A DNA stretch of 64,000 nt. Source: Thermoanaerobacter sp. A7A. GTDB taxonomy: Bacteria > Bacillota > Thermoanaerobacteria > Thermoanaerobacterales > Thermoanaerobacteraceae. Location of the stretch: positions 1-64,000 of the forward strand of contig NZ_AVAF01000171.1 in the NCBI RefSeq assembly GCF_000445185.1. The letters are read 5' to 3'. A program made the position numbers and the translations under genes. How positions within the stretch are numbered: the stretch's first letter is position 1; each line of letters begins with the position of its first letter. Below, piece after piece: positions 1 through 64,000 of this stretch. The notes beneath the pieces were generated by a model that saw only the letters and a list, made by a program, of their open reading frames with translations, ran no database searches and had not been told where the DNA came from.

Positions 1-1739
1 ATGTTTCATTACCATCCATTTCTTCAACTTCATATTGGTTTTTAGCCTACCTATAAGGAATTGAAACCATTGCTTTGAAAAGCAATTGTTTTACCTAAAA
101 TTCGTTTTTAGCCTACCTATAAGGAATTGAAACCGGACCCAGAAGACTGTTCCAGGGAGGACAGGCTCTTTGGTTTTTAGCCTACCTATAAGGAATTGAA
201 ACTTGAATGGGCCAGGAGCGGACCGAAGGACATCGGAGTTTTTAGCCTACCTATAAGGAATTGAAACGGTCCGCGTATGAACGCGGCGAAATTGACGAGG
301 AAAGGTTTTTAGCCTACCTATAAGGAATTGAAACCAAGCCGGTGTTCCAGGAAGGATTCGTCCACCCAGGGTTTTTAGCCTACCTATAAGGAATTGAAAC
401 ATTCACAGTAGAATTGTACTGCTGCATTTATTTTTCGTTTTTAGCCTACCTATAAGGAATTGAAACCGGACCCAGAAGACTGTTCCAGGGAGGACAGGCT
501 CTTTGGTTTTTAGCCTACCTGTAAGGAATTGAAACAGTGTTTTTTGACGAATTTTTTAATTTTTTTATAAAGTTTTTAGCCTACCTGTAAGGAATTGAAA
601 CAGGAGGTTGATGATATTTGATAGATTTTGATAGCTTACAGTTTTTAGCCTACCTGTAAGGAATTGAAACATTGTAAAATGTGAGTGAGGATTTTTTTCT
701 TTTAAGCGTTTTTAGCCTACCTGTAAGGAATTGAAACCTTCTTCTTCTAAAAAATCAATGTCTAAAACTTGACGTTTTTAGCCTACCTGTAAGGAATTGA
801 AACGAAAACAAAATTCTAATTAGACAAAATAAATATTTCGTTTTTAGCCTACCTGTAAGGAATTGAAACCCATTTACAGCTCCATAACCCACATTTTGAG
901 CTCCGGTTTTTAGCCTACCTGTAAGGAATTGAAACCCTTCTTTCTCTTTGTCTCCAAAACGTATTTCATGTTTGTTTTTAGCCTACCTGTAAGGAATTGA
1001 AACTATGTGTGGTGGCTATAATTCTGGTAGCGGTGCTGTGTTTTTAGCCTACCTGTAAGGAATTGAAACTATACTCAAGTTCAGAAACAATTCCACGACT
1101 TTATTTGTTTTTAGCCTACCTGTAAGGAATTGAAACTATATGATGAAGCAGGTCAAACAAAAACGATACAGTGGTTTTTAGCCTACCTGTAAGGAATTGA
1201 AACCGATTTGAATGATTTTGTGATATATGTGAATGGGACGGTTTTTAGCCTACCTGTAAGGAATTGAAACGCAGCACTGGCTATCTTGGGTAATGCAGGT
1301 ATTAAAGGTTTTTAGCCTACCTGTAAGGAATTGAAACTAATCGAGTTTACGCCGTTCGAAGCAAACAACAACGGTTTTTAGCCTACCTGTAAGGAATTGA
1401 AACTTTTTTATGCTCTTAGAAAGAAGAGGATACAACAGGGTTTTTAGCCTACCTGTAAGGAATTGAAACTTTTGCAGTTTGCAGCTGTCGCAGCAGCAAT
1501 AGGGCCTGTTTTTAGCCTACCTGTAAGGAATTGAAACCACTGCTTGGGGCCATAGTGGCGCTATTTGTGGGGCGGGTTTTTAGCCTACCTGTAAGGAATT
1601 GAAACATAAATGAAATCATTATAGCTCCAGATGGCTTAACTAAGTTTTTAGCCTACCTGTAAGGAATTGAAACTCATCGGTTTTTACATGCAGTATTAGA
1701 GACTGCGTAGTTTTTAGCCTACCTGTAAGGAATTGAAAC
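1..1739 (+). CRISPR. CRISPR array, 26 full repeats visible (first 38-67, last 1710-1739), array continues left of window
   Basis: 30-bp repeat GTTTTTAGCCTACCT(A/G)TAAGGAATTGAAAC with 35-39 bp spacers; 3' ATTGAAAC is typical of a Cas6 5'-handle, so crRNA direction is + and the leader should lie left of the window. Repeats 1-7 carry CCTATAAGG, repeats 8-26 CCTGTAAGG. Confidence 0.98.
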
Positions 1740-1786
1740 TATCCATAGGTCCTGTGATCTAATTCATTTATAAACGGGGTGAGGAT

Positions 1787-2014
1787 ATGAAAAAGGTAGT
1801 TGCCATAGGGGGAGGAGAGATTTCAAAATTTGAAACTTTTAAGATAGATGAAGAAATAGTCAAACTAACTGACAAGGCTAAGCCAAAAGCCCTTTTTGTA
1901 CCAACGGCAAGTGGCGAACCTGAAGCGTATTGTGATAATTTTGACTTTGTCTATGGTAAAATGCTTGGATGTGAGACAGATAAAGATAATGAAGTTAGAG
2001 TCATTAATAGCTGA
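1787..2014 (+). pseudogene. N-terminal fragment of a peptidase E (S51)-like protein
   Basis: MKKVVAIGGGEI...KALFVPTASGEPEAYCDNF resembles the start of S51 peptidases but the ORF stops at 75 aa. Confidence 0.6.
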
Positions 2015-2093
2015 TAAGTTTATGTATTCCGGTTTTGATGAGGATTGAAAATAGTTTAATTAAAAAATATAAAAAACTTTTATAGGTGATACT

Positions 2094-2591
2094 ATGGAAT
2101 TTGAGGTTACAGGGGCATTGATGCAAAGCTATACCATTTGTAAAAGGCAAGTTTGGCTTATGGCACATCAGATAGTGCCTGACCAAGAACATCCTTATAT
2201 TGAAATAGGTAGGCTTATTGATGAAAATTCTTATCAAAGGGATAGAAAAAAGATTCATTTTGAAAATGTGGTATTAGACCTTGTGAGAATGGAAAAAGAT
2301 AATATTTTAATTGGCGAGGTAAAGAAAAGTTCAAAAGCGGAAGATAGTGCTAAAATGCAACTTTTATTTTATCTCTACAAGTTAAAGCAAAGCGGAATAA
2401 CTGCAAAAGGGCAACTTTTTTTTCCAGAAGAAAGGAAGCGGGAAGTAGTAGAACTTACACCAGAATTTGAAAGAGAAGTTATAAAGGCAATTGAAGAAAT
2501 TAAAGATATAGTATATAAAGAAAAGCCACCTGCTTTTATAAAAATTCCATATTGTAAAAATTGTGGGTATAAGGAGTTTTGTATGTCATGA
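2094..2591 (+). CDS. cas4: CRISPR-associated exonuclease Cas4
   Basis: 165 aa, RecB-like core (GEVKKSS) and C-terminal Cys cluster CKNCGYKEFC; directly before cas1. Confidence 0.93.
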   Translation: MEFEVTGALMQSYTICKRQVWLMAHQIVPDQEHPYIEIGRLIDENSYQRDRKKIHFENVVLDLVRMEKDNILIGEVKKSSKAEDSAKMQLLFYLYKLKQSGITAKGQLFFPEERKREVVELTPEFEREVIKAIEEIKDIVYKEKPPAFIKIPYCKNCGYKEFCMS

Positions 2592-3580
2592 AAAAAACGA
2601 TTTATATTTTTTCAGATGGAGAATTAAAAAGAAAAGATAATACTCTATTTTTTGAAGGAGAAAATGGAAGAAAATTTATACCAGTAGAAAATACTTCTGA
2701 AATAATGGTTTTTGGAGAAGTAAGCCTTAACAAAAGACTTCTTGAGTTTTTAACACAATCAGAGATTATACTCCATTTTTTCAATCATTATGGATATTAT
2801 GTAGGGTCTTATTATCCAAGAGAACATTTAAACTCAGGCTATATGATATTAAGACAAGCTGAGCACTATAATGATGGAAGCAAAAGGCTTTATCTTGCTC
2901 AAAAATTTGTCGAAGGAGCTTATAAAAATATAAGGCAAGTTTTGAAATATTATTCAAATAGAGGTAAAGATTTGGAAAATGTCATTTATTCCATAGAAAA
3001 ATTAGGGGAGAGCGTTGATTCAACTTCTACAATAAATGAATTAATGGCAATAGAAGGTAATATTAGGGAATATTATTATAAGGCTTTTGATGAGATAATT
3101 CAAAACCCAGATTTTAAGTTTGACTTTAGAAGCAAAAGACCACCTCAAAATTTTTTGAATACATTGATAAGCTTTGGAAATTCTTTGATGTATACGACAA
3201 CTTTAAGTGAAATATACAAAACCCACTTAGACCCGAGAATAGGTTTTTTGCATGCGACCAATTTTAGACGTTTTTCTTTAAATCTTGATGTTTCAGAGAT
3301 TTTTAAGCCTATCATTGTAGATAGGACTATATTTACCTTGCTTAGCAAAAAAATGGTTACTAAAGAAGACTTTGAAGAAGATGCAGAAGGATTATTACTT
3401 AAAGAAAAAGGGAAAAAAGTATTTGTGCAGGAATTTGAAGATAAGCTTGCTACAACTATTAAACACAGGAATCTTTCTAACAATGTTTCTTATAGAAGAC
3501 TTATAAGGTTAGAGCTGTATAAATTGGAAAAACACTTGATTGAAGAAGAACAGTACAAGCCTTTTATTGCACAATGGTGA
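2588..3580 (+). CDS. cas1: CRISPR-associated endonuclease Cas1 (type I-B style)
   Basis: MKKTIYIFSDGELKRKDNTLFFEGENG...AIEGNIREYYYKAFDEI...DPRIGFLHATNFRRFSLNLDVSEIFKPIIVDR, Cas1 motifs; start taken at 2588. Confidence 0.96.
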   Translation: MKKTIYIFSDGELKRKDNTLFFEGENGRKFIPVENTSEIMVFGEVSLNKRLLEFLTQSEIILHFFNHYGYYVGSYYPREHLNSGYMILRQAEHYNDGSKRLYLAQKFVEGAYKNIRQVLKYYSNRGKDLENVIYSIEKLGESVDSTSTINELMAIEGNIREYYYKAFDEIIQNPDFKFDFRSKRPPQNFLNTLISFGNSLMYTTTLSEIYKTHLDPRIGFLHATNFRRFSLNLDVSEIFKPIIVDRTIFTLLSKKMVTKEDFEEDAEGLLLKEKGKKVFVQEFEDKLATTIKHRNLSNNVSYRRLIRLELYKLEKHLIEEEQYKPFIAQW

Positions 3581-3710
3581 TGTCATTTTAACGTGGATTC
3601 GGTAAATGAATTATCAAAATGCCTAAATAGTGCTAATTGACAGCCAATTAAGTGAAAAAATTTTTTACAAAAATGTATATAGAGATTCCACTTTTTTTGA
3701 TAAAATTTAA

Positions 3711-3825
3711 GTGTCAATGAAATATATCCAAAGATTATCAAATGGGATAGAGCCCGCAAGATTATAATTGTACTTAAAGAACTATCACAGCTTAAAACAG
3801 GATAGATTGCATGGACATAGACGAA
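3711..3825 (+). repeat. Imperfect ~115-bp direct repeat, copy 1 (downstream of cas1)
   Basis: gtgtcaatgaaatatatccaaagatt...gcatggacatagacgaa aligns almost gaplessly with 7366-7481. Confidence 0.85.
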
Positions 3826-3865
3826 GCGATAGCACGGGTCTTTGCATTTTTGGGAAGCCTTCCGC

Positions 3866-4561
3866 CTATATGAGCATATCTCTGGCTCTGGTGAGTTGGT
3901 AGGCCATATAACCTGTCGAAAAGAGAAGCAGGAGAGAGAGTAACGGTGGAACCGTTATAAAAAGGTGCGCGACCTCAGGAGATTTTCCTGTAGCCTTTAT
4001 TGTTTCCAACAGCACCGTCTGGTAATCGACCAGGACCCTGTATCCAAAGCGAAGCCACATGGTCGACACTGCAAAAGACACAGGCACTATTAGCATCGCC
4101 AGGCTGTAGCCTACAGCTCGCCTTTTTTTGAGGGCATTGAGGCCAAGGAGTATGGGCGCCACAAAGACTAGCGAAAAAGCTGCCCCAAGAAATTGAGGGG
4201 AAAGGGCTATGAACAAAGCTGATGTGAAGGTGAAAAACCGAATCCCGATATTCAAAGGAGTCAGGGCGTTCATGAAATCGAAGTAGGCGGCGTTGGCGTA
4301 TCGCAGGTAGGAATAGACATGATCCTTTATTTCGCTTTTTTTGAAGTTCAGCTTTTTTTTCAGTTCTCCGCCCTTTTTTACAAGAGCCTCGTAGACTCTT
4401 TTCTGTTCGTCGCTTTTTATCTCGCTCGGATCGAAATTCCGGTAGCGTTCTTTGGCCTTTTCAACTTCCTTTTTTATTTTAGCAAGGTGGTATGCAGGGA
4501 TGTCGGCGAAATTTGTCCACTTTTCGATAGAAATGAGCGTTTCAAATACTTCGTTTGCCAA
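3866..4561 (-). CDS. Uncharacterised membrane protein, charged N-terminal helix plus several TM segments
   Basis: 231-aa ORF; hydrophobic C-terminal two-thirds; higher GC than surroundings. Confidence 0.65.
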   Translation of the reverse strand: MANEVFETLISIEKWTNFADIPAYHLAKIKKEVEKAKERYRNFDPSEIKSDEQKRVYEALVKKGGELKKKLNFKKSEIKDHVYSYLRYANAAYFDFMNALTPLNIGIRFFTFTSALFIALSPQFLGAAFSLVFVAPILLGLNALKKRRAVGYSLAMLIVPVSFAVSTMWLRFGYRVLVDYQTVLLETIKATGKSPEVAHLFITVPPLLSLLLLFSTGYMAYQLTRARDMLI

Positions 4562-5297
4562 AGTATTACCTCCAAATCTTCCAAATTTTTTTACTGCAAT
4601 TTATTATATCATATAAAGATTTTGTTGGAAAGTATTTTGATGATTTCCTTTCTAAATGGTGAAGCAGAATGCATGATAAATTTTATGAAAACATCATTGG
4701 AAGACTTAAATTCCAAATAAAAAACCATAGCGAGAGATATAAATTTTTATAACCAAGATTTCAGAAAATTTGCAAATAGATATATTAACAAATATTTAAC
4801 AATTATTGAAAAAGGTAAAATTATATTATATAATATTACCATAATTTTTACACAACTTTAATATAAAAAATAAATTTACCTAATTACAAAATGGACGTGC
4901 AATTGAATAGTGGGGATAGAAATGATTTTTTTGAATGATAATTGGAGAAAGCATAAATTCAAGACTAAATTTCCTATGGTGACCAAAATGAGAGTAAGGA
5001 ATGCTCATAGAAAGAAAGTAAAATAATTTTAGACAAATTGACTAATGATTCAAAGAGAGATTAATAAACTTAGGTTTATCTTTTTAAAAAGGATTGAAGA
5101 TGATCATAAATGTCGGAAAGAGATAATTGTTTAACTTTGTTTTCAGAGGATTTCCTCCGTTTTTTGTATTTATTGTATTTATGAATTTAATAAAAGAGGG
5201 GGAATTCCTTTGAAAATATATAGCAGAATCCCTTAATCTGTGAGGGTTTTGGGGTTCTGCAAAAACCTAAAAAAATAAATTATAAAGGAGGGCATTT

Positions 5298-6875
5298 ATG
5301 ACGGAAAATAGGGAAAACTGGGGGACTAAGGTGGGACTTATTCTTGCTATGGCTGGTAACGCTATAGGTCTCGGCAACTTCTGGAGATTCCCTTACCAGG
5401 TTGCCAAAAACGGTGGCGGCGCATTTATGTTACCCTATTTTGCTGCACTGCTGATTATTGGCATACCACTCATGTATGTCGAGTGGATGCAGGGCCGCTA
5501 TGGTGGTAAATACGGGCATGGAACTACTGGCGCTATGATATACCTGGAGTCCAGAGGAAAGCTAGGACATTCCTCTGCAGCAATAATAGGTGCTATAGCT
5601 GGTATGCTGACGTTTTCGGTGACGGTCCTTGTAAACGCGTACTATACCCAGATCATCGGTTGGACCCTTGGTTACAGCTACATGTCCCTAACCGGTGGCT
5701 ACATGAATGCAGCCAAGTCGACTGGCGAGATTTTCGTAAGTTATATCCAGAATCCCGCCATGTCCATAACTTTCTGGGTCATATCGCTGGGTTTACTAGC
5801 GTTCGCCCTCAGCCGTGGGATACAGAAAGGTATTGAGGCGTGGGCTAAAGTTATGATGCCGGTGCTCTATGTGTTCGGCTTCATCCTGATTATAAGGGCG
5901 CTGACCCTCGGTTCGCCTGTAAACCCCGACTGGTCACCGATTAAAGGCCTTGACTACCTCTGGAGTCCGAAATGGAGCGAACTTAAGTGGGAATCAGCAC
6001 TGGCTGCTGCGGGGCAGATATTTTTCACGCTGTCTGTCGGAATGGGCATTGTCTCTAATTACGCCTCTTATCTCAAGCCTGATGACGACATTGTTCTTTC
6101 TGCTACCAGCATGATCTTTCTAAACGAATTTGCCGAAGTCATTTTGGGCGGTACCATCGCTATCCCAATAGCCTTTACATTCCTCGGCCCTGAAGGCATA
6201 AATAGTGGTGTCGGGCTTTCGTTCATAGCCCTTCCCAACGTGTTCCGTATGATGCCAGCAGGTCAGATTTTTGGTGGGTTGTGGTTCCTGGTGCTTTTCT
6301 TCGCGGGCTTCACCTCGGCTATAGCGATGTACAATTATCTGATAGCCATACTTGAAGAGGACCTCAATGTGCCGAGAAAAGTCGGGGCTCTGGTGATATT
6401 CGGACTATATATACTGGTGGGGCTACCGTCGGCCTTAGAGCCTATCGTAACCAAAACTGCTGAACTGGCCTTCCTCACTGAGCTCGACAACTGGGTAGGC
6501 AGCTACTTCCTGGTAGTCGTGGGCTTAATCGAAGCTCTGGTGGCAGGCTGGTTGTTCGGTGAAAAAAACGCTCTTGAAGAAATAAACAGAGGTAGCTACT
6601 GGAAGGTGTCTTCTGGTTTATTTAACCTGATGATCAAGTTTCTCACGCCGCTTTCGATCGCGATACTGCTTATCTTCTCTACAAAGAGCTATATACAAAA
6701 CGGTTACTTGAAGTGGGTGCCAAGCTTTGTAGAAGGAATGCCGGAGCTCCTTCCTTGGGTGCAGGGTGCGCGCATGCTGATGTTAGTAATACTTGTCATG
6801 GGTTTCGCTGAAGCCTACTATGCTATTCAGAAGAAATACGGCAGCGCTCAGACACAAAAAGGCGCGAAAATTTAA
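5298..6875 (+). CDS. Sodium-dependent transporter, neurotransmitter:sodium symporter (NSS/SNF) family
   Basis: NWGTKVGLILAMAGNAIGLGNFWRFPYQVAKNGGGAFMLPYF is the NSS TM1 signature. Confidence 0.95.
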   Translation: MTENRENWGTKVGLILAMAGNAIGLGNFWRFPYQVAKNGGGAFMLPYFAALLIIGIPLMYVEWMQGRYGGKYGHGTTGAMIYLESRGKLGHSSAAIIGAIAGMLTFSVTVLVNAYYTQIIGWTLGYSYMSLTGGYMNAAKSTGEIFVSYIQNPAMSITFWVISLGLLAFALSRGIQKGIEAWAKVMMPVLYVFGFILIIRALTLGSPVNPDWSPIKGLDYLWSPKWSELKWESALAAAGQIFFTLSVGMGIVSNYASYLKPDDDIVLSATSMIFLNEFAEVILGGTIAIPIAFTFLGPEGINSGVGLSFIALPNVFRMMPAGQIFGGLWFLVLFFAGFTSAIAMYNYLIAILEEDLNVPRKVGALVIFGLYILVGLPSALEPIVTKTAELAFLTELDNWVGSYFLVVVGLIEALVAGWLFGEKNALEEINRGSYWKVSSGLFNLMIKFLTPLSIAILLIFSTKSYIQNGYLKWVPSFVEGMPELLPWVQGARMLMLVILVMGFAEAYYAIQKKYGSAQTQKGAKI

Positions 6876-6889
6876 AAGGAGGCGTAAGC

Positions 6890-6991
6890 ATGTCTGGAAT
6901 TGCGCTATTTTTCATGATTATGAGCTGGGCTATAATACTGGGAGGAGTTTACATTACCCTGAGCAACCTTCTAAAACACCAGGCAAAATAA
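6890..6991 (+). CDS. MetS-like small subunit of NSS transporter (33 aa)
   Basis: MSGIALFFMIMSWAIILGGVYITLSNLLKHQAK*, single TM, strong RBS AAAGGAGG, 14 nt after the transporter stop. Confidence 0.8.
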   Translation: MSGIALFFMIMSWAIILGGVYITLSNLLKHQAK

Positions 6992-7037
6992 GAAAAGCTG
7001 CGGGTTTACCGCAGCCTCAGATTGTGGGTAAAGTCTA

Positions 7038-7074
7038 AGGGACCATTTATAATAAGGGGGTCCCTCAATTTTTA
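7038..7074 (+). terminator. Rho-independent-like terminator of transporter operon
   Basis: AGGGACC...GGTCCCT stem then caattttta. Confidence 0.7.
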
Positions 7075-7365
7075 TAGCATAGCAAATTAAACAAAAGAAA
7101 AGGTTGCAAAAATGTTAACTAAAAAAAGACAATAGCAGAACACAAGTTGATATAATATAGGTAGTAGTCTGCTTGGGAACAGCACGTACAAATTAACATA
7201 AAAGCCATAAAAACTATAGAGTCGTGATAAAAAATGTCAATTTAGGTTAATATACTGTACTTTGAATCTAAATGTTATGAATATGTAATAAAAACTAAAA
7301 ACAAAGCAGGGATAAGGCGTTTTATAGATTACTTTATGTCTGGACGCGAACAGATGAAACCTTTA

Positions 7366-7481
7366 GTGTCAATGAAATATATCCAAAGATTCCTAAATTG
7401 GAGAGAACCTGCAGGATTATAATTGTAGTCAAAAACCTCTCACAGTCTAAAACAAGACAGATTTGCATGGACATATACGAA
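7366..7481 (+). repeat. Imperfect ~115-bp direct repeat, copy 2 (upstream of cas2)
   Basis: see copy 1 at 3711-3825. Confidence 0.85.
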
Positions 7482-7507
7482 TTCAAGTTAAATTTAAGGT
7501 GATTGAA

Positions 7508-7771
7508 ATGTTTTTAATCCTTGTCTACGATGTGAATGAAAAAAGGGTCAATAAAGTTTTAAAGACTTGCAGAAAATACCTTCATTGGGTCCAAAATTCT
7601 GTTTTAGAAGGCGAAATATCAGAAGCCAATCTTAAAAAACTAAAAATAGAGCTTTCAAGAATAATAGACAAAGATGAGGATTCAGTTATTTTTTATATTT
7701 TACGGACTACCAAATATTCTGAAAGAGAAATCCTTGGGCTTAGAAAAGGTGGAGAAGACATAATTATATAA
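7508..7771 (+). CDS. cas2: CRISPR-associated endoribonuclease Cas2
   Basis: MFLILVYDVNEKRVNKVLKTCRKYLHWVQNSVLEGEIS; start moved from 7463 to ATG 7508. Confidence 0.94.
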   Translation: MFLILVYDVNEKRVNKVLKTCRKYLHWVQNSVLEGEISEANLKKLKIELSRIIDKDEDSVIFYILRTTKYSEREILGLRKGGEDIII

Positions 7772-7891
7772 AATTTACATTTCAGAGCAAACAAAGACAA
7801 AAATTTAACAAAGCAGGAATTGACTATTTTATGTCGAATTTAATAATTATGAACATTATTTTAAAATACACTGCACTAAAGGAGTGATATA

Positions 7892-9817
7892 ATGGAGCTT
7901 ACAAAGCCAATAAAAATAGGTAATTTAAATTTAAAAAATCGGGTAGTAATGGCGCCTGTTAAAACTGGTTATGCTACATCAGAGGGACAGGTTACAGAGG
8001 ACCTAATTCAATATTATGTCAATAGAGCAAAAGGGGGAGTAGGTTTAATTGTTTTAGAATCAGCATATGTAGACCTTTCAGGGAAAGAAATTCCGCGTCA
8101 ATTAGGTATTTATGATGATTCAATGGTAGAGGGGCTTCGCCACCTTATTACCCCCATACAGGAGGATGGTAGCAAAGTCGCAGTCTACATCAACCATGCG
8201 GGGCGGATAGCAAATCCAATGGTAACTAAATTACCCCTTATCGCACCTTCTCCAATAGCTTGTCCAACTATTGGAGTTGAACCACAAGGAATACCTCATG
8301 AGGACATAAAGAAATGGCAAAATACTTACGTAAAAGCTGCTGTCAGAGCTTATGAAGCTGGTGCAGATGCATTGGAAATTCAATTTGGACATGGTTATCT
8401 CATTCACCAGTTTTTTTCACCTCATACTAACAAAAGAGAGGATGAATATGGTGGCAGTTTTGAGAATAGAATTCGCTTTGGGATGGAAATATTAGATGAA
8501 ATAAAGAAAGAGATAGGTGCTGATTTTCCAATTATTGTACGCATTAGTGCTGATGAATTTGTGCCAGGAGGTTGGACATTAGAGGATGCGATCCGTTTGG
8601 CTAAAGCATTAGAAGATAAAGGTGTTGCTGCTATTGATGTTTCTTTAGGAAGTAGCTGTGAGTCTGGTGCTATTACATTGCAAACTTTGGGAACGCAAAA
8701 AGGATTGGCATGGGAATTTGCTTCAAAAATAAAAGAACAGGTCAATATTCCTGTTATCGCTGTCGGGCGAATCAATACGCCAGAATTGGCAGAAGAAATA
8801 TTGGTATCAGGCAAAGCTGATTTAGTTGCTCTTGGACGGCCTTTGGTGGCTGATCCGCTATTTGTAGAAAAGGCTATATCAGGACGCAGCAAGGAAATAC
8901 GCCGTTGTGCTGCTTGTCACCAAGGCTGTTTAGATGAATTAAGAGCAGGACGCCGTTTTGGTTGTAATTTCAACCCATCAGTTGGCAATGAGGAGGAAAT
9001 CGAAATACAAAAAGCACCTCAACCTGGGAAGAAAGTATTTATCATTGGTGCTGGACTTGCAGGCTTGGAAGCAGCTTATACTGCTGCTGTAAGAGGACAT
9101 AAAGTATACATTTATGAAGAAAAAGGAGAGATAGGAGGTCAAGTTTTGCCCGGTTCTGTTCCTCCTCACAAAGAAGAATTGAAAGGTATCGTGGAATACT
9201 ATAAAGAGGTACTTCCAAAGGTTGGTGTCACTTTAAATCTTAAGCATAAAGTTACAGCAGAAGAAATAGCAAAATGGGAGGCTGACGAAGTCGTCTTTGC
9301 GACAGGAGGACAGCCAATTGTACCACCTATTCCCGGACTTAAAGAATATGGCTTTTTGACAGCTGTGGAAGTATTAAGAGGAGAAAAACAAGCAGGCAAT
9401 AAAGTTGCTATAATTGGTGGCGGCTTAATAGGCATGGAAACTGCTGATTATCTCTCAGAACAAGGCAAAGAAGTTATAGTTATTGAGCTTTTGGAGGAAG
9501 TAGCAAGAGACATGGGAATTTTTGAGAAGAATCTCATTATGAAGCGCTTAAAAGAACGTGGGGTTGAAATTTATGTAAAAACTCGTCTAAAAGAAGTAGG
9601 AAAGGCGCTTTTGGTGGAGACACCTGAAGGGGAAAAAGAGCTGCCACTTCCCGATACTATAGTTTTAGCTGTGGGTTTAAAACCAGATCCTTCTCTTTAC
9701 GAAGAGGTCAGTAAGGTTTTACCACAAGAAAAGCTTCATGTTATAGGAGATGCTAAAGAAGTAAGAAAGATTGTCCACGCTATTTCTGAGGGACGTAATT
9801 TAGGTTTTTCCCTATAA
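7892..9817 (+). CDS. NADH:flavin oxidoreductase / 2,4-dienoyl-CoA reductase-like (OYE domain + FAD/NAD domain)
   Basis: N-terminal OYE TIM-barrel motifs, CxxCxxGC Fe-S cluster region, C-terminal GAGLAGLEAAYTAAVRGH and GGGLIGMETADYL. Confidence 0.93.
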   Translation: MELTKPIKIGNLNLKNRVVMAPVKTGYATSEGQVTEDLIQYYVNRAKGGVGLIVLESAYVDLSGKEIPRQLGIYDDSMVEGLRHLITPIQEDGSKVAVYINHAGRIANPMVTKLPLIAPSPIACPTIGVEPQGIPHEDIKKWQNTYVKAAVRAYEAGADALEIQFGHGYLIHQFFSPHTNKREDEYGGSFENRIRFGMEILDEIKKEIGADFPIIVRISADEFVPGGWTLEDAIRLAKALEDKGVAAIDVSLGSSCESGAITLQTLGTQKGLAWEFASKIKEQVNIPVIAVGRINTPELAEEILVSGKADLVALGRPLVADPLFVEKAISGRSKEIRRCAACHQGCLDELRAGRRFGCNFNPSVGNEEEIEIQKAPQPGKKVFIIGAGLAGLEAAYTAAVRGHKVYIYEEKGEIGGQVLPGSVPPHKEELKGIVEYYKEVLPKVGVTLNLKHKVTAEEIAKWEADEVVFATGGQPIVPPIPGLKEYGFLTAVEVLRGEKQAGNKVAIIGGGLIGMETADYLSEQGKEVIVIELLEEVARDMGIFEKNLIMKRLKERGVEIYVKTRLKEVGKALLVETPEGEKELPLPDTIVLAVGLKPDPSLYEEVSKVLPQEKLHVIGDAKEVRKIVHAISEGRNLGFSL

Positions 9818-9839
9818 GAGGGGTTATTCCCCTCTTATA
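9813..9839 (+). terminator. Terminator of the oxidoreductase gene
   Basis: TATAAGAGGGG ttatt CCCCTCTTATA then ttttt. Confidence 0.85.
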
Positions 9840-9844
9840 TTTTT

Positions 9845-9968
9845 AAATTATCAACTTATCCACAAATGTATGTGAATATGTTGATAATTTGATGTTAAAA
9901 GTCTTTCGGTTAAAATATGAGAAGTTTTTGAGCTATGAAAAATTTGCACACAGATTGGATGTGAATAA
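9845..9968. promoter_or_regulatory. Near-palindrome with DnaA-box-like motifs
   Basis: TTATCCACA 9856-9864 (+), TGTGAATAT 9871-9879 (imperfect), TGTGAATAA 9960-9968 (= TTATTCACA on -); 9845-9890 is a 20+6+20 near-palindrome. Confidence 0.45.
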
Positions 9969-10076
9969 TTTCTTTTCCTTTAAAAAGAAAATTTCTTCAC
10001 TTGCCTTAGGAAAATTGTTATAATTAATTGTGAAAGCAAAAGAAAGGGGGATACCCGCAATGCGGGTATATTGGCT

Positions 10077-10856
10077 ATGAAGTTTTGTTCCTTGAGGTCA
10101 GGAAGTAGTGGAAACGCTATTTACATAAATCATAAAGATGTACATATTCTAATTGATGCAGGTTTAAGTGGCAGAACAATTGAAAAAGCATTATTCAATA
10201 TAGGGGTAACCCCTAAAAGCCTATCTGCCATTCTCATAACTCATGAGCACAAAGACCACATCATAGGGGCAGGTGTACTTTCAAGGAGATACAATATACC
10301 TATATATGCCAATAAAGCTACGTGGGATGCGATGGAGAAAGACATAAAAGAAATTTCCGAAAAAAACAAACTCTATTTTACCACAGGTGAAGAATTTGAA
10401 ATTGGGGATGTAAAAATAATGCCCTTCAAAAAACCCCATGATGCCGTAGAGCCAGTAGGTTTTTCCTTTAAATGCGGAGACAAAAAAATTTCCATTGCTA
10501 CTGATTTAGGGTACATGACAAGAGGTGTTGCAAATCACCTTATAGGTTCTGATGTAGTACTTTTAGAAGCAAACCATGATATAGAAATGCTTATCAATGG
10601 TTCATATCCTTGGCCTCTTAAAAAAAGGATTTTATCTAATTTAGGTCATCTTTCTAATGATGCAGCTGCAGATGCTCTCATGAAACTGTTTAAAATGAAA
10701 GCGATAGGAATAGCTTTTTTAGGCCATTTAAGCCAAAATAATAACAGACCAGAACTTGCTTTTGCTACTGTAACGAATATGCTTAAAAAATCAGGAGTTA
10801 AATTTGAAGTGCGTATGGCGCTGAGAAATATTGAAAGTGATGTGGTGGAAATATAA
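10077..10856 (+). CDS. walJ: MBL-fold metallohydrolase WalJ/YycJ
   Basis: MKFCSLRSGSSGNAIYI, HEHKDH motif; start ATG 10077. Confidence 0.88.
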   Translation: MKFCSLRSGSSGNAIYINHKDVHILIDAGLSGRTIEKALFNIGVTPKSLSAILITHEHKDHIIGAGVLSRRYNIPIYANKATWDAMEKDIKEISEKNKLYFTTGEEFEIGDVKIMPFKKPHDAVEPVGFSFKCGDKKISIATDLGYMTRGVANHLIGSDVVLLEANHDIEMLINGSYPWPLKKRILSNLGHLSNDAAADALMKLFKMKAIGIAFLGHLSQNNNRPELAFATVTNMLKKSGVKFEVRMALRNIESDVVEI

Positions 10857-10863
10857 AAAATAT

Positions 10864-10900
10864 AAAAATGCGGCAAAGCATGAAACTTTGCCGCATTTTT
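10864..10900. terminator. Bidirectional terminator
   Basis: AAAAATGCGGCAAAG ... CTTTGCCGCATTTTT perfect 15-bp arms. Confidence 0.9.
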
Positions 10901-10911
10901 TGATATTGTTG

Positions 10912-11204
10912 TTACCTTTCTGACGTTTTGGCCAGTATACTGTGGTGTCTTCCATAACCGAAATAAATGAAAAGTCCTATTATAAGCCATACAATGAGCC
11001 TCACCCATGTCTCCCACGGGAGAGATACCATAAGTGAAAGTACAAAAGCTATTGCCAAAAGGGGTGTCCATGGTACACCTGGGGCTTTAAATTTTCTTGG
11101 TAAATCTGGTTGTTTATATCTCAATACTATTACACCGATAGAAGTGAGTATAAAAGCTAACATAGTTCCTATATTTACAAGTTCTGCGATTATGTTAATT
11201 GTTA
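10912..11204 (-). pseudogene. C-terminal remnant of an APC/CAT-family amino-acid permease
   Basis: IIAELVNIGTMLAFILTSIGVIVLRYKQPDLPRKFKAPGVPWTPLLAI... ; reading frame closes upstream at an in-frame stop, no N-terminal portion present. Confidence 0.8.
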
Positions 11205-11381
11205 AAAATACATACTATTGAATAAATATACTAATTAGTAATGGTAAAGTGAAATATATTGGACAAAATATATTTTAAAAATAATGCTTTTAGTGAGTAT
11301 TTATGATTAAAATTATTTGCATGGGTTAGATGAATAGATAGACAATAGGTTAATTTTTTGTTTAGTAAACGTAAACTGCTA

Positions 11382-11428
11382 TTGATTTTTATAATTTAAT
11401 GTGATAAAATGTATTCCATATATGGAAT
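11382..11428 (+). promoter_or_regulatory. Promoter TTGATT-17-TAAAAT with 16-bp palindromic operator candidate ATTCCATATATGGAAT (11413-11428)
   Basis: consensus-like spacing; palindrome covers the predicted start site. Confidence 0.55.
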
Positions 11429-11464
11429 GATGTTTATTCAACAAAAACAGTGGAGGTGAAATTC

Positions 11465-11905
11465 ATGGGAGAAGATGGGAAACTCTATATAATAAGAGAA
11501 GAAATCCTTTCAGACTCTCTTAAAAAGACTTTAAAAGTGAAAGAATTATTAGAATCGGGCAAAGTGAAAACCATCAATGAAGCAGTAAAACAAGTAGGCA
11601 TATCTCGCAGTGCTTTTTACAAGTATAGAGATTATGTTTTCCCTTTTTCTAAATTTAGCAAAGGGAAAATCATAACTTTATCTATGGTATTAGAGCATAT
11701 GCCAGGAGTGCTTTCTTCTATTCTTGACGTTGTGGCAGATGCGAGGTGCAATGTTGTTACTATAAATCAAAGTATACCTTCGATGGGGGTTGCCAGCGTA
11801 ACTATTTCTATTGATACCCAGTACATGGAAATGAGTTTGGAAAATTTCCTTGAGAAATTATCCAGTCAAAACGGAGTTAGGAAAATAGAAATTTTAGGAG
11901 AATGA
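11465..11905 (+). CDS. ACT domain-containing protein (PheB/UPF0735-like)
   Basis: [30 protein letters not shown] + C-terminal ACT domain. Confidence 0.88.
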
Positions 11906-11917
11906 GAGGGATTGAGA

Positions 11918-13174
11918 ATGAAGATAGGACTAATGGGCCTTGGCACAGTTGGAACAGGTGTAGTTCATTTAATCAACCAAAACGGTAAAAACATTGAAAA
12001 AAAGATAGGTGAAAAGATTGAGATAAAGAAGATACTTGTGAAAGACCCCAATAAAAAGAGGACACCTCTTGCAGAGGGAAAAATAACTTTTGATGCAAAT
12101 GATATTTTAGAAGATGAAGAAATAGATGTAGTGGTAGAAGTGATGGGGAAAGAACATCCCGCTCTGGATTATATTATAAAAGCTCTCAAAAGTGGTAAGC
12201 ACGTCGTCACTGCCAACAAAGAAGTCATAGCAGTTCACGGTAAAGAGCTAATAAAACTTGCGACAGAAAATAAAGTTAGTCTTCTCTATGAGGCATCAGT
12301 TGGTGGTGGCATTCCCATCATCAGGCCATTAAAACAATGTCTTGCAGCAAATAAAATATACGAAATCAAAGGAATATTAAACGGAACTACAAATTATATA
12401 TTGACAGAAATGAAAGAAAAAGGTTTAGACTTTGAAGAAGTTTTAAAGGAAGCTCAGCAGAAAGGTTACGCAGAGATAGACCCGACAGATGATGTGGAAG
12501 GTTTTGATGCGGCAAGAAAACTTGCCATACTATGCACTTTAGCTTTTAACAAATTCATTTTGCCTGAAAAAATTTACACAAAAGGTATAAAGTCTATTTC
12601 TAAATTTGACATAAAATATGCAGAAGAATTGGGGTACAATGTAAAACTTATAGCTTATGCAAAAATTGATGAAAGAGACAATTTAGAAGCATGGGTACAT
12701 CCTGTCATGATAAAAAAAGACAATCCTTTAAGCGGCGTAAATGGAGTCTTCAACGCTATTTTAGTTGATGGAAATGCAGTAGGGGAAGTTATGTTTTATG
12801 GGCAAGGTGCGGGTATGATGCCTACTGCCAGTGCAGTTGTTGCGGACATAATGGATGTAAAAAACCATATTGTTATTCAAAATGGGTGCGAAGATGCAAA
12901 CCTTCTTCCTATTGTGGATACTGTATCCAAATATTATATAAGGCTCATAGCCTTTGATAAACCTGGCGTAATGAGCAAAATTACTGGTATATTAGGAGAT
13001 AAAGGAATAAGTCTTTTGTCGGTAGTACAAAAAGGGGTTTTGGGGGATACTGCGGAGATTGTGTTGATCACTCATATTGCGAATACAGGTAAAGTATTTG
13101 AAGCCCTGGAGAAAATACAAAATCTGAGGGAAGTAGAAAGTATAGAAAGTGTCATAAGAGTAGAGGGGGAATAG
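11918..13174 (+). CDS. hom: Homoserine dehydrogenase
   Basis: GLMGLGTVGTGVVHLI, HVVTANKEVIAVHGKEL, C-terminal ACT domain. Confidence 0.96.
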   Translation: MKIGLMGLGTVGTGVVHLINQNGKNIEKKIGEKIEIKKILVKDPNKKRTPLAEGKITFDANDILEDEEIDVVVEVMGKEHPALDYIIKALKSGKHVVTANKEVIAVHGKELIKLATENKVSLLYEASVGGGIPIIRPLKQCLAANKIYEIKGILNGTTNYILTEMKEKGLDFEEVLKEAQQKGYAEIDPTDDVEGFDAARKLAILCTLAFNKFILPEKIYTKGIKSISKFDIKYAEELGYNVKLIAYAKIDERDNLEAWVHPVMIKKDNPLSGVNGVFNAILVDGNAVGEVMFYGQGAGMMPTASAVVADIMDVKNHIVIQNGCEDANLLPIVDTVSKYYIRLIAFDKPGVMSKITGILGDKGISLLSVVQKGVLGDTAEIVLITHIANTGKVFEALEKIQNLREVESIESVIRVEGE

Positions 13175-13177
13175 TCA

Positions 13178-14233
13178 ATGGGGTGGGAAGGCCTAATAAA
13201 AGCTTATAGAGAGTTTATGCCTAAAATAAAAGAGGAAAACATAGTTACATTAAAAGAAGGCAATACACCTATTTATGAGGCTACCAATCTCCAAAAACTT
13301 TTTCCAGGCATAAAAATATATCTGAAATACGAAGGGTTAAACCCAACAGGCTCTTTTAAAGACAGGGGTATGACTGTAGCAGTGTCGCAGGCAAAAGAAG
13401 AGGGTTCTAATGCAGTTGTGTGCGCTTCAACAGGGAATACTTCCGCTTCTGCAGCTGCCTATGCAGCAAAGGCAGGGCTCAAGAGCATTGTACTTATACC
13501 TGGCGGCAAAATTGCTTTAGGAAAGCTTGCTCAAGCGATTGCTTATGGTGCTAAGGTTATTGCTATAGATGGAAACTTTGATGATGCTTTGAGGTTAGTT
13601 AGAGAGATTTCAAAAAAATTTCCCATAACGCTGGTGAATTCTATAAATCCTTATAGGTTAGAAGGACAAAAGACAGCTTCTTTTGAAATATGTGACGAAC
13701 TTAAAGATGCTCCTTCCTATGTTGCGCTTCCTGTGGGGAATGCAGGGAATATAACAGCTTATTGGATGGGCTTTAAAGAATATTATAATGCGGGGAAAAT
13801 AAATAAACTTCCTAAAATGTTAGGTTTTCAGGCAGCTGGGGCTGCACCTATAGTTGAAAACAGAGTAATTGAAAACCCTGAGACTATTGCAACAGCGATA
13901 AGAATAGGTAACCCTGCCAGCTGGGAAAAGGCTGTCGCTGCGAGAGATGAGTCGGGGGGACTCATTGACAAAGTTACAGATGAAGAAATACTGGAGGCTT
14001 ATGCGCTTTTAGCTAAGAAGGAAGGTATTTTTGCAGAGCCTGCTTCAGCAGCTTCTATTGCAGGGGTTATTAAGAAATACAAGGAAGGATTTTTTAAAGA
14101 AGGAGAATCTGTTGTTTGTGTTTTAACGGGAAATGGATTAAAGGATCCAGATACTGCTGTTAAATTAGGTGGAGAGATAAAAACAATAGAGGCGAATCTA
14201 AAAGCATTGGAGGAAGTTTTATATGGAGAGTGA
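13178..14233 (+). CDS. thrC: Threonine synthase
   Basis: [24 protein letters not shown]-lysine motif, operon context. Confidence 0.96.
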
Positions 14234-14234
14234 C

Positions 14235-15149
14235 ATGGTAAAAGTGAGAATTCCCGCTTCTTCAGCAAATTTGGGACCGGGCTTTGACTGCATAGGAGTG
14301 GCACTAAATTTGTATACAGAAATTTCTATGGGATTTATAGAAGAAGGGCTCTTGATAGAGGTTTCAGGAGATGACTATAAAGAAATAGAAACAACTGAGG
14401 ATAATCTCGTCTATAAAGCGGCTAAAAGAGTTTTTGAAAAAACTGAGACACAATATGAGGGATTAAAAATAGAGATAAGAAATGGTATTCCCATAGGCAG
14501 TGGTCTTGGAAGTAGTGCGGCGGCGATAATTGGTGGGATGTTAGCAGCAAATGAACTTGCAGGAGGTATTTTAACACATGAGGAAATTTTAGACCTTGCG
14601 GCTTCTATGGAAGGACACGCTGATAATGTAGGCCCTGCTCTAAATGGTGGATTAAATATAACTGTTTTTGACGGGGTAAGTACTTATTATGTAAAAAAAG
14701 AATTAGAAAATGATTTAAAATTTATCACTTTTACTCCAAAAAAAGTTTTAAAGACGGAAATAGCAAGGAGTATATTGCCCAAAAAAGTAGATTTTAAAGA
14801 TGCTGTATTCAATACAGGTAGGTCTTCTCTTTTGACAGCTGCTTTGTTTAGTGGAAGGTACGACTTGTTAAAGATTGCCTCTCAAGATATGCTCCATCAA
14901 AAATACCGCTCTAAACTTATACCTGAAATGTATGCCTGTTTTGAAAAAGCTTTAGAAGCAGGCGCTTATTCTGTTTTTTTAAGTGGAGCAGGCCCCACAA
15001 TTATGGCTATTTGCTCGGAAGATAAGGTAGATACAGTAGTAGAAGGAGTAGGAAGTGTGTATACTAGCATGGAGATAGATTATAGAGTATATAAACTCCA
15101 TTGTGAAAATAACGGTGCTCAAGTTTCAAAGGTTTCTCTATCAGTATAG
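14235..15149 (+). CDS. thrB: Homoserine kinase
   Basis: VKVRIPASSANLGPGFDCIG; GIPIGSGLGSSAAAI GHMP kinase motif; start 14223 or 14235. Confidence 0.95.
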   Translation: MVKVRIPASSANLGPGFDCIGVALNLYTEISMGFIEEGLLIEVSGDDYKEIETTEDNLVYKAAKRVFEKTETQYEGLKIEIRNGIPIGSGLGSSAAAIIGGMLAANELAGGILTHEEILDLAASMEGHADNVGPALNGGLNITVFDGVSTYYVKKELENDLKFITFTPKKVLKTEIARSILPKKVDFKDAVFNTGRSSLLTAALFSGRYDLLKIASQDMLHQKYRSKLIPEMYACFEKALEAGAYSVFLSGAGPTIMAICSEDKVDTVVEGVGSVYTSMEIDYRVYKLHCENNGAQVSKVSLSV

Positions 15150-15160
15150 GGAAACCTTTG
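15127..15160 (+). terminator. Hairpin overlapping thrB stop
   Basis: CAAAGGTTTC t CTAT cagt ATAG g GAAACCTTTG. Confidence 0.6.
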
Positions 15161-15310
15161 AAACTTTATTATGTGATAAATTTTTATGATTAACCAATGT
15201 GATATAGTAACAAAAAAATATTAAAATGCTTTAAACATATTAAAGTTTTTAATAAAATATATTTACTTTGCTTCGTGAGTTATGCTATAATATTTATGGG
15301 TGATATAAAT

Positions 15311-15946
15311 ATGAAAGCAAAAGAAGTTTTAGAATTATTAAAAATATCAAGGCCAACACTAACCAAATATGTAAAAGAAGGAAAAATAAGAGTAACAGTT
15401 ATGCCAAATGGATTTTATGATTATAATGAGGAAGACGTATACAAAATTTTTATGAAAGGTGTTGAAAGGAAAACATACATTTACGCAAGAGTTTCAACCC
15501 CAAAACAAAAGAAAGATCTAGAAAATCAAATTGAATTATTGAAACAGTTTTGTTTTAATAATGGCTATAAAATACATGGAGTATTTTCTGATATAGCAAG
15601 TGGAATTAGCTTTGAAAAGAGAAATGAATTTTTTAAAATGCTTGATGATGTTCTTGCGGGTAAAGTAGAGAGGGTTATTATAGCCTACAAAGACAGGTTA
15701 AGCAGAGCAGGATTTGAATTGTTTAAACATTTATTTAGAAAATTTAATACTGAAATGATTGTTGTATCAGAAGTTGGTAATGAGGAGCTTGATTCTCAGG
15801 AAATAATTGAAGAAATTATAAGTTTGCTGCACTGTTACAGTATGAAATTCTACAGCAAAAGAAAAATTCAAAAAATAAGAAAGCTTTTAGAAAGCGAGGT
15901 GTTTGAAGATAATAGTCAAGAGAGTAGAACAAATACAGATAAATAA
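15311..15946 (+). CDS. tnpA: IS607 serine recombinase TnpA
   Basis: MerR-like HTH then YIYARVSTPKQKKDLENQIELLKQF and YKDRLSRAGFEL; start taken at ATG 15311. Confidence 0.95.
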   Translation: MKAKEVLELLKISRPTLTKYVKEGKIRVTVMPNGFYDYNEEDVYKIFMKGVERKTYIYARVSTPKQKKDLENQIELLKQFCFNNGYKIHGVFSDIASGISFEKRNEFFKMLDDVLAGKVERVIIAYKDRLSRAGFELFKHLFRKFNTEMIVVSEVGNEELDSQEIIEEIISLLHCYSMKFYSKRKIQKIRKLLESEVFEDNSQESRTNTDK

Positions 15947-17099
15947 AAATCATGAATTATGGCCTTATTGTGATAAAATATGCTTTGCAGCAAAAAACTT
16001 ATACAATTATGCTAACTACATTACAAGGCAGGAATTTATAAACAACAAAAAATGGATAAGGTACAGGAAGCTCAATAAGATGTTAAAAGAACACGAGACT
16101 TACAAAAATTTACCTGCCCAGACAGCACAACAAACCTTGAGACTTCTCGATAGAAACTGGAAATCATTTTTTAAAGCAATGAAAGAATGGAGAAAAGATA
16201 AAAGCAAGTTTAATGGGAAACCTAAATTACCAAAATACAAAAAGAAAAATGGGAGAAGCATTGCTATATTCACCAATCAACAGTGTAAGATTAGAGACGG
16301 ATATTTAACTTTTCCAAAGACAGATCTAAAGCTTAAAACGAGAGTGGAAGGCAAATTAAAAGAAGTCAGGATAATCCCAAAAGGAAGTGTTTATGTTATT
16401 GAAATAGTTTATGAAAAAGAAGTAGTTGAAACAAAGAAATCCTCAAAAAGAATAGCTGGAATAGATTTGGGACTTAATAACTTTGCAACTTTGGCAAATA
16501 ACATAGGCATAAAGCCTATTGTTATTAATGGCAAAGTTATTAAGTCAATAAATCAATATTACAACAAGAAAAAGGCTGAGTTAATGAGTTATGTAGGAGA
16601 CAGAGGTACCAGCAATAGAATTAAAAAGCTATCAATAAAGAGAGACAACAAAATAAAAGACCTTATGCATAAAATAAGCAGATTTATAGTAAACTTTTGC
16701 AAACAATATAATATAGATACACTTGTAGTTGGATACAACCCGGGATGGAAACAGGAAATAGAATTAGGGAAAATAAACAATCAAAATTTCGTGAGTATCC
16801 CTTTTTATGGCTTTATAAACATGCTCAAATATAAATGTGAAGAAGAGGGAATAAATTTCATACTTGTAGAAGAAAGTTATACAAGTGGTTGCAGTTTTTT
16901 AGATGGAGAAGAAATCAATGAAATAAACTACAATCCCCAGAGGAGAATAAAAAGAGGCTTATTTAGGAGCAATGAAGGAATTTTAATAAACGCGGATGTA
17001 AACAGCGCATACAACATTATAAGAAAAGTATTCCCCGAAGCATTTGCGGAGGGGATAGAGGGTGTGGGGTTACACCCGGTTAGGCTGAATGTAGCCTAA
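15903..17099 (+). CDS. tnpB: RNA-guided endonuclease TnpB, zinc-finger-less variant
   Basis: RuvC motifs GIDLGLNNFAT, VEESYTS, NADVNSAYNI; TTG start. Confidence 0.93.
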   Translation: MKIIVKRVEQIQINKNHELWPYCDKICFAAKNLYNYANYITRQEFINNKKWIRYRKLNKMLKEHETYKNLPAQTAQQTLRLLDRNWKSFFKAMKEWRKDKSKFNGKPKLPKYKKKNGRSIAIFTNQQCKIRDGYLTFPKTDLKLKTRVEGKLKEVRIIPKGSVYVIEIVYEKEVVETKKSSKRIAGIDLGLNNFATLANNIGIKPIVINGKVIKSINQYYNKKKAELMSYVGDRGTSNRIKKLSIKRDNKIKDLMHKISRFIVNFCKQYNIDTLVVGYNPGWKQEIELGKINNQNFVSIPFYGFINMLKYKCEEEGINFILVEESYTSGCSFLDGEEINEINYNPQRRIKRGLFRSNEGILINADVNSAYNIIRKVFPEAFAEGIEGVGLHPVRLNVA

Positions 17100-17100
17100 C
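17060..17100 (+). ncRNA. Putative omegaRNA/reRNA 3' scaffold hairpins overlapping the tnpB 3' end
   Basis: GGGTGT-ggggtt-ACACCC (17060-17077) and GTTAGGCT-gaatgt-AGCCTAAC (17079-17100). Confidence 0.6.
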
Positions 17101-17222
17101 AAAGAAAAGTGTTTAATAAAATTTTGAATAGTTTTTAATATTTTGAACGCTATTCATAACCTAATTAAACTGTAGTAACGGAGAGATTATAACTCAATAT
17201 ATTAGAAATGGAGGTATATATT

Positions 17223-18596
17223 GTGAAAAAATTTTTGGCGCTAATTTTGACATTTTTAATCGCTGCAAGTCTTGCTTTTACTGTTCCAGTACATGTTTTT
17301 GCTGAATCTTCAACGCAAACCACGACAGATCAACAACTATATGATAACCTTGCAGACATTGGTTCTATAATGAAGTATATTACAGATAATTATATTGGAG
17401 ATGTGACGTACAATCAACTCAAAGAAGCAGCTTTAAAAGGAATTTTTTCAAGCCTTGACGAGTACAGTACATATTTTACAAAAGAGGAGTTTAAAGATTT
17501 TACCAAAAATACTTCTGGAACTTTCAGTGGGACAGGAATGGTCTTGACTGAAAAGGACGGAAAAATTGTTGTAACTTCTGTTTTAGAAGGTTCACCTGCT
17601 GAAAAGGCTGGAATCAAAAGTGGTTATATTATAAAAGCGGTAAACGACAAAAGCGTTGAGGGAATGAATATAAATGACGTAGTAAACATGATAATTGGGG
17701 ATGAAGGTACAAAAGTAAAGGTCACTTTTGACGTAGGAGGGTCAATAAAAGAATTTGAACTTACCAGACAAATAATTCGTGTCAATCCAGTTTCTTATAA
17801 AATAATCGATGGAATTGGATACATAAAAATACAAGAATTCAATGAAAATACCACATCTAATATAGCAAAAGCCCTCACGTATATGGATAATAACGGCATA
17901 AATAAAATCGTCCTTGATTTAAGAGATAATCCCGGTGGACTCCTTACAGAGGCGGTAAGCGTTGCAAACTTTTTTGTTCCAAAAGGAGTTGTATTGACTG
18001 TAGAGAGAAAAAATGGAGAAAATGAAATATATTATTCTTATCTCAATAATCCTAAGTATAAATTAGCAGTATTAATTAACGGCAATACTGCTTCTGCAGC
18101 TGAAATATTAGCAGGGGCTATACAGGATACCAAAGCGGGTATATTAGTGGGAGAAAAATCTTTTGGGAAAGGGACTGTCCAATCAGTAGTGCCATTGCCA
18201 GATGGAAGTGGTTTTAAGCTTACAATTGCAAGGTATAAACTCCCTTCAGGCAGATATATTGACAAACAAGGCTTAAAGCCAGATATATATGTGGTAAATA
18301 CTCAATATACTCCTTCAATTAAATTTAATGGCACATTGAAGGTAGGTTCCAGAGGAAATGATGTAAAAATTTTACAGAAGAATTTAAATATATTGAAGTT
18401 TAATGCGGGCCCAGAAGATGGTATTTTTGGACCTAAAACGGCGAATGCTGTAAAACAACTGCAAGAAAAAGCGGGATTAACTTCGACAGGGGTTTTTGAT
18501 AAAAACACTTATGATGCAATGGTTAAAATGCTTGAAGAATTAAATAATAAGGATATTCAATTAGATAAGGCAATAGAAGTATTAAAGAAAATATAA
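17223..18596 (+). CDS. S41 C-terminal processing peptidase with PDZ and peptidoglycan-binding domain
   Basis: signal peptide, PDZ, GNTASAAEILAGAIQD and GEKSFGKGTVQ motifs, C-terminal PG_binding_1; GTG start after GGAGG. Confidence 0.93.
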   Translation: MKKFLALILTFLIAASLAFTVPVHVFAESSTQTTTDQQLYDNLADIGSIMKYITDNYIGDVTYNQLKEAALKGIFSSLDEYSTYFTKEEFKDFTKNTSGTFSGTGMVLTEKDGKIVVTSVLEGSPAEKAGIKSGYIIKAVNDKSVEGMNINDVVNMIIGDEGTKVKVTFDVGGSIKEFELTRQIIRVNPVSYKIIDGIGYIKIQEFNENTTSNIAKALTYMDNNGINKIVLDLRDNPGGLLTEAVSVANFFVPKGVVLTVERKNGENEIYYSYLNNPKYKLAVLINGNTASAAEILAGAIQDTKAGILVGEKSFGKGTVQSVVPLPDGSGFKLTIARYKLPSGRYIDKQGLKPDIYVVNTQYTPSIKFNGTLKVGSRGNDVKILQKNLNILKFNAGPEDGIFGPKTANAVKQLQEKAGLTSTGVFDKNTYDAMVKMLEELNNKDIQLDKAIEVLKKI

Positions 18597-18633
18597 AATT
18601 TAAAAATACTTAAATTTTATAAAAGCGTTTTCT

Positions 18634-18660
18634 AGCCACATGCAAAGCATGTGGCTTTTT
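18634..18660 (+). terminator. Rho-independent terminator
   Basis: AGCCACATGC aaa GCATGTGGCT TTTT. Confidence 0.9.
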
Positions 18661-19013
18661 AACTTTATAAGATGAATAATTTCTTGCAAAAAGCATGTTT
18701 TATAAATAAAAAATTTTATTTTCCCAAAGAAGGAAAAATGTAATTTATGTAGAATAATATTGAATATGAAATTTATATAACATTAAATATTAATCATACA
18801 AATAACCAAGCAAAAGATTAGTATATTATATTTTAAATAAAATGTCTCAAATTCAGCAATAATTACAAATTTTATTTATAATTATTAAACTTATGCAATC
18901 TAAGGGCTTATTACCTTAGATTATAGATATTTCATAAAGGGGGGTGAAGGAGAGAAAATTGCATTTTTTTGTCGGAACATAAGAAAGATGAAAAACAAGG
19001 GGGTTAAGATTTT

Positions 19014-22000
19014 ATGGGCAAAAGGTTTTTAGTTTTTCTGATTACATTTACATTGGTATTCAGTGTTTTTAGCTCTTTTGGTTATTCGGAGCAAATGCCA
19101 TCATCAGATAACCCAAAACTTACTTTAGATTCGCTAAAAATCGATTATAATCTTGTAAAACAGATTGCTAAAGATAATTTTAAAGAAACTGCTAAACCCT
19201 ATCAAAGCAAGTCAAAAATTGTAGAGCAATTTGGAGAAGAAATACAAAATTTAAGAGATGGTTCCAAGCAAGAGATTGAAAAATATAATCCTGATGAAAC
19301 CGTACGAGTTATTGTGCAATTAGAAAAGGATAGTCTTGCTTCTTTTGCATTAAAGTCTAACAAGACTCTCAAAACTTTGACGCAAAATGAAAAAACGACT
19401 GTTTTAAACAAAATTACTCAAGAACAAACTCAATTAAAAAGCGTATTGAGCAAAAATTTCAATTTTAAAACAAGACATACATATAAAACCGTTTTAAATG
19501 GCATAAGTGGCGAGGTAAAGGTTAAAGACATAGAAAAAATTAAAACATTGCCTGGAGTAAAAGATGTAAGAATTGTAAATGAGTATTTTCTTGACATGAC
19601 AACAGCGATCTATTCAACAAATGCACCAACCGTGTGGAATGACTTGGGATATAAAGGTGAAGGAATGGTTGTTGCAATAGTAGATACAGGAATAGATTAT
19701 AGGCACCAGGATATGAAAATAACAGATAGTTCCAAAGTAAAATTGACTCAAGCAAAAGTACAGGAAATAGCAAATACAACAGGTCTTCCTTATAAATATT
19801 TTACAGATAAAGTACCTGTTGGTTGGAACTGGGCAGACAACAATGATCAAATTATAGATATTGGGGCTACACAGTCAATGCACGGGCAACACGTTGCAGG
19901 TATAGTTGCAGCAAATGGTAATATTAAAGGGGTTGCACCTGAGGCACAGCTTATAGCTGAAAAGGTATTTTCAAACAATCCTAATTTTGCATCTGCTTTT
20001 TCGGACGATATAGTAGCAGGTATTGACCACGCTGTCGCATTTGGTGCAGATGTTATAAACATGAGCTTAGGCTCAACAGCAGGTTTCGTTCGCCCTGATG
20101 ACCCTGAGCATCTGGCGATAAAAAACGCTGTTGACAATGGCGTAATAGTTGTTGTTTCAGCTGGTAACTCCAGTTATTCCACGAGTGCAGAATTTTATCC
20201 ATATGCAATGGATCCAGATATAGGAACTGTCGGCTCGCCTGGCTTGTGGCTTGATGCTATTCAAGTGGCTGCTTCTATAAATCCTGGACTTACAGGAAAA
20301 AGTTTTTCTGTAAATCCTGCTCCACAAGGTTTTGATAGAGTAGTATATTCTGTAGGAAGTCCTACAGACCATGACCCTATTGACCCTGCAGATATCTTGA
20401 AAGGAGAGTATGAAGTAGTATATTGTGGATTAGGTAGACCCGAGGATTTTCAAGGTAAAGATGTAGTGGGTAAAGTTGCCCTTATTTCAAGAGGATCTAT
20501 TACATTTAACGCAAAGACGATAAATGCACAAAATGCTGGTGCTATAGCTGCAGTAATTTTCAATAATACTACAGGAACAATTTCAATGGCATTAGGAGAA
20601 GGTACGAAAATTCCTTCTGTGTCTATTTTAAGAGATGCAGGTCTTGCAATTAAAGCTTTGTTAGATCAAGGGCAAAAAGTCACAGTAAAATTTGATGGTG
20701 CTATAGGAACAAATAATTTAGGAGTTCCTCCGGGAGACAATGTAACGGACTTTTCATCCTGGGGGGTTACACCAAGCTTTGACTTTAAACCGGAAATAAT
20801 GGCACCTGGCGGCGGAATATATTCAACACTTAACAAAGATTCCTACGGTTTGATGAGCGGTACATCTATGTCATCACCTCATGTGGCAGGTGCAATGGCG
20901 CTAATTGCTGAAGCTCTTAAAGATAAAGTATCTAAAGGTGAATTGACCTTCAAAGATGGCAGAGATTTTGTTGAAATGGCTAAAATAATGGCTATGAATA
21001 CAGCCAAAGTTATAATTGATACAAATGACAATGCTGCTCCTTATACAGGTAAAATCTTAAGAAGTCCTAAGCCTTATTCACCGAGACAACAAGGTGCAGG
21101 TATGATTCAAATAGATAAGGCAATCAAGACACCTGTGACAATTACAGATGCAAATGGGAAAGCAGGTATTGCACTTGGCAGTATTGGAAATAGTGCGACT
21201 TTTACCTTGACTCTTAAAAATCATAGTAACAGCGATGTTACGTATACCTTAAGGGACGAGTATGGAGTTTTGACAGATTATGTTCTTTGGGGATTTAATT
21301 TTGCTGAAACAACAACCCTTACAGGAGGGACAGTTAAATTTGATAAAGATACTGTGACAGTGCCTGCGAACGGACAAGCGACTGTCAATGTTACATTGAT
21401 AATTCCTCAAAATGCTCCACAAGATATTTTTGCGGAAGGATTTTTAAGCTTTATTCCAGAAGATAGCAATCTTCCCAAACTAAGCGTACCTTATACAGCT
21501 TTTTATGGAAGTTGGGATGAACCAAGAGTAATAGATTCACCTCTTTGGGAAGATGACACTTATTATGGATTTACAGGTATGGCAGGAGTTATAAACAATG
21601 AATTATATTTCTTAGGGAACCTTGGGAGCAAGACGCCTGATCCATCTACAATTGCCATATCTCCTAATAACGATGGTGTATTTGACTATGTACAGCCAGT
21701 GCTTTCATTTATGAGAAATGCAAGAGAGTTTAAAGTAAGTGTTGTAGATGAGAAAGGAAATGTAATAAGAGAAGTATCCCAAGAGGAATATTTAAGAAAG
21801 AACGTAGCAGAGACATCCAAAGCTCAGATTTCTGATTTTTGGATATGGGACGGCAAAGCATTTAACCCTGTAACAGGACAATTTGGAGCAGTTCCTGATG
21901 GACAATATTATATGCGCTTTGAATCTAAGATAGATTATCCGAATGCTAGAACCCAAGTTCTTCAAATGCCTGTTAAAGTCGATACAATGCCTCCTGAAGT

Positions 22001-24983
22001 TTTGCTAAATGCGGACTATGTTGACCAAAATGGATACTTAAAGGCAGATTACATTTCAAACGGAAAAGCAACAGTGAAGTGGGCAGGTAGTGATAAAGGT
22101 TCGGGTATAGAATCCTATATAATTTTTACAGGGAAGATTGACCCTATTACTGGAAATGTCACAAATATTGAAACAAAATCACTGCCAAGTGATGCTGTTT
22201 CAACAGAAGTAGACCTTCCAAACCGCTATACATTTATTGCTGTACTTGGTGTAGACTATGCAGGAAATATTTCTGATATAATGGGTGTAAATAATAGCTG
22301 TATTGCATTTAACCAAGAAATAAAAGACAATTTTGGACCTGTAATTACTGTAAAAGAACCTCAAGTAGCACAAATATTTAATACAAGAGATATTGTTGTT
22401 TCAGGAACCATAGAAGATGAGACGACATTTATGGGTGAATTGTATATTAATGATGAAAAAGTAACGGTCAATCCAGACAATACTTTCTCAACAACAATAC
22501 ATTTTGACAGTGATGGAAAGAAAGAGATAAAATTCCTTGCATTTGATAAATTGTATAATGCAGACGACCCTTCAACATATGAACACAAGACAGAATTTGC
22601 GATACCAATTTATATAGACGTTACAAAACCCGAAATTACTTTAAATGTAGATAATTTCAAAGGCTTTATTTCACCTGAGGGAGTAAGCCTTACAGTAGCA
22701 GGCAGTGTGTATGATACAGGATTTGGATACAAATTGTTTATCAATGGCAACAATATACTTAACAAAGAAGCTGATGATTACACAACATTTAATGATACCT
22801 TTACTGCCAGAGTACCGCTTAACGTGGGAAATAATATCATTTCGATAAGTGCAGTAGATGTGGCGACAAATAAAGCCGAAGCTACAGTAGCTGCAAATGT
22901 ATATACTTCAGATACTCAGAATTATGTTACAATAACCTATAATGGAACACAAAAGACAATACAACTTGAAAAAGTCATGCTTAACTCACTTAATGCTAAT
23001 CCAAATCCACTTTATATACCGGTTGGGGGAACAGGCAAAATAACCGTTAATGCAATATATACAGACGGTACAACAAAAGATATAACAGATAAAGCAGTGT
23101 TTGAATCTGTATATGGGGACATTGCCAAAGTAGAGGGTAATGGAATTGTAGTTGGAATGAATCCAGGTGAAACTACAATAACTGCAACATATGATAATAA
23201 ATCTGTTGATATAAAAGTTGTAGTTTCAGAAGCTGTATCATTGGGTATAAGTGTTGACCCGCCATCTATAACAGTTCCAGCAGGCAAAATGGTGCCAATT
23301 GCAGTTTATAATCATTTTTCAGATGGTAGTCAAGTAGATGTGACAAATTACACTAAATTTATAATTGCAAATCCGCTTATTGCTGACTACACTATGGGAG
23401 TTGTAAAGGGCCTTTCTAAAGGAAGCACTGTGCTTACTGCTGTGTATAACAATAGTGCGTTAAATGTACCAATTACAGTAACAGATCCAATACTTGAAAA
23501 TATAACAGCACAACCACCTTCCATTGAAATAAAAGTTGGAGAGACAGCACAACTAAAAGTTACGGCATCCTATTCTGATGGTACAACAAAAGATGTGACG
23601 GCAAATGCTCAGTATAATTTTGATTCAAATATTGTTACAGTGGATAAAGGAATTGTAAAAGGAGTCAAAGATGGAACTACAACAATTGAAATAAGCTATA
23701 GTGATAAAACCAGTAATAAAACTACCAAAGTTAATGTCACAGTAAAAGAAGTACCTTCTTCTGGCGGAGGTGGTGGCGGTATTACACCTATTGTTCCACC
23801 AGTGACCCCACCTGCAGGCACTGAAGAAACAACAAAACCATCTCAAGAAGTATCACAAGGCAAAATAGTTGTAGAAAATAACACAACAACACTTACAATA
23901 GACGAAAACAAAGTAGCAAAAGACATAAAAGACACTTCAAAGAAAGAAATACAATTTGACTTAACAAATATAGGAACTACACCTCAAAAAGCATTAGAAA
24001 TACCTGTAACTGTACTTAATTTAATAGCAGAGAACAACAAAAACGTAGTAGTAAAATCAGACGAAGTAGGTCTTCAATTTGATGCAAAAACTTTAGCAGT
24101 ATCACAAGAAGCAATTGACCTCATAAACAAAGCAGGAACAATAAAACTTAACATACACAACAAAGGCAAAATAACCGCATCATCTTTCGAGCCGGTAACA
24201 AGCGCCTATGACATAACAATAAAAGCAGGAGACAAAGACATAAAAATAGGGTCACCAGTAAAAATGACATTTAACATAAAAGGTGGAAAAGACATAAGGA
24301 AAATAGGAGTATACTACTTAAACGAAAAGACAAATCAATGGGAATATGTAGGAGGAAGAATTGACAAAAAGACAAACACAATAACCTTTGAAGCCAAACA
24401 CTTCTCAACATATGGAGTCTTTGAATACAATAAAGAATTCAAAGACGTAACAAAAGACAATTGGGCATATGACGTAGTAAATGTACTTACATCAAGGCAC
24501 ATAATAAAAGGGGTAGACAGTGAAACATTTGTACCGAACGCAAAAATAACAAGAGCAGAATTTACAGCATTAATGATAAGGGCATTAGGGATAGAAGAAG
24601 AGCCATACAAAGGAGAATTCAATGACGTAAAAGAAGGAGCATGGTATGCAAACGCGATAGAAGCAGCATATAAAGAAGGGATAATATTAGGAGACGGCAA
24701 GAATATGAGGCCGGATGACCCAATAACAAGAGAAGAGATGACAGCAGTAATAATGAGGGTATACGGAAAGCTTGCAGAGTACAAAGAGGACAGCATAGGC
24801 AATACCACTTTCAGTGATAACAACAAGATAAGCGAATGGGCAAAGAATGTAGTAGCGAATGCAGTAAAACTTGGAATAGTAAGAGGATATGAAGATAACA
24901 CTTTCAAGCCAAAAGACAACGCCACAAGAGCAGAGGCAGCAGCTATGCTTTACAGAATTTTAGAGAAAACAGGAAATATATAA
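19014..24983 (+). CDS. Cell-surface subtilisin-like (S8) serine protease with PA insert, Ig-like (Big_2) repeats and three SLH domains
   Basis: Asp VDTGIDYRHQDM, His MHGQHVAGIVAANG, Ser SGTSMSSPHVAGAMAL; 1989 aa; C-terminal SLH triplet. Confidence 0.96.
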   Translation: MGKRFLVFLITFTLVFSVFSSFGYSEQMPSSDNPKLTLDSLKIDYNLVKQIAKDNFKETAKPYQSKSKIVEQFGEEIQNLRDGSKQEIEKYNPDETVRVIVQLEKDSLASFALKSNKTLKTLTQNEKTTVLNKITQEQTQLKSVLSKNFNFKTRHTYKTVLNGISGEVKVKDIEKIKTLPGVKDVRIVNEYFLDMTTAIYSTNAPTVWNDLGYKGEGMVVAIVDTGIDYRHQDMKITDSSKVKLTQAKVQEIANTTGLPYKYFTDKVPVGWNWADNNDQIIDIGATQSMHGQHVAGIVAANGNIKGVAPEAQLIAEKVFSNNPNFASAFSDDIVAGIDHAVAFGADVINMSLGSTAGFVRPDDPEHLAIKNAVDNGVIVVVSAGNSSYSTSAEFYPYAMDPDIGTVGSPGLWLDAIQVAASINPGLTGKSFSVNPAPQGFDRVVYSVGSPTDHDPIDPADILKGEYEVVYCGLGRPEDFQGKDVVGKVALISRGSITFNAKTINAQNAGAIAAVIFNNTTGTISMALGEGTKIPSVSILRDAGLAIKALLDQGQKVTVKFDGAIGTNNLGVPPGDNVTDFSSWGVTPSFDFKPEIMAPGGGIYSTLNKDSYGLMSGTSMSSPHVAGAMALIAEALKDKVSKGELTFKDGRDFVEMAKIMAMNTAKVIIDTNDNAAPYTGKILRSPKPYSPRQQGAGMIQIDKAIKTPVTITDANGKAGIALGSIGNSATFTLTLKNHSNSDVTYTLRDEYGVLTDYVLWGFNFAETTTLTGGTVKFDKDTVTVPANGQATVNVTLIIPQNAPQDIFAEGFLSFIPEDSNLPKLSVPYTAFYGSWDEPRVIDSPLWEDDTYYGFTGMAGVINNELYFLGNLGSKTPDPSTIAISPNNDGVFDYVQPVLSFMRNAREFKVSVVDEKGNVIREVSQEEYLRKNVAETSKAQISDFWIWDGKAFNPVTGQFGAVPDGQYYMRFESKIDYPNARTQVLQMPVKVDTMPPEVLLNADYVDQNGYLKADYISNGKATVKWAGSDKGSGIESYIIFTGKIDPITGNVTNIETKSLPSDAVSTEVDLPNRYTFIAVLGVDYAGNISDIMGVNNSCIAFNQEIKDNFGPVITVKEPQVAQIFNTRDIVVSGTIEDETTFMGELYINDEKVTVNPDNTFSTTIHFDSDGKKEIKFLAFDKLYNADDPSTYEHKTEFAIPIYIDVTKPEITLNVDNFKGFISPEGVSLTVAGSVYDTGFGYKLFINGNNILNKEADDYTTFNDTFTARVPLNVGNNIISISAVDVATNKAEATVAANVYTSDTQNYVTITYNGTQKTIQLEKVMLNSLNANPNPLYIPVGGTGKITVNAIYTDGTTKDITDKAVFESVYGDIAKVEGNGIVVGMNPGETTITATYDNKSVDIKVVVSEAVSLGISVDPPSITVPAGKMVPIAVYNHFSDGSQVDVTNYTKFIIANPLIADYTMGVVKGLSKGSTVLTAVYNNSALNVPITVTDPILENITAQPPSIEIKVGETAQLKVTASYSDGTTKDVTANAQYNFDSNIVTVDKGIVKGVKDGTTTIEISYSDKTSNKTTKVNVTVKEVPSSGGGGGGITPIVPPVTPPAGTEETTKPSQEVSQGKIVVENNTTTLTIDENKVAKDIKDTSKKEIQFDLTNIGTTPQKALEIPVTVLNLIAENNKNVVVKSDEVGLQFDAKTLAVSQEAIDLINKAGTIKLNIHNKGKITASSFEPVTSAYDITIKAGDKDIKIGSPVKMTFNIKGGKDIRKIGVYYLNEKTNQWEYVGGRIDKKTNTITFEAKHFSTYGVFEYNKEFKDVTKDNWAYDVVNVLTSRHIIKGVDSETFVPNAKITRAEFTALMIRALGIEEEPYKGEFNDVKEGAWYANAIEAAYKEGIILGDGKNMRPDDPITREEMTAVIMRVYGKLAEYKEDSIGNTTFSDNNKISEWAKNVVANAVKLGIVRGYEDNTFKPKDNATRAEAAAMLYRILEKTGNI

Positions 24984-24992
24984 AATGAAGAT

Positions 24993-25014
24993 GCGCCCTA
25001 ACGGGCGCTTTTTT
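24993..25014 (+). terminator. Rho-independent terminator
   Basis: GCGCCC taac GGGCGC TTTTTT. Confidence 0.92.
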
Positions 25015-25204
25015 ATTCTAATTGTTGTGAATGATTTTTAATAATTCTTATTTTTTAGATAAGATATTTTCATTTTTGCCTATCAGTAATCGATATTTTT
25101 TTAACAATGTCCGCTTTATGTGGACAAATGTATTTTTACTATTGCATTTTTTACTTTATTGATTTATCATATTAAATATATATCTAGTAACAGGGAGTGA
25201 TAAG

Positions 25205-26287
25205 ATGAAAGAGATGATATTGATGACACCGGGGCCTACAATGGTACCGGAAGAGGTAAAAAAAGTTGCTGGTGCACAGCCATTACACCATAGAACGGAA
25301 GAATTTTATGAATTATTTTCTAATCTCAATAGAAATTTAAAAGAAATATTTAAAACTAAAAATGAAGTTATAACTTTGACCTCATCAGGAACAGGTGGAA
25401 TGGAAGCTGTCATTGCGAATCTTTTTTCCACCGGTGATAAAGTATTAGTAGCCAGTATAGGTTACTTTGGAGAAAGGTTTTATGATATAGCAAAAGCTTA
25501 TGGCCTTGATGCAGAACTTCAAGACTTTGGCTGGGGAAACGCCGTAGACCTTAACGTATTGGAGGACAAATTAAGAAATGGCAATTACAAAGCCCTTTTA
25601 GTCACTCACAATGAAACTTCTACAGGAGTTACAAATAACGTAAAAGAAATTGCAAAAATTGCTAATAGGTACGGTGTGGTAGTCATCGTTGATGCTGTAA
25701 GCTCTTTAGGTGGTATACCACTTGAAATGGACGAATGGGGTATTGATGGAGTAATAACTTGTTCTCAAAAATGCCTTATGTCGCCTCCTGGACTTAGCTT
25801 TGTTGCTTTAAGTGAAAGAGCATGGAAAATGGCTGAAACTTCTAATCTTCCAAAATATTATTTTAACTTAAAAAAAGCAAGAGAAGGCGTTTTAAAACTC
25901 AATCCCGATACTCCTGCTACTCCTGCTGTCTCTACAATAATGGCTGTAGCAAAAGCGACAAATATGATTTTGGAATTTGGGCTGGATAATGTATACAAAA
26001 GGCAAGCCACCTATGGGAAAAGAGTAAGAGAATACGTAAAGAATTTGGGATTAGAGCTGCTGCCGGAAGAGGACATAGCTTCTGATTTAATAACTGCTAT
26101 AAAAGTTCCTGAAAAGTACAAAGCATCAGAGATTATAAATCACATGAAAGAAAAACATGGAGTATTGATAACAGGAGGACAAGGACCTTTAAAAGGTAAA
26201 ATCATAAGAATAGGTCACATGGGTTATGTTACTGAAGAAATGCTTACTAAAACTCTTGAAGCGTTGAAAGACGCAATAGAGGGGTAA
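25205..26287 (+). CDS. Class V aminotransferase (serine-pyruvate/alanine-glyoxylate type)
   Basis: MTPGPTMVPEEV...TLTSSGTGGMEAVIANL...VDAVSSLGGIPLEMDEWGIDGVITCSQKCLMSPPG. Confidence 0.93.
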   Translation: MKEMILMTPGPTMVPEEVKKVAGAQPLHHRTEEFYELFSNLNRNLKEIFKTKNEVITLTSSGTGGMEAVIANLFSTGDKVLVASIGYFGERFYDIAKAYGLDAELQDFGWGNAVDLNVLEDKLRNGNYKALLVTHNETSTGVTNNVKEIAKIANRYGVVVIVDAVSSLGGIPLEMDEWGIDGVITCSQKCLMSPPGLSFVALSERAWKMAETSNLPKYYFNLKKAREGVLKLNPDTPATPAVSTIMAVAKATNMILEFGLDNVYKRQATYGKRVREYVKNLGLELLPEEDIASDLITAIKVPEKYKASEIINHMKEKHGVLITGGQGPLKGKIIRIGHMGYVTEEMLTKTLEALKDAIEG

Positions 26288-26300
26288 GGAGGGATATAAC

Positions 26301-27902
26301 TTGAGGATAATTGTCACAGAGAAAATATCAGAAAATGGCATTGAATATCTAAAAAAACACGCTGACGTAGACGTGAAAACTAATATTTCAAGAGATGAGC
26401 TTTTAGAAACTATTAAAGATTATGACGCCATTATTGTCAGAAGTGCTACAAAAGTAGATAGAGAACTTATCGAAAAAGGTGAAAAATTAAAAGTCATAGG
26501 TCGTGCGGGAAATGGCGTTGACAATATTGATGTAACAGCAGCTACTGAAAAAGGAATTCTTGTTGTAAATACTCCTGCTGGAAATACTGTAGCTGCTGCG
26601 GAATTGACCATTGGCCTTATGCTGGCTATAGCCAGAAATATACCGCAGGCATATCACGCTGGTATTAATGGGGATTTTAGAAGGGATAAATTCAAAGGCG
26701 TTGAATTGAACGGAAAAACTGTCGGTGTAATAGGATTAGGAAGAATTGGTTCTCTTGTGGCGTCTAGACTTGCAGCATTTAATATGAGAGTAATTGCATA
26801 TGACCCCTATATGCCAGATGAACGTTTTGAAAAATACGGTGTGGAAAAAGTTACTTTAGATGAATTGCTTCAGCAATCAGACTTTATAACAATTCACCTT
26901 CCAAAAACGGAAGAGACCAAAAAGATGCTCAGTGAAAAAGAGTTCAAAAAAATGAAAAAGGGAGTTAGAATAGTAAATGCAGCACGAGGAGGAATCATTG
27001 ATGAAAAAGCCCTTTACTATGCCATTAAAGAGGGCATTGTAGCGGCAGCAGGATTGGACGTTCTTGAAGTAGAACCCAAATATAATATAGAACGACAAGA
27101 TTTTAACAATCCACTTCTTGAACTGCCAAATGTCGTTTTTACGCCTCATATTGGAGCTTCAACTTATGAAGCGCAAGAAAACATAGGTATATCCATTGCG
27201 CAAGAAGTAATCTCGGCTTTAAACGGTAATCTGTACGGAAATATAGTAAATTTACCCGGGGTAAAATCCGACGAATTTTCACAGCTCAAACCTTATATGA
27301 AATTGGCTGAAGCCATGGGAGCATTTTATTATCAAATAAATGATACTCCTGTTAGATTAATTGAAGTGATATATAGAGGAGAAATTTCGAAAACTAATAC
27401 AGATATTGTTACTCTCTATGCTCTTAAAGGCTTTTTAAAGCCCGTATTAGAGGAGGATGTAAGTGTTGTAAATGCAAAATTAAGAGCAAAAGAAATGGGA
27501 ATAGAAGTTGTAGAGGGTAAAATCGAAGAAATAAACCACTATTCAAGCCTTATCATTCTCAAGATTACAGATACCAATGGCAAAACAACACAATTTGCAG
27601 GAACCACATACGGAGAAGAAGTGAGGATTGTAGAGTATATGGGACATAAAGTAAATTTTGAACCTACGGAGTACATGCTATTTGTCAAGAATAAAGATGT
27701 ACCAGGGGTTATAGGTCACATAGGGAATGTATTAGGAGACTTTGGCATAAACATCTCTACCATGCAAGTAAGCCCAAATAAAAATGATGGAACAGCATTA
27801 ATGATTGTAAGCACAGACAAAGAAATTCCTGATGAAGCAGTAGAGTCTCTAAATAAATTAAATAGCATAATAAAAGCAAGAGCGGTTAGAGGATTGATAT
27901 AG
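26301..27902 (+). CDS. serA: D-3-phosphoglycerate dehydrogenase
   Basis: GVIGLGRIGSLVASRL; C-terminal ASB and ACT domains; 533 aa; TTG start. Confidence 0.96.
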   Translation: MRIIVTEKISENGIEYLKKHADVDVKTNISRDELLETIKDYDAIIVRSATKVDRELIEKGEKLKVIGRAGNGVDNIDVTAATEKGILVVNTPAGNTVAAAELTIGLMLAIARNIPQAYHAGINGDFRRDKFKGVELNGKTVGVIGLGRIGSLVASRLAAFNMRVIAYDPYMPDERFEKYGVEKVTLDELLQQSDFITIHLPKTEETKKMLSEKEFKKMKKGVRIVNAARGGIIDEKALYYAIKEGIVAAAGLDVLEVEPKYNIERQDFNNPLLELPNVVFTPHIGASTYEAQENIGISIAQEVISALNGNLYGNIVNLPGVKSDEFSQLKPYMKLAEAMGAFYYQINDTPVRLIEVIYRGEISKTNTDIVTLYALKGFLKPVLEEDVSVVNAKLRAKEMGIEVVEGKIEEINHYSSLIILKITDTNGKTTQFAGTTYGEEVRIVEYMGHKVNFEPTEYMLFVKNKDVPGVIGHIGNVLGDFGINISTMQVSPNKNDGTALMIVSTDKEIPDEAVESLNKLNSIIKARAVRGLI

Positions 27903-27967
27903 AGATATGAATTGTTGTCAGAATATTATAAAGATGATATAATATATGTAAAGTAAATTTTATTAAG

Positions 27968-28243
27968 GTGATAAAAATGCAAAATAGTAGCATGATAAAA
28001 AAATTAAATGAAATTATAGATTTTTTAACGGAGAAGGAAATTGCTGAAGTGATTGACTTTGCTGAGTATCTTAAAGAGAAAAAAAAGAAAGAGCTTATAA
28101 AAAAATTTAACGATTGGGATAAATCTTTAGAAGTAGAACAAATGACCCATGAAGAGGAAAAATTGTTAAAAGAAAGCGAGGGAGAATATATAACTTTAGA
28201 AGAAGCAAAGAAGGCATTAGGGATAGAGGACAATGGGATATAA
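27968..28243 (+). CDS. Putative RelB/DUF2281-like antitoxin
   Basis: small acidic protein overlapping the RelE/ParE-like ORF. Confidence 0.7.
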   Translation: MIKMQNSSMIKKLNEIIDFLTEKEIAEVIDFAEYLKEKKKKELIKKFNDWDKSLEVEQMTHEEEKLLKESEGEYITLEEAKKALGIEDNGI

Positions 28244-28487
28244 AATTATAATTGACAAAAAAGTGTTAAAAGAGTTAAAAAAACATGATAAGAAAACAGT
28301 CAAAAGAATTGTAGACGCTATTAGTAAGTTGCCTTTTGAGGGAGATATAAAAAAACTAAAAACATCTAAAAAGGAGCGTTTATATAGGTTAAGAGTTGGA
28401 GACTATAGATTGATTTTTGAGATTGACAACGTAGATTTTGCTATTAAAGTGAAAGCTTTTGATACAAGAGGAGATATATATAAATAA
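28233..28487 (+). CDS. RelE/ParE-family toxin
   Basis: YRLRVGDYRLIFEIDN...VKAFDTRGDIYK typical RelE fold C-terminus. Confidence 0.88.
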   Translation: MGYKIIIDKKVLKELKKHDKKTVKRIVDAISKLPFEGDIKKLKTSKKERLYRLRVGDYRLIFEIDNVDFAIKVKAFDTRGDIYK

Positions 28488-28492
28488 ATGAA

Positions 28493-28522
28493 AAAAGGAG
28501 CAAGGTCTTTCTTGCTCCTTTT
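28493..28522. terminator. Bidirectional terminator
   Basis: AAAAGGAGCAAG gtcttt CTTGCTCCTTTT. Confidence 0.88.
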
Positions 28523-29339
28523 AAATATTATAGGGTAGTTTTTTTCTCCCTTCAAAATAATAAAGAGTATTTATCCCGTATGATTTTACATAAGCATAAG
28601 CTTTGTCAAAATCTCTTGCCACATCTTGAGGCATGTGGGCATCAGAATTTACTACAATCGGTATATTATATTCCTTAATCATTCCCATTATCTCTTTTGA
28701 AGGATAAATTTCTCCAACAGGTTTTCTCAATCCTGCAGTTGAAACCTCAATCACTATGCCAGTCTTAGAAATTTCTTCAATATTTCTTTCTATCTTTTCA
28801 AAAACTTTATAATTGGGTCTAAATCCAAAAATTTTCACGAGGTCAATGTGCCCTATTATATCAAAAAGTCCTGTCTTGGCCATTTTCTCAATTATATTAA
28901 AATATTCTAGATATACTTCATCAACATCTCTCCTGTGCCATTCCTCTATTGATTCTTCAAGGTCTATTCCCCAATCGTCAATCCAGTGAACAGAGCCTAT
29001 TATAAAGTCCCACGGGTAAGTAGCTAGGAAATCCTTTATTTCTTTTTCCTTTTCCGGGAAATAATCGGCTTCAATTCCCAGCTTAACTGGAAGAGCCATT
29101 TGTTTTGCTTCTTTGATAAGTTCCACGTAATCTTCAATGCTTTGGTCCATGTAAGTTTTTATCCACTCTCTTCTAAATCCATTGCTCTTATATACTTCAA
29201 AACCTTCTTTAAACCTGTGACCGTGTTCAGAGATACCAATCTCAACTAGACCTTTACTTAAACCAGAATTTATAAACTTCTTAAGCCATTCTATAGTATA
29301 AGGGCCGTTTTCTATGTGGACGTGATAATCTGCAGCCAT
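28521..29339 (-). CDS. PHP-domain phosphatase (histidinol-phosphatase-like)
   Basis: MAADYHVHIENG, ISEHGHR, IGSVHWID, NSDAHMPQDV metal motifs. Confidence 0.88.
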   Translation of the reverse strand: MAADYHVHIENGPYTIEWLKKFINSGLSKGLVEIGISEHGHRFKEGFEVYKSNGFRREWIKTYMDQSIEDYVELIKEAKQMALPVKLGIEADYFPEKEKEIKDFLATYPWDFIIGSVHWIDDWGIDLEESIEEWHRRDVDEVYLEYFNIIEKMAKTGLFDIIGHIDLVKIFGFRPNYKVFEKIERNIEEISKTGIVIEVSTAGLRKPVGEIYPSKEIMGMIKEYNIPIVVNSDAHMPQDVARDFDKAYAYVKSYGINTLYYFEGRKKLPYNI

Positions 29340-29403
29340 ATTTTTCCTCCTTTTCAATAAGATAAAGCTTTGAGATTTTAATATCTTACAACATTATAAT
29401 ATT

Positions 29404-29632
29404 TTGCAAAAACTAATGCAATTTGTGTTATAATAATTTAAAGTGATTGATTTAATTTGTGAGGTGAGATGTTTTATCCTCTTTACAATCACTTTAAAAT
29501 CCTATATAATAAATGAGTATTTATTTTTACGAGGTGCTTTTTTATGAACTGCCGGGATGACAAAAATTTAAAAAAATTTATTTAAACTTAAAGGGATACG
29601 AGTCTCTATTTTTCCAAAATAGAGATTTTTTT
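29404..29632 (+). promoter_or_regulatory. pyrG leader: promoter(s), 13-bp inverted repeat, two small ORFs, intrinsic terminator (29603-29632)
   Basis: TTTACA-17-TATAAT (29482-29510); IR 29437-29449/29486-29498; TCTCTATTTT tcc AAAATAGAGA T7. Confidence 0.7.
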
Positions 29633-29664
29633 ATGGGTTATAAACTATTAAAAATTAATCATAA

Positions 29665-31296
<1,632 letters not shown>

Positions 31297-31401
31297 GGGT
31301 TGGATAATATCCAGCCTTTAAATTTTACTTGATAATTATGAACAAAAAGGCTATAATATATCTAGAAATTAATTTTAAAATTAATCTGGAGGTGAAAACA
31401 A

Positions 31402-31683
31402 ATGGAAGAAGTCATTGGAGTAGACAAATTAAGGCCCAAATTAGGTGAATATTTAGAAAAAGTAGAAAAAGGCGATGTGATAATAGTTTCTTCTCGATCT
31501 GAACCCAAAGGAGTTATAATCAGTTATTCTATGTACAATCAATTAAAAGAACTTGAAAAGAAGGCAAAACAATTAGAGATTATGCAAATTTTAAACGAAT
31601 TTAGAAGTAAAGCCGAAACAGCAGGCTTATCTGAGGAAGACGTACAAAAAGAGATAGAGGAAGCACGAAAATGCGTGCAGTAA
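31402..31683 (+). CDS. Phd/YefM-type antitoxin
   Basis: VDKLRPKLGEYLEKVEKGDVIIVSSRSEPKGVIIS. Confidence 0.82.
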   Translation: MEEVIGVDKLRPKLGEYLEKVEKGDVIIVSSRSEPKGVIISYSMYNQLKELEKKAKQLEIMQILNEFRSKAETAGLSEEDVQKEIEEARKCVQ

Positions 31684-32084
31684 TTGATACTAATGTTTTA
31701 ATTTCAGCTTTTATTAGCAAAAAAAGCTATCCTGCAAAAGTTATTGATTATTGGGTCTTAAATAAATTTGACCCAGTAGTAAGCAAAGAAATTGTGGAAG
31801 AATATGCCAATGTGTTGACGCGAGATAAGTTTGCTGTTTTTGGCACTATTGAGAAAAGACTTGACTTGCTAAATAGGCTTTTATCTTTTGATTGGGTTTT
31901 ATTTGTATATCCAAAACAAAAAATAGAGGTTATAAAAGAAGACCCAAAAGATAATATTTTCTTAGAGTGTGCTTTAGAAGGAAGTTGTGACTTCATAGTC
32001 ACAGGTGACAATCATTTGCTTCAACTTAAAGAGTATAAAAATATTAAAATAGTAAAAGCAGAAGAATTTGTAACCATATTGTAA
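31671..32084 (+). CDS. PIN-domain toxin
   Basis: AVIDTNVLISAFISKKSYPAKVI...DPKDNIFLECALEGSCDFIVTGDNHLL. Confidence 0.9.
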   Translation: MRAVIDTNVLISAFISKKSYPAKVIDYWVLNKFDPVVSKEIVEEYANVLTRDKFAVFGTIEKRLDLLNRLLSFDWVLFVYPKQKIEVIKEDPKDNIFLECALEGSCDFIVTGDNHLLQLKEYKNIKIVKAEEFVTIL

Positions 32085-32164
32085 TCCTTTTGCAATATAA
32101 CTGTAACATAAGTGTATTACAATAAATCCAATAAAAAGTAGAGAAACAAAAGAGGAGGAGGCCG

Positions 32165-34129
32165 ATGCGAAGAAAGGGAAAGTATCTGTTCATTTTTTTA
32201 TTAATTTTTCTAATTTACAGTGGAACATTTGCATATGCGGCTGAAACTTATAACATCGATGGAAAAAACATCTCCTACAATTACCCACCTATAAATATCC
32301 TCATAGACGGGGTAAAACAAAATCCGAATATGAAGCCCCTCATGATTGACAATCATGTATTTGTGCCAGTAAGGTTTATTTCAGAAAAAATGGGGGCGCA
32401 AATAGGTTATGACAGCACTAAAGTGTGGATTACTTACAATGGAGATAAAATCGTCCTCTATTTTTACAAAGACACTGCCTATGTAAATGACAAGCCTGTA
32501 AAACTTGACTCATCTGTTAAACTTGTAAACTATGGCTATACATATGTCCCATTGCGATTTATAAGTGAAGCTTTCAAAAATAACGTCAATTGGGATGAAA
32601 ATACAAACACTGTGTATATAGACAGTAAAACAGGGACAGACACGCAAATTGCTTCTGCAAAATTGAGTGATCAAAGTTCAAATACTACCAAGACTTTCCA
32701 ATCTAATTTAAACAATACTTCCACAAATCAAAATACACAAGATACCTCTGTCAAACCGTATACTGTAGATAGTATAGGATTTACTAATATGAATGATGCA
32801 AGAAGTGTAATTATTTTAACTCAAGATTCTAACTATAACATTTCAAAATCGCCAAATAAGGACGCAATTTTTGTAGATCTAAACAATGCAGTTTTAAAAA
32901 ATGGAGTATATGGATTTGCCCTTGATGATAAAGTTGTAAAAGGTGTTATTCCGACACAGCTTACTCCTAACACGGTGAGAGTAATTATTACCTTGAGCAG
33001 TGATGCTGATTATTCCGTAGCGCAACAGGATGGCAAATTGATAATTAACATACAACCGATTATTACAACTCTACCTTCCTCTTTAATGGTAAACGCTGAT
33101 GTAGTAAATATACGGACAGGCCCAGGTACACAGTATGACATTATAACGCAGGTCAATAACGGGGACATATTAAGTGTAATTAACAAATCAGGCGATTGGT
33201 ATAAAGTCAAACTTCAAAACGGAGTAGTAGGCTGGATTGCAGGATGGCTTACAATTGCATATAACAATCCTAATCAAGTAGCGAGTGATATTTCTAATTT
33301 TGATAGAAGGACGCTGACAGCTGGTGGCAGTCAATCTTCAAGAGGAAATATCGGTCAAGCTCTTACGTCTTTACCCTATGCAGGAAAAGGAGTATGGTAC
33401 AGTATATATTCTACGATGCCTACTGCAAATGATTTAAGCCGCTTTGTAAATGCCAGAGTAACTCATATTTACCTTGAAGTTGCTACATCAAAAGCGGGAT
33501 TTCCAGACAAATGGAAAAAATGGCTGGATGACTTGCTTCCTGCTGCACATAGAGCTGGAATAAAGGTTATAGCATGGGTGTACACAGACTTAAAAGACAC
33601 CACATATGATGCATCTTTGACGGCTCAAGTTGCCAACTATGTTACCCCAAGTGGTTATCGCGTAGATGGGATTGCTGCAGATATAGAAGAATTGCCTCAA
33701 AAAGATCCAGTTACAGCTTCAAAGATGGTAGAAGACTATGCAACACAAACTTTAAAAAATTTACCTGCAGGAATGCCTTTTATCGCGATCACTTATCCGC
33801 CTCAATACAGACCTAACTACCCTTATGCTACAATGGCAAAATATTTTGATGCAATTGCTTTAATGGACTACTGGCACGTATCAAGCGCAAACTACACTTA
33901 TGATGATGCAAAAAATTTTGTATCTGATTCCATTAAAAAAGTACAATTTTTAGCAGGAAACAACGTCAACATAGAAGTCATTTTGCACGGTTATGATGAC
34001 GGCTATGGACTTCCCTCTGTAGATGAATTAAGGGGTGCTCTTGATGCTTCAAAAGATGCAGTTGGATATTCAATATATACTTGGAATACACTAAATGATG
34101 AATTAAAAGACGTATTTGCTAATTATTAA
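32165..34129 (+). CDS. Secreted cell-wall protein: copper-amine-oxidase-N-like stalk domain, AMIN-like region, SH3 domain, C-terminal TIM-barrel-like domain
   Basis: VFVPVRFISEKMGAQIGYD, VNADVVNIRTGPGTQYDIITQV, C-terminal AAHRAGIKVIAWVYTDL. Confidence 0.75.
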   Translation: MRRKGKYLFIFLLIFLIYSGTFAYAAETYNIDGKNISYNYPPINILIDGVKQNPNMKPLMIDNHVFVPVRFISEKMGAQIGYDSTKVWITYNGDKIVLYFYKDTAYVNDKPVKLDSSVKLVNYGYTYVPLRFISEAFKNNVNWDENTNTVYIDSKTGTDTQIASAKLSDQSSNTTKTFQSNLNNTSTNQNTQDTSVKPYTVDSIGFTNMNDARSVIILTQDSNYNISKSPNKDAIFVDLNNAVLKNGVYGFALDDKVVKGVIPTQLTPNTVRVIITLSSDADYSVAQQDGKLIINIQPIITTLPSSLMVNADVVNIRTGPGTQYDIITQVNNGDILSVINKSGDWYKVKLQNGVVGWIAGWLTIAYNNPNQVASDISNFDRRTLTAGGSQSSRGNIGQALTSLPYAGKGVWYSIYSTMPTANDLSRFVNARVTHIYLEVATSKAGFPDKWKKWLDDLLPAAHRAGIKVIAWVYTDLKDTTYDASLTAQVANYVTPSGYRVDGIAADIEELPQKDPVTASKMVEDYATQTLKNLPAGMPFIAITYPPQYRPNYPYATMAKYFDAIALMDYWHVSSANYTYDDAKNFVSDSIKKVQFLAGNNVNIEVILHGYDDGYGLPSVDELRGALDASKDAVGYSIYTWNTLNDELKDVFANY

Positions 34130-34152
34130 AAATGAAGGAGTGGCTTTTTTCG

Positions 34153-35586
34153 CTACTCCTTCACTATTTTATCTAATAGTACTGCTGCTTCTTCTCGGGT
34201 CAAAGGCTTTTTAGGATAAATGTATATTTTACCATCTATATTGGTACCAGATATTAAATTATTCTCATAAGCTTTTTTAATGAAATCATATGCCCATGGT
34301 GAAATGTCATTTTTGTCTGCAGGATCAAAAAAGGCAAAATCAACATTCTCTTCTGGCTCATAAAATTTCATAATAACGCTAATGGCTTCTTCTCGCGTTA
34401 TGGGATTATGAGGTTTAAAAGAGTTATCCTCGTATCCTTCCATAATTCCATTATTTACTATATTTGCAATAGGTTTATAATACCATGCATTTTGAGAAAC
34501 ATCTTTGAAGGAAATTTCTTGCTGCAATGTCGGTTTATCTTTTAAAAATGCTCTGTCTATCAAAGAAGCAAATTCTGCTCTAGATATAATTTTGTTTGGC
34601 CTAAAAGATCCGTCTTCATATCCTGCAAAAATCCCTTTTATTACCGAACTAAGTATATTCTTTTCAGACCACATATTTTTAATATCCCAAAAGGGAATAA
34701 ACCCTGTATCCTTACTCAACTTATTTATTTTTTCAACAATGTCTTGACCTGTATCGGAATCCTTCACAGTAATTCTTTTTAATTTCATAATATTATCGCC
34801 ATAATAATTTACTCCTTCTTTAGTGCTAAATGCCATCTCAAAACCTACTTTTTTTGCTATCTCGTCGCTTATTTCATTTCCTGAACCAAAAGGATATGCT
34901 AAACATATAGGCGCTTTACCTATTTTTTCTTTAATTATTTCTCGTGAGCGCAAGAAATCTAGATAAAGCCTTTCTTTATACTGTTCCATTGTTTCAAGAT
35001 GTCCATCAATGATTACAGGTCCCATTACCATTGGGATTTTCTTAAAATCATTTGACCTGTAACCGTGGAGGTCATATGTGTGACTCTCAATCTCTATTAC
35101 TCCGCTGTCTGCCATTTCTTTTGCTTGTTGCTACGTAAAATGCGGTATAACAACTTCGGGTTTTTGCTTGTTTACTTCATCTGGCACATAACTTACTATA
35201 ATATTTATTTCAGCTTTCATTCCTAATTTTTTAAGTATAGGATATGCATACGTGTAATTGCTTAAATATCCGTCATCAAAAGTTATTACAATAGGTTTTG
35301 GTGGCAAAGGCTTGTTGTACAGTACAAAATCTCTGAGCTGTTCTAAAGTTATAGTGTGATATCCTGCCGCTTTAAGGTAAAGCATTTGCTTTTCAAATCT
35401 TTCTGGGTCGATTATCACACCACCATACTTTTTAGAATCAAATGTACCTTCTTTTTGAAGGTGATGGTACATTAAAACAGGCACAAATGGCTTTTTAGAT
35501 TGTGCCTTTGAATGTAGCACTGGAATTGATACAGCAAGTACAATTGTTACCATGATTGTAAGGATGATTAACGCTTTTTTGCTCAT
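34153..35586 (-). pseudogene. Polysaccharide deacetylase with C-terminal SLH domains, interrupted by one in-frame TAG (35131-35133)
   Basis: FVPVLMYHHL...PIVITFDDGYLSNY...VVIPHFT*QQAKEMADSGVIEIESHTYDLH; both halves in the same frame. Confidence 0.9.
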
Positions 35587-35842
35587 GTTTTCCAACCTCT
35601 CACACAAATTTATCATAAATATATCACATAATTATCACAAATATGTTACAAAAAAGTTAACAAAACATTAAATTTTTTATAAAAGAAATATTTGTAATTA
35701 TGAGCCAAGTTTTCTTTTTCTGTAATTATGAGGAGTGCAAAGTACTCAGAAGAATCCCCAAGCCCAAAAAAAGATTATAATAAAATGAAAATTCCCTTTT
35801 GTTATGGTATAATTTATACAAAAAGACAAGCAGGAGAAGGAT

Positions 35843-37429
35843 ATGTTTAAAAAAGCTTTGTGGTTTGTACTGACTTTATGTATATTTTCCTTGCCAGCTT
35901 CTACTTACAATGAAAAATTTACAATGCCAAAAGACGACATAATTTTTATTCCTCTTGACAGCCGGCCTGTAAATACCCAAAATGTAAGCCTTCTGACAAA
36001 TATGTGGGGGAAAAACTTGATTTTGCCTCCACAAAATGTACTTGATGACTACACAAAGCCGGGAAACTTTGAAGGGCTTAATGAATGGCTTAATGAGGTT
36101 ATTCCTAGAAGTAACGTTTATGCTGTTGTAATATCACTGCAACAGTATTTGAATGGAGGCCTTATAGCATCCCGTGATATCAAAAACTATAAAGATTATG
36201 AAGAAAGACTTTCGCTACTTTACAAATTTTTGACAGAGAATGAAATCAAAAATATAATCATATTTTCAATAATACCTCGCCTTACACCTACACAATTTTC
36301 CGACTACCAGTATGTAAAATACAGTGACAGACTAAAAGAATTTTCAGAGTTAACTGATAAAGTGGACCTTTTTAACCAAGAAAAGGATAAAGCCGGGCTT
36401 GAAAAAATAAGAAAAAGCATACCACCTGATGTGCTTACTAAGTACACTGAACTTTTTGAGTTAAATAAAGAAATAAATGAAAAGCTCATTGATTGGACAA
36501 AAGAAGGATATATAAAAACATTAGTAATAGGCATTGACGACACACAGAAGTTTAGCATGTCAAATATGGTGGCGCGAAAACTTAACCAATATGCGAAAAC
36601 ACAGCAAATATCGAATAAAGTATACGTACTCCATGGCGCTGATGAAATTGGCATGGAGATAACGGCAAGGCTTGCAAATGAGTACTACAAGCAAATTCCT
36701 CGTTTTAATGTCGTTTATGACGTAAAAGACCCTGATAAAGTTATTTTGCCTTATGAAGGAGCAGACCTTAAGAAAATTGTAGAAGAAAAAATTAATTTTA
36801 TAGGAGGAAAAACCGATTCAAGTGGCGAATGTATATTATATGTCCATACACATGAAAATTTAGGAATAAAAAACGACATACAAAAATATAAAAATAACGG
36901 ACAAATTTTCGGAATAGCAGATGTTGCATATGTTAATATGGCGGATAAAAAGCTAATCAACGTGCTCTTTGACTTAAATCCCTTAAGCTTTCTCTATGCT
37001 GGCTGGAATACTCCCAGCAACGCAATAGGGACAGTTATATCTGAAATGTCTTTAAAAATGGTCCTTGACAAAAGCATACTTCCTTCTTACAAAGAAGAAG
37101 ATGCTATAAAAAGTTTTATAGCTTTTTCCTTTATACGTTATGCGGATGACTTTGCCTATCAAGCTGATGTAAGAAATAAAATGTACAAATGGGCAGAGTC
37201 AAACCACATGGCAAAAGATAACATAGACAAAAAAACTGCAGATAAAGAACTTTCAATAAAGATGAAGCCCCTTATTAATACAATAAAGGGAAAATATGTT
37301 GGAGAAATAGTAAAGGCGGGAAATAGTTCTGTTGGCATAAAAGATATAGAAGTAAAAGTGAGATACCCTTGGAACAGAATGTTTGAAATAGAAGTTTTAC
37401 CCAAAATAATATTACAACAGGGTTCGTAA
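35843..37429 (+). CDS. DUF4127 family protein
   Basis: IIFIPLDSRPVNTQNVSLL...LQQYLNGGLIASR. Confidence 0.85.
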   Translation: MFKKALWFVLTLCIFSLPASTYNEKFTMPKDDIIFIPLDSRPVNTQNVSLLTNMWGKNLILPPQNVLDDYTKPGNFEGLNEWLNEVIPRSNVYAVVISLQQYLNGGLIASRDIKNYKDYEERLSLLYKFLTENEIKNIIIFSIIPRLTPTQFSDYQYVKYSDRLKEFSELTDKVDLFNQEKDKAGLEKIRKSIPPDVLTKYTELFELNKEINEKLIDWTKEGYIKTLVIGIDDTQKFSMSNMVARKLNQYAKTQQISNKVYVLHGADEIGMEITARLANEYYKQIPRFNVVYDVKDPDKVILPYEGADLKKIVEEKINFIGGKTDSSGECILYVHTHENLGIKNDIQKYKNNGQIFGIADVAYVNMADKKLINVLFDLNPLSFLYAGWNTPSNAIGTVISEMSLKMVLDKSILPSYKEEDAIKSFIAFSFIRYADDFAYQADVRNKMYKWAESNHMAKDNIDKKTADKELSIKMKPLINTIKGKYVGEIVKAGNSSVGIKDIEVKVRYPWNRMFEIEVLPKIILQQGS

Positions 37430-37473
37430 TGTTAAATTAATATTACAGAAATATTACAAATTGGTAACATTTA

Positions 37474-37590
37474 TTGACTCATTAAATACCTGATGCTATA
37501 ATATAATCAGGTTGTTTATCCAAAACATACTACATGCTCTAAAATGTACTTACATAGGTAAAAAATTTTTGAAAGGCATTATGCCTTTCA
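37474..37590 (+). promoter_or_regulatory. S-layer gene promoter TTGACT-17-TATAAT (37474-37502) and 5'UTR hairpin (37570-37590)
   Basis: consensus-like promoter; TGAAAGGCAT t ATGCCTTTCA. Confidence 0.75.
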
Positions 37591-37642
37591 AAACAAAAAA
37601 TATAAAAATTAAAATACAAATACAAGGAGGAGGATTGACTGT

Positions 37643-40339
37643 ATGAAGAACCTCAAAAAGTTAATAGCAGTGGTTCTCACATTCGCATTGGTGTTCAGTG
37701 CGATGGCAGTAGGTTTTGCTGCAACGACACCGTTCACCGATGTGAAAGATGATGCACCTTATGCATCAGCAGTGGCTCGTCTGTATGCTCTAAACATTAC
37801 AAATGGTAATACAGACGGCACATATGGCGTAGATCAGCCAGTTACAAGAGCCATGATGACTGTTTTCGTAAACAGATTATCTGGCTACAGAAATTTAGCT
37901 GAAATGGCTAAAAATGATGCACCGGCTTTCAAAGATGTTCCAAAGAATTACTGGGCAATTGGTGACATCAACTTGGCAGCAAAACTTGGCCTTACACATG
38001 GTGTAGGCAATGGCATGTTTGCTCCAGAAGAAAAAGTAACATATGCACAAGCTCTTGGCTTCATGCTCAATGCCCTTGGCTATAAGAATCTCTCATGGCC
38101 ATATGGCGTTGTTGCTCAAGCACAAAAACTCGGTCTGACAACGGGTATAAATCGTGGCTTCAATGATGTGATAAACCGTGGCGATCTTGCAATTATAATG
38201 AACAGGGCTTTAGATTGTACTGTTGTAAGTTATGATGCAAACGGGAACATTGTAGTAGATCCTAATACAGGATTGCCAAAGGGACAAACATTGTTGGCAT
38301 CAGGTTTAACATATCTTGGATATACCCAAATAACAGGTGTAGTTACAAATGTAACTGCAACACAGGCTACAGTGGGTTCAACGACTGTTAATGTTGGTTC
38401 TGTTGACTTTAAGTCATTGATAGGACAAAATGTAACGGTTTATGTGAAAAACGGTACTGCACTTATAGCGGTTCCAACTGGCAATACAATAATCACAACA
38501 ACACAAATTACTAATAGTACAGTAGCTGGAACAATATACTATGTTGCATCTGATAATACAGTAAAAACGATACCTGTAGCAGATAACAATGTAGTGATCT
38601 ACAATGGCCAAAATATAGGTAAATTATCTGACAGTGTTAATAACAAACCCAATGTGACTACGATAGCAAATTCCTCAGCAACCTTAATTGACAATAACAA
38701 TGATGGCAAGGTTGAATATATCATTGCAACTGGATATGCTGCTCCTGAAAAGATTAGATTTATTGATGCAACAAATAAGGTAGTATATGCTAATGGCACA
38801 TACAATTTGGGAGCTGCGAATGTAACTTACACAATTACGAAGAATGGAAAAGCAGCAACATTTGCTGATTTAGCAGTTGGAGATGTGATTCAAGTAGCAG
38901 CATCACCTGATGGAACGATCTATCAAATACTTGCATCAAGTAACACAGTGACAGGCAAAGTAGTAGAAGTAAAACCATTAACCAAGACTATTAAATTGGA
39001 CAATGGCGTAGAATATGGATTTGCAACAGGGGCACAAGTATCTACCAGTTCCTTTACAGCGGGTAATACTTACACATTGTATCTTGACAGCAATGGCAAG
39101 ATATATGATGCGAAGTTGGTAACAGCAACCTATGCTGCTAATTATGCATATGTAGTAAATAAAGGTAAAGTAACAGATGCATTTGGCAATGCAACATACA
39201 AATTCCAAATTGTCAAGCCGGATGGAACCACAGCAGTATATGATTTAGTAGATAATGTAACAGCTTATAATGGAACAACTGTATCTACTAATGTTTACAA
39301 CGATATTTGGTCAGTTACTACAGTACCAGCACCAATCACATATGATGTAAATGCTAATGGTCAGTTTACAAATGTATCGCCAGTAACATTGCCTGTTTCT
39401 GGCAGTGCTAGTGTAGATCAAACGAACAAGACTCTTACTATTGGAACAACCACTCAGAACCTACCATACGGGTATTACGGAGAACCGGGTAAAGTGTATG
39501 TAGACAGCAGCGGCAGGGGATTAATTAAGGGTAATATCAACCGCAAAGGAGAGAAAATTTACCATATTCCTGGAGATCCATGGTATGACAAAACAAAAGC
39601 GCAGGTATGGTTTAAAACAGAGGCAGAGGCGCAGGCAGCAGGATTTAGACCGCCGAAAACGAACAAGACTCTTACTATTGGAACAACCACATACTATGTA
39701 ACAGACAGTACAGTAATTTATCAAGTATATAATGGTACTGTAAAACCGATTAAATTTGCTGATATAGGAACAGGTAACAAAGCAGTTAAACTTTCCACAA
39801 CAGGTTCATTCAACCAAGTACAATATCTGCAAGTGAATGATGCAATAGCTCCAATAACAACTGGAACAGTTGGTGTATACGAAGGATATGCATTAGTTGC
39901 TGGCGGATACAAACTTTATGTAAATGTGAGTGGAACAGATACTGCTTATACAGTATTAACTAGTGCACCACCTACAACAGCTCCATTTGCATATGGGGAT
40001 ATCATTACCTTTGGTGTAGATTCTAATGGAAATGCAACGAATCCTGCAAAAGTTGATGTAACAACATTAGTAAATGGTGAAGTATATGCAATTAGCAATA
40101 CATTCATCAATATTGGAGGAACTGTAAAACCATTAGATCCAGCAGTTAAGATATTTAAACTTGTGAAAGATACAAGTGGTAACGTAACGGGTGTGACAAC
40201 AGCAAGCTTTGGTGAAATAGTGCCGCAACAAACTGGTACTGATGCTAATGGTAATACAATTGTATATGTACATGGCTCAAATGTTAATGCATATGTTGAT
40301 GCTACGAGCGGCAAAGTTACTATAATAGTAATTCAATAA
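37643..40339 (+). CDS. S-layer protein with N-terminal SLH domains
   Basis: signal peptide, TPFTDVKDDAPYASAVARLYALNITNGNTDGTYGVDQPVTRAMMTVFVNRL and further SLH repeats. Confidence 0.93.
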   Translation: MKNLKKLIAVVLTFALVFSAMAVGFAATTPFTDVKDDAPYASAVARLYALNITNGNTDGTYGVDQPVTRAMMTVFVNRLSGYRNLAEMAKNDAPAFKDVPKNYWAIGDINLAAKLGLTHGVGNGMFAPEEKVTYAQALGFMLNALGYKNLSWPYGVVAQAQKLGLTTGINRGFNDVINRGDLAIIMNRALDCTVVSYDANGNIVVDPNTGLPKGQTLLASGLTYLGYTQITGVVTNVTATQATVGSTTVNVGSVDFKSLIGQNVTVYVKNGTALIAVPTGNTIITTTQITNSTVAGTIYYVASDNTVKTIPVADNNVVIYNGQNIGKLSDSVNNKPNVTTIANSSATLIDNNNDGKVEYIIATGYAAPEKIRFIDATNKVVYANGTYNLGAANVTYTITKNGKAATFADLAVGDVIQVAASPDGTIYQILASSNTVTGKVVEVKPLTKTIKLDNGVEYGFATGAQVSTSSFTAGNTYTLYLDSNGKIYDAKLVTATYAANYAYVVNKGKVTDAFGNATYKFQIVKPDGTTAVYDLVDNVTAYNGTTVSTNVYNDIWSVTTVPAPITYDVNANGQFTNVSPVTLPVSGSASVDQTNKTLTIGTTTQNLPYGYYGEPGKVYVDSSGRGLIKGNINRKGEKIYHIPGDPWYDKTKAQVWFKTEAEAQAAGFRPPKTNKTLTIGTTTYYVTDSTVIYQVYNGTVKPIKFADIGTGNKAVKLSTTGSFNQVQYLQVNDAIAPITTGTVGVYEGYALVAGGYKLYVNVSGTDTAYTVLTSAPPTTAPFAYGDIITFGVDSNGNATNPAKVDVTTLVNGEVYAISNTFINIGGTVKPLDPAVKIFKLVKDTSGNVTGVTTASFGEIVPQQTGTDANGNTIVYVHGSNVNAYVDATSGKVTIIVIQ
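39420..39453 (+). repeat. 34-bp perfect direct repeat, left copy
   Basis: aaacgaacaagactcttactattggaacaaccac. Confidence 0.98.
39657..39690 (+). repeat. 34-bp perfect direct repeat, right copy
   Basis: identical to 39420-39453, offset 237 bp (79 codons). Confidence 0.98.
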
Positions 40340-40350
40340 TTTAGTCTTTA

Positions 40351-40415
40351 AAGAGTCCTCCTCCTTGGGGGACTCTTTTATTTTCTCTCAAACAGGCATT
40401 GCCTGTTTTATTTTT
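40351..40415 (+). terminator. Tandem terminator hairpins after S-layer gene
   Basis: AAGAGTCC...GGACTCTT (40351-40377) and AAACAGGC att GCCTGTTT (40390-40408) followed by T-run. Confidence 0.85.
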
Positions 40416-40505
40416 TTGCCTATTGACAAAACAAAAATGATAATATTTAATCAAAATTAAGCAAAATCAATCACATTTGAGCGGGATAATATTGAATGGA
40501 TGTGA

Positions 40506-41336
40506 ATGAATATGAGTATATCTGATAGGATGTTTGGTGAGGAGAGACGCTTAAAGATTGCAGAAATTATAAGCAAGGATAAAAGTATCAGTGTTTCTGA
40601 ACTGAGTAAACTTTTTAATGTTTCTGAATCAACAATAAGAAGAGATTTACATGTACTGGAGGAAAAGGGTTTCATACAGAGGACTCACGGTGGTGCAATA
40701 TTGAATGTTGGCACTCATTATGAGCCTGCATTTTTTGAAAAAGAAGATGTAGAACTTGAGGCAAAAAGGAAAATAGGTAAAATTGCTGCTTCAATGATAG
40801 AAGAAGGAGATTCTATAATTTTAGATGCTGGTACGACTACTCTTGAGATTGCGCGAAATCTTAAGAATATGAAACTTACTGTTGTGACAAATTCTCCTCT
40901 TATCGCGATAGAGCTTTCAAAATATGAAGATATTGAGCTTATTGTCACAGGTGGTATACAGAGATGGAGGACTAAGGCTTTAGTTGGTCCTATTGCTGAA
41001 ATGGTGATAAAGCAGTTTAAAGTTGACAAAGCCTTTATAGGTACAAATGCTATATCTTTTGAGGATGGTCTTATGACTCCAGACTTAATTGAAGCCAATA
41101 CAAAAAAAGCGATGTGTGATGTGGCAAGTGAAGTTTATATAGTAGCAGACCACACTAAATTTGGGAAAAAGTCTTTTGTCAAATTTGCAGATATAAAAGA
41201 CATTACGGCAATAATAACAGATGATGAGGTTGATTATGAGATAGTGAGAAAATATGAACAGGCAAATATAGATATAGTAAGCTTTGGAAAGGATGAAAAT
41301 AATGATAACAACAGTAACGGCGAATCCAGCAATTGA
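40506..41336 (+). CDS. fruR: DeoR-family transcriptional regulator of fructose operon
   Basis: DeoR HTH ISVSELSKLFNVSESTIRRDLHVLEEKGFIQRTHGGA; next to fruK. Confidence 0.9.
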   Translation: MNMSISDRMFGEERRLKIAEIISKDKSISVSELSKLFNVSESTIRRDLHVLEEKGFIQRTHGGAILNVGTHYEPAFFEKEDVELEAKRKIGKIAASMIEEGDSIILDAGTTTLEIARNLKNMKLTVVTNSPLIAIELSKYEDIELIVTGGIQRWRTKALVGPIAEMVIKQFKVDKAFIGTNAISFEDGLMTPDLIEANTKKAMCDVASEVYIVADHTKFGKKSFVKFADIKDITAIITDDEVDYEIVRKYEQANIDIVSFGKDENNDNNSNGESSN

Positions 41337-42231
41337 CAGGACAATAATTGTTGAGGATTTGAAACTTGGTTATGTAAATAGGGTAATTCGAACAAGAGTA
41401 GATGCTGGGGGAAAAGGTATAAATGTCGCCAAAAACCTTAAAAATTTTGGAGATGATGTTATTGCTCTTGGCTTTATAGGACCGAATGCTAAATATATAA
41501 TCGATTGTTTAGAAGATGAAGGCATAAAAACTGACTTTGTGAAAATAAAAAATGAGACGAGGACAAATATAAAGATTTCTGATATTTCAAGGATGGAAGT
41601 TACTGATTTGAATGAATATGGCCCTTATGTAAGCGAAGAAGAAATGGAGCTACTTAAAAAAAGTATATTTAAATATGCTGAAGAGTCAAAGGTGCTTGTG
41701 CTTTCTGGAAGTTTACCACAAGGAGTGCCAAAGACTTTTTACAAAGATATAATTAGAGAAAAAAGCGGTGATTTAAAAATAATTCTCGATGCTGACAAAG
41801 AAGCGCTTTTATACGGCATAGAAGAAAAGCCTTACATGATAAAACCTAATGTGCAGGAGTTAGAAGATGTAGTAGGCAAAAAGCTTGAAAGTTTAGAAGA
41901 GGTTATTGAAGAAGGAAAAAAGCTGAAGGATTCAGGCATAGAAATAGTTGCAATTTCTATGGGAGGCCGTGGCAGTGTTGTGATAACAAAAGAAGGAATA
42001 TACAGGGTAATGCCTGTAAAAGTTGAAGTAAAAGGGACAGTTGGAGCAGGAGATGCCTTTGTTGCAGGCTTTGCCCATGGAATATATAAAGGACTTCCCA
42101 TTGAGGAGACAATAAAAATAGCAGCAGCTTTATCTACCTCAGTTGTCATGAAAGAAGGCACAAGAGCAGGTACTCTTGAGGAGGTAAATATATTAAAGGA
42201 TAAGATTGAAATAGAAAGGATTAAAAGGTGA
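41302..42231 (+). CDS. fruK: 1-phosphofructokinase
   Basis: TVTANPAIDRTI, GGKGINVAKNLK, GTVGAGDAFVAGF. Confidence 0.94.
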   Translation: MITTVTANPAIDRTIIVEDLKLGYVNRVIRTRVDAGGKGINVAKNLKNFGDDVIALGFIGPNAKYIIDCLEDEGIKTDFVKIKNETRTNIKISDISRMEVTDLNEYGPYVSEEEMELLKKSIFKYAEESKVLVLSGSLPQGVPKTFYKDIIREKSGDLKIILDADKEALLYGIEEKPYMIKPNVQELEDVVGKKLESLEEVIEEGKKLKDSGIEIVAISMGGRGSVVITKEGIYRVMPVKVEVKGTVGAGDAFVAGFAHGIYKGLPIEETIKIAAALSTSVVMKEGTRAGTLEEVNILKDKIEIERIKR

Positions 42232-42683
42232 TGGAAATGGAAATAAAAGATGTATTGAACGAAAAAATGATGGTTTTTGACCTAAAGGCAAAGGACAAAA
42301 ATGGAGTGTTGGAAGAGTTAGTAAGTGTTTTAAAAGAAAATGGAGTTGTAGATGATGAAGAAGGCTTTTTAGAAGTGGTGAAAAAAAGAGAAGAGGAGTT
42401 TTCTACAGGTATAGGTTATGGGGTTGCAATACCTCATGGCAAAAGCAGTCTTGTGAAAAAGCCAGCAATAGTATTTGGTAAGTCTTGCCAAGGAATAGAC
42501 TATAACTCAATGGATGGCAAACCTGCCCATTTATTTTTCTTAATTGCTGTGCCAGACAACTCTGATGAGTTACATCTTAAAGTTTTGGCTGAGCTTTCAA
42601 GGTCTTTAATGCATAAGGAGGTGAGAGAAGAGTTAGAAAAAGCTTTGACACCTGAGGAAGTCATAAACGCTTTTAATAAGTAA
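42228..42683 (+). CDS. PTS fructose EIIA component
   Basis: FSTGIGYGVAIPHGKSSLVKKPAIVFGKS phospho-His motif. Confidence 0.92.
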   Translation: MMEMEIKDVLNEKMMVFDLKAKDKNGVLEELVSVLKENGVVDDEEGFLEVVKKREEEFSTGIGYGVAIPHGKSSLVKKPAIVFGKSCQGIDYNSMDGKPAHLFFLIAVPDNSDELHLKVLAELSRSLMHKEVREELEKALTPEEVINAFNK

Positions 42684-42706
42684 ATTTTTAAGAGAGGGGA
42701 TTAATT

Positions 42707-44065
42707 ATGAAAAAGGTAGTTGCTGTTACAGCCTGCCCTACAGGTATTGCTCATACCTATATGGCGGCGGAAAATCTTCAGATGGCAGCCAAAGAAATGG
42801 GAGTAGACATAAAGGTAGAGACTCAAGGGTCAATAGGTGCAGAAAACCAGCTTACTGAAGAAGATATAAAAGCTGCTGATGCTGTCATAATAGCAGCTGC
42901 GACAAAAGTTGATAAATCAAGATTTGCCGGTAAACCTGTACTTGAGGTACCAGTTGAAGATGCTATAAAGGATGCAAAAGGACTTATTGAAAAGGCTCTT
43001 AAGATGGAAAAGCCAAAAGATTATGTAGAAAAGGTAGAAGAAATTCATAAAGAAAGGTCAGCGCAAAGGACAGGTGCCTACAAACACCTTATGACAGGTG
43101 TTTCCTACATGATACCTTTTGTAGTTGCAGGTGGTATTTTAATTGCACTTTCCTTTTTCTGGGGATATAAAGCCTTTGAGGTAGAAGGAACTCTTCCTTG
43201 GGCTTTGATGAAAATTGGCGGTGGTTCAGCTTTTGCATTGATGGTGCCGATTTTGTCTGGCTATATAGCATTTTCTATTGCAGATAGGCCTGGTCTTGTT
43301 CCCGGTATGGTAGGCGGTATGCTGGCAGTATCCACTGGGGCAGGATTTTTAGGCGGTATCATTTCAGGATTTTTGGCAGGATATACGATAGTTTATCTGA
43401 AAAGGTTAATAAAGCTTCCTAAAACATTAGAAGGTTTAATGCCAATACTCATATTGCCGGTATTATCGACTTTAATAGTAGGACTTTTAATGATATATGT
43501 AATTGGTTCTCCAATGAAAGCCATAATGACATCTTTGACTGCCTGGCTTACTGGGATGAGTTCTACAAATGCAGTGATTTTTGGAGCAATATTGGGACTT
43601 ATGATGGCTTTTGATATGGGTGGTCCTGTAAACAAGACAGCTTATACTTTTGCAACAGGTCTTTTAGCATCAAATGTTTTTGCTCCAATGGCAGCGGTCA
43701 TGGCAGCAGGCATGACACCTCCTCTTGGACTTGCACTTGCAACTGTTCTTTTCAAGAATAGATTTACAAAGGAAGAGATAGAAGCAGGTAAGGCTGCATG
43801 GGTTTTAGGGGCCTCCTTTATAACAGAAGGTGCTATACCATTTGCAGCAGCAGATCCCTTCAGGGTAATACCTTCTATAATGGTGGGCTCTGCTGTGACA
43901 GCCGCTCTTTCAATGCTTTTCCACATTGAACTTCGAGCTCCTCATGGGGGAATATTTGTAATACCGATAGCTGTGTCAAATCCTCTTCTTTACATTGGAG
44001 TAATAGCAGTTGGTACAGTAGTTACTGCTCTTATGATAGCAGTGCTTAAAAAGAAAATTGACTAA
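42707..44065 (+). CDS. PTS fructose EIIBC component
   Basis: [24 protein letters not shown] active site, EIIC membrane domain. Confidence 0.95.
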
Positions 44066-44071
44066 AAAATT

Positions 44072-44099
44072 GGGGTAAGCAAGAGCTTGCCCCTAATTT
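44072..44099 (+). terminator. Terminator of fru operon
   Basis: GGGGTAAGC aaga GCTTGCCCC then taatttttt. Confidence 0.8.
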
Positions 44100-44152
44100 T
44101 TTATTTGCATACAGTTTAGGTATAAATGAGAACTTTAATTATTTCTAGATGA

Positions 44153-44260
44153 CAGTGTAAGGATGCGATATTGCTACGAGAAGCATTAGCAAGATATAAA
44201 GGTGAAGAGCTTAGAGAGAAAGAAAGTGAAGCTTGGTCAAGTGCGGTGATGGAAAAATAG
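44153..44260 (+). pseudogene. Short C-terminal remnant of an unidentified small protein
   Basis: open frame QCKDAILLREALARYKGEELREKESEAWSSAVMEK* preceded by an in-frame stop, no start. Confidence 0.35.
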
Positions 44261-44266
44261 GAATAC

Positions 44267-44710
44267 TCAAAAGTCATTGCCTAAGGAAAATGGATTTTGT
44301 ACTTTTACTTTGCTAAAATACTGGCCTGAATTTAAATCTTCGCTCCATATTATATTACAATCCAGGTTTATTGCACTAACGATTATAAGCGAATCCCAGA
44401 AAGAAATCATGTAGCGTTGTGAAACTTTAATTGCGTCAAGTATATCTTCAAAATCTATTATATTTAGTTTCCAACTCTTAAAAGCTGAAATAATTTCTGC
44501 TGCTTCAGCTGGAATCAAAGGTTTTTTTACTTTTCTTGTAATTGTTACATAAAATTCTTGAAGCACTTGTGTGCTTAAGCATCCATTTCTTTCATACCAT
44601 AATTCTTTTAGTAGTTCTTTTGCAATTTCATGTTTTTTACCAGCAGATACATCATGAGCGTAAACTAAAATATTTGTATCAATGAACTGCAAATTTCTAT
44701 TATCTTTCAT
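44267..44710 (-). CDS. VapC-like PIN-domain toxin
   Basis: QFIDTNILVYAHD...ISFWDSLIIVSAINLDCNIIWSEDLNSG. Confidence 0.9.
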   Translation of the reverse strand: MKDNRNLQFIDTNILVYAHDVSAGKKHEIAKELLKELWYERNGCLSTQVLQEFYVTITRKVKKPLIPAEAAEIISAFKSWKLNIIDFEDILDAIKVSQRYMISFWDSLIIVSAINLDCNIIWSEDLNSGQYFSKVKVQNPFSLGNDF

Positions 44711-44963
44711 ATAAATCTTCTCTCCTCCAGGTAACTTTTCCCTCTGTACCTAAATCAAAACCTTTTTCTAATATTTTTATATGATATAATCTAGCATTTT
44801 CATAGGAGTCTTCTTTTTTTACTATTTCTTCTAGCGTGTCTGTTAAAAGCCTAGATACAGATGTATTTTTATCTATAGCTATATGTTTTATCCTTTGTAA
44901 TAAATTTTTAGGTAAAGACAATGTGATGTTCTGTGTTTCTATTTTTTGCCTTTCTCTATTCAT
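44700..44963 (-). CDS. Ribbon-helix-helix-like antitoxin
   Basis: ITLSLPKNLLQRIKHIAIDKNTSVSRLLTDTLEEIV; start moved to ATG at 44963. Confidence 0.82.
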   Translation of the reverse strand: MNRERQKIETQNITLSLPKNLLQRIKHIAIDKNTSVSRLLTDTLEEIVKKEDSYENARLYHIKILEKGFDLGTEGKVTWRREDLYER

Positions 44964-45116
44964 AATATCACCTCCACGTAATTTAGTATAACACATTTTT
45001 ACGTGTAAATCAATTGTTATGTTAACAAATGCATAGATATAAGCCAAGGAAAATTTATATGGTAAAGAACGTATAGGTACAATTATAGAGAATGACAAAG
45101 AAAGCAAATAGAAATA

Positions 45117-45148
45117 AAGAAATTGGGTAAAAACTTACCCAATTTCTT
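45117..45148. terminator. Terminator of hsp20
   Basis: AAGAAATTGGGTAA aaac TTACCCAATTTCTT. Confidence 0.85.
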
Positions 45149-45584
45149 ATTCTATATCTATTTTTCTTCCCTTTGGCTTACTTGGATGTAATTTTGGCAT
45201 TGTGATTTTGAGGATGCCATTTTCAAATTTAGCAGTGGTTCTTTCAGGGTCTACTTCTGCTGGTAGTTCTATTCTTCTGGCAAAACTTCCGTAATATCTT
45301 TCTCTCATGTAATAATTTTTATCTTCTCTTTCTTCGTCTACTGTGGTTTGCCCTTTTATTTCCAGTATATTGTCATAAACATTTATTTCAATGTCTTTTT
45401 TGTCAACACCAGGCAGTTCAGCAGTTGCGACTATTTCTGTTTCAGATTCGGTGATGTCTACTCTTGGTCGAGAAAATAGACCTGAAAAAGATGGAAAGTT
45501 AACGTCTAAAATACTTGGCAAATTTTTGAGATTGATGTCAAATGGCCAATCCCACCAATCACGTCCTCGCCTCATAAGGCTCAT
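45147..45584 (-). CDS. Hsp20/alpha-crystallin family small heat-shock protein
   Basis: ATAELPGVDKKDIEINVYDNILEIKGQ...FENGILKITMPK. Confidence 0.95.
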   Translation of the reverse strand: MSLMRRGRDWWDWPFDINLKNLPSILDVNFPSFSGLFSRPRVDITESETEIVATAELPGVDKKDIEINVYDNILEIKGQTTVDEEREDKNYYMRERYYGSFARRIELPAEVDPERTTAKFENGILKITMPKLHPSKPKGRKIDIE

Positions 45585-45747
45585 TTACATCACCTCCATA
45601 TTTTTCTATTATTTATTATATCACATTAATTGAAATTTTCAATTATTAGGTTTCACAAAATCCTCACATTTAATTCTTACTTTTTTATTCTTTTTATGTT
45701 AAAATCTATAAGGGTGAAATTGACGATGTAAAAAAGGAAGTGATTAA

Positions 45748-46656
45748 ATGCGACCAGATGAAAAAGATGTAAGTAAGTTGTACTTTTTTGTCATGTTACT
45801 TCTCATAACAGTGGGATATTTGGTGCAAAAGGCTTCTTTATATATAGGTATACTAATCACAGAATTTTTTCTTGTTTTACTGCCTGTTATTCTTTACCTT
45901 CTTTTTAAAAGATATGATGTAAAATATGTTTTAAGGTTAAATCCTATAAAGGGTGATCAAGCTTTTTTAGTGATAATAATAGCTGCTTTAGGTTGGATAG
46001 TATCAGGTTTTTTTGCACTTTTAACAAATTACTTTCTATCTAAATTAGGTAAAATTCCGGTTATGCCAATACCTGCAGCTTCCAATACACAAGAACTTTT
46101 TATGCAAATTCTAATATTTGGAGCTGTAGCTGCCTGCTGTGAAGAAATATTTATGCGAGGACTTGTTATGAGAAGTTTTGAAATGAGAGGTTCTATAAAG
46201 AGTATTTTTATAACCGCTATATTCTTTGCAATGCTTCATTTAAATGTGCAAAATTTTTTAGGTATACTTTTTCTCGGTAGTTTATTGGGATATGTGGTGT
46301 ATAGAACTAATTCCATATATGGAGGAATGATAGGCCATTTTACAAATAACACTATTTCTGTATTGTTATCCTATTTTATAGCACAACAAAACTTAGGAAA
46401 AGCAACTCCATTACAACAGGTAGATATTCCATTTATTGTTGTCATTGGTTATGGGATTTTTGCATTATTTGCTGCTATTCTTTTGTATGTGCTATTGAGA
46501 TATTTGAAGAAAGTAACTGACCCATATGTTATTCGCGGTATTACAAAGTTAAAAGAAGACTTATATATTTTCTTGCATTGGCCTGTACTTTTATCAGTGT
46601 TAGTATTTTTGTATAGAATTACTGAACAGATATTAAAAATAGCTGGGGTTATATAA
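45748..46656 (+). CDS. CPBP-family intramembrane glutamic endopeptidase
   Basis: CCEEIFMRGLV (EExxxR), FFAMLHLN, GHFTNN motifs. Confidence 0.9.
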   Translation: MRPDEKDVSKLYFFVMLLLITVGYLVQKASLYIGILITEFFLVLLPVILYLLFKRYDVKYVLRLNPIKGDQAFLVIIIAALGWIVSGFFALLTNYFLSKLGKIPVMPIPAASNTQELFMQILIFGAVAACCEEIFMRGLVMRSFEMRGSIKSIFITAIFFAMLHLNVQNFLGILFLGSLLGYVVYRTNSIYGGMIGHFTNNTISVLLSYFIAQQNLGKATPLQQVDIPFIVVIGYGIFALFAAILLYVLLRYLKKVTDPYVIRGITKLKEDLYIFLHWPVLLSVLVFLYRITEQILKIAGVI

Positions 46657-46683
46657 AGAATGCTTAAAAGAAAATGAAAACTG

Positions 46684-46741
46684 TTGACGTAAATAAAAGA
46701 ATAGGATAGAATAATAAATAGAAGAAATGCAATCGGTTTCA
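46684..46741 (+). promoter_or_regulatory. Promoter TTGACG-17-TAGAAT with cre-like operator TGCAATCGGTTTCA (46728-46741)
   Basis: reverse complement TGAAACCGATTGCA matches the LacI/CcpA-type cre consensus at 13/14. Confidence 0.6.
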
Positions 46742-46761
46742 TTTTAAAGGTGGTGATATAC

Positions 46762-47775
46762 ATGAATGTAACGATTAAAGATGTGGCAAAGAGGGCAAAT
46801 GTTGCTCCTTCTACTGTATCGAGGGTTATTGCTGATAATCCGCGTATAAGTAAAGAGACAAAAGAAAGAGTTTGGAAGGCGATGGAGGAATTGGGGTATT
46901 ATCCAAATGCCATTGCCAGAAGCCTTGCAAGTAAAGTGACAAATACTTTGGGACTTATAATGCCTCGCTCCACAGAAGAAGCTTTTTCAAATCCTTTTTT
47001 CCCAGAAGTTATGAGGGGCATAAGTGTTGTTGCCCATAGAGAAAAGTATGATTTGCTTTTGTCGACATCTGGAAATCAAGAAGAGGAAAAAGAAGCGGTT
47101 ATAAATATGGTAAAAGGCAAACGAGTAGATGGAATAATTCTTTTATCTTCTCGTACAACCGATGAGCTTATACCTTGGCTAAGAGATGAAAAATTTCCTT
47201 TTGTAGTAATAGGTAAACCTCTTGATGCTAAAGGTGTATATTGGGTTGACAATGACAATATAGGGGCTTCTAAGCTTGCTACTAATTACCTTATTAAACA
47301 TGGGCATAGAGAAATTGCTTTTATAAGTGGTTCATTGGAATATGTAGTGAGTTTAGATAGGTTAGATGGTTATAAACTTGCCCTTGAGGAAAATGGAATA
47401 CCTTTTAAGAGAGAGTTGGTGGAACAAGATGAGTTTTCAGAAGACGGTGGATACAGGGCGATGATGAGAATATTAGAAAGAGAAAAACCTACTGCAGTTG
47501 TGGTTACTGATGATGTTATGGCATTTGGTGTTATAAGGGCTGCAATAGATAAAGGATATAGAGTTCCTGAGGATATATCAATAGTAGGGTTTAACAACAT
47601 TCCCTTGTCAGCTTTTGCAAACCCACCCCTTACGACAATAGATATTTCTACATTTGATTTGGGAATTAAGTCTGCAGAACTTTTGATTGCAAGGTTAAAG
47701 CAAAAGGATGTAGACACAGACCACATCATTGTGCCTGTAAAGCTTGTGGAGAGGAAATCTTGTGTTGCAAGATAA
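46762..47775 (+). CDS. LacI-family transcriptional regulator
   Basis: VTIKDVAKRANVAPSTVSRVIADNPRISKETKERV. Confidence 0.95.
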   Translation: MNVTIKDVAKRANVAPSTVSRVIADNPRISKETKERVWKAMEELGYYPNAIARSLASKVTNTLGLIMPRSTEEAFSNPFFPEVMRGISVVAHREKYDLLLSTSGNQEEEKEAVINMVKGKRVDGIILLSSRTTDELIPWLRDEKFPFVVIGKPLDAKGVYWVDNDNIGASKLATNYLIKHGHREIAFISGSLEYVVSLDRLDGYKLALEENGIPFKRELVEQDEFSEDGGYRAMMRILEREKPTAVVVTDDVMAFGVIRAAIDKGYRVPEDISIVGFNNIPLSAFANPPLTTIDISTFDLGIKSAELLIARLKQKDVDTDHIIVPVKLVERKSCVAR

Positions 47776-47808
47776 AAAGCTGTAGGGTTTACATTCCTAC
47801 AGCTTTTT
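47774..47808. terminator. Bidirectional terminator
   Basis: AAAAAGCTGTAGG...CCTACAGCTTTTT. Confidence 0.88.
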
Positions 47809-49183
47809 TATGGCCTTTTAAAAACGTTTCTCCTACTTCGTAGATATTTCCTGCTCCAACTGTTAATACTAAATCGCCTGCTTTTGCATTTTTATTTAAA
47901 TACTCAACTATAGAGTCAAAATCTTTTAAGTACAAAACATCCTTTCCTCTTTGAGAGATTAGTTCCACTAAATCTTTAGATGAAACAATTCCTGTGTCTT
48001 TTTCTCTTGCGGCGTATATGTCAGCTATTATTATTTTATCCGCATTGTCAAAGGATCCTGCAAAATCATTAAGCAAAGATTTAGTTCTTGAGTAAGTATG
48101 TGGCTGGAATATACAAATAATTCTTTTATGAGGATAATTTTTTGCTGCTTCTAAAGTTGCTTTAATTTCAGCAGGGTGATGAGCATAGTCATCCACAATT
48201 GTTATGCCATCAACTATTCCTTTTATTTCGAATCTTCTATGAGTGCCTTTGAATTCAGTTAAATAATGAGAAGCTTTTTTTATGTCAATTCCTACAAGGT
48301 GACTTACTGCCAAAGCAGCTAAGGTGTTGTAAACATTGTGTTTTCCGGGTATTGATAATTTAAAATTGCCCATATATTCCTCTTTATAATAAACGTCAAA
48401 AATTGCACAGCCTTTGTCATCAAAACTTATGTTTTTTGCTTTCCAATCACTATCTTGGTAAATACCATAGGTCACAATGTTTTTATTTAACCCATTTACA
48501 ACATACATGGTGTTTGCATCATCTTTGCATGCTACCACAAATCCATCTGGTGGAACTAAATTAGCAAATTGCCTAAAAGACTGTTTTATGTTGTCAATAT
48601 TTTTGAAGTAATCTAAGTGGTCTGAATCGACATTTAGTATAACAGCTATGTAAGGATAAAACTTTAGAAAACTATCTGTATATTCACAAGCTTCTGTGAC
48701 AAAATATTCACTGTTTCCAACTCTCACATTTCCTCCTATTACATCTACTTCTCCTCCTACTAAAACTGTTGGGTCAAATCCCATACCATCGAGTATTACA
48801 GATATTAAAGAAGTAGTAGTTGTCTTTCCATGACTTCCTGCAACAGCAATGCCGTATTTGTATTTTTTCATAATGAGACCTAAAAGGGTAGCTCTATCTA
48901 TAGTAGGTATATTTAATTCTTTAGCCTTTTGATATTCAGGATTATCTTCATGGATAGCAGCTGTATACACTACTAAATCAGAACCTATGACACTGTTTTC
49001 ATTGTGAGGTATTGTTATAACTGCTCCTTCTTGTTTTAACCTTTCGATTATATGAGAATTTTTTATATCTGAGCCTGTTACTATATGGCCGTTATTCAAA
49101 AGTATATGAGCTAAACCGCTCATGCTTATACCGCCAATTCCTATAAAATGCACTCTTTTAAAGTTTTCAAGATTTATATCCAT
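47789..49183 (-). CDS. murC: UDP-N-acetylmuramate--L-alanine ligase
   Basis: VHFIGIGGISMSGLAHIL, AGSHGKTTTTSLIS. Confidence 0.97.
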   Translation of the reverse strand: MDINLENFKRVHFIGIGGISMSGLAHILLNNGHIVTGSDIKNSHIIERLKQEGAVITIPHNENSVIGSDLVVYTAAIHEDNPEYQKAKELNIPTIDRATLLGLIMKKYKYGIAVAGSHGKTTTTSLISVILDGMGFDPTVLVGGEVDVIGGNVRVGNSEYFVTEACEYTDSFLKFYPYIAVILNVDSDHLDYFKNIDNIKQSFRQFANLVPPDGFVVACKDDANTMYVVNGLNKNIVTYGIYQDSDWKAKNISFDDKGCAIFDVYYKEEYMGNFKLSIPGKHNVYNTLAALAVSHLVGIDIKKASHYLTEFKGTHRRFEIKGIVDGITIVDDYAHHPAEIKATLEAAKNYPHKRIICIFQPHTYSRTKSLLNDFAGSFDNADKIIIADIYAAREKDTGIVSSKDLVELISQRGKDVLYLKDFDSIVEYLNKNAKAGDLVLTVGAGNIYEVGETFLKGHKKAVGM

Positions 49184-49357
49184 AGTTTACGCTCCTCTCA
49201 GTTCCTATTGTTATTATTGCCTTTTCATGGTTAAAATATGATTAAAGCTTGTCAAAAGCCCCTATATTTATAAAAAAATTATATCACATGTTGCACAAAA
49301 GTGAACTTTTAAATATAATTTTGGTATAAAAGTTTGTATGTGCGGAGGTTATTTTTT

Positions 49358-50182
49358 ATGGATAAGTACAAACGGTATGAACGATTGGCAGCAATCGTTA
49401 AGATATTTAGTGAAAATCCTAATACACTAATAAATTTGGAGTATTTTATGAATTTTTTTGGTATAGCTAAATCTACTGCCTCGGAAGATATCGATATTTT
49501 AAAGAGTGTAATAGAAAAATTTAATTTTGGTAAATTAATTACGCTGCCTGGAGCTGGTGGTGGAGTAAAATACATTCCTATAGCTAATATTAAAAGTTAT
49601 TTGCCTTTTGTACAAGAAATAAAGGAAAAATTAAAGGATCCGTCGAGAATAATTCCCGGAGGTTTTTTGTACACTGCCGATTTGATTTATTCTCCCAATA
49701 TTGTAACAAAAATTGGTGAAATTTTAGTATTTCCTTTTTTGGATAAAAACGTTGATGCGATTGTAACTGTGGAGACAAAGGGTATACCTATTGCCTTAAT
49801 GTGCGCAAGGACGCTTAATGTTCCCCTTGTAATAATTAGAAAAGATAGCAGAGTTACAGAAGGTTCTTTTGTTTCTATTAATTATATTTCTGGGTCTCAA
49901 AGACACATACGATCTATGTCTTTGGCTAGAAGGTCTTTACAGAAAGGTTCTAAAGTATTATTGATAGATGACTTTATGAAAGCAGGTGGGACGATTAAAG
50001 GTATGATGGAACTTATGGAGGAATTTGACGCTGAAGTGGTTGGTGCAGGAGTTATGATTTCGACGGAAAAACCGGAGAATAAGCTGGTAGATAATTACAT
50101 TTCGGTTTTCGTGTTAAAAAATATGGAGGAAGAGAAAAATATAATTGACATTGAAATAAGTGATTGGATATTGAAGGATTAA
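49358..50182 (+). CDS. purR: Pur operon repressor PurR
   Basis: YKRYERLAAIVKIFSENPN... C-terminal PRT domain VLLIDDFMKAGGTIKGM. Confidence 0.94.
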   Translation: MDKYKRYERLAAIVKIFSENPNTLINLEYFMNFFGIAKSTASEDIDILKSVIEKFNFGKLITLPGAGGGVKYIPIANIKSYLPFVQEIKEKLKDPSRIIPGGFLYTADLIYSPNIVTKIGEILVFPFLDKNVDAIVTVETKGIPIALMCARTLNVPLVIIRKDSRVTEGSFVSINYISGSQRHIRSMSLARRSLQKGSKVLLIDDFMKAGGTIKGMMELMEEFDAEVVGAGVMISTEKPENKLVDNYISVFVLKNMEEEKNIIDIEISDWILKD

Positions 50183-50323
50183 AATGAATAAAATTTTTTA
50201 AAAATTTTTCGGAATTTTAGTTTTTCCTGAAGGAAATTTTGATTTTATGGCGAATATTTATTAGTGTAAGAGTAGTTCCGCAAATGCTAACTTAGGGTTT
50301 AACTTCAGGAAGGTGGTGAGCTT

Positions 50324-50602
50324 ATGGAAATTACAGACGTAAGGGTGAGAAAACTTAATGAGGAAGGCAAAATGAAGGCTGTAGTTTCTGTAACCTTTGA
50401 CAATGAATTTGTAGTTCACGACATAAAGGTTATAGAGGGCCAAAATGGGTTGTTTATTGCTATGCCAAGTCGAAAAACTCCCGAAGGGGAGTTTAAAGAT
50501 ATTGCTCACCCTATAAATTCAGACACAAGAAATAGATTACAAAGCGCTATTCTCAAAGAATATGAAAAAGCAAAAGAACAAGAAGCTGCACATAAGGAAT
50601 AA
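50324..50602 (+). CDS. spoVG: Septation/sporulation protein SpoVG
   Basis: [51 protein letters not shown]. Confidence 0.97.
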
Positions 50603-50671
50603 AAAGGAGCTTGTCTCCTTTTTATTTTTTTGTTGAACTTTGCTGCAATTATAGTTAAAATAGTATAGGGT

Positions 50672-52081
50672 ATGAGAATTAAATTTAGTATAGAGGGTGT
50701 GGAAAAATTGGAAGGGCTAGTGACGCTTATTTTAGCGGCGGGTCTTGGGAAAAGAATGAAATCTAAGCATCCCAAGGTGATTCATAAAGTTTGTGGTAAA
50801 CCGATGATAGAATGGGTAGTAGATGCGGTGGAAAAAATAGGAAGTAACGAAGTAATTGTAGTAGTCGGCCACAAAGCAGAAGAAGTTAAGGAAGTTTTAA
50901 AAGAAAGAGTCAAGTATGCTTATCAAGAAGTGCAGTTAGGCACAGGTCATGCTGTGATGATGGCGGAAGACTTACTCCCTGAGGAAGGTAATGTTCTGAT
51001 TTTGACTGGAGATACGCCCCTTATTACCTCCAATACCTTAAAAGAATTAATAAATTTTCATATTAAAGAGCATAACAGTGTCACTATTTTGTCTTCAGTA
51101 TTAGAAGACCCTACAGGTTATGGGAGGATAATAAGGGATGAAAGTGGAAACGTTATAAAGATTGTGGAAGATAAAGATGCGACGGAAGAAGAAAAAAGCA
51201 TCCATGAGATAAATTCTGCCATGTACGTTATGGATATAGCCAAACTAAAAAAGGCGTTAAGAAGGATAACCAATAATAACGCACAGGGTGAATATTATCT
51301 GACGGATGCTGTGGAAATTATAAGAGATATGGATGGAAAAATTGGCGCTTTTACTGTACCTTCAGAGGAGATAACGGGAGTAAATTCAAGGGTCCAGCTT
51401 TTTGAAGCAGAGAAAATAATGAGAAAGCGGATTAATTATCGTCACATGGAAAACGGAGTAACAATAGTGGACCCTGATACCACTTATATAGGAGCTGAAG
51501 TGGAGATTGGAGCAGATACTGTAATATTGCCTGGTTGTGTTATAGAAGGGAAAACGAAAATAGGAAGTGATTGTGAGATAGGGCCTAATTGTAGGATTGT
51601 TGATTCAGAAATCGGTGATGGATGTAGTGTCACGTATTCGGTAATACTCTCTTCAAAAATAGGAAATAATGTTAAAATAGGACCTTTTGCCCACATAAGG
51701 CCAGAAACTGTGATACAGAGTAATGTCAAAATAGGGGATTTTGTAGAGATAAAGAAGTCAATAATTGATGAAGGGAGTAAAGTTCCTCATCTTACGTATG
51801 TGGGAGACGCGGAAGTTGGTAAAAATGTCAATATGGGATGTGGCTCTATTACAGTTAATTATGATGGTAAACAAAAGTACAAGACAGTGATAGGAGATAA
51901 TGTTTTCGTGGGATGTAATGTAAATCTTGTAGCGCCAGTAAAGATTGGAAATAATGCTTATATTGCTGCTGGTTCAACTATAACAGAGAATGTTCCTGAA
52001 GGAGCCCTTGCCATAGCCAGAAGTAGGCAAACTAATAAAGAGGGCTGGGTACAGGAAAGAATAAAAAAAGGGAGGCTTTAA
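50672..52081 (+). CDS. glmU: Bifunctional UDP-GlcNAc pyrophosphorylase / GlcN-1-P acetyltransferase
   Basis: LVTLILAAGLGKRMKSKHPKVIHKVCGKPM; C-terminal left-handed beta helix; start codon uncertain. Confidence 0.96.
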   Translation: MRIKFSIEGVEKLEGLVTLILAAGLGKRMKSKHPKVIHKVCGKPMIEWVVDAVEKIGSNEVIVVVGHKAEEVKEVLKERVKYAYQEVQLGTGHAVMMAEDLLPEEGNVLILTGDTPLITSNTLKELINFHIKEHNSVTILSSVLEDPTGYGRIIRDESGNVIKIVEDKDATEEEKSIHEINSAMYVMDIAKLKKALRRITNNNAQGEYYLTDAVEIIRDMDGKIGAFTVPSEEITGVNSRVQLFEAEKIMRKRINYRHMENGVTIVDPDTTYIGAEVEIGADTVILPGCVIEGKTKIGSDCEIGPNCRIVDSEIGDGCSVTYSVILSSKIGNNVKIGPFAHIRPETVIQSNVKIGDFVEIKKSIIDEGSKVPHLTYVGDAEVGKNVNMGCGSITVNYDGKQKYKTVIGDNVFVGCNVNLVAPVKIGNNAYIAAGSTITENVPEGALAIARSRQTNKEGWVQERIKKGRL

Positions 52082-52086
52082 ATTAA

Positions 52087-53037
52087 ATGGTAAGATATAA
52101 TAGTTCTCTAAAAATTTTTTCAGGAAATTCAAATCCTAAGTTAGCCAGTGAAATAGCAGAACATCTTGGACTTAAACTTTGTGATTCAGAAGTAGGGACT
52201 TTTAGTGATGGAGAGATAAGTGTAAGGATTGGAGAAAGTGTAAGAGGTGCAAGCGTTTTTGTAATACAGTCAACTTGTGCGCCTGTTAACAACAACTTAA
52301 TGGAATTATTGATAATGATTGATGCTTTTAAAAGGGCATCTGCGGCTGAAATTAATGCAGTTATACCCTACTATGGTTATGCAAGACAAGACAGAAAAGC
52401 AAAGGCGAGGGACCCAATTACTGCAAAGCTTGTAGCTGACCTTATAACTGCAGCAGGAGCCCATAGAGTTGTTACAATGGACCTTCATGCTCCACAAATA
52501 CAAGGGTATTTTAATATTCCTGTAGACCATCTTTTAGGAGGACCAATACTTGCGAAATATTTTCTTGACAAGGAATTGGGAAATGATGTAGTAGTTGTTT
52601 CCCCTGACCATGGCAGTGTGACAAGAGCGAGGTATTTTGCAGAAAAATTGAATGCTCCTCTTGCTATTATTGACAAAAGAAGGCCAAAAGCTAATGTAGC
52701 AGAGATAATGAATATAATAGGTGATGTAAGAGGGAAAAAGGCTATTTTGGTAGATGACCTTATTGATACCGCTGGTACTTTGGTACAAGGGGCGGAGGCT
52801 CTTCTTGACAGTGGTGCTACTGAAGTTTATGCTTGCGCGACTCATGGGGTGTTGTCAGGCCCTGCGATTGAAAGGCTTAAGGAATCACCAATAAAAGAAT
52901 TGGTTATAACCGATACAATCCCTCTTCCCGAAGAGAAAAAAATTGACAAAATTAAAGTGAGGTCTGTAGCTCCTTTATTTGCAGAAGCGATTTGGAGAAT
53001 CCATGAAGGAATGTCTGTAAGTAAATTGTTTGTATAG
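52087..53037 (+). CDS. prs: Ribose-phosphate pyrophosphokinase
   Basis: [41 protein letters not shown]. Confidence 0.97.
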
Positions 53038-53058
53038 GCACTTTATGTGCCTTTTTTA
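53036..53058 (+). terminator. Terminator of prs
   Basis: AGGCAC tttat GTGCCT TTTTT. Confidence 0.85.
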
Positions 53059-53121
53059 TATTATTTAAAATTTTATTATGATATAATTTAAGCAAGGAAA
53101 CTTGAAGTAGAGGGTGATTTT

Positions 53122-53805
53122 GTGGGAGATAACCGAAAGATTTATGTAGTGGATGATGACAAGAATATATGTGAAATAGTTTCTTTGTACCTTGAAAAAG
53201 AGGGTTTTGATGTAGAGCAGATATACGATGGGCAAACCGCACTAAAGAAAATACAAGAAAAACCTCCAAAGCTCGTCATACTTGACATAATGTTGCCAGG
53301 AATTGATGGTATAGCTCTTTGCAGAGAAGTCAGAAAATTTTCAAAGGTGCCTATAATAATGCTTACCGCAAAAGGGGATACACTTGATAAGGTATTGGCT
53401 TTAGAGATTGGCGCTGATGACTACATCGTAAAGCCATTTGACGGGAAAGAATTGGTAGCAAGAGTTAAAGCGGTTTTAAGAAGATATGAACCGGAAAGTG
53501 AGGAAAAACAGGCTGTTTCTTATCCAGAACTTTATGTAAGTTTAAGCGAATATAAAGTTGTTTATAAAGGGCAAAATGTAGATTTAACTCCCAAAGAGTT
53601 AGAACTTTTATATTTCTTATGTACACATCCTAACAGGGTTTTCACGAGAGACCAGCTATTAGAAAATGTATGGGGTTATGATTATATGGGAGATAGTCGT
53701 ACAGTAGATGTTCATATAAAGCGGCTTAGAGAGAAAATGGGAGATGGCCCTAATTGGAAACTTACCACCGTATGGGGTGTAGGTTATAAATTTGAGGTGA
53801 ACTAA
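53122..53805 (+). CDS. OmpR/PhoB-family response regulator
   Basis: receiver domain (VVDDDKNI, LVILDIMLPGIDG, PIIMLTAKG) + winged helix DNA-binding domain. Confidence 0.95.
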   Translation: MGDNRKIYVVDDDKNICEIVSLYLEKEGFDVEQIYDGQTALKKIQEKPPKLVILDIMLPGIDGIALCREVRKFSKVPIIMLTAKGDTLDKVLALEIGADDYIVKPFDGKELVARVKAVLRRYEPESEEKQAVSYPELYVSLSEYKVVYKGQNVDLTPKELELLYFLCTHPNRVFTRDQLLENVWGYDYMGDSRTVDVHIKRLREKMGDGPNWKLTTVWGVGYKFEVN

Positions 53806-53807
53806 AT

Positions 53808-55220
53808 TTGAGCAAAAATAGACTTTTTAAAAAACTTTTTATAAGCAATATGATTATCATCCTTATTACTTTGTCTATTCTTTCAGGGATGTTTTATCTG
53901 ATGTTTCAAAACTATTACTTTGCTGACAAAGAAAAAATAATGTTAGAAGAGGCTCAAGAAATAAATGCAATTTTAAATGAATTTGCGGTAGGAGACATAA
54001 ACATAGATAAATGGAATCAAGAACTAAACGTTGTTACTAGATTGATTAATGCTACTGTATGGATCGTAGATAAAGAAGGGCTAATTTACAGTCAATCACA
54101 ACAGCAGGGCAAAGCATGGACAGGAGTAAGCCTCAGTAAAGAAGAAATAAAAAGCATTTTAGATGGACAATCTGTTGTAAAAAAAGGATATTTTGGTGGC
54201 AAATTCAATCAGCCTGTTTTGACAGTAGGAGTGCCTCTTGTTATAAATGGCCGAATTGAAGGTGCTATATTTATGCATGCTCCTTTGACAGAAATGAATA
54301 AAACTATTATTAACATCTTTATTTTAATGCTTTTATCTGGAGGAGTAGCTCTTATAATAGGTTTTGTGCTCATTTCTTATACTTCCAGTAAAATATCTCA
54401 GCCTCTTAAAGAGATGAGCTTAGCTGTTCAGCAGGTAGCGAAGGGGAATTTTTCTGCAAGGGTACAACATAAGGAAGAAGATGAAATAGGGGATTTGGCT
54501 AAATCCTTTAATATTATGGCAAAAGAATTAGAACAATTAGAAAACATGAGAAAAGATTTTGTGGCAAATGTTTCTCACGAATTGAGGTCTCCATTGACCT
54601 CTATACAAGGATATATAGATGGGATATTAGACGGTACTATTCCAAAGGAAAAAGCTTGCGATTATCTTAAAATAGTACAAAAAGAAACACGGAGGATGTC
54701 TCGGCTCATAGACGATTTTCTTGAAATGACTAAACTTGAGTCAGGTCAATTTCCACTTAATAAGACTGAATTTGATATAAATGAACTTATAAGACTGGCT
54801 GTTATAAAGTTTGAAAAAAGGATAGTTGAAAAAGATTTAGCTGTTAAGGTTGATTTTGAAGAAGACAGACGAATAGTTATAGGGGATAGGGATAAGATAG
54901 AGCAAGTTTTGACAAATCTTATAGATAATGCAATAAAGTTTTCTAAAGAAAGGGGTATAATTCATATTTTTACTGAAATAAAAGATGACAAAGTATTCAT
55001 TACTATAAAAGATAATGGAATAGGTATTTCTCCAGAAGACCAAGAGCATATATGGGATAGATTTTATAAAGCGGACAAATCGAGAGGAAAAGATGGAGCA
55101 GGCCTTGGGCTTTATATAGTAAAGCGTATTATAAATGCTCATAACGAGGAAATATGGGTAGAAAGTGAAGTTGGTAAAGGTACAGCATTTACTTTTACTT
55201 TGTCGGTGAAAAAATTTTAA
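53808..55220 (+). CDS. HAMP-containing sensor histidine kinase
   Basis: FVANVSHELRSPLTSIQGYIDGI H-box, DNGIGISPEDQEHIWDRFYKADKSR, GLGLYIVK. Confidence 0.95.
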   Translation: MSKNRLFKKLFISNMIIILITLSILSGMFYLMFQNYYFADKEKIMLEEAQEINAILNEFAVGDINIDKWNQELNVVTRLINATVWIVDKEGLIYSQSQQQGKAWTGVSLSKEEIKSILDGQSVVKKGYFGGKFNQPVLTVGVPLVINGRIEGAIFMHAPLTEMNKTIINIFILMLLSGGVALIIGFVLISYTSSKISQPLKEMSLAVQQVAKGNFSARVQHKEEDEIGDLAKSFNIMAKELEQLENMRKDFVANVSHELRSPLTSIQGYIDGILDGTIPKEKACDYLKIVQKETRRMSRLIDDFLEMTKLESGQFPLNKTEFDINELIRLAVIKFEKRIVEKDLAVKVDFEEDRRIVIGDRDKIEQVLTNLIDNAIKFSKERGIIHIFTEIKDDKVFITIKDNGIGISPEDQEHIWDRFYKADKSRGKDGAGLGLYIVKRIINAHNEEIWVESEVGKGTAFTFTLSVKKF

Positions 55221-55230
55221 AAAATCACAA

Positions 55231-55280
55231 TAAAATATTTACACTTTGTTAACACTTTATTCATAAATAAGGGATACAAT
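55231..55280 (+). promoter_or_regulatory. Response-regulator-style promoter module, copy 1
   Basis: taaaatatttacactttgttaacactttattcataaataagggaTACAAT; aligns gaplessly with 55401-55450. Confidence 0.65.
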
Positions 55281-55287
55281 AATATTT

Positions 55288-55365
55288 GAGAGCGACAAAT
55301 GCCTCTCCTTGACCTCCCTTATCATAGCGGTCCAAGTGAATACTTGGGCCGCACATTTATTTATA
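55288..55365 (+). ncRNA. Putative small RNA between the two promoter modules
   Basis: starts after TACAAT; C-rich stretch CTCTCCTTGACCTCCC; 11-bp hairpin GCGGTCCAAGT gaat ACTTGGGCCGC (55327-55352). Confidence 0.45.
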
Positions 55366-55400
55366 AAAAACAACGCGGAAATTTTTTAATAAAAACTACT

Positions 55401-55450
55401 TAAAATCTTTACATCATGTTCATAATTTGTTAATAAAAAGGGGTTATAAT
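55401..55450 (+). promoter_or_regulatory. Response-regulator-style promoter module, copy 2 (htrA promoter)
   Basis: taaaatctttacatcatgttcataatttgttaataaaaaggggtTATAAT. Confidence 0.7.
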
Positions 55451-55484
55451 TAAAAGCAAGAAAGAACAAAAGGAGTGAGTGATT

Positions 55485-56846
55485 ATGGATTACGAAAAAG
55501 ACTTTGAAGATAAAATTGAAAAGAATGATCCGGAGAATGTAGTTCTTCCAGAAGAAAATGAAAAAGAAGAGCTATATCAAACAGAAGAATTAAATAGCGA
55601 AATATTAAAAGCAGAGGAACAAAAGCAAGAGGAGTTGGAAACTACTGCGCCAATTCCTAAAGTGGTATTTAGAAACAACAAAAAGAGTTTGGGGAAGATG
55701 GTAAAAAGATTCAGAAAGAGAATGTTAGCTTCTTTTATCGCAGTAGCGTTGGTGGCAGCTTTAATCGGCGGAGGAATTACAGGAACTGTAATGAAATACT
55801 ACGTGACCCCAAATGATGCGTCAGCACAAGTTGTTACAAGATATTTACCTCTAGATGCTACTTCGTCAGACGAAAGCGGTATTTTAAATTTGATACCCAA
55901 CATTTACAAAATAGTGAGCCCAGCAGTTGTAGAAATTAGTACAAGTGTTGCTTACAACTACGGTTATAGAACTAGAGGTAGCGGTTCTGGATTTATCATA
56001 AGCTCTGATGGATACATTGTCACAAATAACCATGTAATTGACGGAGCATCAAAAATCACAGTAAAACTTTCAGATGGAAGAAGTGCTGATGCAAAACTTG
56101 TAGGAAAAGATGATAGAACAGACCTCGCAGTACTTAAAATAAACCTTCCTAATTTACCCATTGTAAAACTAGGAGATTCTTCCAAACTCCAACCTGGGGA
56201 ATTGGCAATTGCTATAGGCAATCCTCTTGGAGAATCCTTTGCAGGTACAGTCACAGCAGGTATAATAAGCGGACTCAACAGGAATCTCCAAAGTGATTAT
56301 GGGCCTGTCAAACTCATACAAACAGATGCAGCTATAAATCCTGGCAACAGCGGCGGACCTCTTGTGAACAGTAAAGCAGAAGTTATAGGTATAACAAGTG
56401 TTAAGCTCACTTCAATAGGACCAAGTATTCAAGACCCTTTTGGAATGTTCCAGAGCCAAGAAACTCCTGTTGAGGGTATGGGTTTTGCAATTCCAATAAA
56501 CGAGGCAAAACCTATAATTGACCAGATAATAAAACACGGCTATGTAGAAAGGCCTATGATGGGAATAGGTGCTCAAACTATTACACAACAAGATGCAGCC
56601 CGATATAATTTGCCCGTAGGAGTGTATGTAGTTCAAGTTCAGCCAAATAGTGGAGCAGAAAAAGCTGGTATTCAACCAGGAGATGTGATAATAAAGGTTG
56701 ATGGTAAAGACATTACTTCCTTTGAGGATTTACAAGGCATATTAAATAACCACAAAGTTGGAGATGTAATAAATGTAACAATTTGGAGAAATAGCAAAAC
56801 ATTTACAGTTCCTGTAAAGTTGCAAAGCAGTGCAAACTTTCAATAA
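55485..56846 (+). CDS. htrA: HtrA/DegP-like membrane-anchored serine protease with PDZ
   Basis: GSGSGFIISSDGYIVTNNHVIDGA, TDLAVLK, NPGNSGGPLVN, C-terminal PDZ; start 55479-55485. Confidence 0.95.
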   Translation: MDYEKDFEDKIEKNDPENVVLPEENEKEELYQTEELNSEILKAEEQKQEELETTAPIPKVVFRNNKKSLGKMVKRFRKRMLASFIAVALVAALIGGGITGTVMKYYVTPNDASAQVVTRYLPLDATSSDESGILNLIPNIYKIVSPAVVEISTSVAYNYGYRTRGSGSGFIISSDGYIVTNNHVIDGASKITVKLSDGRSADAKLVGKDDRTDLAVLKINLPNLPIVKLGDSSKLQPGELAIAIGNPLGESFAGTVTAGIISGLNRNLQSDYGPVKLIQTDAAINPGNSGGPLVNSKAEVIGITSVKLTSIGPSIQDPFGMFQSQETPVEGMGFAIPINEAKPIIDQIIKHGYVERPMMGIGAQTITQQDAARYNLPVGVYVVQVQPNSGAEKAGIQPGDVIIKVDGKDITSFEDLQGILNNHKVGDVINVTIWRNSKTFTVPVKLQSSANFQ

Positions 56847-56870
56847 ATAAAATAAAGGCCTCCCTCGCAC

Positions 56871-56912
56871 AAAGGCTACCGGCAAGTTATCGCTTGCCGG
56901 TAGCCTTTTACA
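56871..56912 (+). terminator. Strong terminator of htrA
   Basis: AAAGGCTACCGGCAAG ttatcg CTTGCCGGTAGCCTTT, perfect 16-bp arms. Confidence 0.95.
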
Positions 56913-56973
56913 CATACTATAGCTTTTTTTCGTTTAATTATGTATAATTAATTTGATAAGGAAGGGTGGTCGT

Positions 56974-57528
56974 ATGTACATAATTGCAGGTTTAGGAAAT
57001 CCTGGTAGAGAATATGAAGAAACTAGGCATAATATAGGGTTTATGGTAATAGATGAGTTGGCAAAAAAATTAGGTATAAATGTCACAAAATTAAAATTTA
57101 AATCCCTTGTGGGTGAAGGGAATTTTAAAGGAGAGAAAATAATTCTTTTAAAGCCTCAGACATTTATGAATTTAAGTGGTGAAGCTTTATACGATGCTGT
57201 AAATTTTTATAAAATTCAACTTGAAAATGTAATTGTAATTTATGACGATAAAGACCTGGATGTGGGCAAAATAAGGATAAGAAAAAAAGGAAGTTCGGGC
57301 GGTCACAATGGAATGAATTCTATCATATATCTTTTAAATAGCGAAGAATTTCCGCGTATTAGAATTGGAATTGGAAAACCGCAAAAGGATTTAGTAAGTT
57401 ACGTATTAGGAAAATTTGAAGAGTCAGAGAAAAAACTAATTGATGAAGCTGTTATAAAAGCAGCAGATGCAGTGATAGATATTATAGAAAATGGGATAGA
57501 ACATGCTATGAGCAAATTTAACGGTTGA
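56974..57528 (+). CDS. pth: Peptidyl-tRNA hydrolase
   Basis: MYIIAGLGNPGREYEETRHNIGFMVIDEL. Confidence 0.97.
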   Translation: MYIIAGLGNPGREYEETRHNIGFMVIDELAKKLGINVTKLKFKSLVGEGNFKGEKIILLKPQTFMNLSGEALYDAVNFYKIQLENVIVIYDDKDLDVGKIRIRKKGSSGGHNGMNSIIYLLNSEEFPRIRIGIGKPQKDLVSYVLGKFEESEKKLIDEAVIKAADAVIDIIENGIEHAMSKFNG

Positions 57529-57559
57529 TAAAAAGGCAATAAAGGAGAAAAAAGAATAC

Positions 57560-57928
57560 ATGTGGCTATTATCTGGAATTGGTGGTGTAATTTTAGCATA
57601 TTTTCTAAATAGGATGGCAGTAACTAAATATAAGAGAAGAGCTATAATTTATTTTGTACCAATCATTGAAGAAACGTGTAAGACAGTGGCGGGGTATTTG
57701 ACTTCCTCTATTCTTTTGTCTCATTTGATATTTGGAATTGCAGAGGCAGTAAATGATTACATAAAAACTTCCTATAAGATCAATTTAAGGGCTTCTATTT
57801 TAAGTATCTTAAGCCACAGCTTTTTTGGTATAACCTCTTACATATTAGTGATGCAAACAAATATTTTTTTGGCCATTATTGTAACTTCTTTAATACACGG
57901 CTTATGGAATAGGCTTATGTTGAGGTGA
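57560..57928 (+). CDS. Small integral membrane protein with PrsW/CPBP-like motifs
   Basis: 122 aa; EETCK, FGIAE, SHSFFG, HGLWN residues in TM context. Confidence 0.6.
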   Translation: MWLLSGIGGVILAYFLNRMAVTKYKRRAIIYFVPIIEETCKTVAGYLTSSILLSHLIFGIAEAVNDYIKTSYKINLRASILSILSHSFFGITSYILVMQTNIFLAIIVTSLIHGLWNRLMLR

Positions 57929-57933
57929 TGAAC

Positions 57934-60900
57934 ATGTTTACTCGTCAAATAGAGGAATTAAAAGAGATTAAAACAATAGAAGAATTTCTACAACACGGGA
58001 AAGGACCTATTTTGGCTTATGGGCTTACAGATTCTCAAAAAGCCCATATTGCCCATTATATAATGACTAAGTTTAACAAAAAGGTGTTAGTTATTGCTCC
58101 TGATGAGGTGGAAGCAAGAAAAATATACGAAGATTTGTATTCTTTTAATTTTGGCAATGCTTCTTTATTTCCCAAAAGAGAAGCCTTGTTTTATAAAATA
58201 GATGCTGCGAGTCAAGAAGTGGTGTCTCAAAGATTACAGGTAATTAAAAAATTGTCAGAAGAAAGTTCCCATGCTGTAGTCACTTCTATAGATGCAGCAT
58301 TAGGTAAGCTCATACCTATGGATTTATTTAAAAAGTATCACTTTGTTTTTAAATTAGGTGATACTGTGAATTTGGAGAAAGTTATAAAAAATTTGGTGAC
58401 CATGGGGTATGAAAGAGTTCAAATGGTAGAAGGAAAAGGACAATTTAGTGTGAGAGGAGGAATAATTGACGTTTTTTCCCCTACCGAAGAATATCCATGG
58501 AGAATTGAACTTTTTGGCGATGAAATAGATTCCATAAGGACTTTTGATGTGATTACACAAAGGTCTCTAGAAAATATTGATAATATAAATATTTTCCCAG
58601 CTACAGAGTTTATCGCAGAAGCAGAGCACATCAAAAAGGGGATTTCTGCAGTTTCGAACTATTTAAATTCCTATTTGTCAAAAATAAAAAAATCGAAAAG
58701 TGGAATTGCAGAAAAATTACAGCAAAAATTTGAAGAGATTATGGAGGAGATTACCGAGGCTAAAAGGGTAGAAAATATTCATGAGCTTATAGATTATTTT
58801 TATGATGATGTCTATTCTATTGTTGATTATATGGGAGAAGAGGCAGTTATTATTTTAGATGAAAGCAGTCGTATTAAACAAAGGGTAAATAACCTTCAAA
58901 TGGAATTTAATGAAAATTTCAAGGTTTTACTAGAAAAAGGAGAGGTTTTGCCCGAGCAAAGTAAGCTTTTTTTTGATTATGATGAAATATTAAAAAGAGT
59001 GAAAAATAATTTTTTACTCATAATTAATACTTTAGCAAAACCTGATAATGAGTTACAACCCCAAACGATTGTTAATTTTATATCAAGGTCTATGCATCCT
59101 TTTCACGGCAAAATGGATATTTTAGTAGATGATTTGAAATATTACAAAAACACAGGATATAAAGTGTTGCTTTTAAGTGGGAATCAAGAAAGAGCAAGAG
59201 TTTTAAAAGATACGCTTGAAAGTTTTAACATTGATACTGTAGTGATTAAAGACAGTGAATACGATATACAAAAAGGGCAAGTGGTCATATATCCTGCCTC
59301 TGTTAGCAAGGGGTTTGAGTATGTGGATGCAAAATTTGCGGTTATAAGCGATGGAGAAATTTTTGGTCAGACTAAAAGGAGTAAAAAAACTATAAAAATT
59401 AAAAATGCCGACAAGATAAAGAGCTTTACTGAATTAGAAGTAGGGTCATATGTTGTTCATGTAAATTATGGTATAGGAAAGTATGAAGGTATAGAAAAAA
59501 TAAAAGTAGATGGGATTATAAGGGATTATTTGAAGATAATTTACGCGGGAGGAGATACCCTTTTTGTACCAGTGGAACAATTAGACCTTGTGCAAAAATA
59601 TGTAGGACCGACAGACAATCCTCCTAAATTAAATAAATTGGGGGGGAGTGAATGGATTAGAGTTAAAAGAAAAGCCAAAAAAGCAGTAGAAGACATCGCA
59701 AAAGACTTGATTAAGCTTTATGCAAAAAGACAGATAGCTAAAGGGCATGCTTTTTCTCCTGATACTCCATGGCAAAAAGAGTTTGAAGAACAATTTCCCT
59801 ATGAAGAGACAGAAGACCAGTTAAGGTGTATAAAAGAAATTAAAGAGGATATGGAAAAAGACAGGCCAATGGATAGACTTCTCTGTGGAGATGTGGGATA
59901 TGGCAAAACAGAAGTAGCTTTAAGGGCTGCTTTTAAAGCAGTGGCTGATGGGAAACAGGTGGCTTTTTTGTGCCCTACAACTATCTTGGCTTATCAGCAT
60001 TATACTAATTTCATAGAAAGATTCAAAGAATTTCCTGTAAAGATAGAAATGCTCAGTCGTTTTAGGACTCCTAAAGAACAAGCGCAAATAATTAAAAGTC
60101 TGGCGGAAGGGACTATCGATATTATTGTTGGTACTCACAGACTTTTACAGAGTGATGTAAAATTTAAAGATTTGGGACTTTTAATTATAGACGAAGAACA
60201 GAGATTTGGGGTTGTTCATAAAGAAAAAATAAAGAGGCTAAAAGAAAATATAGATGTATTGACTTTGGCGGCGACTCCTATTCCAAGAACGCTACACATG
60301 TCTTTGATTGGGATAAGAGATATGAGTATACTTGAAAATCCTCCTGAAGACCGATATCCAGTAGAAACTTATGTAGTGGAATTTAATGAAGAATTGATAA
60401 AAGACGCAATACTGAGAGAAATGGGAAGAGGAGGACAAGTTTTTTTTGTATACAACCGCGTAAACGGCATAGAAAAAATAGCGTCTTTTATAAAGGAATT
60501 GATTCCAGATTGCCGAGTTGCTATAGCTCATGGGCAAATGGAAGAAAGTCAGCTGGAGAAAGTAATGATAGATTTTGTAAATGGAGAGTACGATGTGTTA
60601 GTCAGCACTACAATAATTGAGATAGGGCTTGATATACCAAATGTAAATACTATTATAGTTTATGATGCAGATAAGTTAGGGCTTTCTCAATTGTATCAAT
60701 TAAGAGGACGAGTAGGTAGGTCAAATAGACTTGCTTATGCTTATTTTACTTATAGAAAGGATAAAGTTTTAAGTGAAGTGGCAGAAAAGAGGTTGGAGGC
60801 GATAAAAGAGTTTACTGAATTTGGTTCTGGATTCAAAATTGCCATGAGGGATTTGGAGATAAGAGGTGCAGGAAATCTCCTTGGAGCAGAACAACATGGT

Positions 60901-61443
60901 CATATTGATGCAATTGGCTATGACTTGTATTTAAAGCTTTTAGAGGAAGCTATACGAAATTTAAAGGGAGAAGCTCCCAAAGAAAAGATTACTACCACAA
61001 TAGACATAAAAGTCAATGCTTATATTGACTCTTCCTATATTGAAGACGAAAATTTAAGATTAGAAATGTACAAGAAAATAGCCTCTATAGAATCTAGAGA
61101 AGATATGATGGAGATTTCAGAAGAACTTGTAGATAGGTTTGGCGATTATCCAAAACCTGTAGAGGCACTATTAGAAATTGCCTATTTAAAAGCTATTGCT
61201 TCTCAGGTCAACATTACTGAAATAACTGAAAAAGGAAACGCCGTAATTTTAAAGTTTAAAGATACAAAATCAGTAAATATGCAGGCTATAGAAAAGGCAA
61301 TAAAGGAATATGGAGGGAATTTAGTATTTTCAAGTCAAGTACAACCGTACCTTACTTATAAATTCAATAAAAAAGAGACTATACAAAAGGAACTTATAGA
61401 ATTGGTAGAAAAAATAAAAAGTTTGCAGTTAGTGGAGAAATGA
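57934..61443 (+). CDS. mfd: Transcription-repair coupling factor
   Basis: CarD-like domain, helicase motifs GDVGYGKTEVALRAAFKAV, DEEQRFGV, QLYQLRGRVGRS. Confidence 0.98.
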   Translation: MFTRQIEELKEIKTIEEFLQHGKGPILAYGLTDSQKAHIAHYIMTKFNKKVLVIAPDEVEARKIYEDLYSFNFGNASLFPKREALFYKIDAASQEVVSQRLQVIKKLSEESSHAVVTSIDAALGKLIPMDLFKKYHFVFKLGDTVNLEKVIKNLVTMGYERVQMVEGKGQFSVRGGIIDVFSPTEEYPWRIELFGDEIDSIRTFDVITQRSLENIDNINIFPATEFIAEAEHIKKGISAVSNYLNSYLSKIKKSKSGIAEKLQQKFEEIMEEITEAKRVENIHELIDYFYDDVYSIVDYMGEEAVIILDESSRIKQRVNNLQMEFNENFKVLLEKGEVLPEQSKLFFDYDEILKRVKNNFLLIINTLAKPDNELQPQTIVNFISRSMHPFHGKMDILVDDLKYYKNTGYKVLLLSGNQERARVLKDTLESFNIDTVVIKDSEYDIQKGQVVIYPASVSKGFEYVDAKFAVISDGEIFGQTKRSKKTIKIKNADKIKSFTELEVGSYVVHVNYGIGKYEGIEKIKVDGIIRDYLKIIYAGGDTLFVPVEQLDLVQKYVGPTDNPPKLNKLGGSEWIRVKRKAKKAVEDIAKDLIKLYAKRQIAKGHAFSPDTPWQKEFEEQFPYEETEDQLRCIKEIKEDMEKDRPMDRLLCGDVGYGKTEVALRAAFKAVADGKQVAFLCPTTILAYQHYTNFIERFKEFPVKIEMLSRFRTPKEQAQIIKSLAEGTIDIIVGTHRLLQSDVKFKDLGLLIIDEEQRFGVVHKEKIKRLKENIDVLTLAATPIPRTLHMSLIGIRDMSILENPPEDRYPVETYVVEFNEELIKDAILREMGRGGQVFFVYNRVNGIEKIASFIKELIPDCRVAIAHGQMEESQLEKVMIDFVNGEYDVLVSTTIIEIGLDIPNVNTIIVYDADKLGLSQLYQLRGRVGRSNRLAYAYFTYRKDKVLSEVAEKRLEAIKEFTEFGSGFKIAMRDLEIRGAGNLLGAEQHGHIDAIGYDLYLKLLEEAIRNLKGEAPKEKITTTIDIKVNAYIDSSYIEDENLRLEMYKKIASIESREDMMEISEELVDRFGDYPKPVEALLEIAYLKAIASQVNITEITEKGNAVILKFKDTKSVNMQAIEKAIKEYGGNLVFSSQVQPYLTYKFNKKETIQKELIELVEKIKSLQLVEK

Positions 61444-61496
61444 TATATAATTAAGTTATCACTATGTAAACTTTTTAAAGTCAGGAGGATGTTATT

Positions 61497-62402
61497 TTGA
61501 AAAGGAAAATCGCATTACTTTTATTTTTTGTTTTTATAGTATTTTTAACCGTATCCTGCTCTGCCAAAAAAGACGTTGTTGCAACTGTTAATGGGGAAAA
61601 CATTACAAATGCTGAATACAAAAAAGCTTTTGACCAAGTAAAAGCTCAAATTGAAAGTAGTCCACAATATACAAAAGACATATGGAATCAGGATTATCAA
61701 GGGAAAAAATTTTTAGATGCAGTAAAGGAAAATGTGCTTGATAATTTAATTGCTCAAAAAATACTTGTGCAAGAGGCAATAAAAAATAATATTACAGTTA
61801 CAGATAAAGAAATAGATGATGAGTATCAAAAAGAAAAGGAAGTTAATAAAGATATTACAAAGGAAGATGTGAAAAATTACCTTTTAATAAATAAGCTCTT
61901 TGACAAATATACAAAAGATGTAAAAGTTACAGAAGAAGAGTTAAAAAAGTATTATGATAATAATAAAGAACAGTTTGAAGTAGTAAAGGCTAGTCATATA
62001 TTAGTGGCTGATGAAAAAACAGCAGAAGATATATACAATCGACTTATGAAAGGGGAAAATTTTGCTACTTTAGCAAAAGAGTATTCTACTGATACGGCTA
62101 CAAAAGACAAAGGAGGAGATCTGGGAGAATTTCCTCATGGTGTTATGGTTCCTGAGTTTGACCAAGTAGTTTTTTCACTTAAGAAAGGTGAGATATCAAA
62201 ACCTGTTAAGACTGCTTATGGATATCATATAATAAAGTCAGAGGGTGTTACAATAAAACCTTTTAATGAAGTAAAAGATGCGATAGAAAGATATTTGTTA
62301 AATAATAAGAAAAATCAGGTTATTAAAGAAAAATATGATGCACTTGAGAAAGCAGCAAAGATACAAAAGTTTCCTCAAAATATAAAAGTAACAGTGGGAT
62401 AA
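61497..62402 (+). CDS. PrsA-like peptidylprolyl isomerase lipoprotein
   Basis: lipobox TVSCSAKK, parvulin domain VKASHILVADEKTAEDIYNRLMKGENFATLAKEYSTD. Confidence 0.93.
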   Translation: MKRKIALLLFFVFIVFLTVSCSAKKDVVATVNGENITNAEYKKAFDQVKAQIESSPQYTKDIWNQDYQGKKFLDAVKENVLDNLIAQKILVQEAIKNNITVTDKEIDDEYQKEKEVNKDITKEDVKNYLLINKLFDKYTKDVKVTEEELKKYYDNNKEQFEVVKASHILVADEKTAEDIYNRLMKGENFATLAKEYSTDTATKDKGGDLGEFPHGVMVPEFDQVVFSLKKGEISKPVKTAYGYHIIKSEGVTIKPFNEVKDAIERYLLNNKKNQVIKEKYDALEKAAKIQKFPQNIKVTVG

Positions 62403-62406
62403 AAAT

Positions 62407-62434
62407 CCGGCAATTTAGTTGCCGGTCTTTTTTT
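62407..62434 (+). terminator. Terminator
   Basis: CCGGCAA tttag TTGCCGG tctttttttt. Confidence 0.9.
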
Positions 62435-62506
62435 TGCGAATAAATTTATGGAAAAATATAAATACTAATCTTGAGCTAAAAATTTTAGGAAATGGAGGTA
62501 TTTACT

Positions 62507-63058
62507 TTGAAGGCTACAGGAATTGTACGCAGAATAGATGATTTAGGAAGAGTTGTTATTCCTAAAGAAATTCGAAGAACATTAAGAATTAAGGAAGGAG
62601 ACCCTTTAGAAATTTTTACAGATAAAGAAGGAGAGATAATTTTAAAGAAATATTCTCCAATAAGTGAATTAAGCGATTTTGCGCAAGAGTACGCTGATAG
62701 CATATATCAATCTACAAAGCACCCTGTATGCATTACAGATACAGATAATGTAATAGCTGTTTCCGGTGTAGCAAAAAAAGAATTAATTGATAAACCAATA
62801 AGTCAAGAATTAGAAAAATATTTGGAAGAAAAAAAGACGATAATGCTTGGGACTGGGAAAGATAAAGGACCGATTAAAATAGCAGATGGACAGGAATTTA
62901 ACATTACATCTCAAGTTATAGTTCCTATTATTTCAAGAGGAGATACAATAGGAAGTGTGGTGATTTTTACTAAAGAAGCCGGTGAAGCAGTTACAGAAGT
63001 TGAAGCAAAAATCGCTGAAACTGCTGCTGCTTTTTTGGGTAAACAGATGGAAGAATAA
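62507..63058 (+). CDS. spoVT: Stage V sporulation protein T (AbrB family)
   Basis: LKATGIVRRIDDLGRVVIPKEIRRTLRIKEGDPLEIFTDKEGEIILKKYSPI. Confidence 0.96.
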   Translation: MKATGIVRRIDDLGRVVIPKEIRRTLRIKEGDPLEIFTDKEGEIILKKYSPISELSDFAQEYADSIYQSTKHPVCITDTDNVIAVSGVAKKELIDKPISQELEKYLEEKKTIMLGTGKDKGPIKIADGQEFNITSQVIVPIISRGDTIGSVVIFTKEAGEAVTEVEAKIAETAAAFLGKQMEE

Positions 63059-63130
63059 ATTTATATACACATATATATACCCCTCTGCATATTATAAACT
63101 ATGAATTAAGCTGCGCAGGGGGGTTAATTT

Positions 63131-63985
63131 ATGGCTTTTCGCATTAATGATATTGTAATGAGAAAGTCTTATGGCTCTGACATTTTGTTTAGAGTCATTA
63201 ATGTTATAGATAATAAAGGAGTAAGACATTATCTTTTACACGGTTTAAACATGAGAATAATTGCAGATGCACCAGAAGATGACCTTATAGAGGCTTCTCG
63301 CGCCAAAATTGCGGAATATGATAGGCCTTATAGAGAAAAGGCAGAATACCTTTTAAAAAAAATTGCTTCTTCAAAAAACCTTCAGCGAAAAAAAGGGATG
63401 GTACGTGCAAGTCGGCAAGAGCCTTACGGAAGGCCAGGAAAAGTTCTTCACATAGATGGAGATGAAGAATATTTAAATATATGTCTTGATGCTTATAAAA
63501 AGGTTGGTATGGAAGTCGTAGGAGTAGTGGTAAAGGAAGAAGAACAACCAGATAAAGTGTATGACCTTTTAGAAAAATATAGGCCGGATATATTGGTTCT
63601 TACAGGTCATGATAGTATAAGAAGCAATAGCAGGGATTATGGCGATATAAACAACTATAGAAATTCTAAGTATTTTGTGGAAGCGGTTAAAAATGCAAGA
63701 AAGTACGAACCTGCACTTGACAATTTAGTGATTTTTGCAGGAGCTTGTCAATCAAATTACGAAGCTCTTATAAAGGTGGGAGCCAATTATGCCAGCTCTC
63801 CAGAAAGGGTTTTAATACACTGCCTTGATCCAGTCTTGGTAAGTGAAAAAGTAGCTTTTTCCCATATAAATGAGCTTGTAAAAATTGAAGAATTAATAGA
63901 AAACACTATAACGGGAGCACCAGGAATTGGAGGATTGCAGACAATGGGAAAATTTAGATATGGTGTTCCAAAAGGCAAATATTAA
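63131..63985 (+). CDS. yabG: Sporulation-specific protease YabG
   Basis: GKVLHIDGDEEYLNICLDAYKKVGMEVVG...LTGHDS...FAGACQSNYEAL. Confidence 0.94.
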   Translation: MAFRINDIVMRKSYGSDILFRVINVIDNKGVRHYLLHGLNMRIIADAPEDDLIEASRAKIAEYDRPYREKAEYLLKKIASSKNLQRKKGMVRASRQEPYGRPGKVLHIDGDEEYLNICLDAYKKVGMEVVGVVVKEEEQPDKVYDLLEKYRPDILVLTGHDSIRSNSRDYGDINNYRNSKYFVEAVKNARKYEPALDNLVIFAGACQSNYEALIKVGANYASSPERVLIHCLDPVLVSEKVAFSHINELVKIEELIENTITGAPGIGGLQTMGKFRYGVPKGKY

Positions 63986-64000
63986 ATTAATTTACTCCTT

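Follow-up and report, generated by a model that had tools for sequence, protein, structure and literature searches.

An S-layer protein gene in a draft Thermoanaerobacter genome (178 contigs, 2.61 Mb) is interrupted in frame by a 203-bp insert that encodes a small domain, known as sunset, and lies between two identical 34-bp direct repeats. This insert is a real, well-resolved scar of domain capture and looks like a fresh record of a domain's transfer from one protein to an unrelated one. Small domains like sunset end many unrelated bacterial proteins, ribosomal ones included, and their arrival is rarely visible; at this locus, one can still make out which family the donor belongs to, what the empty target looks like, where the joints lie, and which stretch of the target was duplicated. 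Most likely, a single illegitimate insertion, at two junctions, of DNA from a family of metallo-beta-lactamase (MBL)-fold genes produced this arrangement and duplicated 34 bp of the target. The coordinates of the features (Table 1) refer to the window, that is, the entire stretch of 64,000 nucleotides that was analysed.

Table 1. The interrupted S-layer gene and the parts of the insertion (window coordinates)
Feature	Position	Strand	Remarks
S-layer protein gene, interrupted in frame by the insert	37643-40339	+	898 aa, ORF; two SLH domains, Pfam SLH E 3.3e-26; orthologs
34-bp direct repeat, left copy; encodes TNKTLTIGTTT	39420-39453	+	
203-bp insert with homology to the C-terminal tail of congeners' ComEC-like MBL-fold genes	39454-39656	+	right end ambiguous by 2-3 bases
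Sunset domain core (NF051437), IKGNINRKGEKIYHIPGDPWYDKTKAQVWFKTEAEAQAAGFRPPK	39524-39658	+	
34-bp direct repeat, right copy	39657-39690	+	

The two repeats are spaced by 237 bp, that is, by 79 codons, and both lie within the single open frame of the S-layer gene, exactly as described in an earlier reading of this DNA from sequence alone (hereafter, the sequence-only reading). With the CRISPR array excluded and apart from this pair, exact direct repeats within 3 kb reach 15 bp at most, and the maxima in ten first-order Markov sequences are 13-17 bp; thus, the 34-bp repeat is not a chance occurrence. A search of the genome that allowed up to 2 mismatches detected no further copy of the 34-bp motif. 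The 0/34 mismatches between the repeats limit the divergence of the two copies to about 9% at most (95%, rule of three), compared with approximately 20% DNA divergence from the sister gene in G007, so that the recent age proposed in the sequence-only reading can be upheld only loosely. The insert is indeed richer in GC than the S-layer gene (46.3% vs 37.8%), but the contrast is modest because the richest 203-bp stretch of the gene itself reaches 45.8%. Downstream of the insert, 226-228 residues of the S-layer protein follow. Elsewhere in the window, the CRISPR array occupies positions 1-1750 and consists of 30-bp repeats (GTTTTTAGCCTACCTGTAAGGAATTGAAAC) with a period near 66 bp; on the minus strand, a pair of same-frame ORFs separated by 15 bp (34153-35616) looks like a single polysaccharide deacetylase with SLH domains that an in-frame stop has divided.

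Comparison of the S-layer gene with its orthologs reveals a true contrast between a filled and an empty site. In the protein alignment, 7/7 orthologs (L010, L012-L017) contain a single strand of the TNKTLTI..TTYYVTD type and lack the insert, in line with the empty site in relatives that had been anticipated. When one unit is deleted, the S-layer protein matches its counterpart from G007 over the full length, with 81% identity, which bears out the claim that a smooth S-layer sequence is restored. At the DNA level, the BLASTN alignment with G007 is interrupted exactly at the insert, stopping in CAAACGAACAAGAC and restarting in ACCACATACTATG. Because all seven orthologs lack the insert, it was gained either in the source lineage or in the lineage that supplied the S-layer allele.

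Alignment with L010 shows the S-layer gene to be a mosaic: at 38200-38600, a block is nearly identical to G007, and the stretches on either side of it are only about 70-80% identical. This pattern suggests that S-layer alleles have recombined. Such mosaicism is what would be expected if the allele, already carrying the insert, had been imported whole by homologous recombination from a strain in which the insertion took place earlier. We consider this route unlikely given that no second carrier was found among the genomes searched; moreover, it merely shifts the insertion event to another lineage.

The insert matches the NCBIfam model 'sunset' (NF051437) over 42/42 positions, with an E value of 2e-22 and a score of 79 bits against a cut-off of 27, and thus consists of the sunset domain and a 23-residue N-terminal extension. 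Elsewhere, this domain is the C-terminal tail of thermonucleases, DNA/RNA non-specific endonucleases, phospholipase D-like proteins, and others, which confirms the original assignment of the insert to the tails of secreted nuclease-like proteins; NCBIfam also includes sunset-carrying variants of the ribosomal proteins L4, L17, L20, and S2 and of ArfC. In the S-layer protein, unlike in these hosts, the domain is internal. In Pfam, the insert shows a weak resemblance, under the cut-off (E 0.08), to the Ada metal-binding domain. The tail of a thermonuclease-like lipoprotein (L134, G005:C25), IGNRNSKIFHYPDC...FESREEAIKAGYRPCKVCRP, matches the sunset model and has the cysteines of Ada-type metal-binding domains, a hint that sunset might be a relative without the metal ligands, which it would have lost. 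The structure model of the sunset domain is of fair quality, with pLDDT values of about 80-90 for residues 21-80, and no PDB fold matches it at E < 0.001; by sequence, the sole PDB match (8crx, E 7e-5) is to a ribosomal protein L4 that carries a sunset tail. The model of the S-layer protein, built from a single sequence, is unreliable (mean pLDDT 36). A literature search for 'sunset domain' returned nothing relevant.

The closest copies of the insert are the C-terminal tails of secreted ComEC-like MBL-fold proteins of Thermoanaerobacter and its family. Members of this group (G005, G002, G013, G015, and G016) share with the insert the same 68-aa tail, including the QSLPYGYYGEPGKVYVDSSGRG extension, with 93% protein identity to G005; unlike them, the S-layer insert comes without the MBL enzyme, the stop codon, and the linker. 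At the DNA level, the insert is 88.7% identical to G005, 88.2% to G002, and 89% to a fragment in G001, that is, it differs from the nearest donors by 11-12%, whereas the tails of G005, G002, and G001 are 92-93% identical to one another and their enzyme cores just 74-79%. From these alignments, the insert derives from the ComEC-like MBL gene family at a congener-level divergence, and a lost tail of its own lineage is as possible a source as a foreign donor. Loss of this tail is common: G005 and G002 have the donor-type domain, which is decayed in G001, G003, and G008, and frameshift, deletion, or truncation has disrupted the tail in G001, G002, G003, and G008. The genome with the insert encodes one MBL gene of the ComEC-like type (L039 / L042, G000:C119), which adjoins a DUF3006-like gene as it does in the relatives. 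This gene lacks the sunset tail: its reading frame stops directly behind the enzyme core, and a TnpB-type gene follows.

The edges of the donor homology coincide with the edges of the repeats. The DNA match to the G005 donor opens at base 35/271 of the query, the first base past the left repeat, and closes at CCGAA, where the right repeat starts. On the donor side, homology ends 1-2 codons short of the stop (G005 has two left: CCT AAG AAA TGA), so that the insert corresponds to the domain from the end of the Ser/Thr linker to just before the stop codon. At the right junction, two or three A's are shared, a microhomology that makes the exact joint ambiguous.

Junctions with microhomology only, a duplicated target, an empty site in relatives, and a donor elsewhere are the marks of illegitimate insertion, and the S-layer locus displays all of them. 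The flanking duplication is better read as the scar of a single insertion of this kind. Under this scenario, natural transformation, or else a tail or gene copy that the same lineage has since lost, would have supplied a 203-bp piece of a Thermoanaerobacter ComEC-like MBL-fold gene. Two non-homologous junctions would connect this piece to the S-layer gene, having arisen, most likely, when a staggered break (offset nicks) was repaired or when backward template switching occurred at a replication fork. Copying of the 34 bases that separate the cut or switch points would have placed them on both sides, yielding the direct repeats. The duplicated stretch would provide the conserved predicted beta-strand of the target on either side of the insert, so that the S-layer fold could be completed with either copy, leaving the domain as a bulge. 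Because the insert is a whole, stop-free domain on the right strand and in the right frame, with the predicted beta-strand duplicated on both sides, the S-layer frame would have stayed open and the allele would have survived. The insert, its flanking duplication, the empty sites, the donor family, and the precise agreement of the homology edge with the repeat edge are direct observations; the repair or transformation mechanism and the tolerance of the protein are what we infer from them. The coincidence of the insert with a complete domain is a counterpoint, given that a blind mechanism by itself would not predict it; selection for an open, foldable insert could explain this coincidence. A further counterpoint is the 11-12% difference from the nearest donors, which means that none of them is the actual source.

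The domain might instead be an assembly or library artefact that brought other DNA of the sample into the contig, a concern raised by the division of the draft into 178 contigs and by a contamination estimate of 1.48%. However, two chimeric joins would be needed, both keeping the strand and the frame, and the donor MBL core is absent elsewhere in the assembly. Furthermore, in each of two independent pairs of contig ends, exactly 40 bp are common to both ends (short contigs, masked as N runs, are uninformative in this comparison), a hint that the assembler required overlaps of about 40 bp, more than the 34 bp of the repeat. An artefact is, accordingly, improbable.

The sequence-only reading favored a mobile protein-domain cassette and proposed a search for the same cassette with other flanking duplications elsewhere in the genome. 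Several features of the locus would fit a dedicated mechanism that moves sunset, be it such a cassette or a recombinase that leaves long duplications of the target: the insert comprises one domain exactly, sunset is attached to many unrelated proteins, including the L4, L17, L20, S2, and ArfC variants, and the target duplication is long. Nevertheless, both the domain, present solely in the S-layer gene, and the 34-bp motif are single-copy in this genome, and neither terminal inverted repeats, nor a hairpin, nor a linked recombinase was found. Among about 180 other sunset loci (80 named genome loci, 27 from a 399-genome phylum sample, and 73 viral contigs), the domain is C-terminal almost everywhere, that is, its usual place is as the last domain of the gene. 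The exception is a divergent sunset-like domain in VirB6/TrbL-like membrane proteins of G007, G008, and G015 (L130, L131, and L133), where it lies 74-86 residues from the C-terminus; these proteins probably belong to conjugative elements. No flanking repeats, exact or inexact, above the control were detected at 173 of the other loci: the best ungapped repeat between the left and right flanks scores 13, equal to the maximum of the mispaired controls, compared with 34 at the S-layer insert. This result argues against frequent recent movement of sunset but not against all movement, because older duplications would have decayed. The search for phage or plasmid carriers of a close copy of the insert retrieved distant ones only, and the best match among the viral contigs (L162) is once more a gene for an MBL-fold protein with a tail at the C-terminus. 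We therefore regard a dedicated mechanism as very unlikely, and the more specific proposal, that a DNA mechanism spreads sunset among unrelated proteins by copying a domain-sized piece and duplicating a target of about 34 bp, with the S-layer locus as the first undecayed footprint, as highly improbable.

Known classes of small elements were considered as well. An insertion sequence or MITE was rejected: there are no terminal inverted repeats at the ends of the insert, as originally stated, no dyad symmetry or hairpin within it (folding is no better than that of shuffled sequence, z 0.59), and no transposase among the ORFs around the insert site, and the insert is present in a single genomic copy. 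Moreover, target-site duplications of such elements are typically 2-14 bp, a range that the 34-bp duplication exceeds. An element of the Rickettsia palindromic type was dismissed for the lack of dyad symmetry and of in-frame copies in several genes, and off-target CRISPR spacer integration by Cas1-Cas2 for reasons of size: such an event would place a spacer-sized insert between duplications of repeat length, whereas the insert measures 203 bp and the local CRISPR repeats, about 30 bp long, recur with a period near 66.

Thermoanaerobacter species are naturally competent (PMC4857275), which offers a path for the incoming DNA. In this genetically tractable genus, direct tests could address both how the domain was captured and what the capture does to the S-layer. 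The S-layer locus is a single case and does not demonstrate a general mechanism. Among known systems, Rickettsia palindromic elements similarly form short in-frame insertions in unrelated protein genes, but these are palindromic and multicopy, whereas the S-layer insert is single-copy and non-palindromic and encodes a known folded domain (PMC10969869). PARCEL coding repeats, too, are modules of coding sequence that have spread to surface proteins, probably horizontally; they differ in being tandem palindromic 25-residue repeats rather than a single non-repetitive domain (PMC2996958). For an insertion by illegitimate joining, which we favor, a parallel is the integration of DNA segments by double illegitimate recombination in the course of natural transformation, described from Acinetobacter selection experiments (Hulter and Wackernagel 2008, as cited in PMC8116780). 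There, too, a segment is inserted at two junctions with little homology; the Acinetobacter case comes from selection experiments, whereas the S-layer case is deduced from a genome.

Follow-up and report, generated by a model that had tools for sequence, protein, structure and literature searches.

Background

In Streptococcus, the OmpR-family two-component system CiaRH acts through a direct-repeat operator to drive htrA together with several small RNAs, the csRNAs (PMC3091779, PMC8186281). The csRNAs, which are 51-202 nt long and present in multiple copies, consist of two stem-loops around an unpaired stretch with complementarity to Shine-Dalgarno sequences (PMC3091779, PMC8186281), and CiaRH has been reported only from streptococci (PMC3091779). 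In Listeria, envelope stress induces htrA through LisRK along with the multi-copy CU-rich RNAs LhrC1-5, Rli22 and Rli33-1; the LhrC-type RNAs bind Shine-Dalgarno regions via UCCC-type motifs (PMC4132741, PMC11236296). A C-rich (UCCC) motif also serves to block translation initiation in RsaE, FsrA and other Gram-positive RNAs (summarised in PMC4132741).

The window considered here, i.e. the whole stretch of 64,000 nucleotides of Thermoanaerobacter sp. A7A DNA that was analysed, contains a segment (Table 1) that is probably the gene of a trans-acting small RNA of ~75 nt, co-activated with htrA by a two-component system and acting as an anti-Shine-Dalgarno repressor. Shared with the CiaRH-csRNA system are the OmpR-family regulator, the direct repeats, the combination of htrA with a small RNA, and the unpaired anti-Shine-Dalgarno stretch. 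However, the CiaR site is TTTAAG-N5-TTTAAG, whereas the repeats found here are TTnAyA-N5-TTnAyA-N5-TTnAhA and do not conform to the CiaR motif; the csRNA nonamer (..UCCUAAA.) and its anti-AUG are not found, the core here being CUCUCCUUGACCUCCCUUAU (a CAU is present 3' of the core in the window's genus only); and the RNA gene lies between kinase and htrA, usually as one copy. With LhrC there is in common, as judged by sequence, a two-component system tied to htrA and to a C-rich RNA; unlike LhrC, an Hfq-binding RNA with three separate CU-rich sites, the RNA here has one 20-nt core of two modules. RsaE, FsrA and similar C-rich RNAs are under different regulators, and have the C-rich motif in common with this RNA but show no Rfam sequence match to it.

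Searches of Rfam at the gathering score and at E<=10 yielded no relevant family, LhrC included; the only match, Srn266, was rejected, being on the opposite strand and scoring 24 bits against a cut-off of 63. A literature search that covered few subscription papers gave no description of this RNA in these thermophilic anaerobes. The RNA appears to follow the same logic as csRNA and LhrC, for both of which that logic has been demonstrated by experiment (PMC3091779, PMC8186281; PMC4132741, PMC11236296), with no detectable sequence relationship to them. It belongs to neither by the features tested, and apparently represents a small-RNA family that is new but functionally of a known kind.

Organization of the locus

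The genes on the + strand are ordered regulator, kinase, 258-bp gap, htrA, which bears out the original prediction of an OmpR-family regulator gene and a kinase gene immediately upstream. The regulator falls below all NCBIfam equivalog cut-offs, the nearest being YycF/MtrA/PhoB, and the protease matches TIGR02037 with E=5e-95 yet stays under the curated cut-off. Since none of the three proteins (regulator, kinase, HtrA) reaches an NCBIfam equivalog cut-off, the names WalRK, PhoPR and CiaRH are unwarranted for the system. Translation of htrA likely begins at ATG 55485 rather than at the listed GTG 55479. A CRISPR array is present elsewhere in the window (38-1739, minus strand); its 26 repeats match Rfam CRISPR-DR2 and come in two versions that differ slightly by score.

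Table 1. Features of the regulator-kinase-htrA locus, in window coordinates
Feature	Position	Strand	Description
OmpR/PhoB-family response regulator	53122..53805	+	227 aa; Pfam Response_reg + Trans_reg_C; putative activator of both promoters
Membrane sensor histidine kinase	53808..55220	+	470 aa; HAMP-HisKA-HATPase
Promoter box 1 (sRNA promoter)	55238..55280	+	TTTACA-N5-TTAACA-N5-TTCATA-N9-TACAAT; -10 at 55275-55280
Small RNA gene, predicted ends	55287..55362	+	~75 nt; start inferred ~7 nt past -10, end at the U-rich tail
Near-invariant C-rich core	55303..55322	+	20 nt; CTCTCCTTGACCTCCCTTAT; two anti-Shine-Dalgarno modules
Terminator hairpin	55327..55352	+	11 bp; compensatory changes in relatives
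Promoter box 2 (htrA promoter)	55408..55450	+	TTTACA-N5-TTCATA-N5-TTAATA-N9-TATAAT; -10 at 55445-55450
htrA/degP-type membrane-anchored serine protease	ORF 55479..56846	+	Trypsin_2 + PDZ

Twin promoter boxes

The gapless alignment proposed for 55231-55280 and 55401-55450 was reproduced with 37/50 identities, a value that was not attained in any of 300 dinucleotide shuffles of the intergenic region (mean best 26.4). The -10 boxes TACAAT and TATAAT are both present as described, and a sigma-70 scan gave no site with an acceptable -35, in keeping with the stated lack of a good -35. The 11-bp tandem repeats noted at the -35 position are likewise real, but there are three of them per promoter and not two. 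Other details of the original prediction did not extend to relatives: the spacing of "exactly 170 bp" ranges there from 131 to 172 bp, so that the figure is incidental and carries no information, and conservation of the GGG ahead of the -10 was not seen. Assignment of the second copy to htrA agrees with the location of box 2 after the terminator and before htrA.

When generalized to TTNAYA-N5-TTNAYA-N5-TTNAHA-N9-TANNAT, the box is found at 2 sites in the 64 kb window, both with 0 mismatches, where 0.02 sites with <=1 mismatch are expected; this expectation is indicative and not a test, because the pattern was designed after viewing these sites and those of relatives. Independent support for the box comes from its distribution among relatives, taken up below.

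The small RNA gene

As predicted, the first promoter reads into a segment with no convincing open reading frame, and an 11-bp hairpin follows the C-rich stretch. This hairpin is the only terminator-like site within 54900-55700, and its U-tract in the window is weak (ACATTTATTTAT). The fold of 55287-55362 (z=-4.0) places an unpaired anti-Shine-Dalgarno stretch between a 5' stem-loop and the terminator. A GAGAG/CTCTC 5' stem is indeed predicted for the window sequence, but it is absent from the macA-linked copies described below and displays no covariation, and is thus optional at best. The core has the consensus CUCUCC(U/C)UGACCUCCC, essentially invariant across copies, and its stretch CUCUCCUUGACCUCCCUUAU, mostly single-stranded in the predicted fold, is complementary to AAGGGAGG and to AAGGAG; these properties are what one would expect of an antisense module directed at Shine-Dalgarno sequences.

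Conservation of the core could have another cause, namely that it encodes a short peptide or is a protein-binding site instead of an antisense module. An ATG (~55299) stands just ahead of the core in the window's genus and opens a 34-codon frame, and the conserved csRNA nonamer has been suggested to bind protein (PMC3091779). However, no Shine-Dalgarno sequence precedes the ATG, ATG and frame are both lost in Thermoanaerobacterium, and the linker differs by 2-4 nt between copies so that the frame is not preserved; with the start codon lost in the second genus and the linkers out of frame, a coding role is unlikely. Protein binding, for its part, would be compatible with antisense action. Taken as a replacement for the antisense module, a peptide or protein site is highly improbable.

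Conservation among relatives

DNA searches located the segment in 9/9 other genomes of the same genus, in 9/9 genomes from a second genus and in a single genome from a third. With a covariance model trained on 19 sequences, the sRNA was found in the kinase-htrA gap of 20/20 family genomes (Thermoanaerobacter, Caldanaerobacter and Thermoanaerobacterium, plus the third genus); conservation of the hairpin and C-rich motif in relatives, a test that had been set beforehand, was thus seen in every one. Beyond the family the model detected no convincing sRNA. Caldicellulosiruptor-type matches of 25-31 bits were rejected because by eye they seem to be another leader RNA or sequence unrelated to the sRNA.

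Mean pairwise identity within the kinase-htrA gap is highest in the core (0.99), followed by the sRNA box (0.87), the htrA box (0.79), the terminator stem-loop (0.73) and the spacer beyond the terminator (0.45). Six pairs of the terminator stem have two-sided (compensatory) changes; covariation of the whole structure was equalled in 0/500 shuffles, and slid controls were 34-45% paired versus 88%. The exact core has sixteen matches in 257 Gb of genomes, of which about half are in unrelated taxa, roughly the chance level, and the rest in Thermoanaerobacter relatives; there is none in viral contigs.

One sRNA copy is present in the window's own genome. Five second-genus genomes have six extra copies among them, for 26 copies overall: four precede a MacA/MacB-type efflux operon (Pfam HlyD, ABC ATPase, MacB_PCD/FtsX) beside a rodA-like gene, and two lie in a gene-poor region of genome G015, separated by ~1.1 kb. 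These copies bear on the possibility that the segment is a terminated htrA leader, i.e. an attenuator in which regulated readthrough past the hairpin adds to htrA expression and the RNA fragment is target-less. A leader would explain why the segment is found in 20/20 genomes directly upstream of htrA and in the same orientation; the four efflux-linked copies also precede an operon. However, htrA has its own box promoter past the terminator; neither of the two G015 copies has an htrA-like or efflux gene immediately behind it, and one of them has no convincing gene for ~1 kb downstream; and the strongest constraint is on the single-stranded core and not on an antiterminator pairing, the terminator being the only structure that RNAalifold finds. 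An attenuator of this kind is unlikely. The segment is in addition not simply the htrA 5'UTR, having its own promoter and terminator, a second promoter for htrA behind it, and six copies away from htrA. On this comparative evidence the segment is a real small-RNA gene.

An element resembling the sRNA (27-29 bits), with ACCTCCCT and a terminator, occurs in the 3'UTR directly after a box-preceded putative exported-protein gene in two genomes (G012, L088 ~9140-9240; G014, L067 1501-1590), and is possibly a 3'UTR-derived cousin of the sRNA.

Regulation and distribution of the box

A box with <=1 mismatch precedes 26/26 sRNA copies, the distance from the end of the -10 to the core being 19-23 nt, and with the twin box at htrA the RNA has its promoter in common with the protein target of the two-component system. 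Outside the family, the box is found ahead of htrA orthologues in two more families of the same order (f2 with 0 mismatches, f3 with one) and, in the same class, in three Caldicellulosiruptor-type (f4) genomes (G024 and G032 with 0 mismatches, G033 with one); for several of these orthologues it is directly behind a kinase gene. In Thermoanaerobacterium genome G010 two further htrA paralogues (L132 2476-4756, L131 1097-2405) each have the same three-repeat box, and a response-regulator gene comes after one of them. The box is absent from htrA paralogues in the same genomes that are linked to what is, by the look of its protein, presumably rlmH. The regulator of the f2 genome G022 is 64% identical to that of the window and nearly identical in the recognition-helix region (DSRTVDVHIKRLREK against DSRTVDVHVKRLREK). 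Given this box distribution and regulator conservation, the predicted binding of the box by the adjacent regulator is well supported, the link being one of adjacency and comparative distribution.

The promoters and the RNA might instead be under another regulator. PhoP/PhoB, which controls the phosphate response, is an example, since it too has boxes built of 11-bp TTnAnA repeats. The generic pattern in fact matches the pstS promoter, which lies behind a PhoR-like kinase, and that of a sugar/glycerol-phosphate-type ABC operon. However, the pstS box resembles the htrA box in layout but differs from it in sequence. In both of these Pho-type boxes the second TT is preceded by C, as is the third TT at pstS (TTAACAnnnnCTTAATAnnnnCTTTACA); the boxes of htrA and the sRNA mostly carry G, A or T at these positions. 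Moreover, the box tracks htrA orthologues across families, often right behind the kinase gene. Control by a Pho-type or other regulator is therefore improbable, and the adjacent regulator remains the putative activator. The Pho-type boxes of pstS and of the ABC operon lie at L124 899-941 and L126 404-446.

A box-like promoter with one mismatch is also found in both genera ahead of an ABC-2/Gld-like transporter operon (ABC_transp_aux, DUF4340; L125 635-4662, in the window's own genome on C2, and L133 896-4915), a candidate regulon member. Another box-like match in the window's own genome, at C4:27195 upstream of argC, was set aside as a likely coincidence, only one stretch matching.

Because the htrA box also occurs in families that lack the RNA, the promoter of htrA is probably the older element, with the RNA gene gained later by the ancestor of a single family. 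The likeness between the two promoters is consistent with duplication of one of them, but selection on a common operator would produce the same result.

Proposed mechanism

Under envelope or secretion stress the membrane kinase would activate the OmpR-family regulator, which would bind the three 11-bp direct repeats in place of a -35 element and switch on the RNA and htrA jointly. The RNA, ending at the intrinsic terminator, would mimic with its core CUCUCCUUGACCUCCCUUAU the anti-Shine-Dalgarno sequence of the ribosome and pair with the start regions of selected mRNAs, thereby repressing their translation. Conservation of the gene, sharing of the promoter, covariation of the terminator, invariance of the core and the extra copies are observed in the sequence; expression of the RNA, identity of the regulator, the inducing signal and repression of targets are what we infer. 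The shared box and its conservation lend support to the earlier suggestion of one regulon in which a single two-component system governs HtrA and a translation-targeting RNA.

A broader proposal, for and against which the case seems evenly balanced, is that this is a third, independently evolved instance of a circuit in which an OmpR-family system responding to envelope stress induces HtrA together with a multi-copy anti-Shine-Dalgarno RNA, in this case with the RNA gene between kinase and htrA and possibly born by duplication of the older htrA promoter in the family ancestor. Should the parallel with the CiaRH/csRNA and LisRK/LhrC systems hold, three distant Firmicutes lineages couple HtrA to an anti-Shine-Dalgarno RNA, and why a stress protease is repeatedly joined to translational silencing becomes testable; the coupling probably serves to lower the load of exported proteins. 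The locus adds an Rfam-unmatched small-RNA family and a first regulon sketch for this group of thermophilic anaerobes, and its promoter box provides a route to regulon prediction.

Candidate targets

Among the 20 genomes, the 14-nt complement of the core was found only on the antisense strand of the RNA genes themselves and at two chance-like sites in G003, one of which falls inside a coding frame, and a search for extended complementarity gave no outstanding conserved target. The best site in the window's own genome, with 3 mismatches and a duplex of -38.4 kcal/mol, precedes a 21-codon frame beside a transporter. The sequence AAGGGAGGTYR before an ATG recurs in several Thermoanaerobacter genomes at a gene which we take from its protein to be yqfC-like; this is a weak lead, since AAGGGAGGTYR is at the same time an ordinary strong Shine-Dalgarno sequence. 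The yqfC-like gene and the 21-codon frame may be regarded as short-seed target candidates, as leads only. Within the window, TAAAGGGGGGTGAAGGAGAG at 18935-18954 is near-complementary to the core (3 mismatches, G-U allowed) and lies in the leader of a putative exported-protein gene that starts near 19014.
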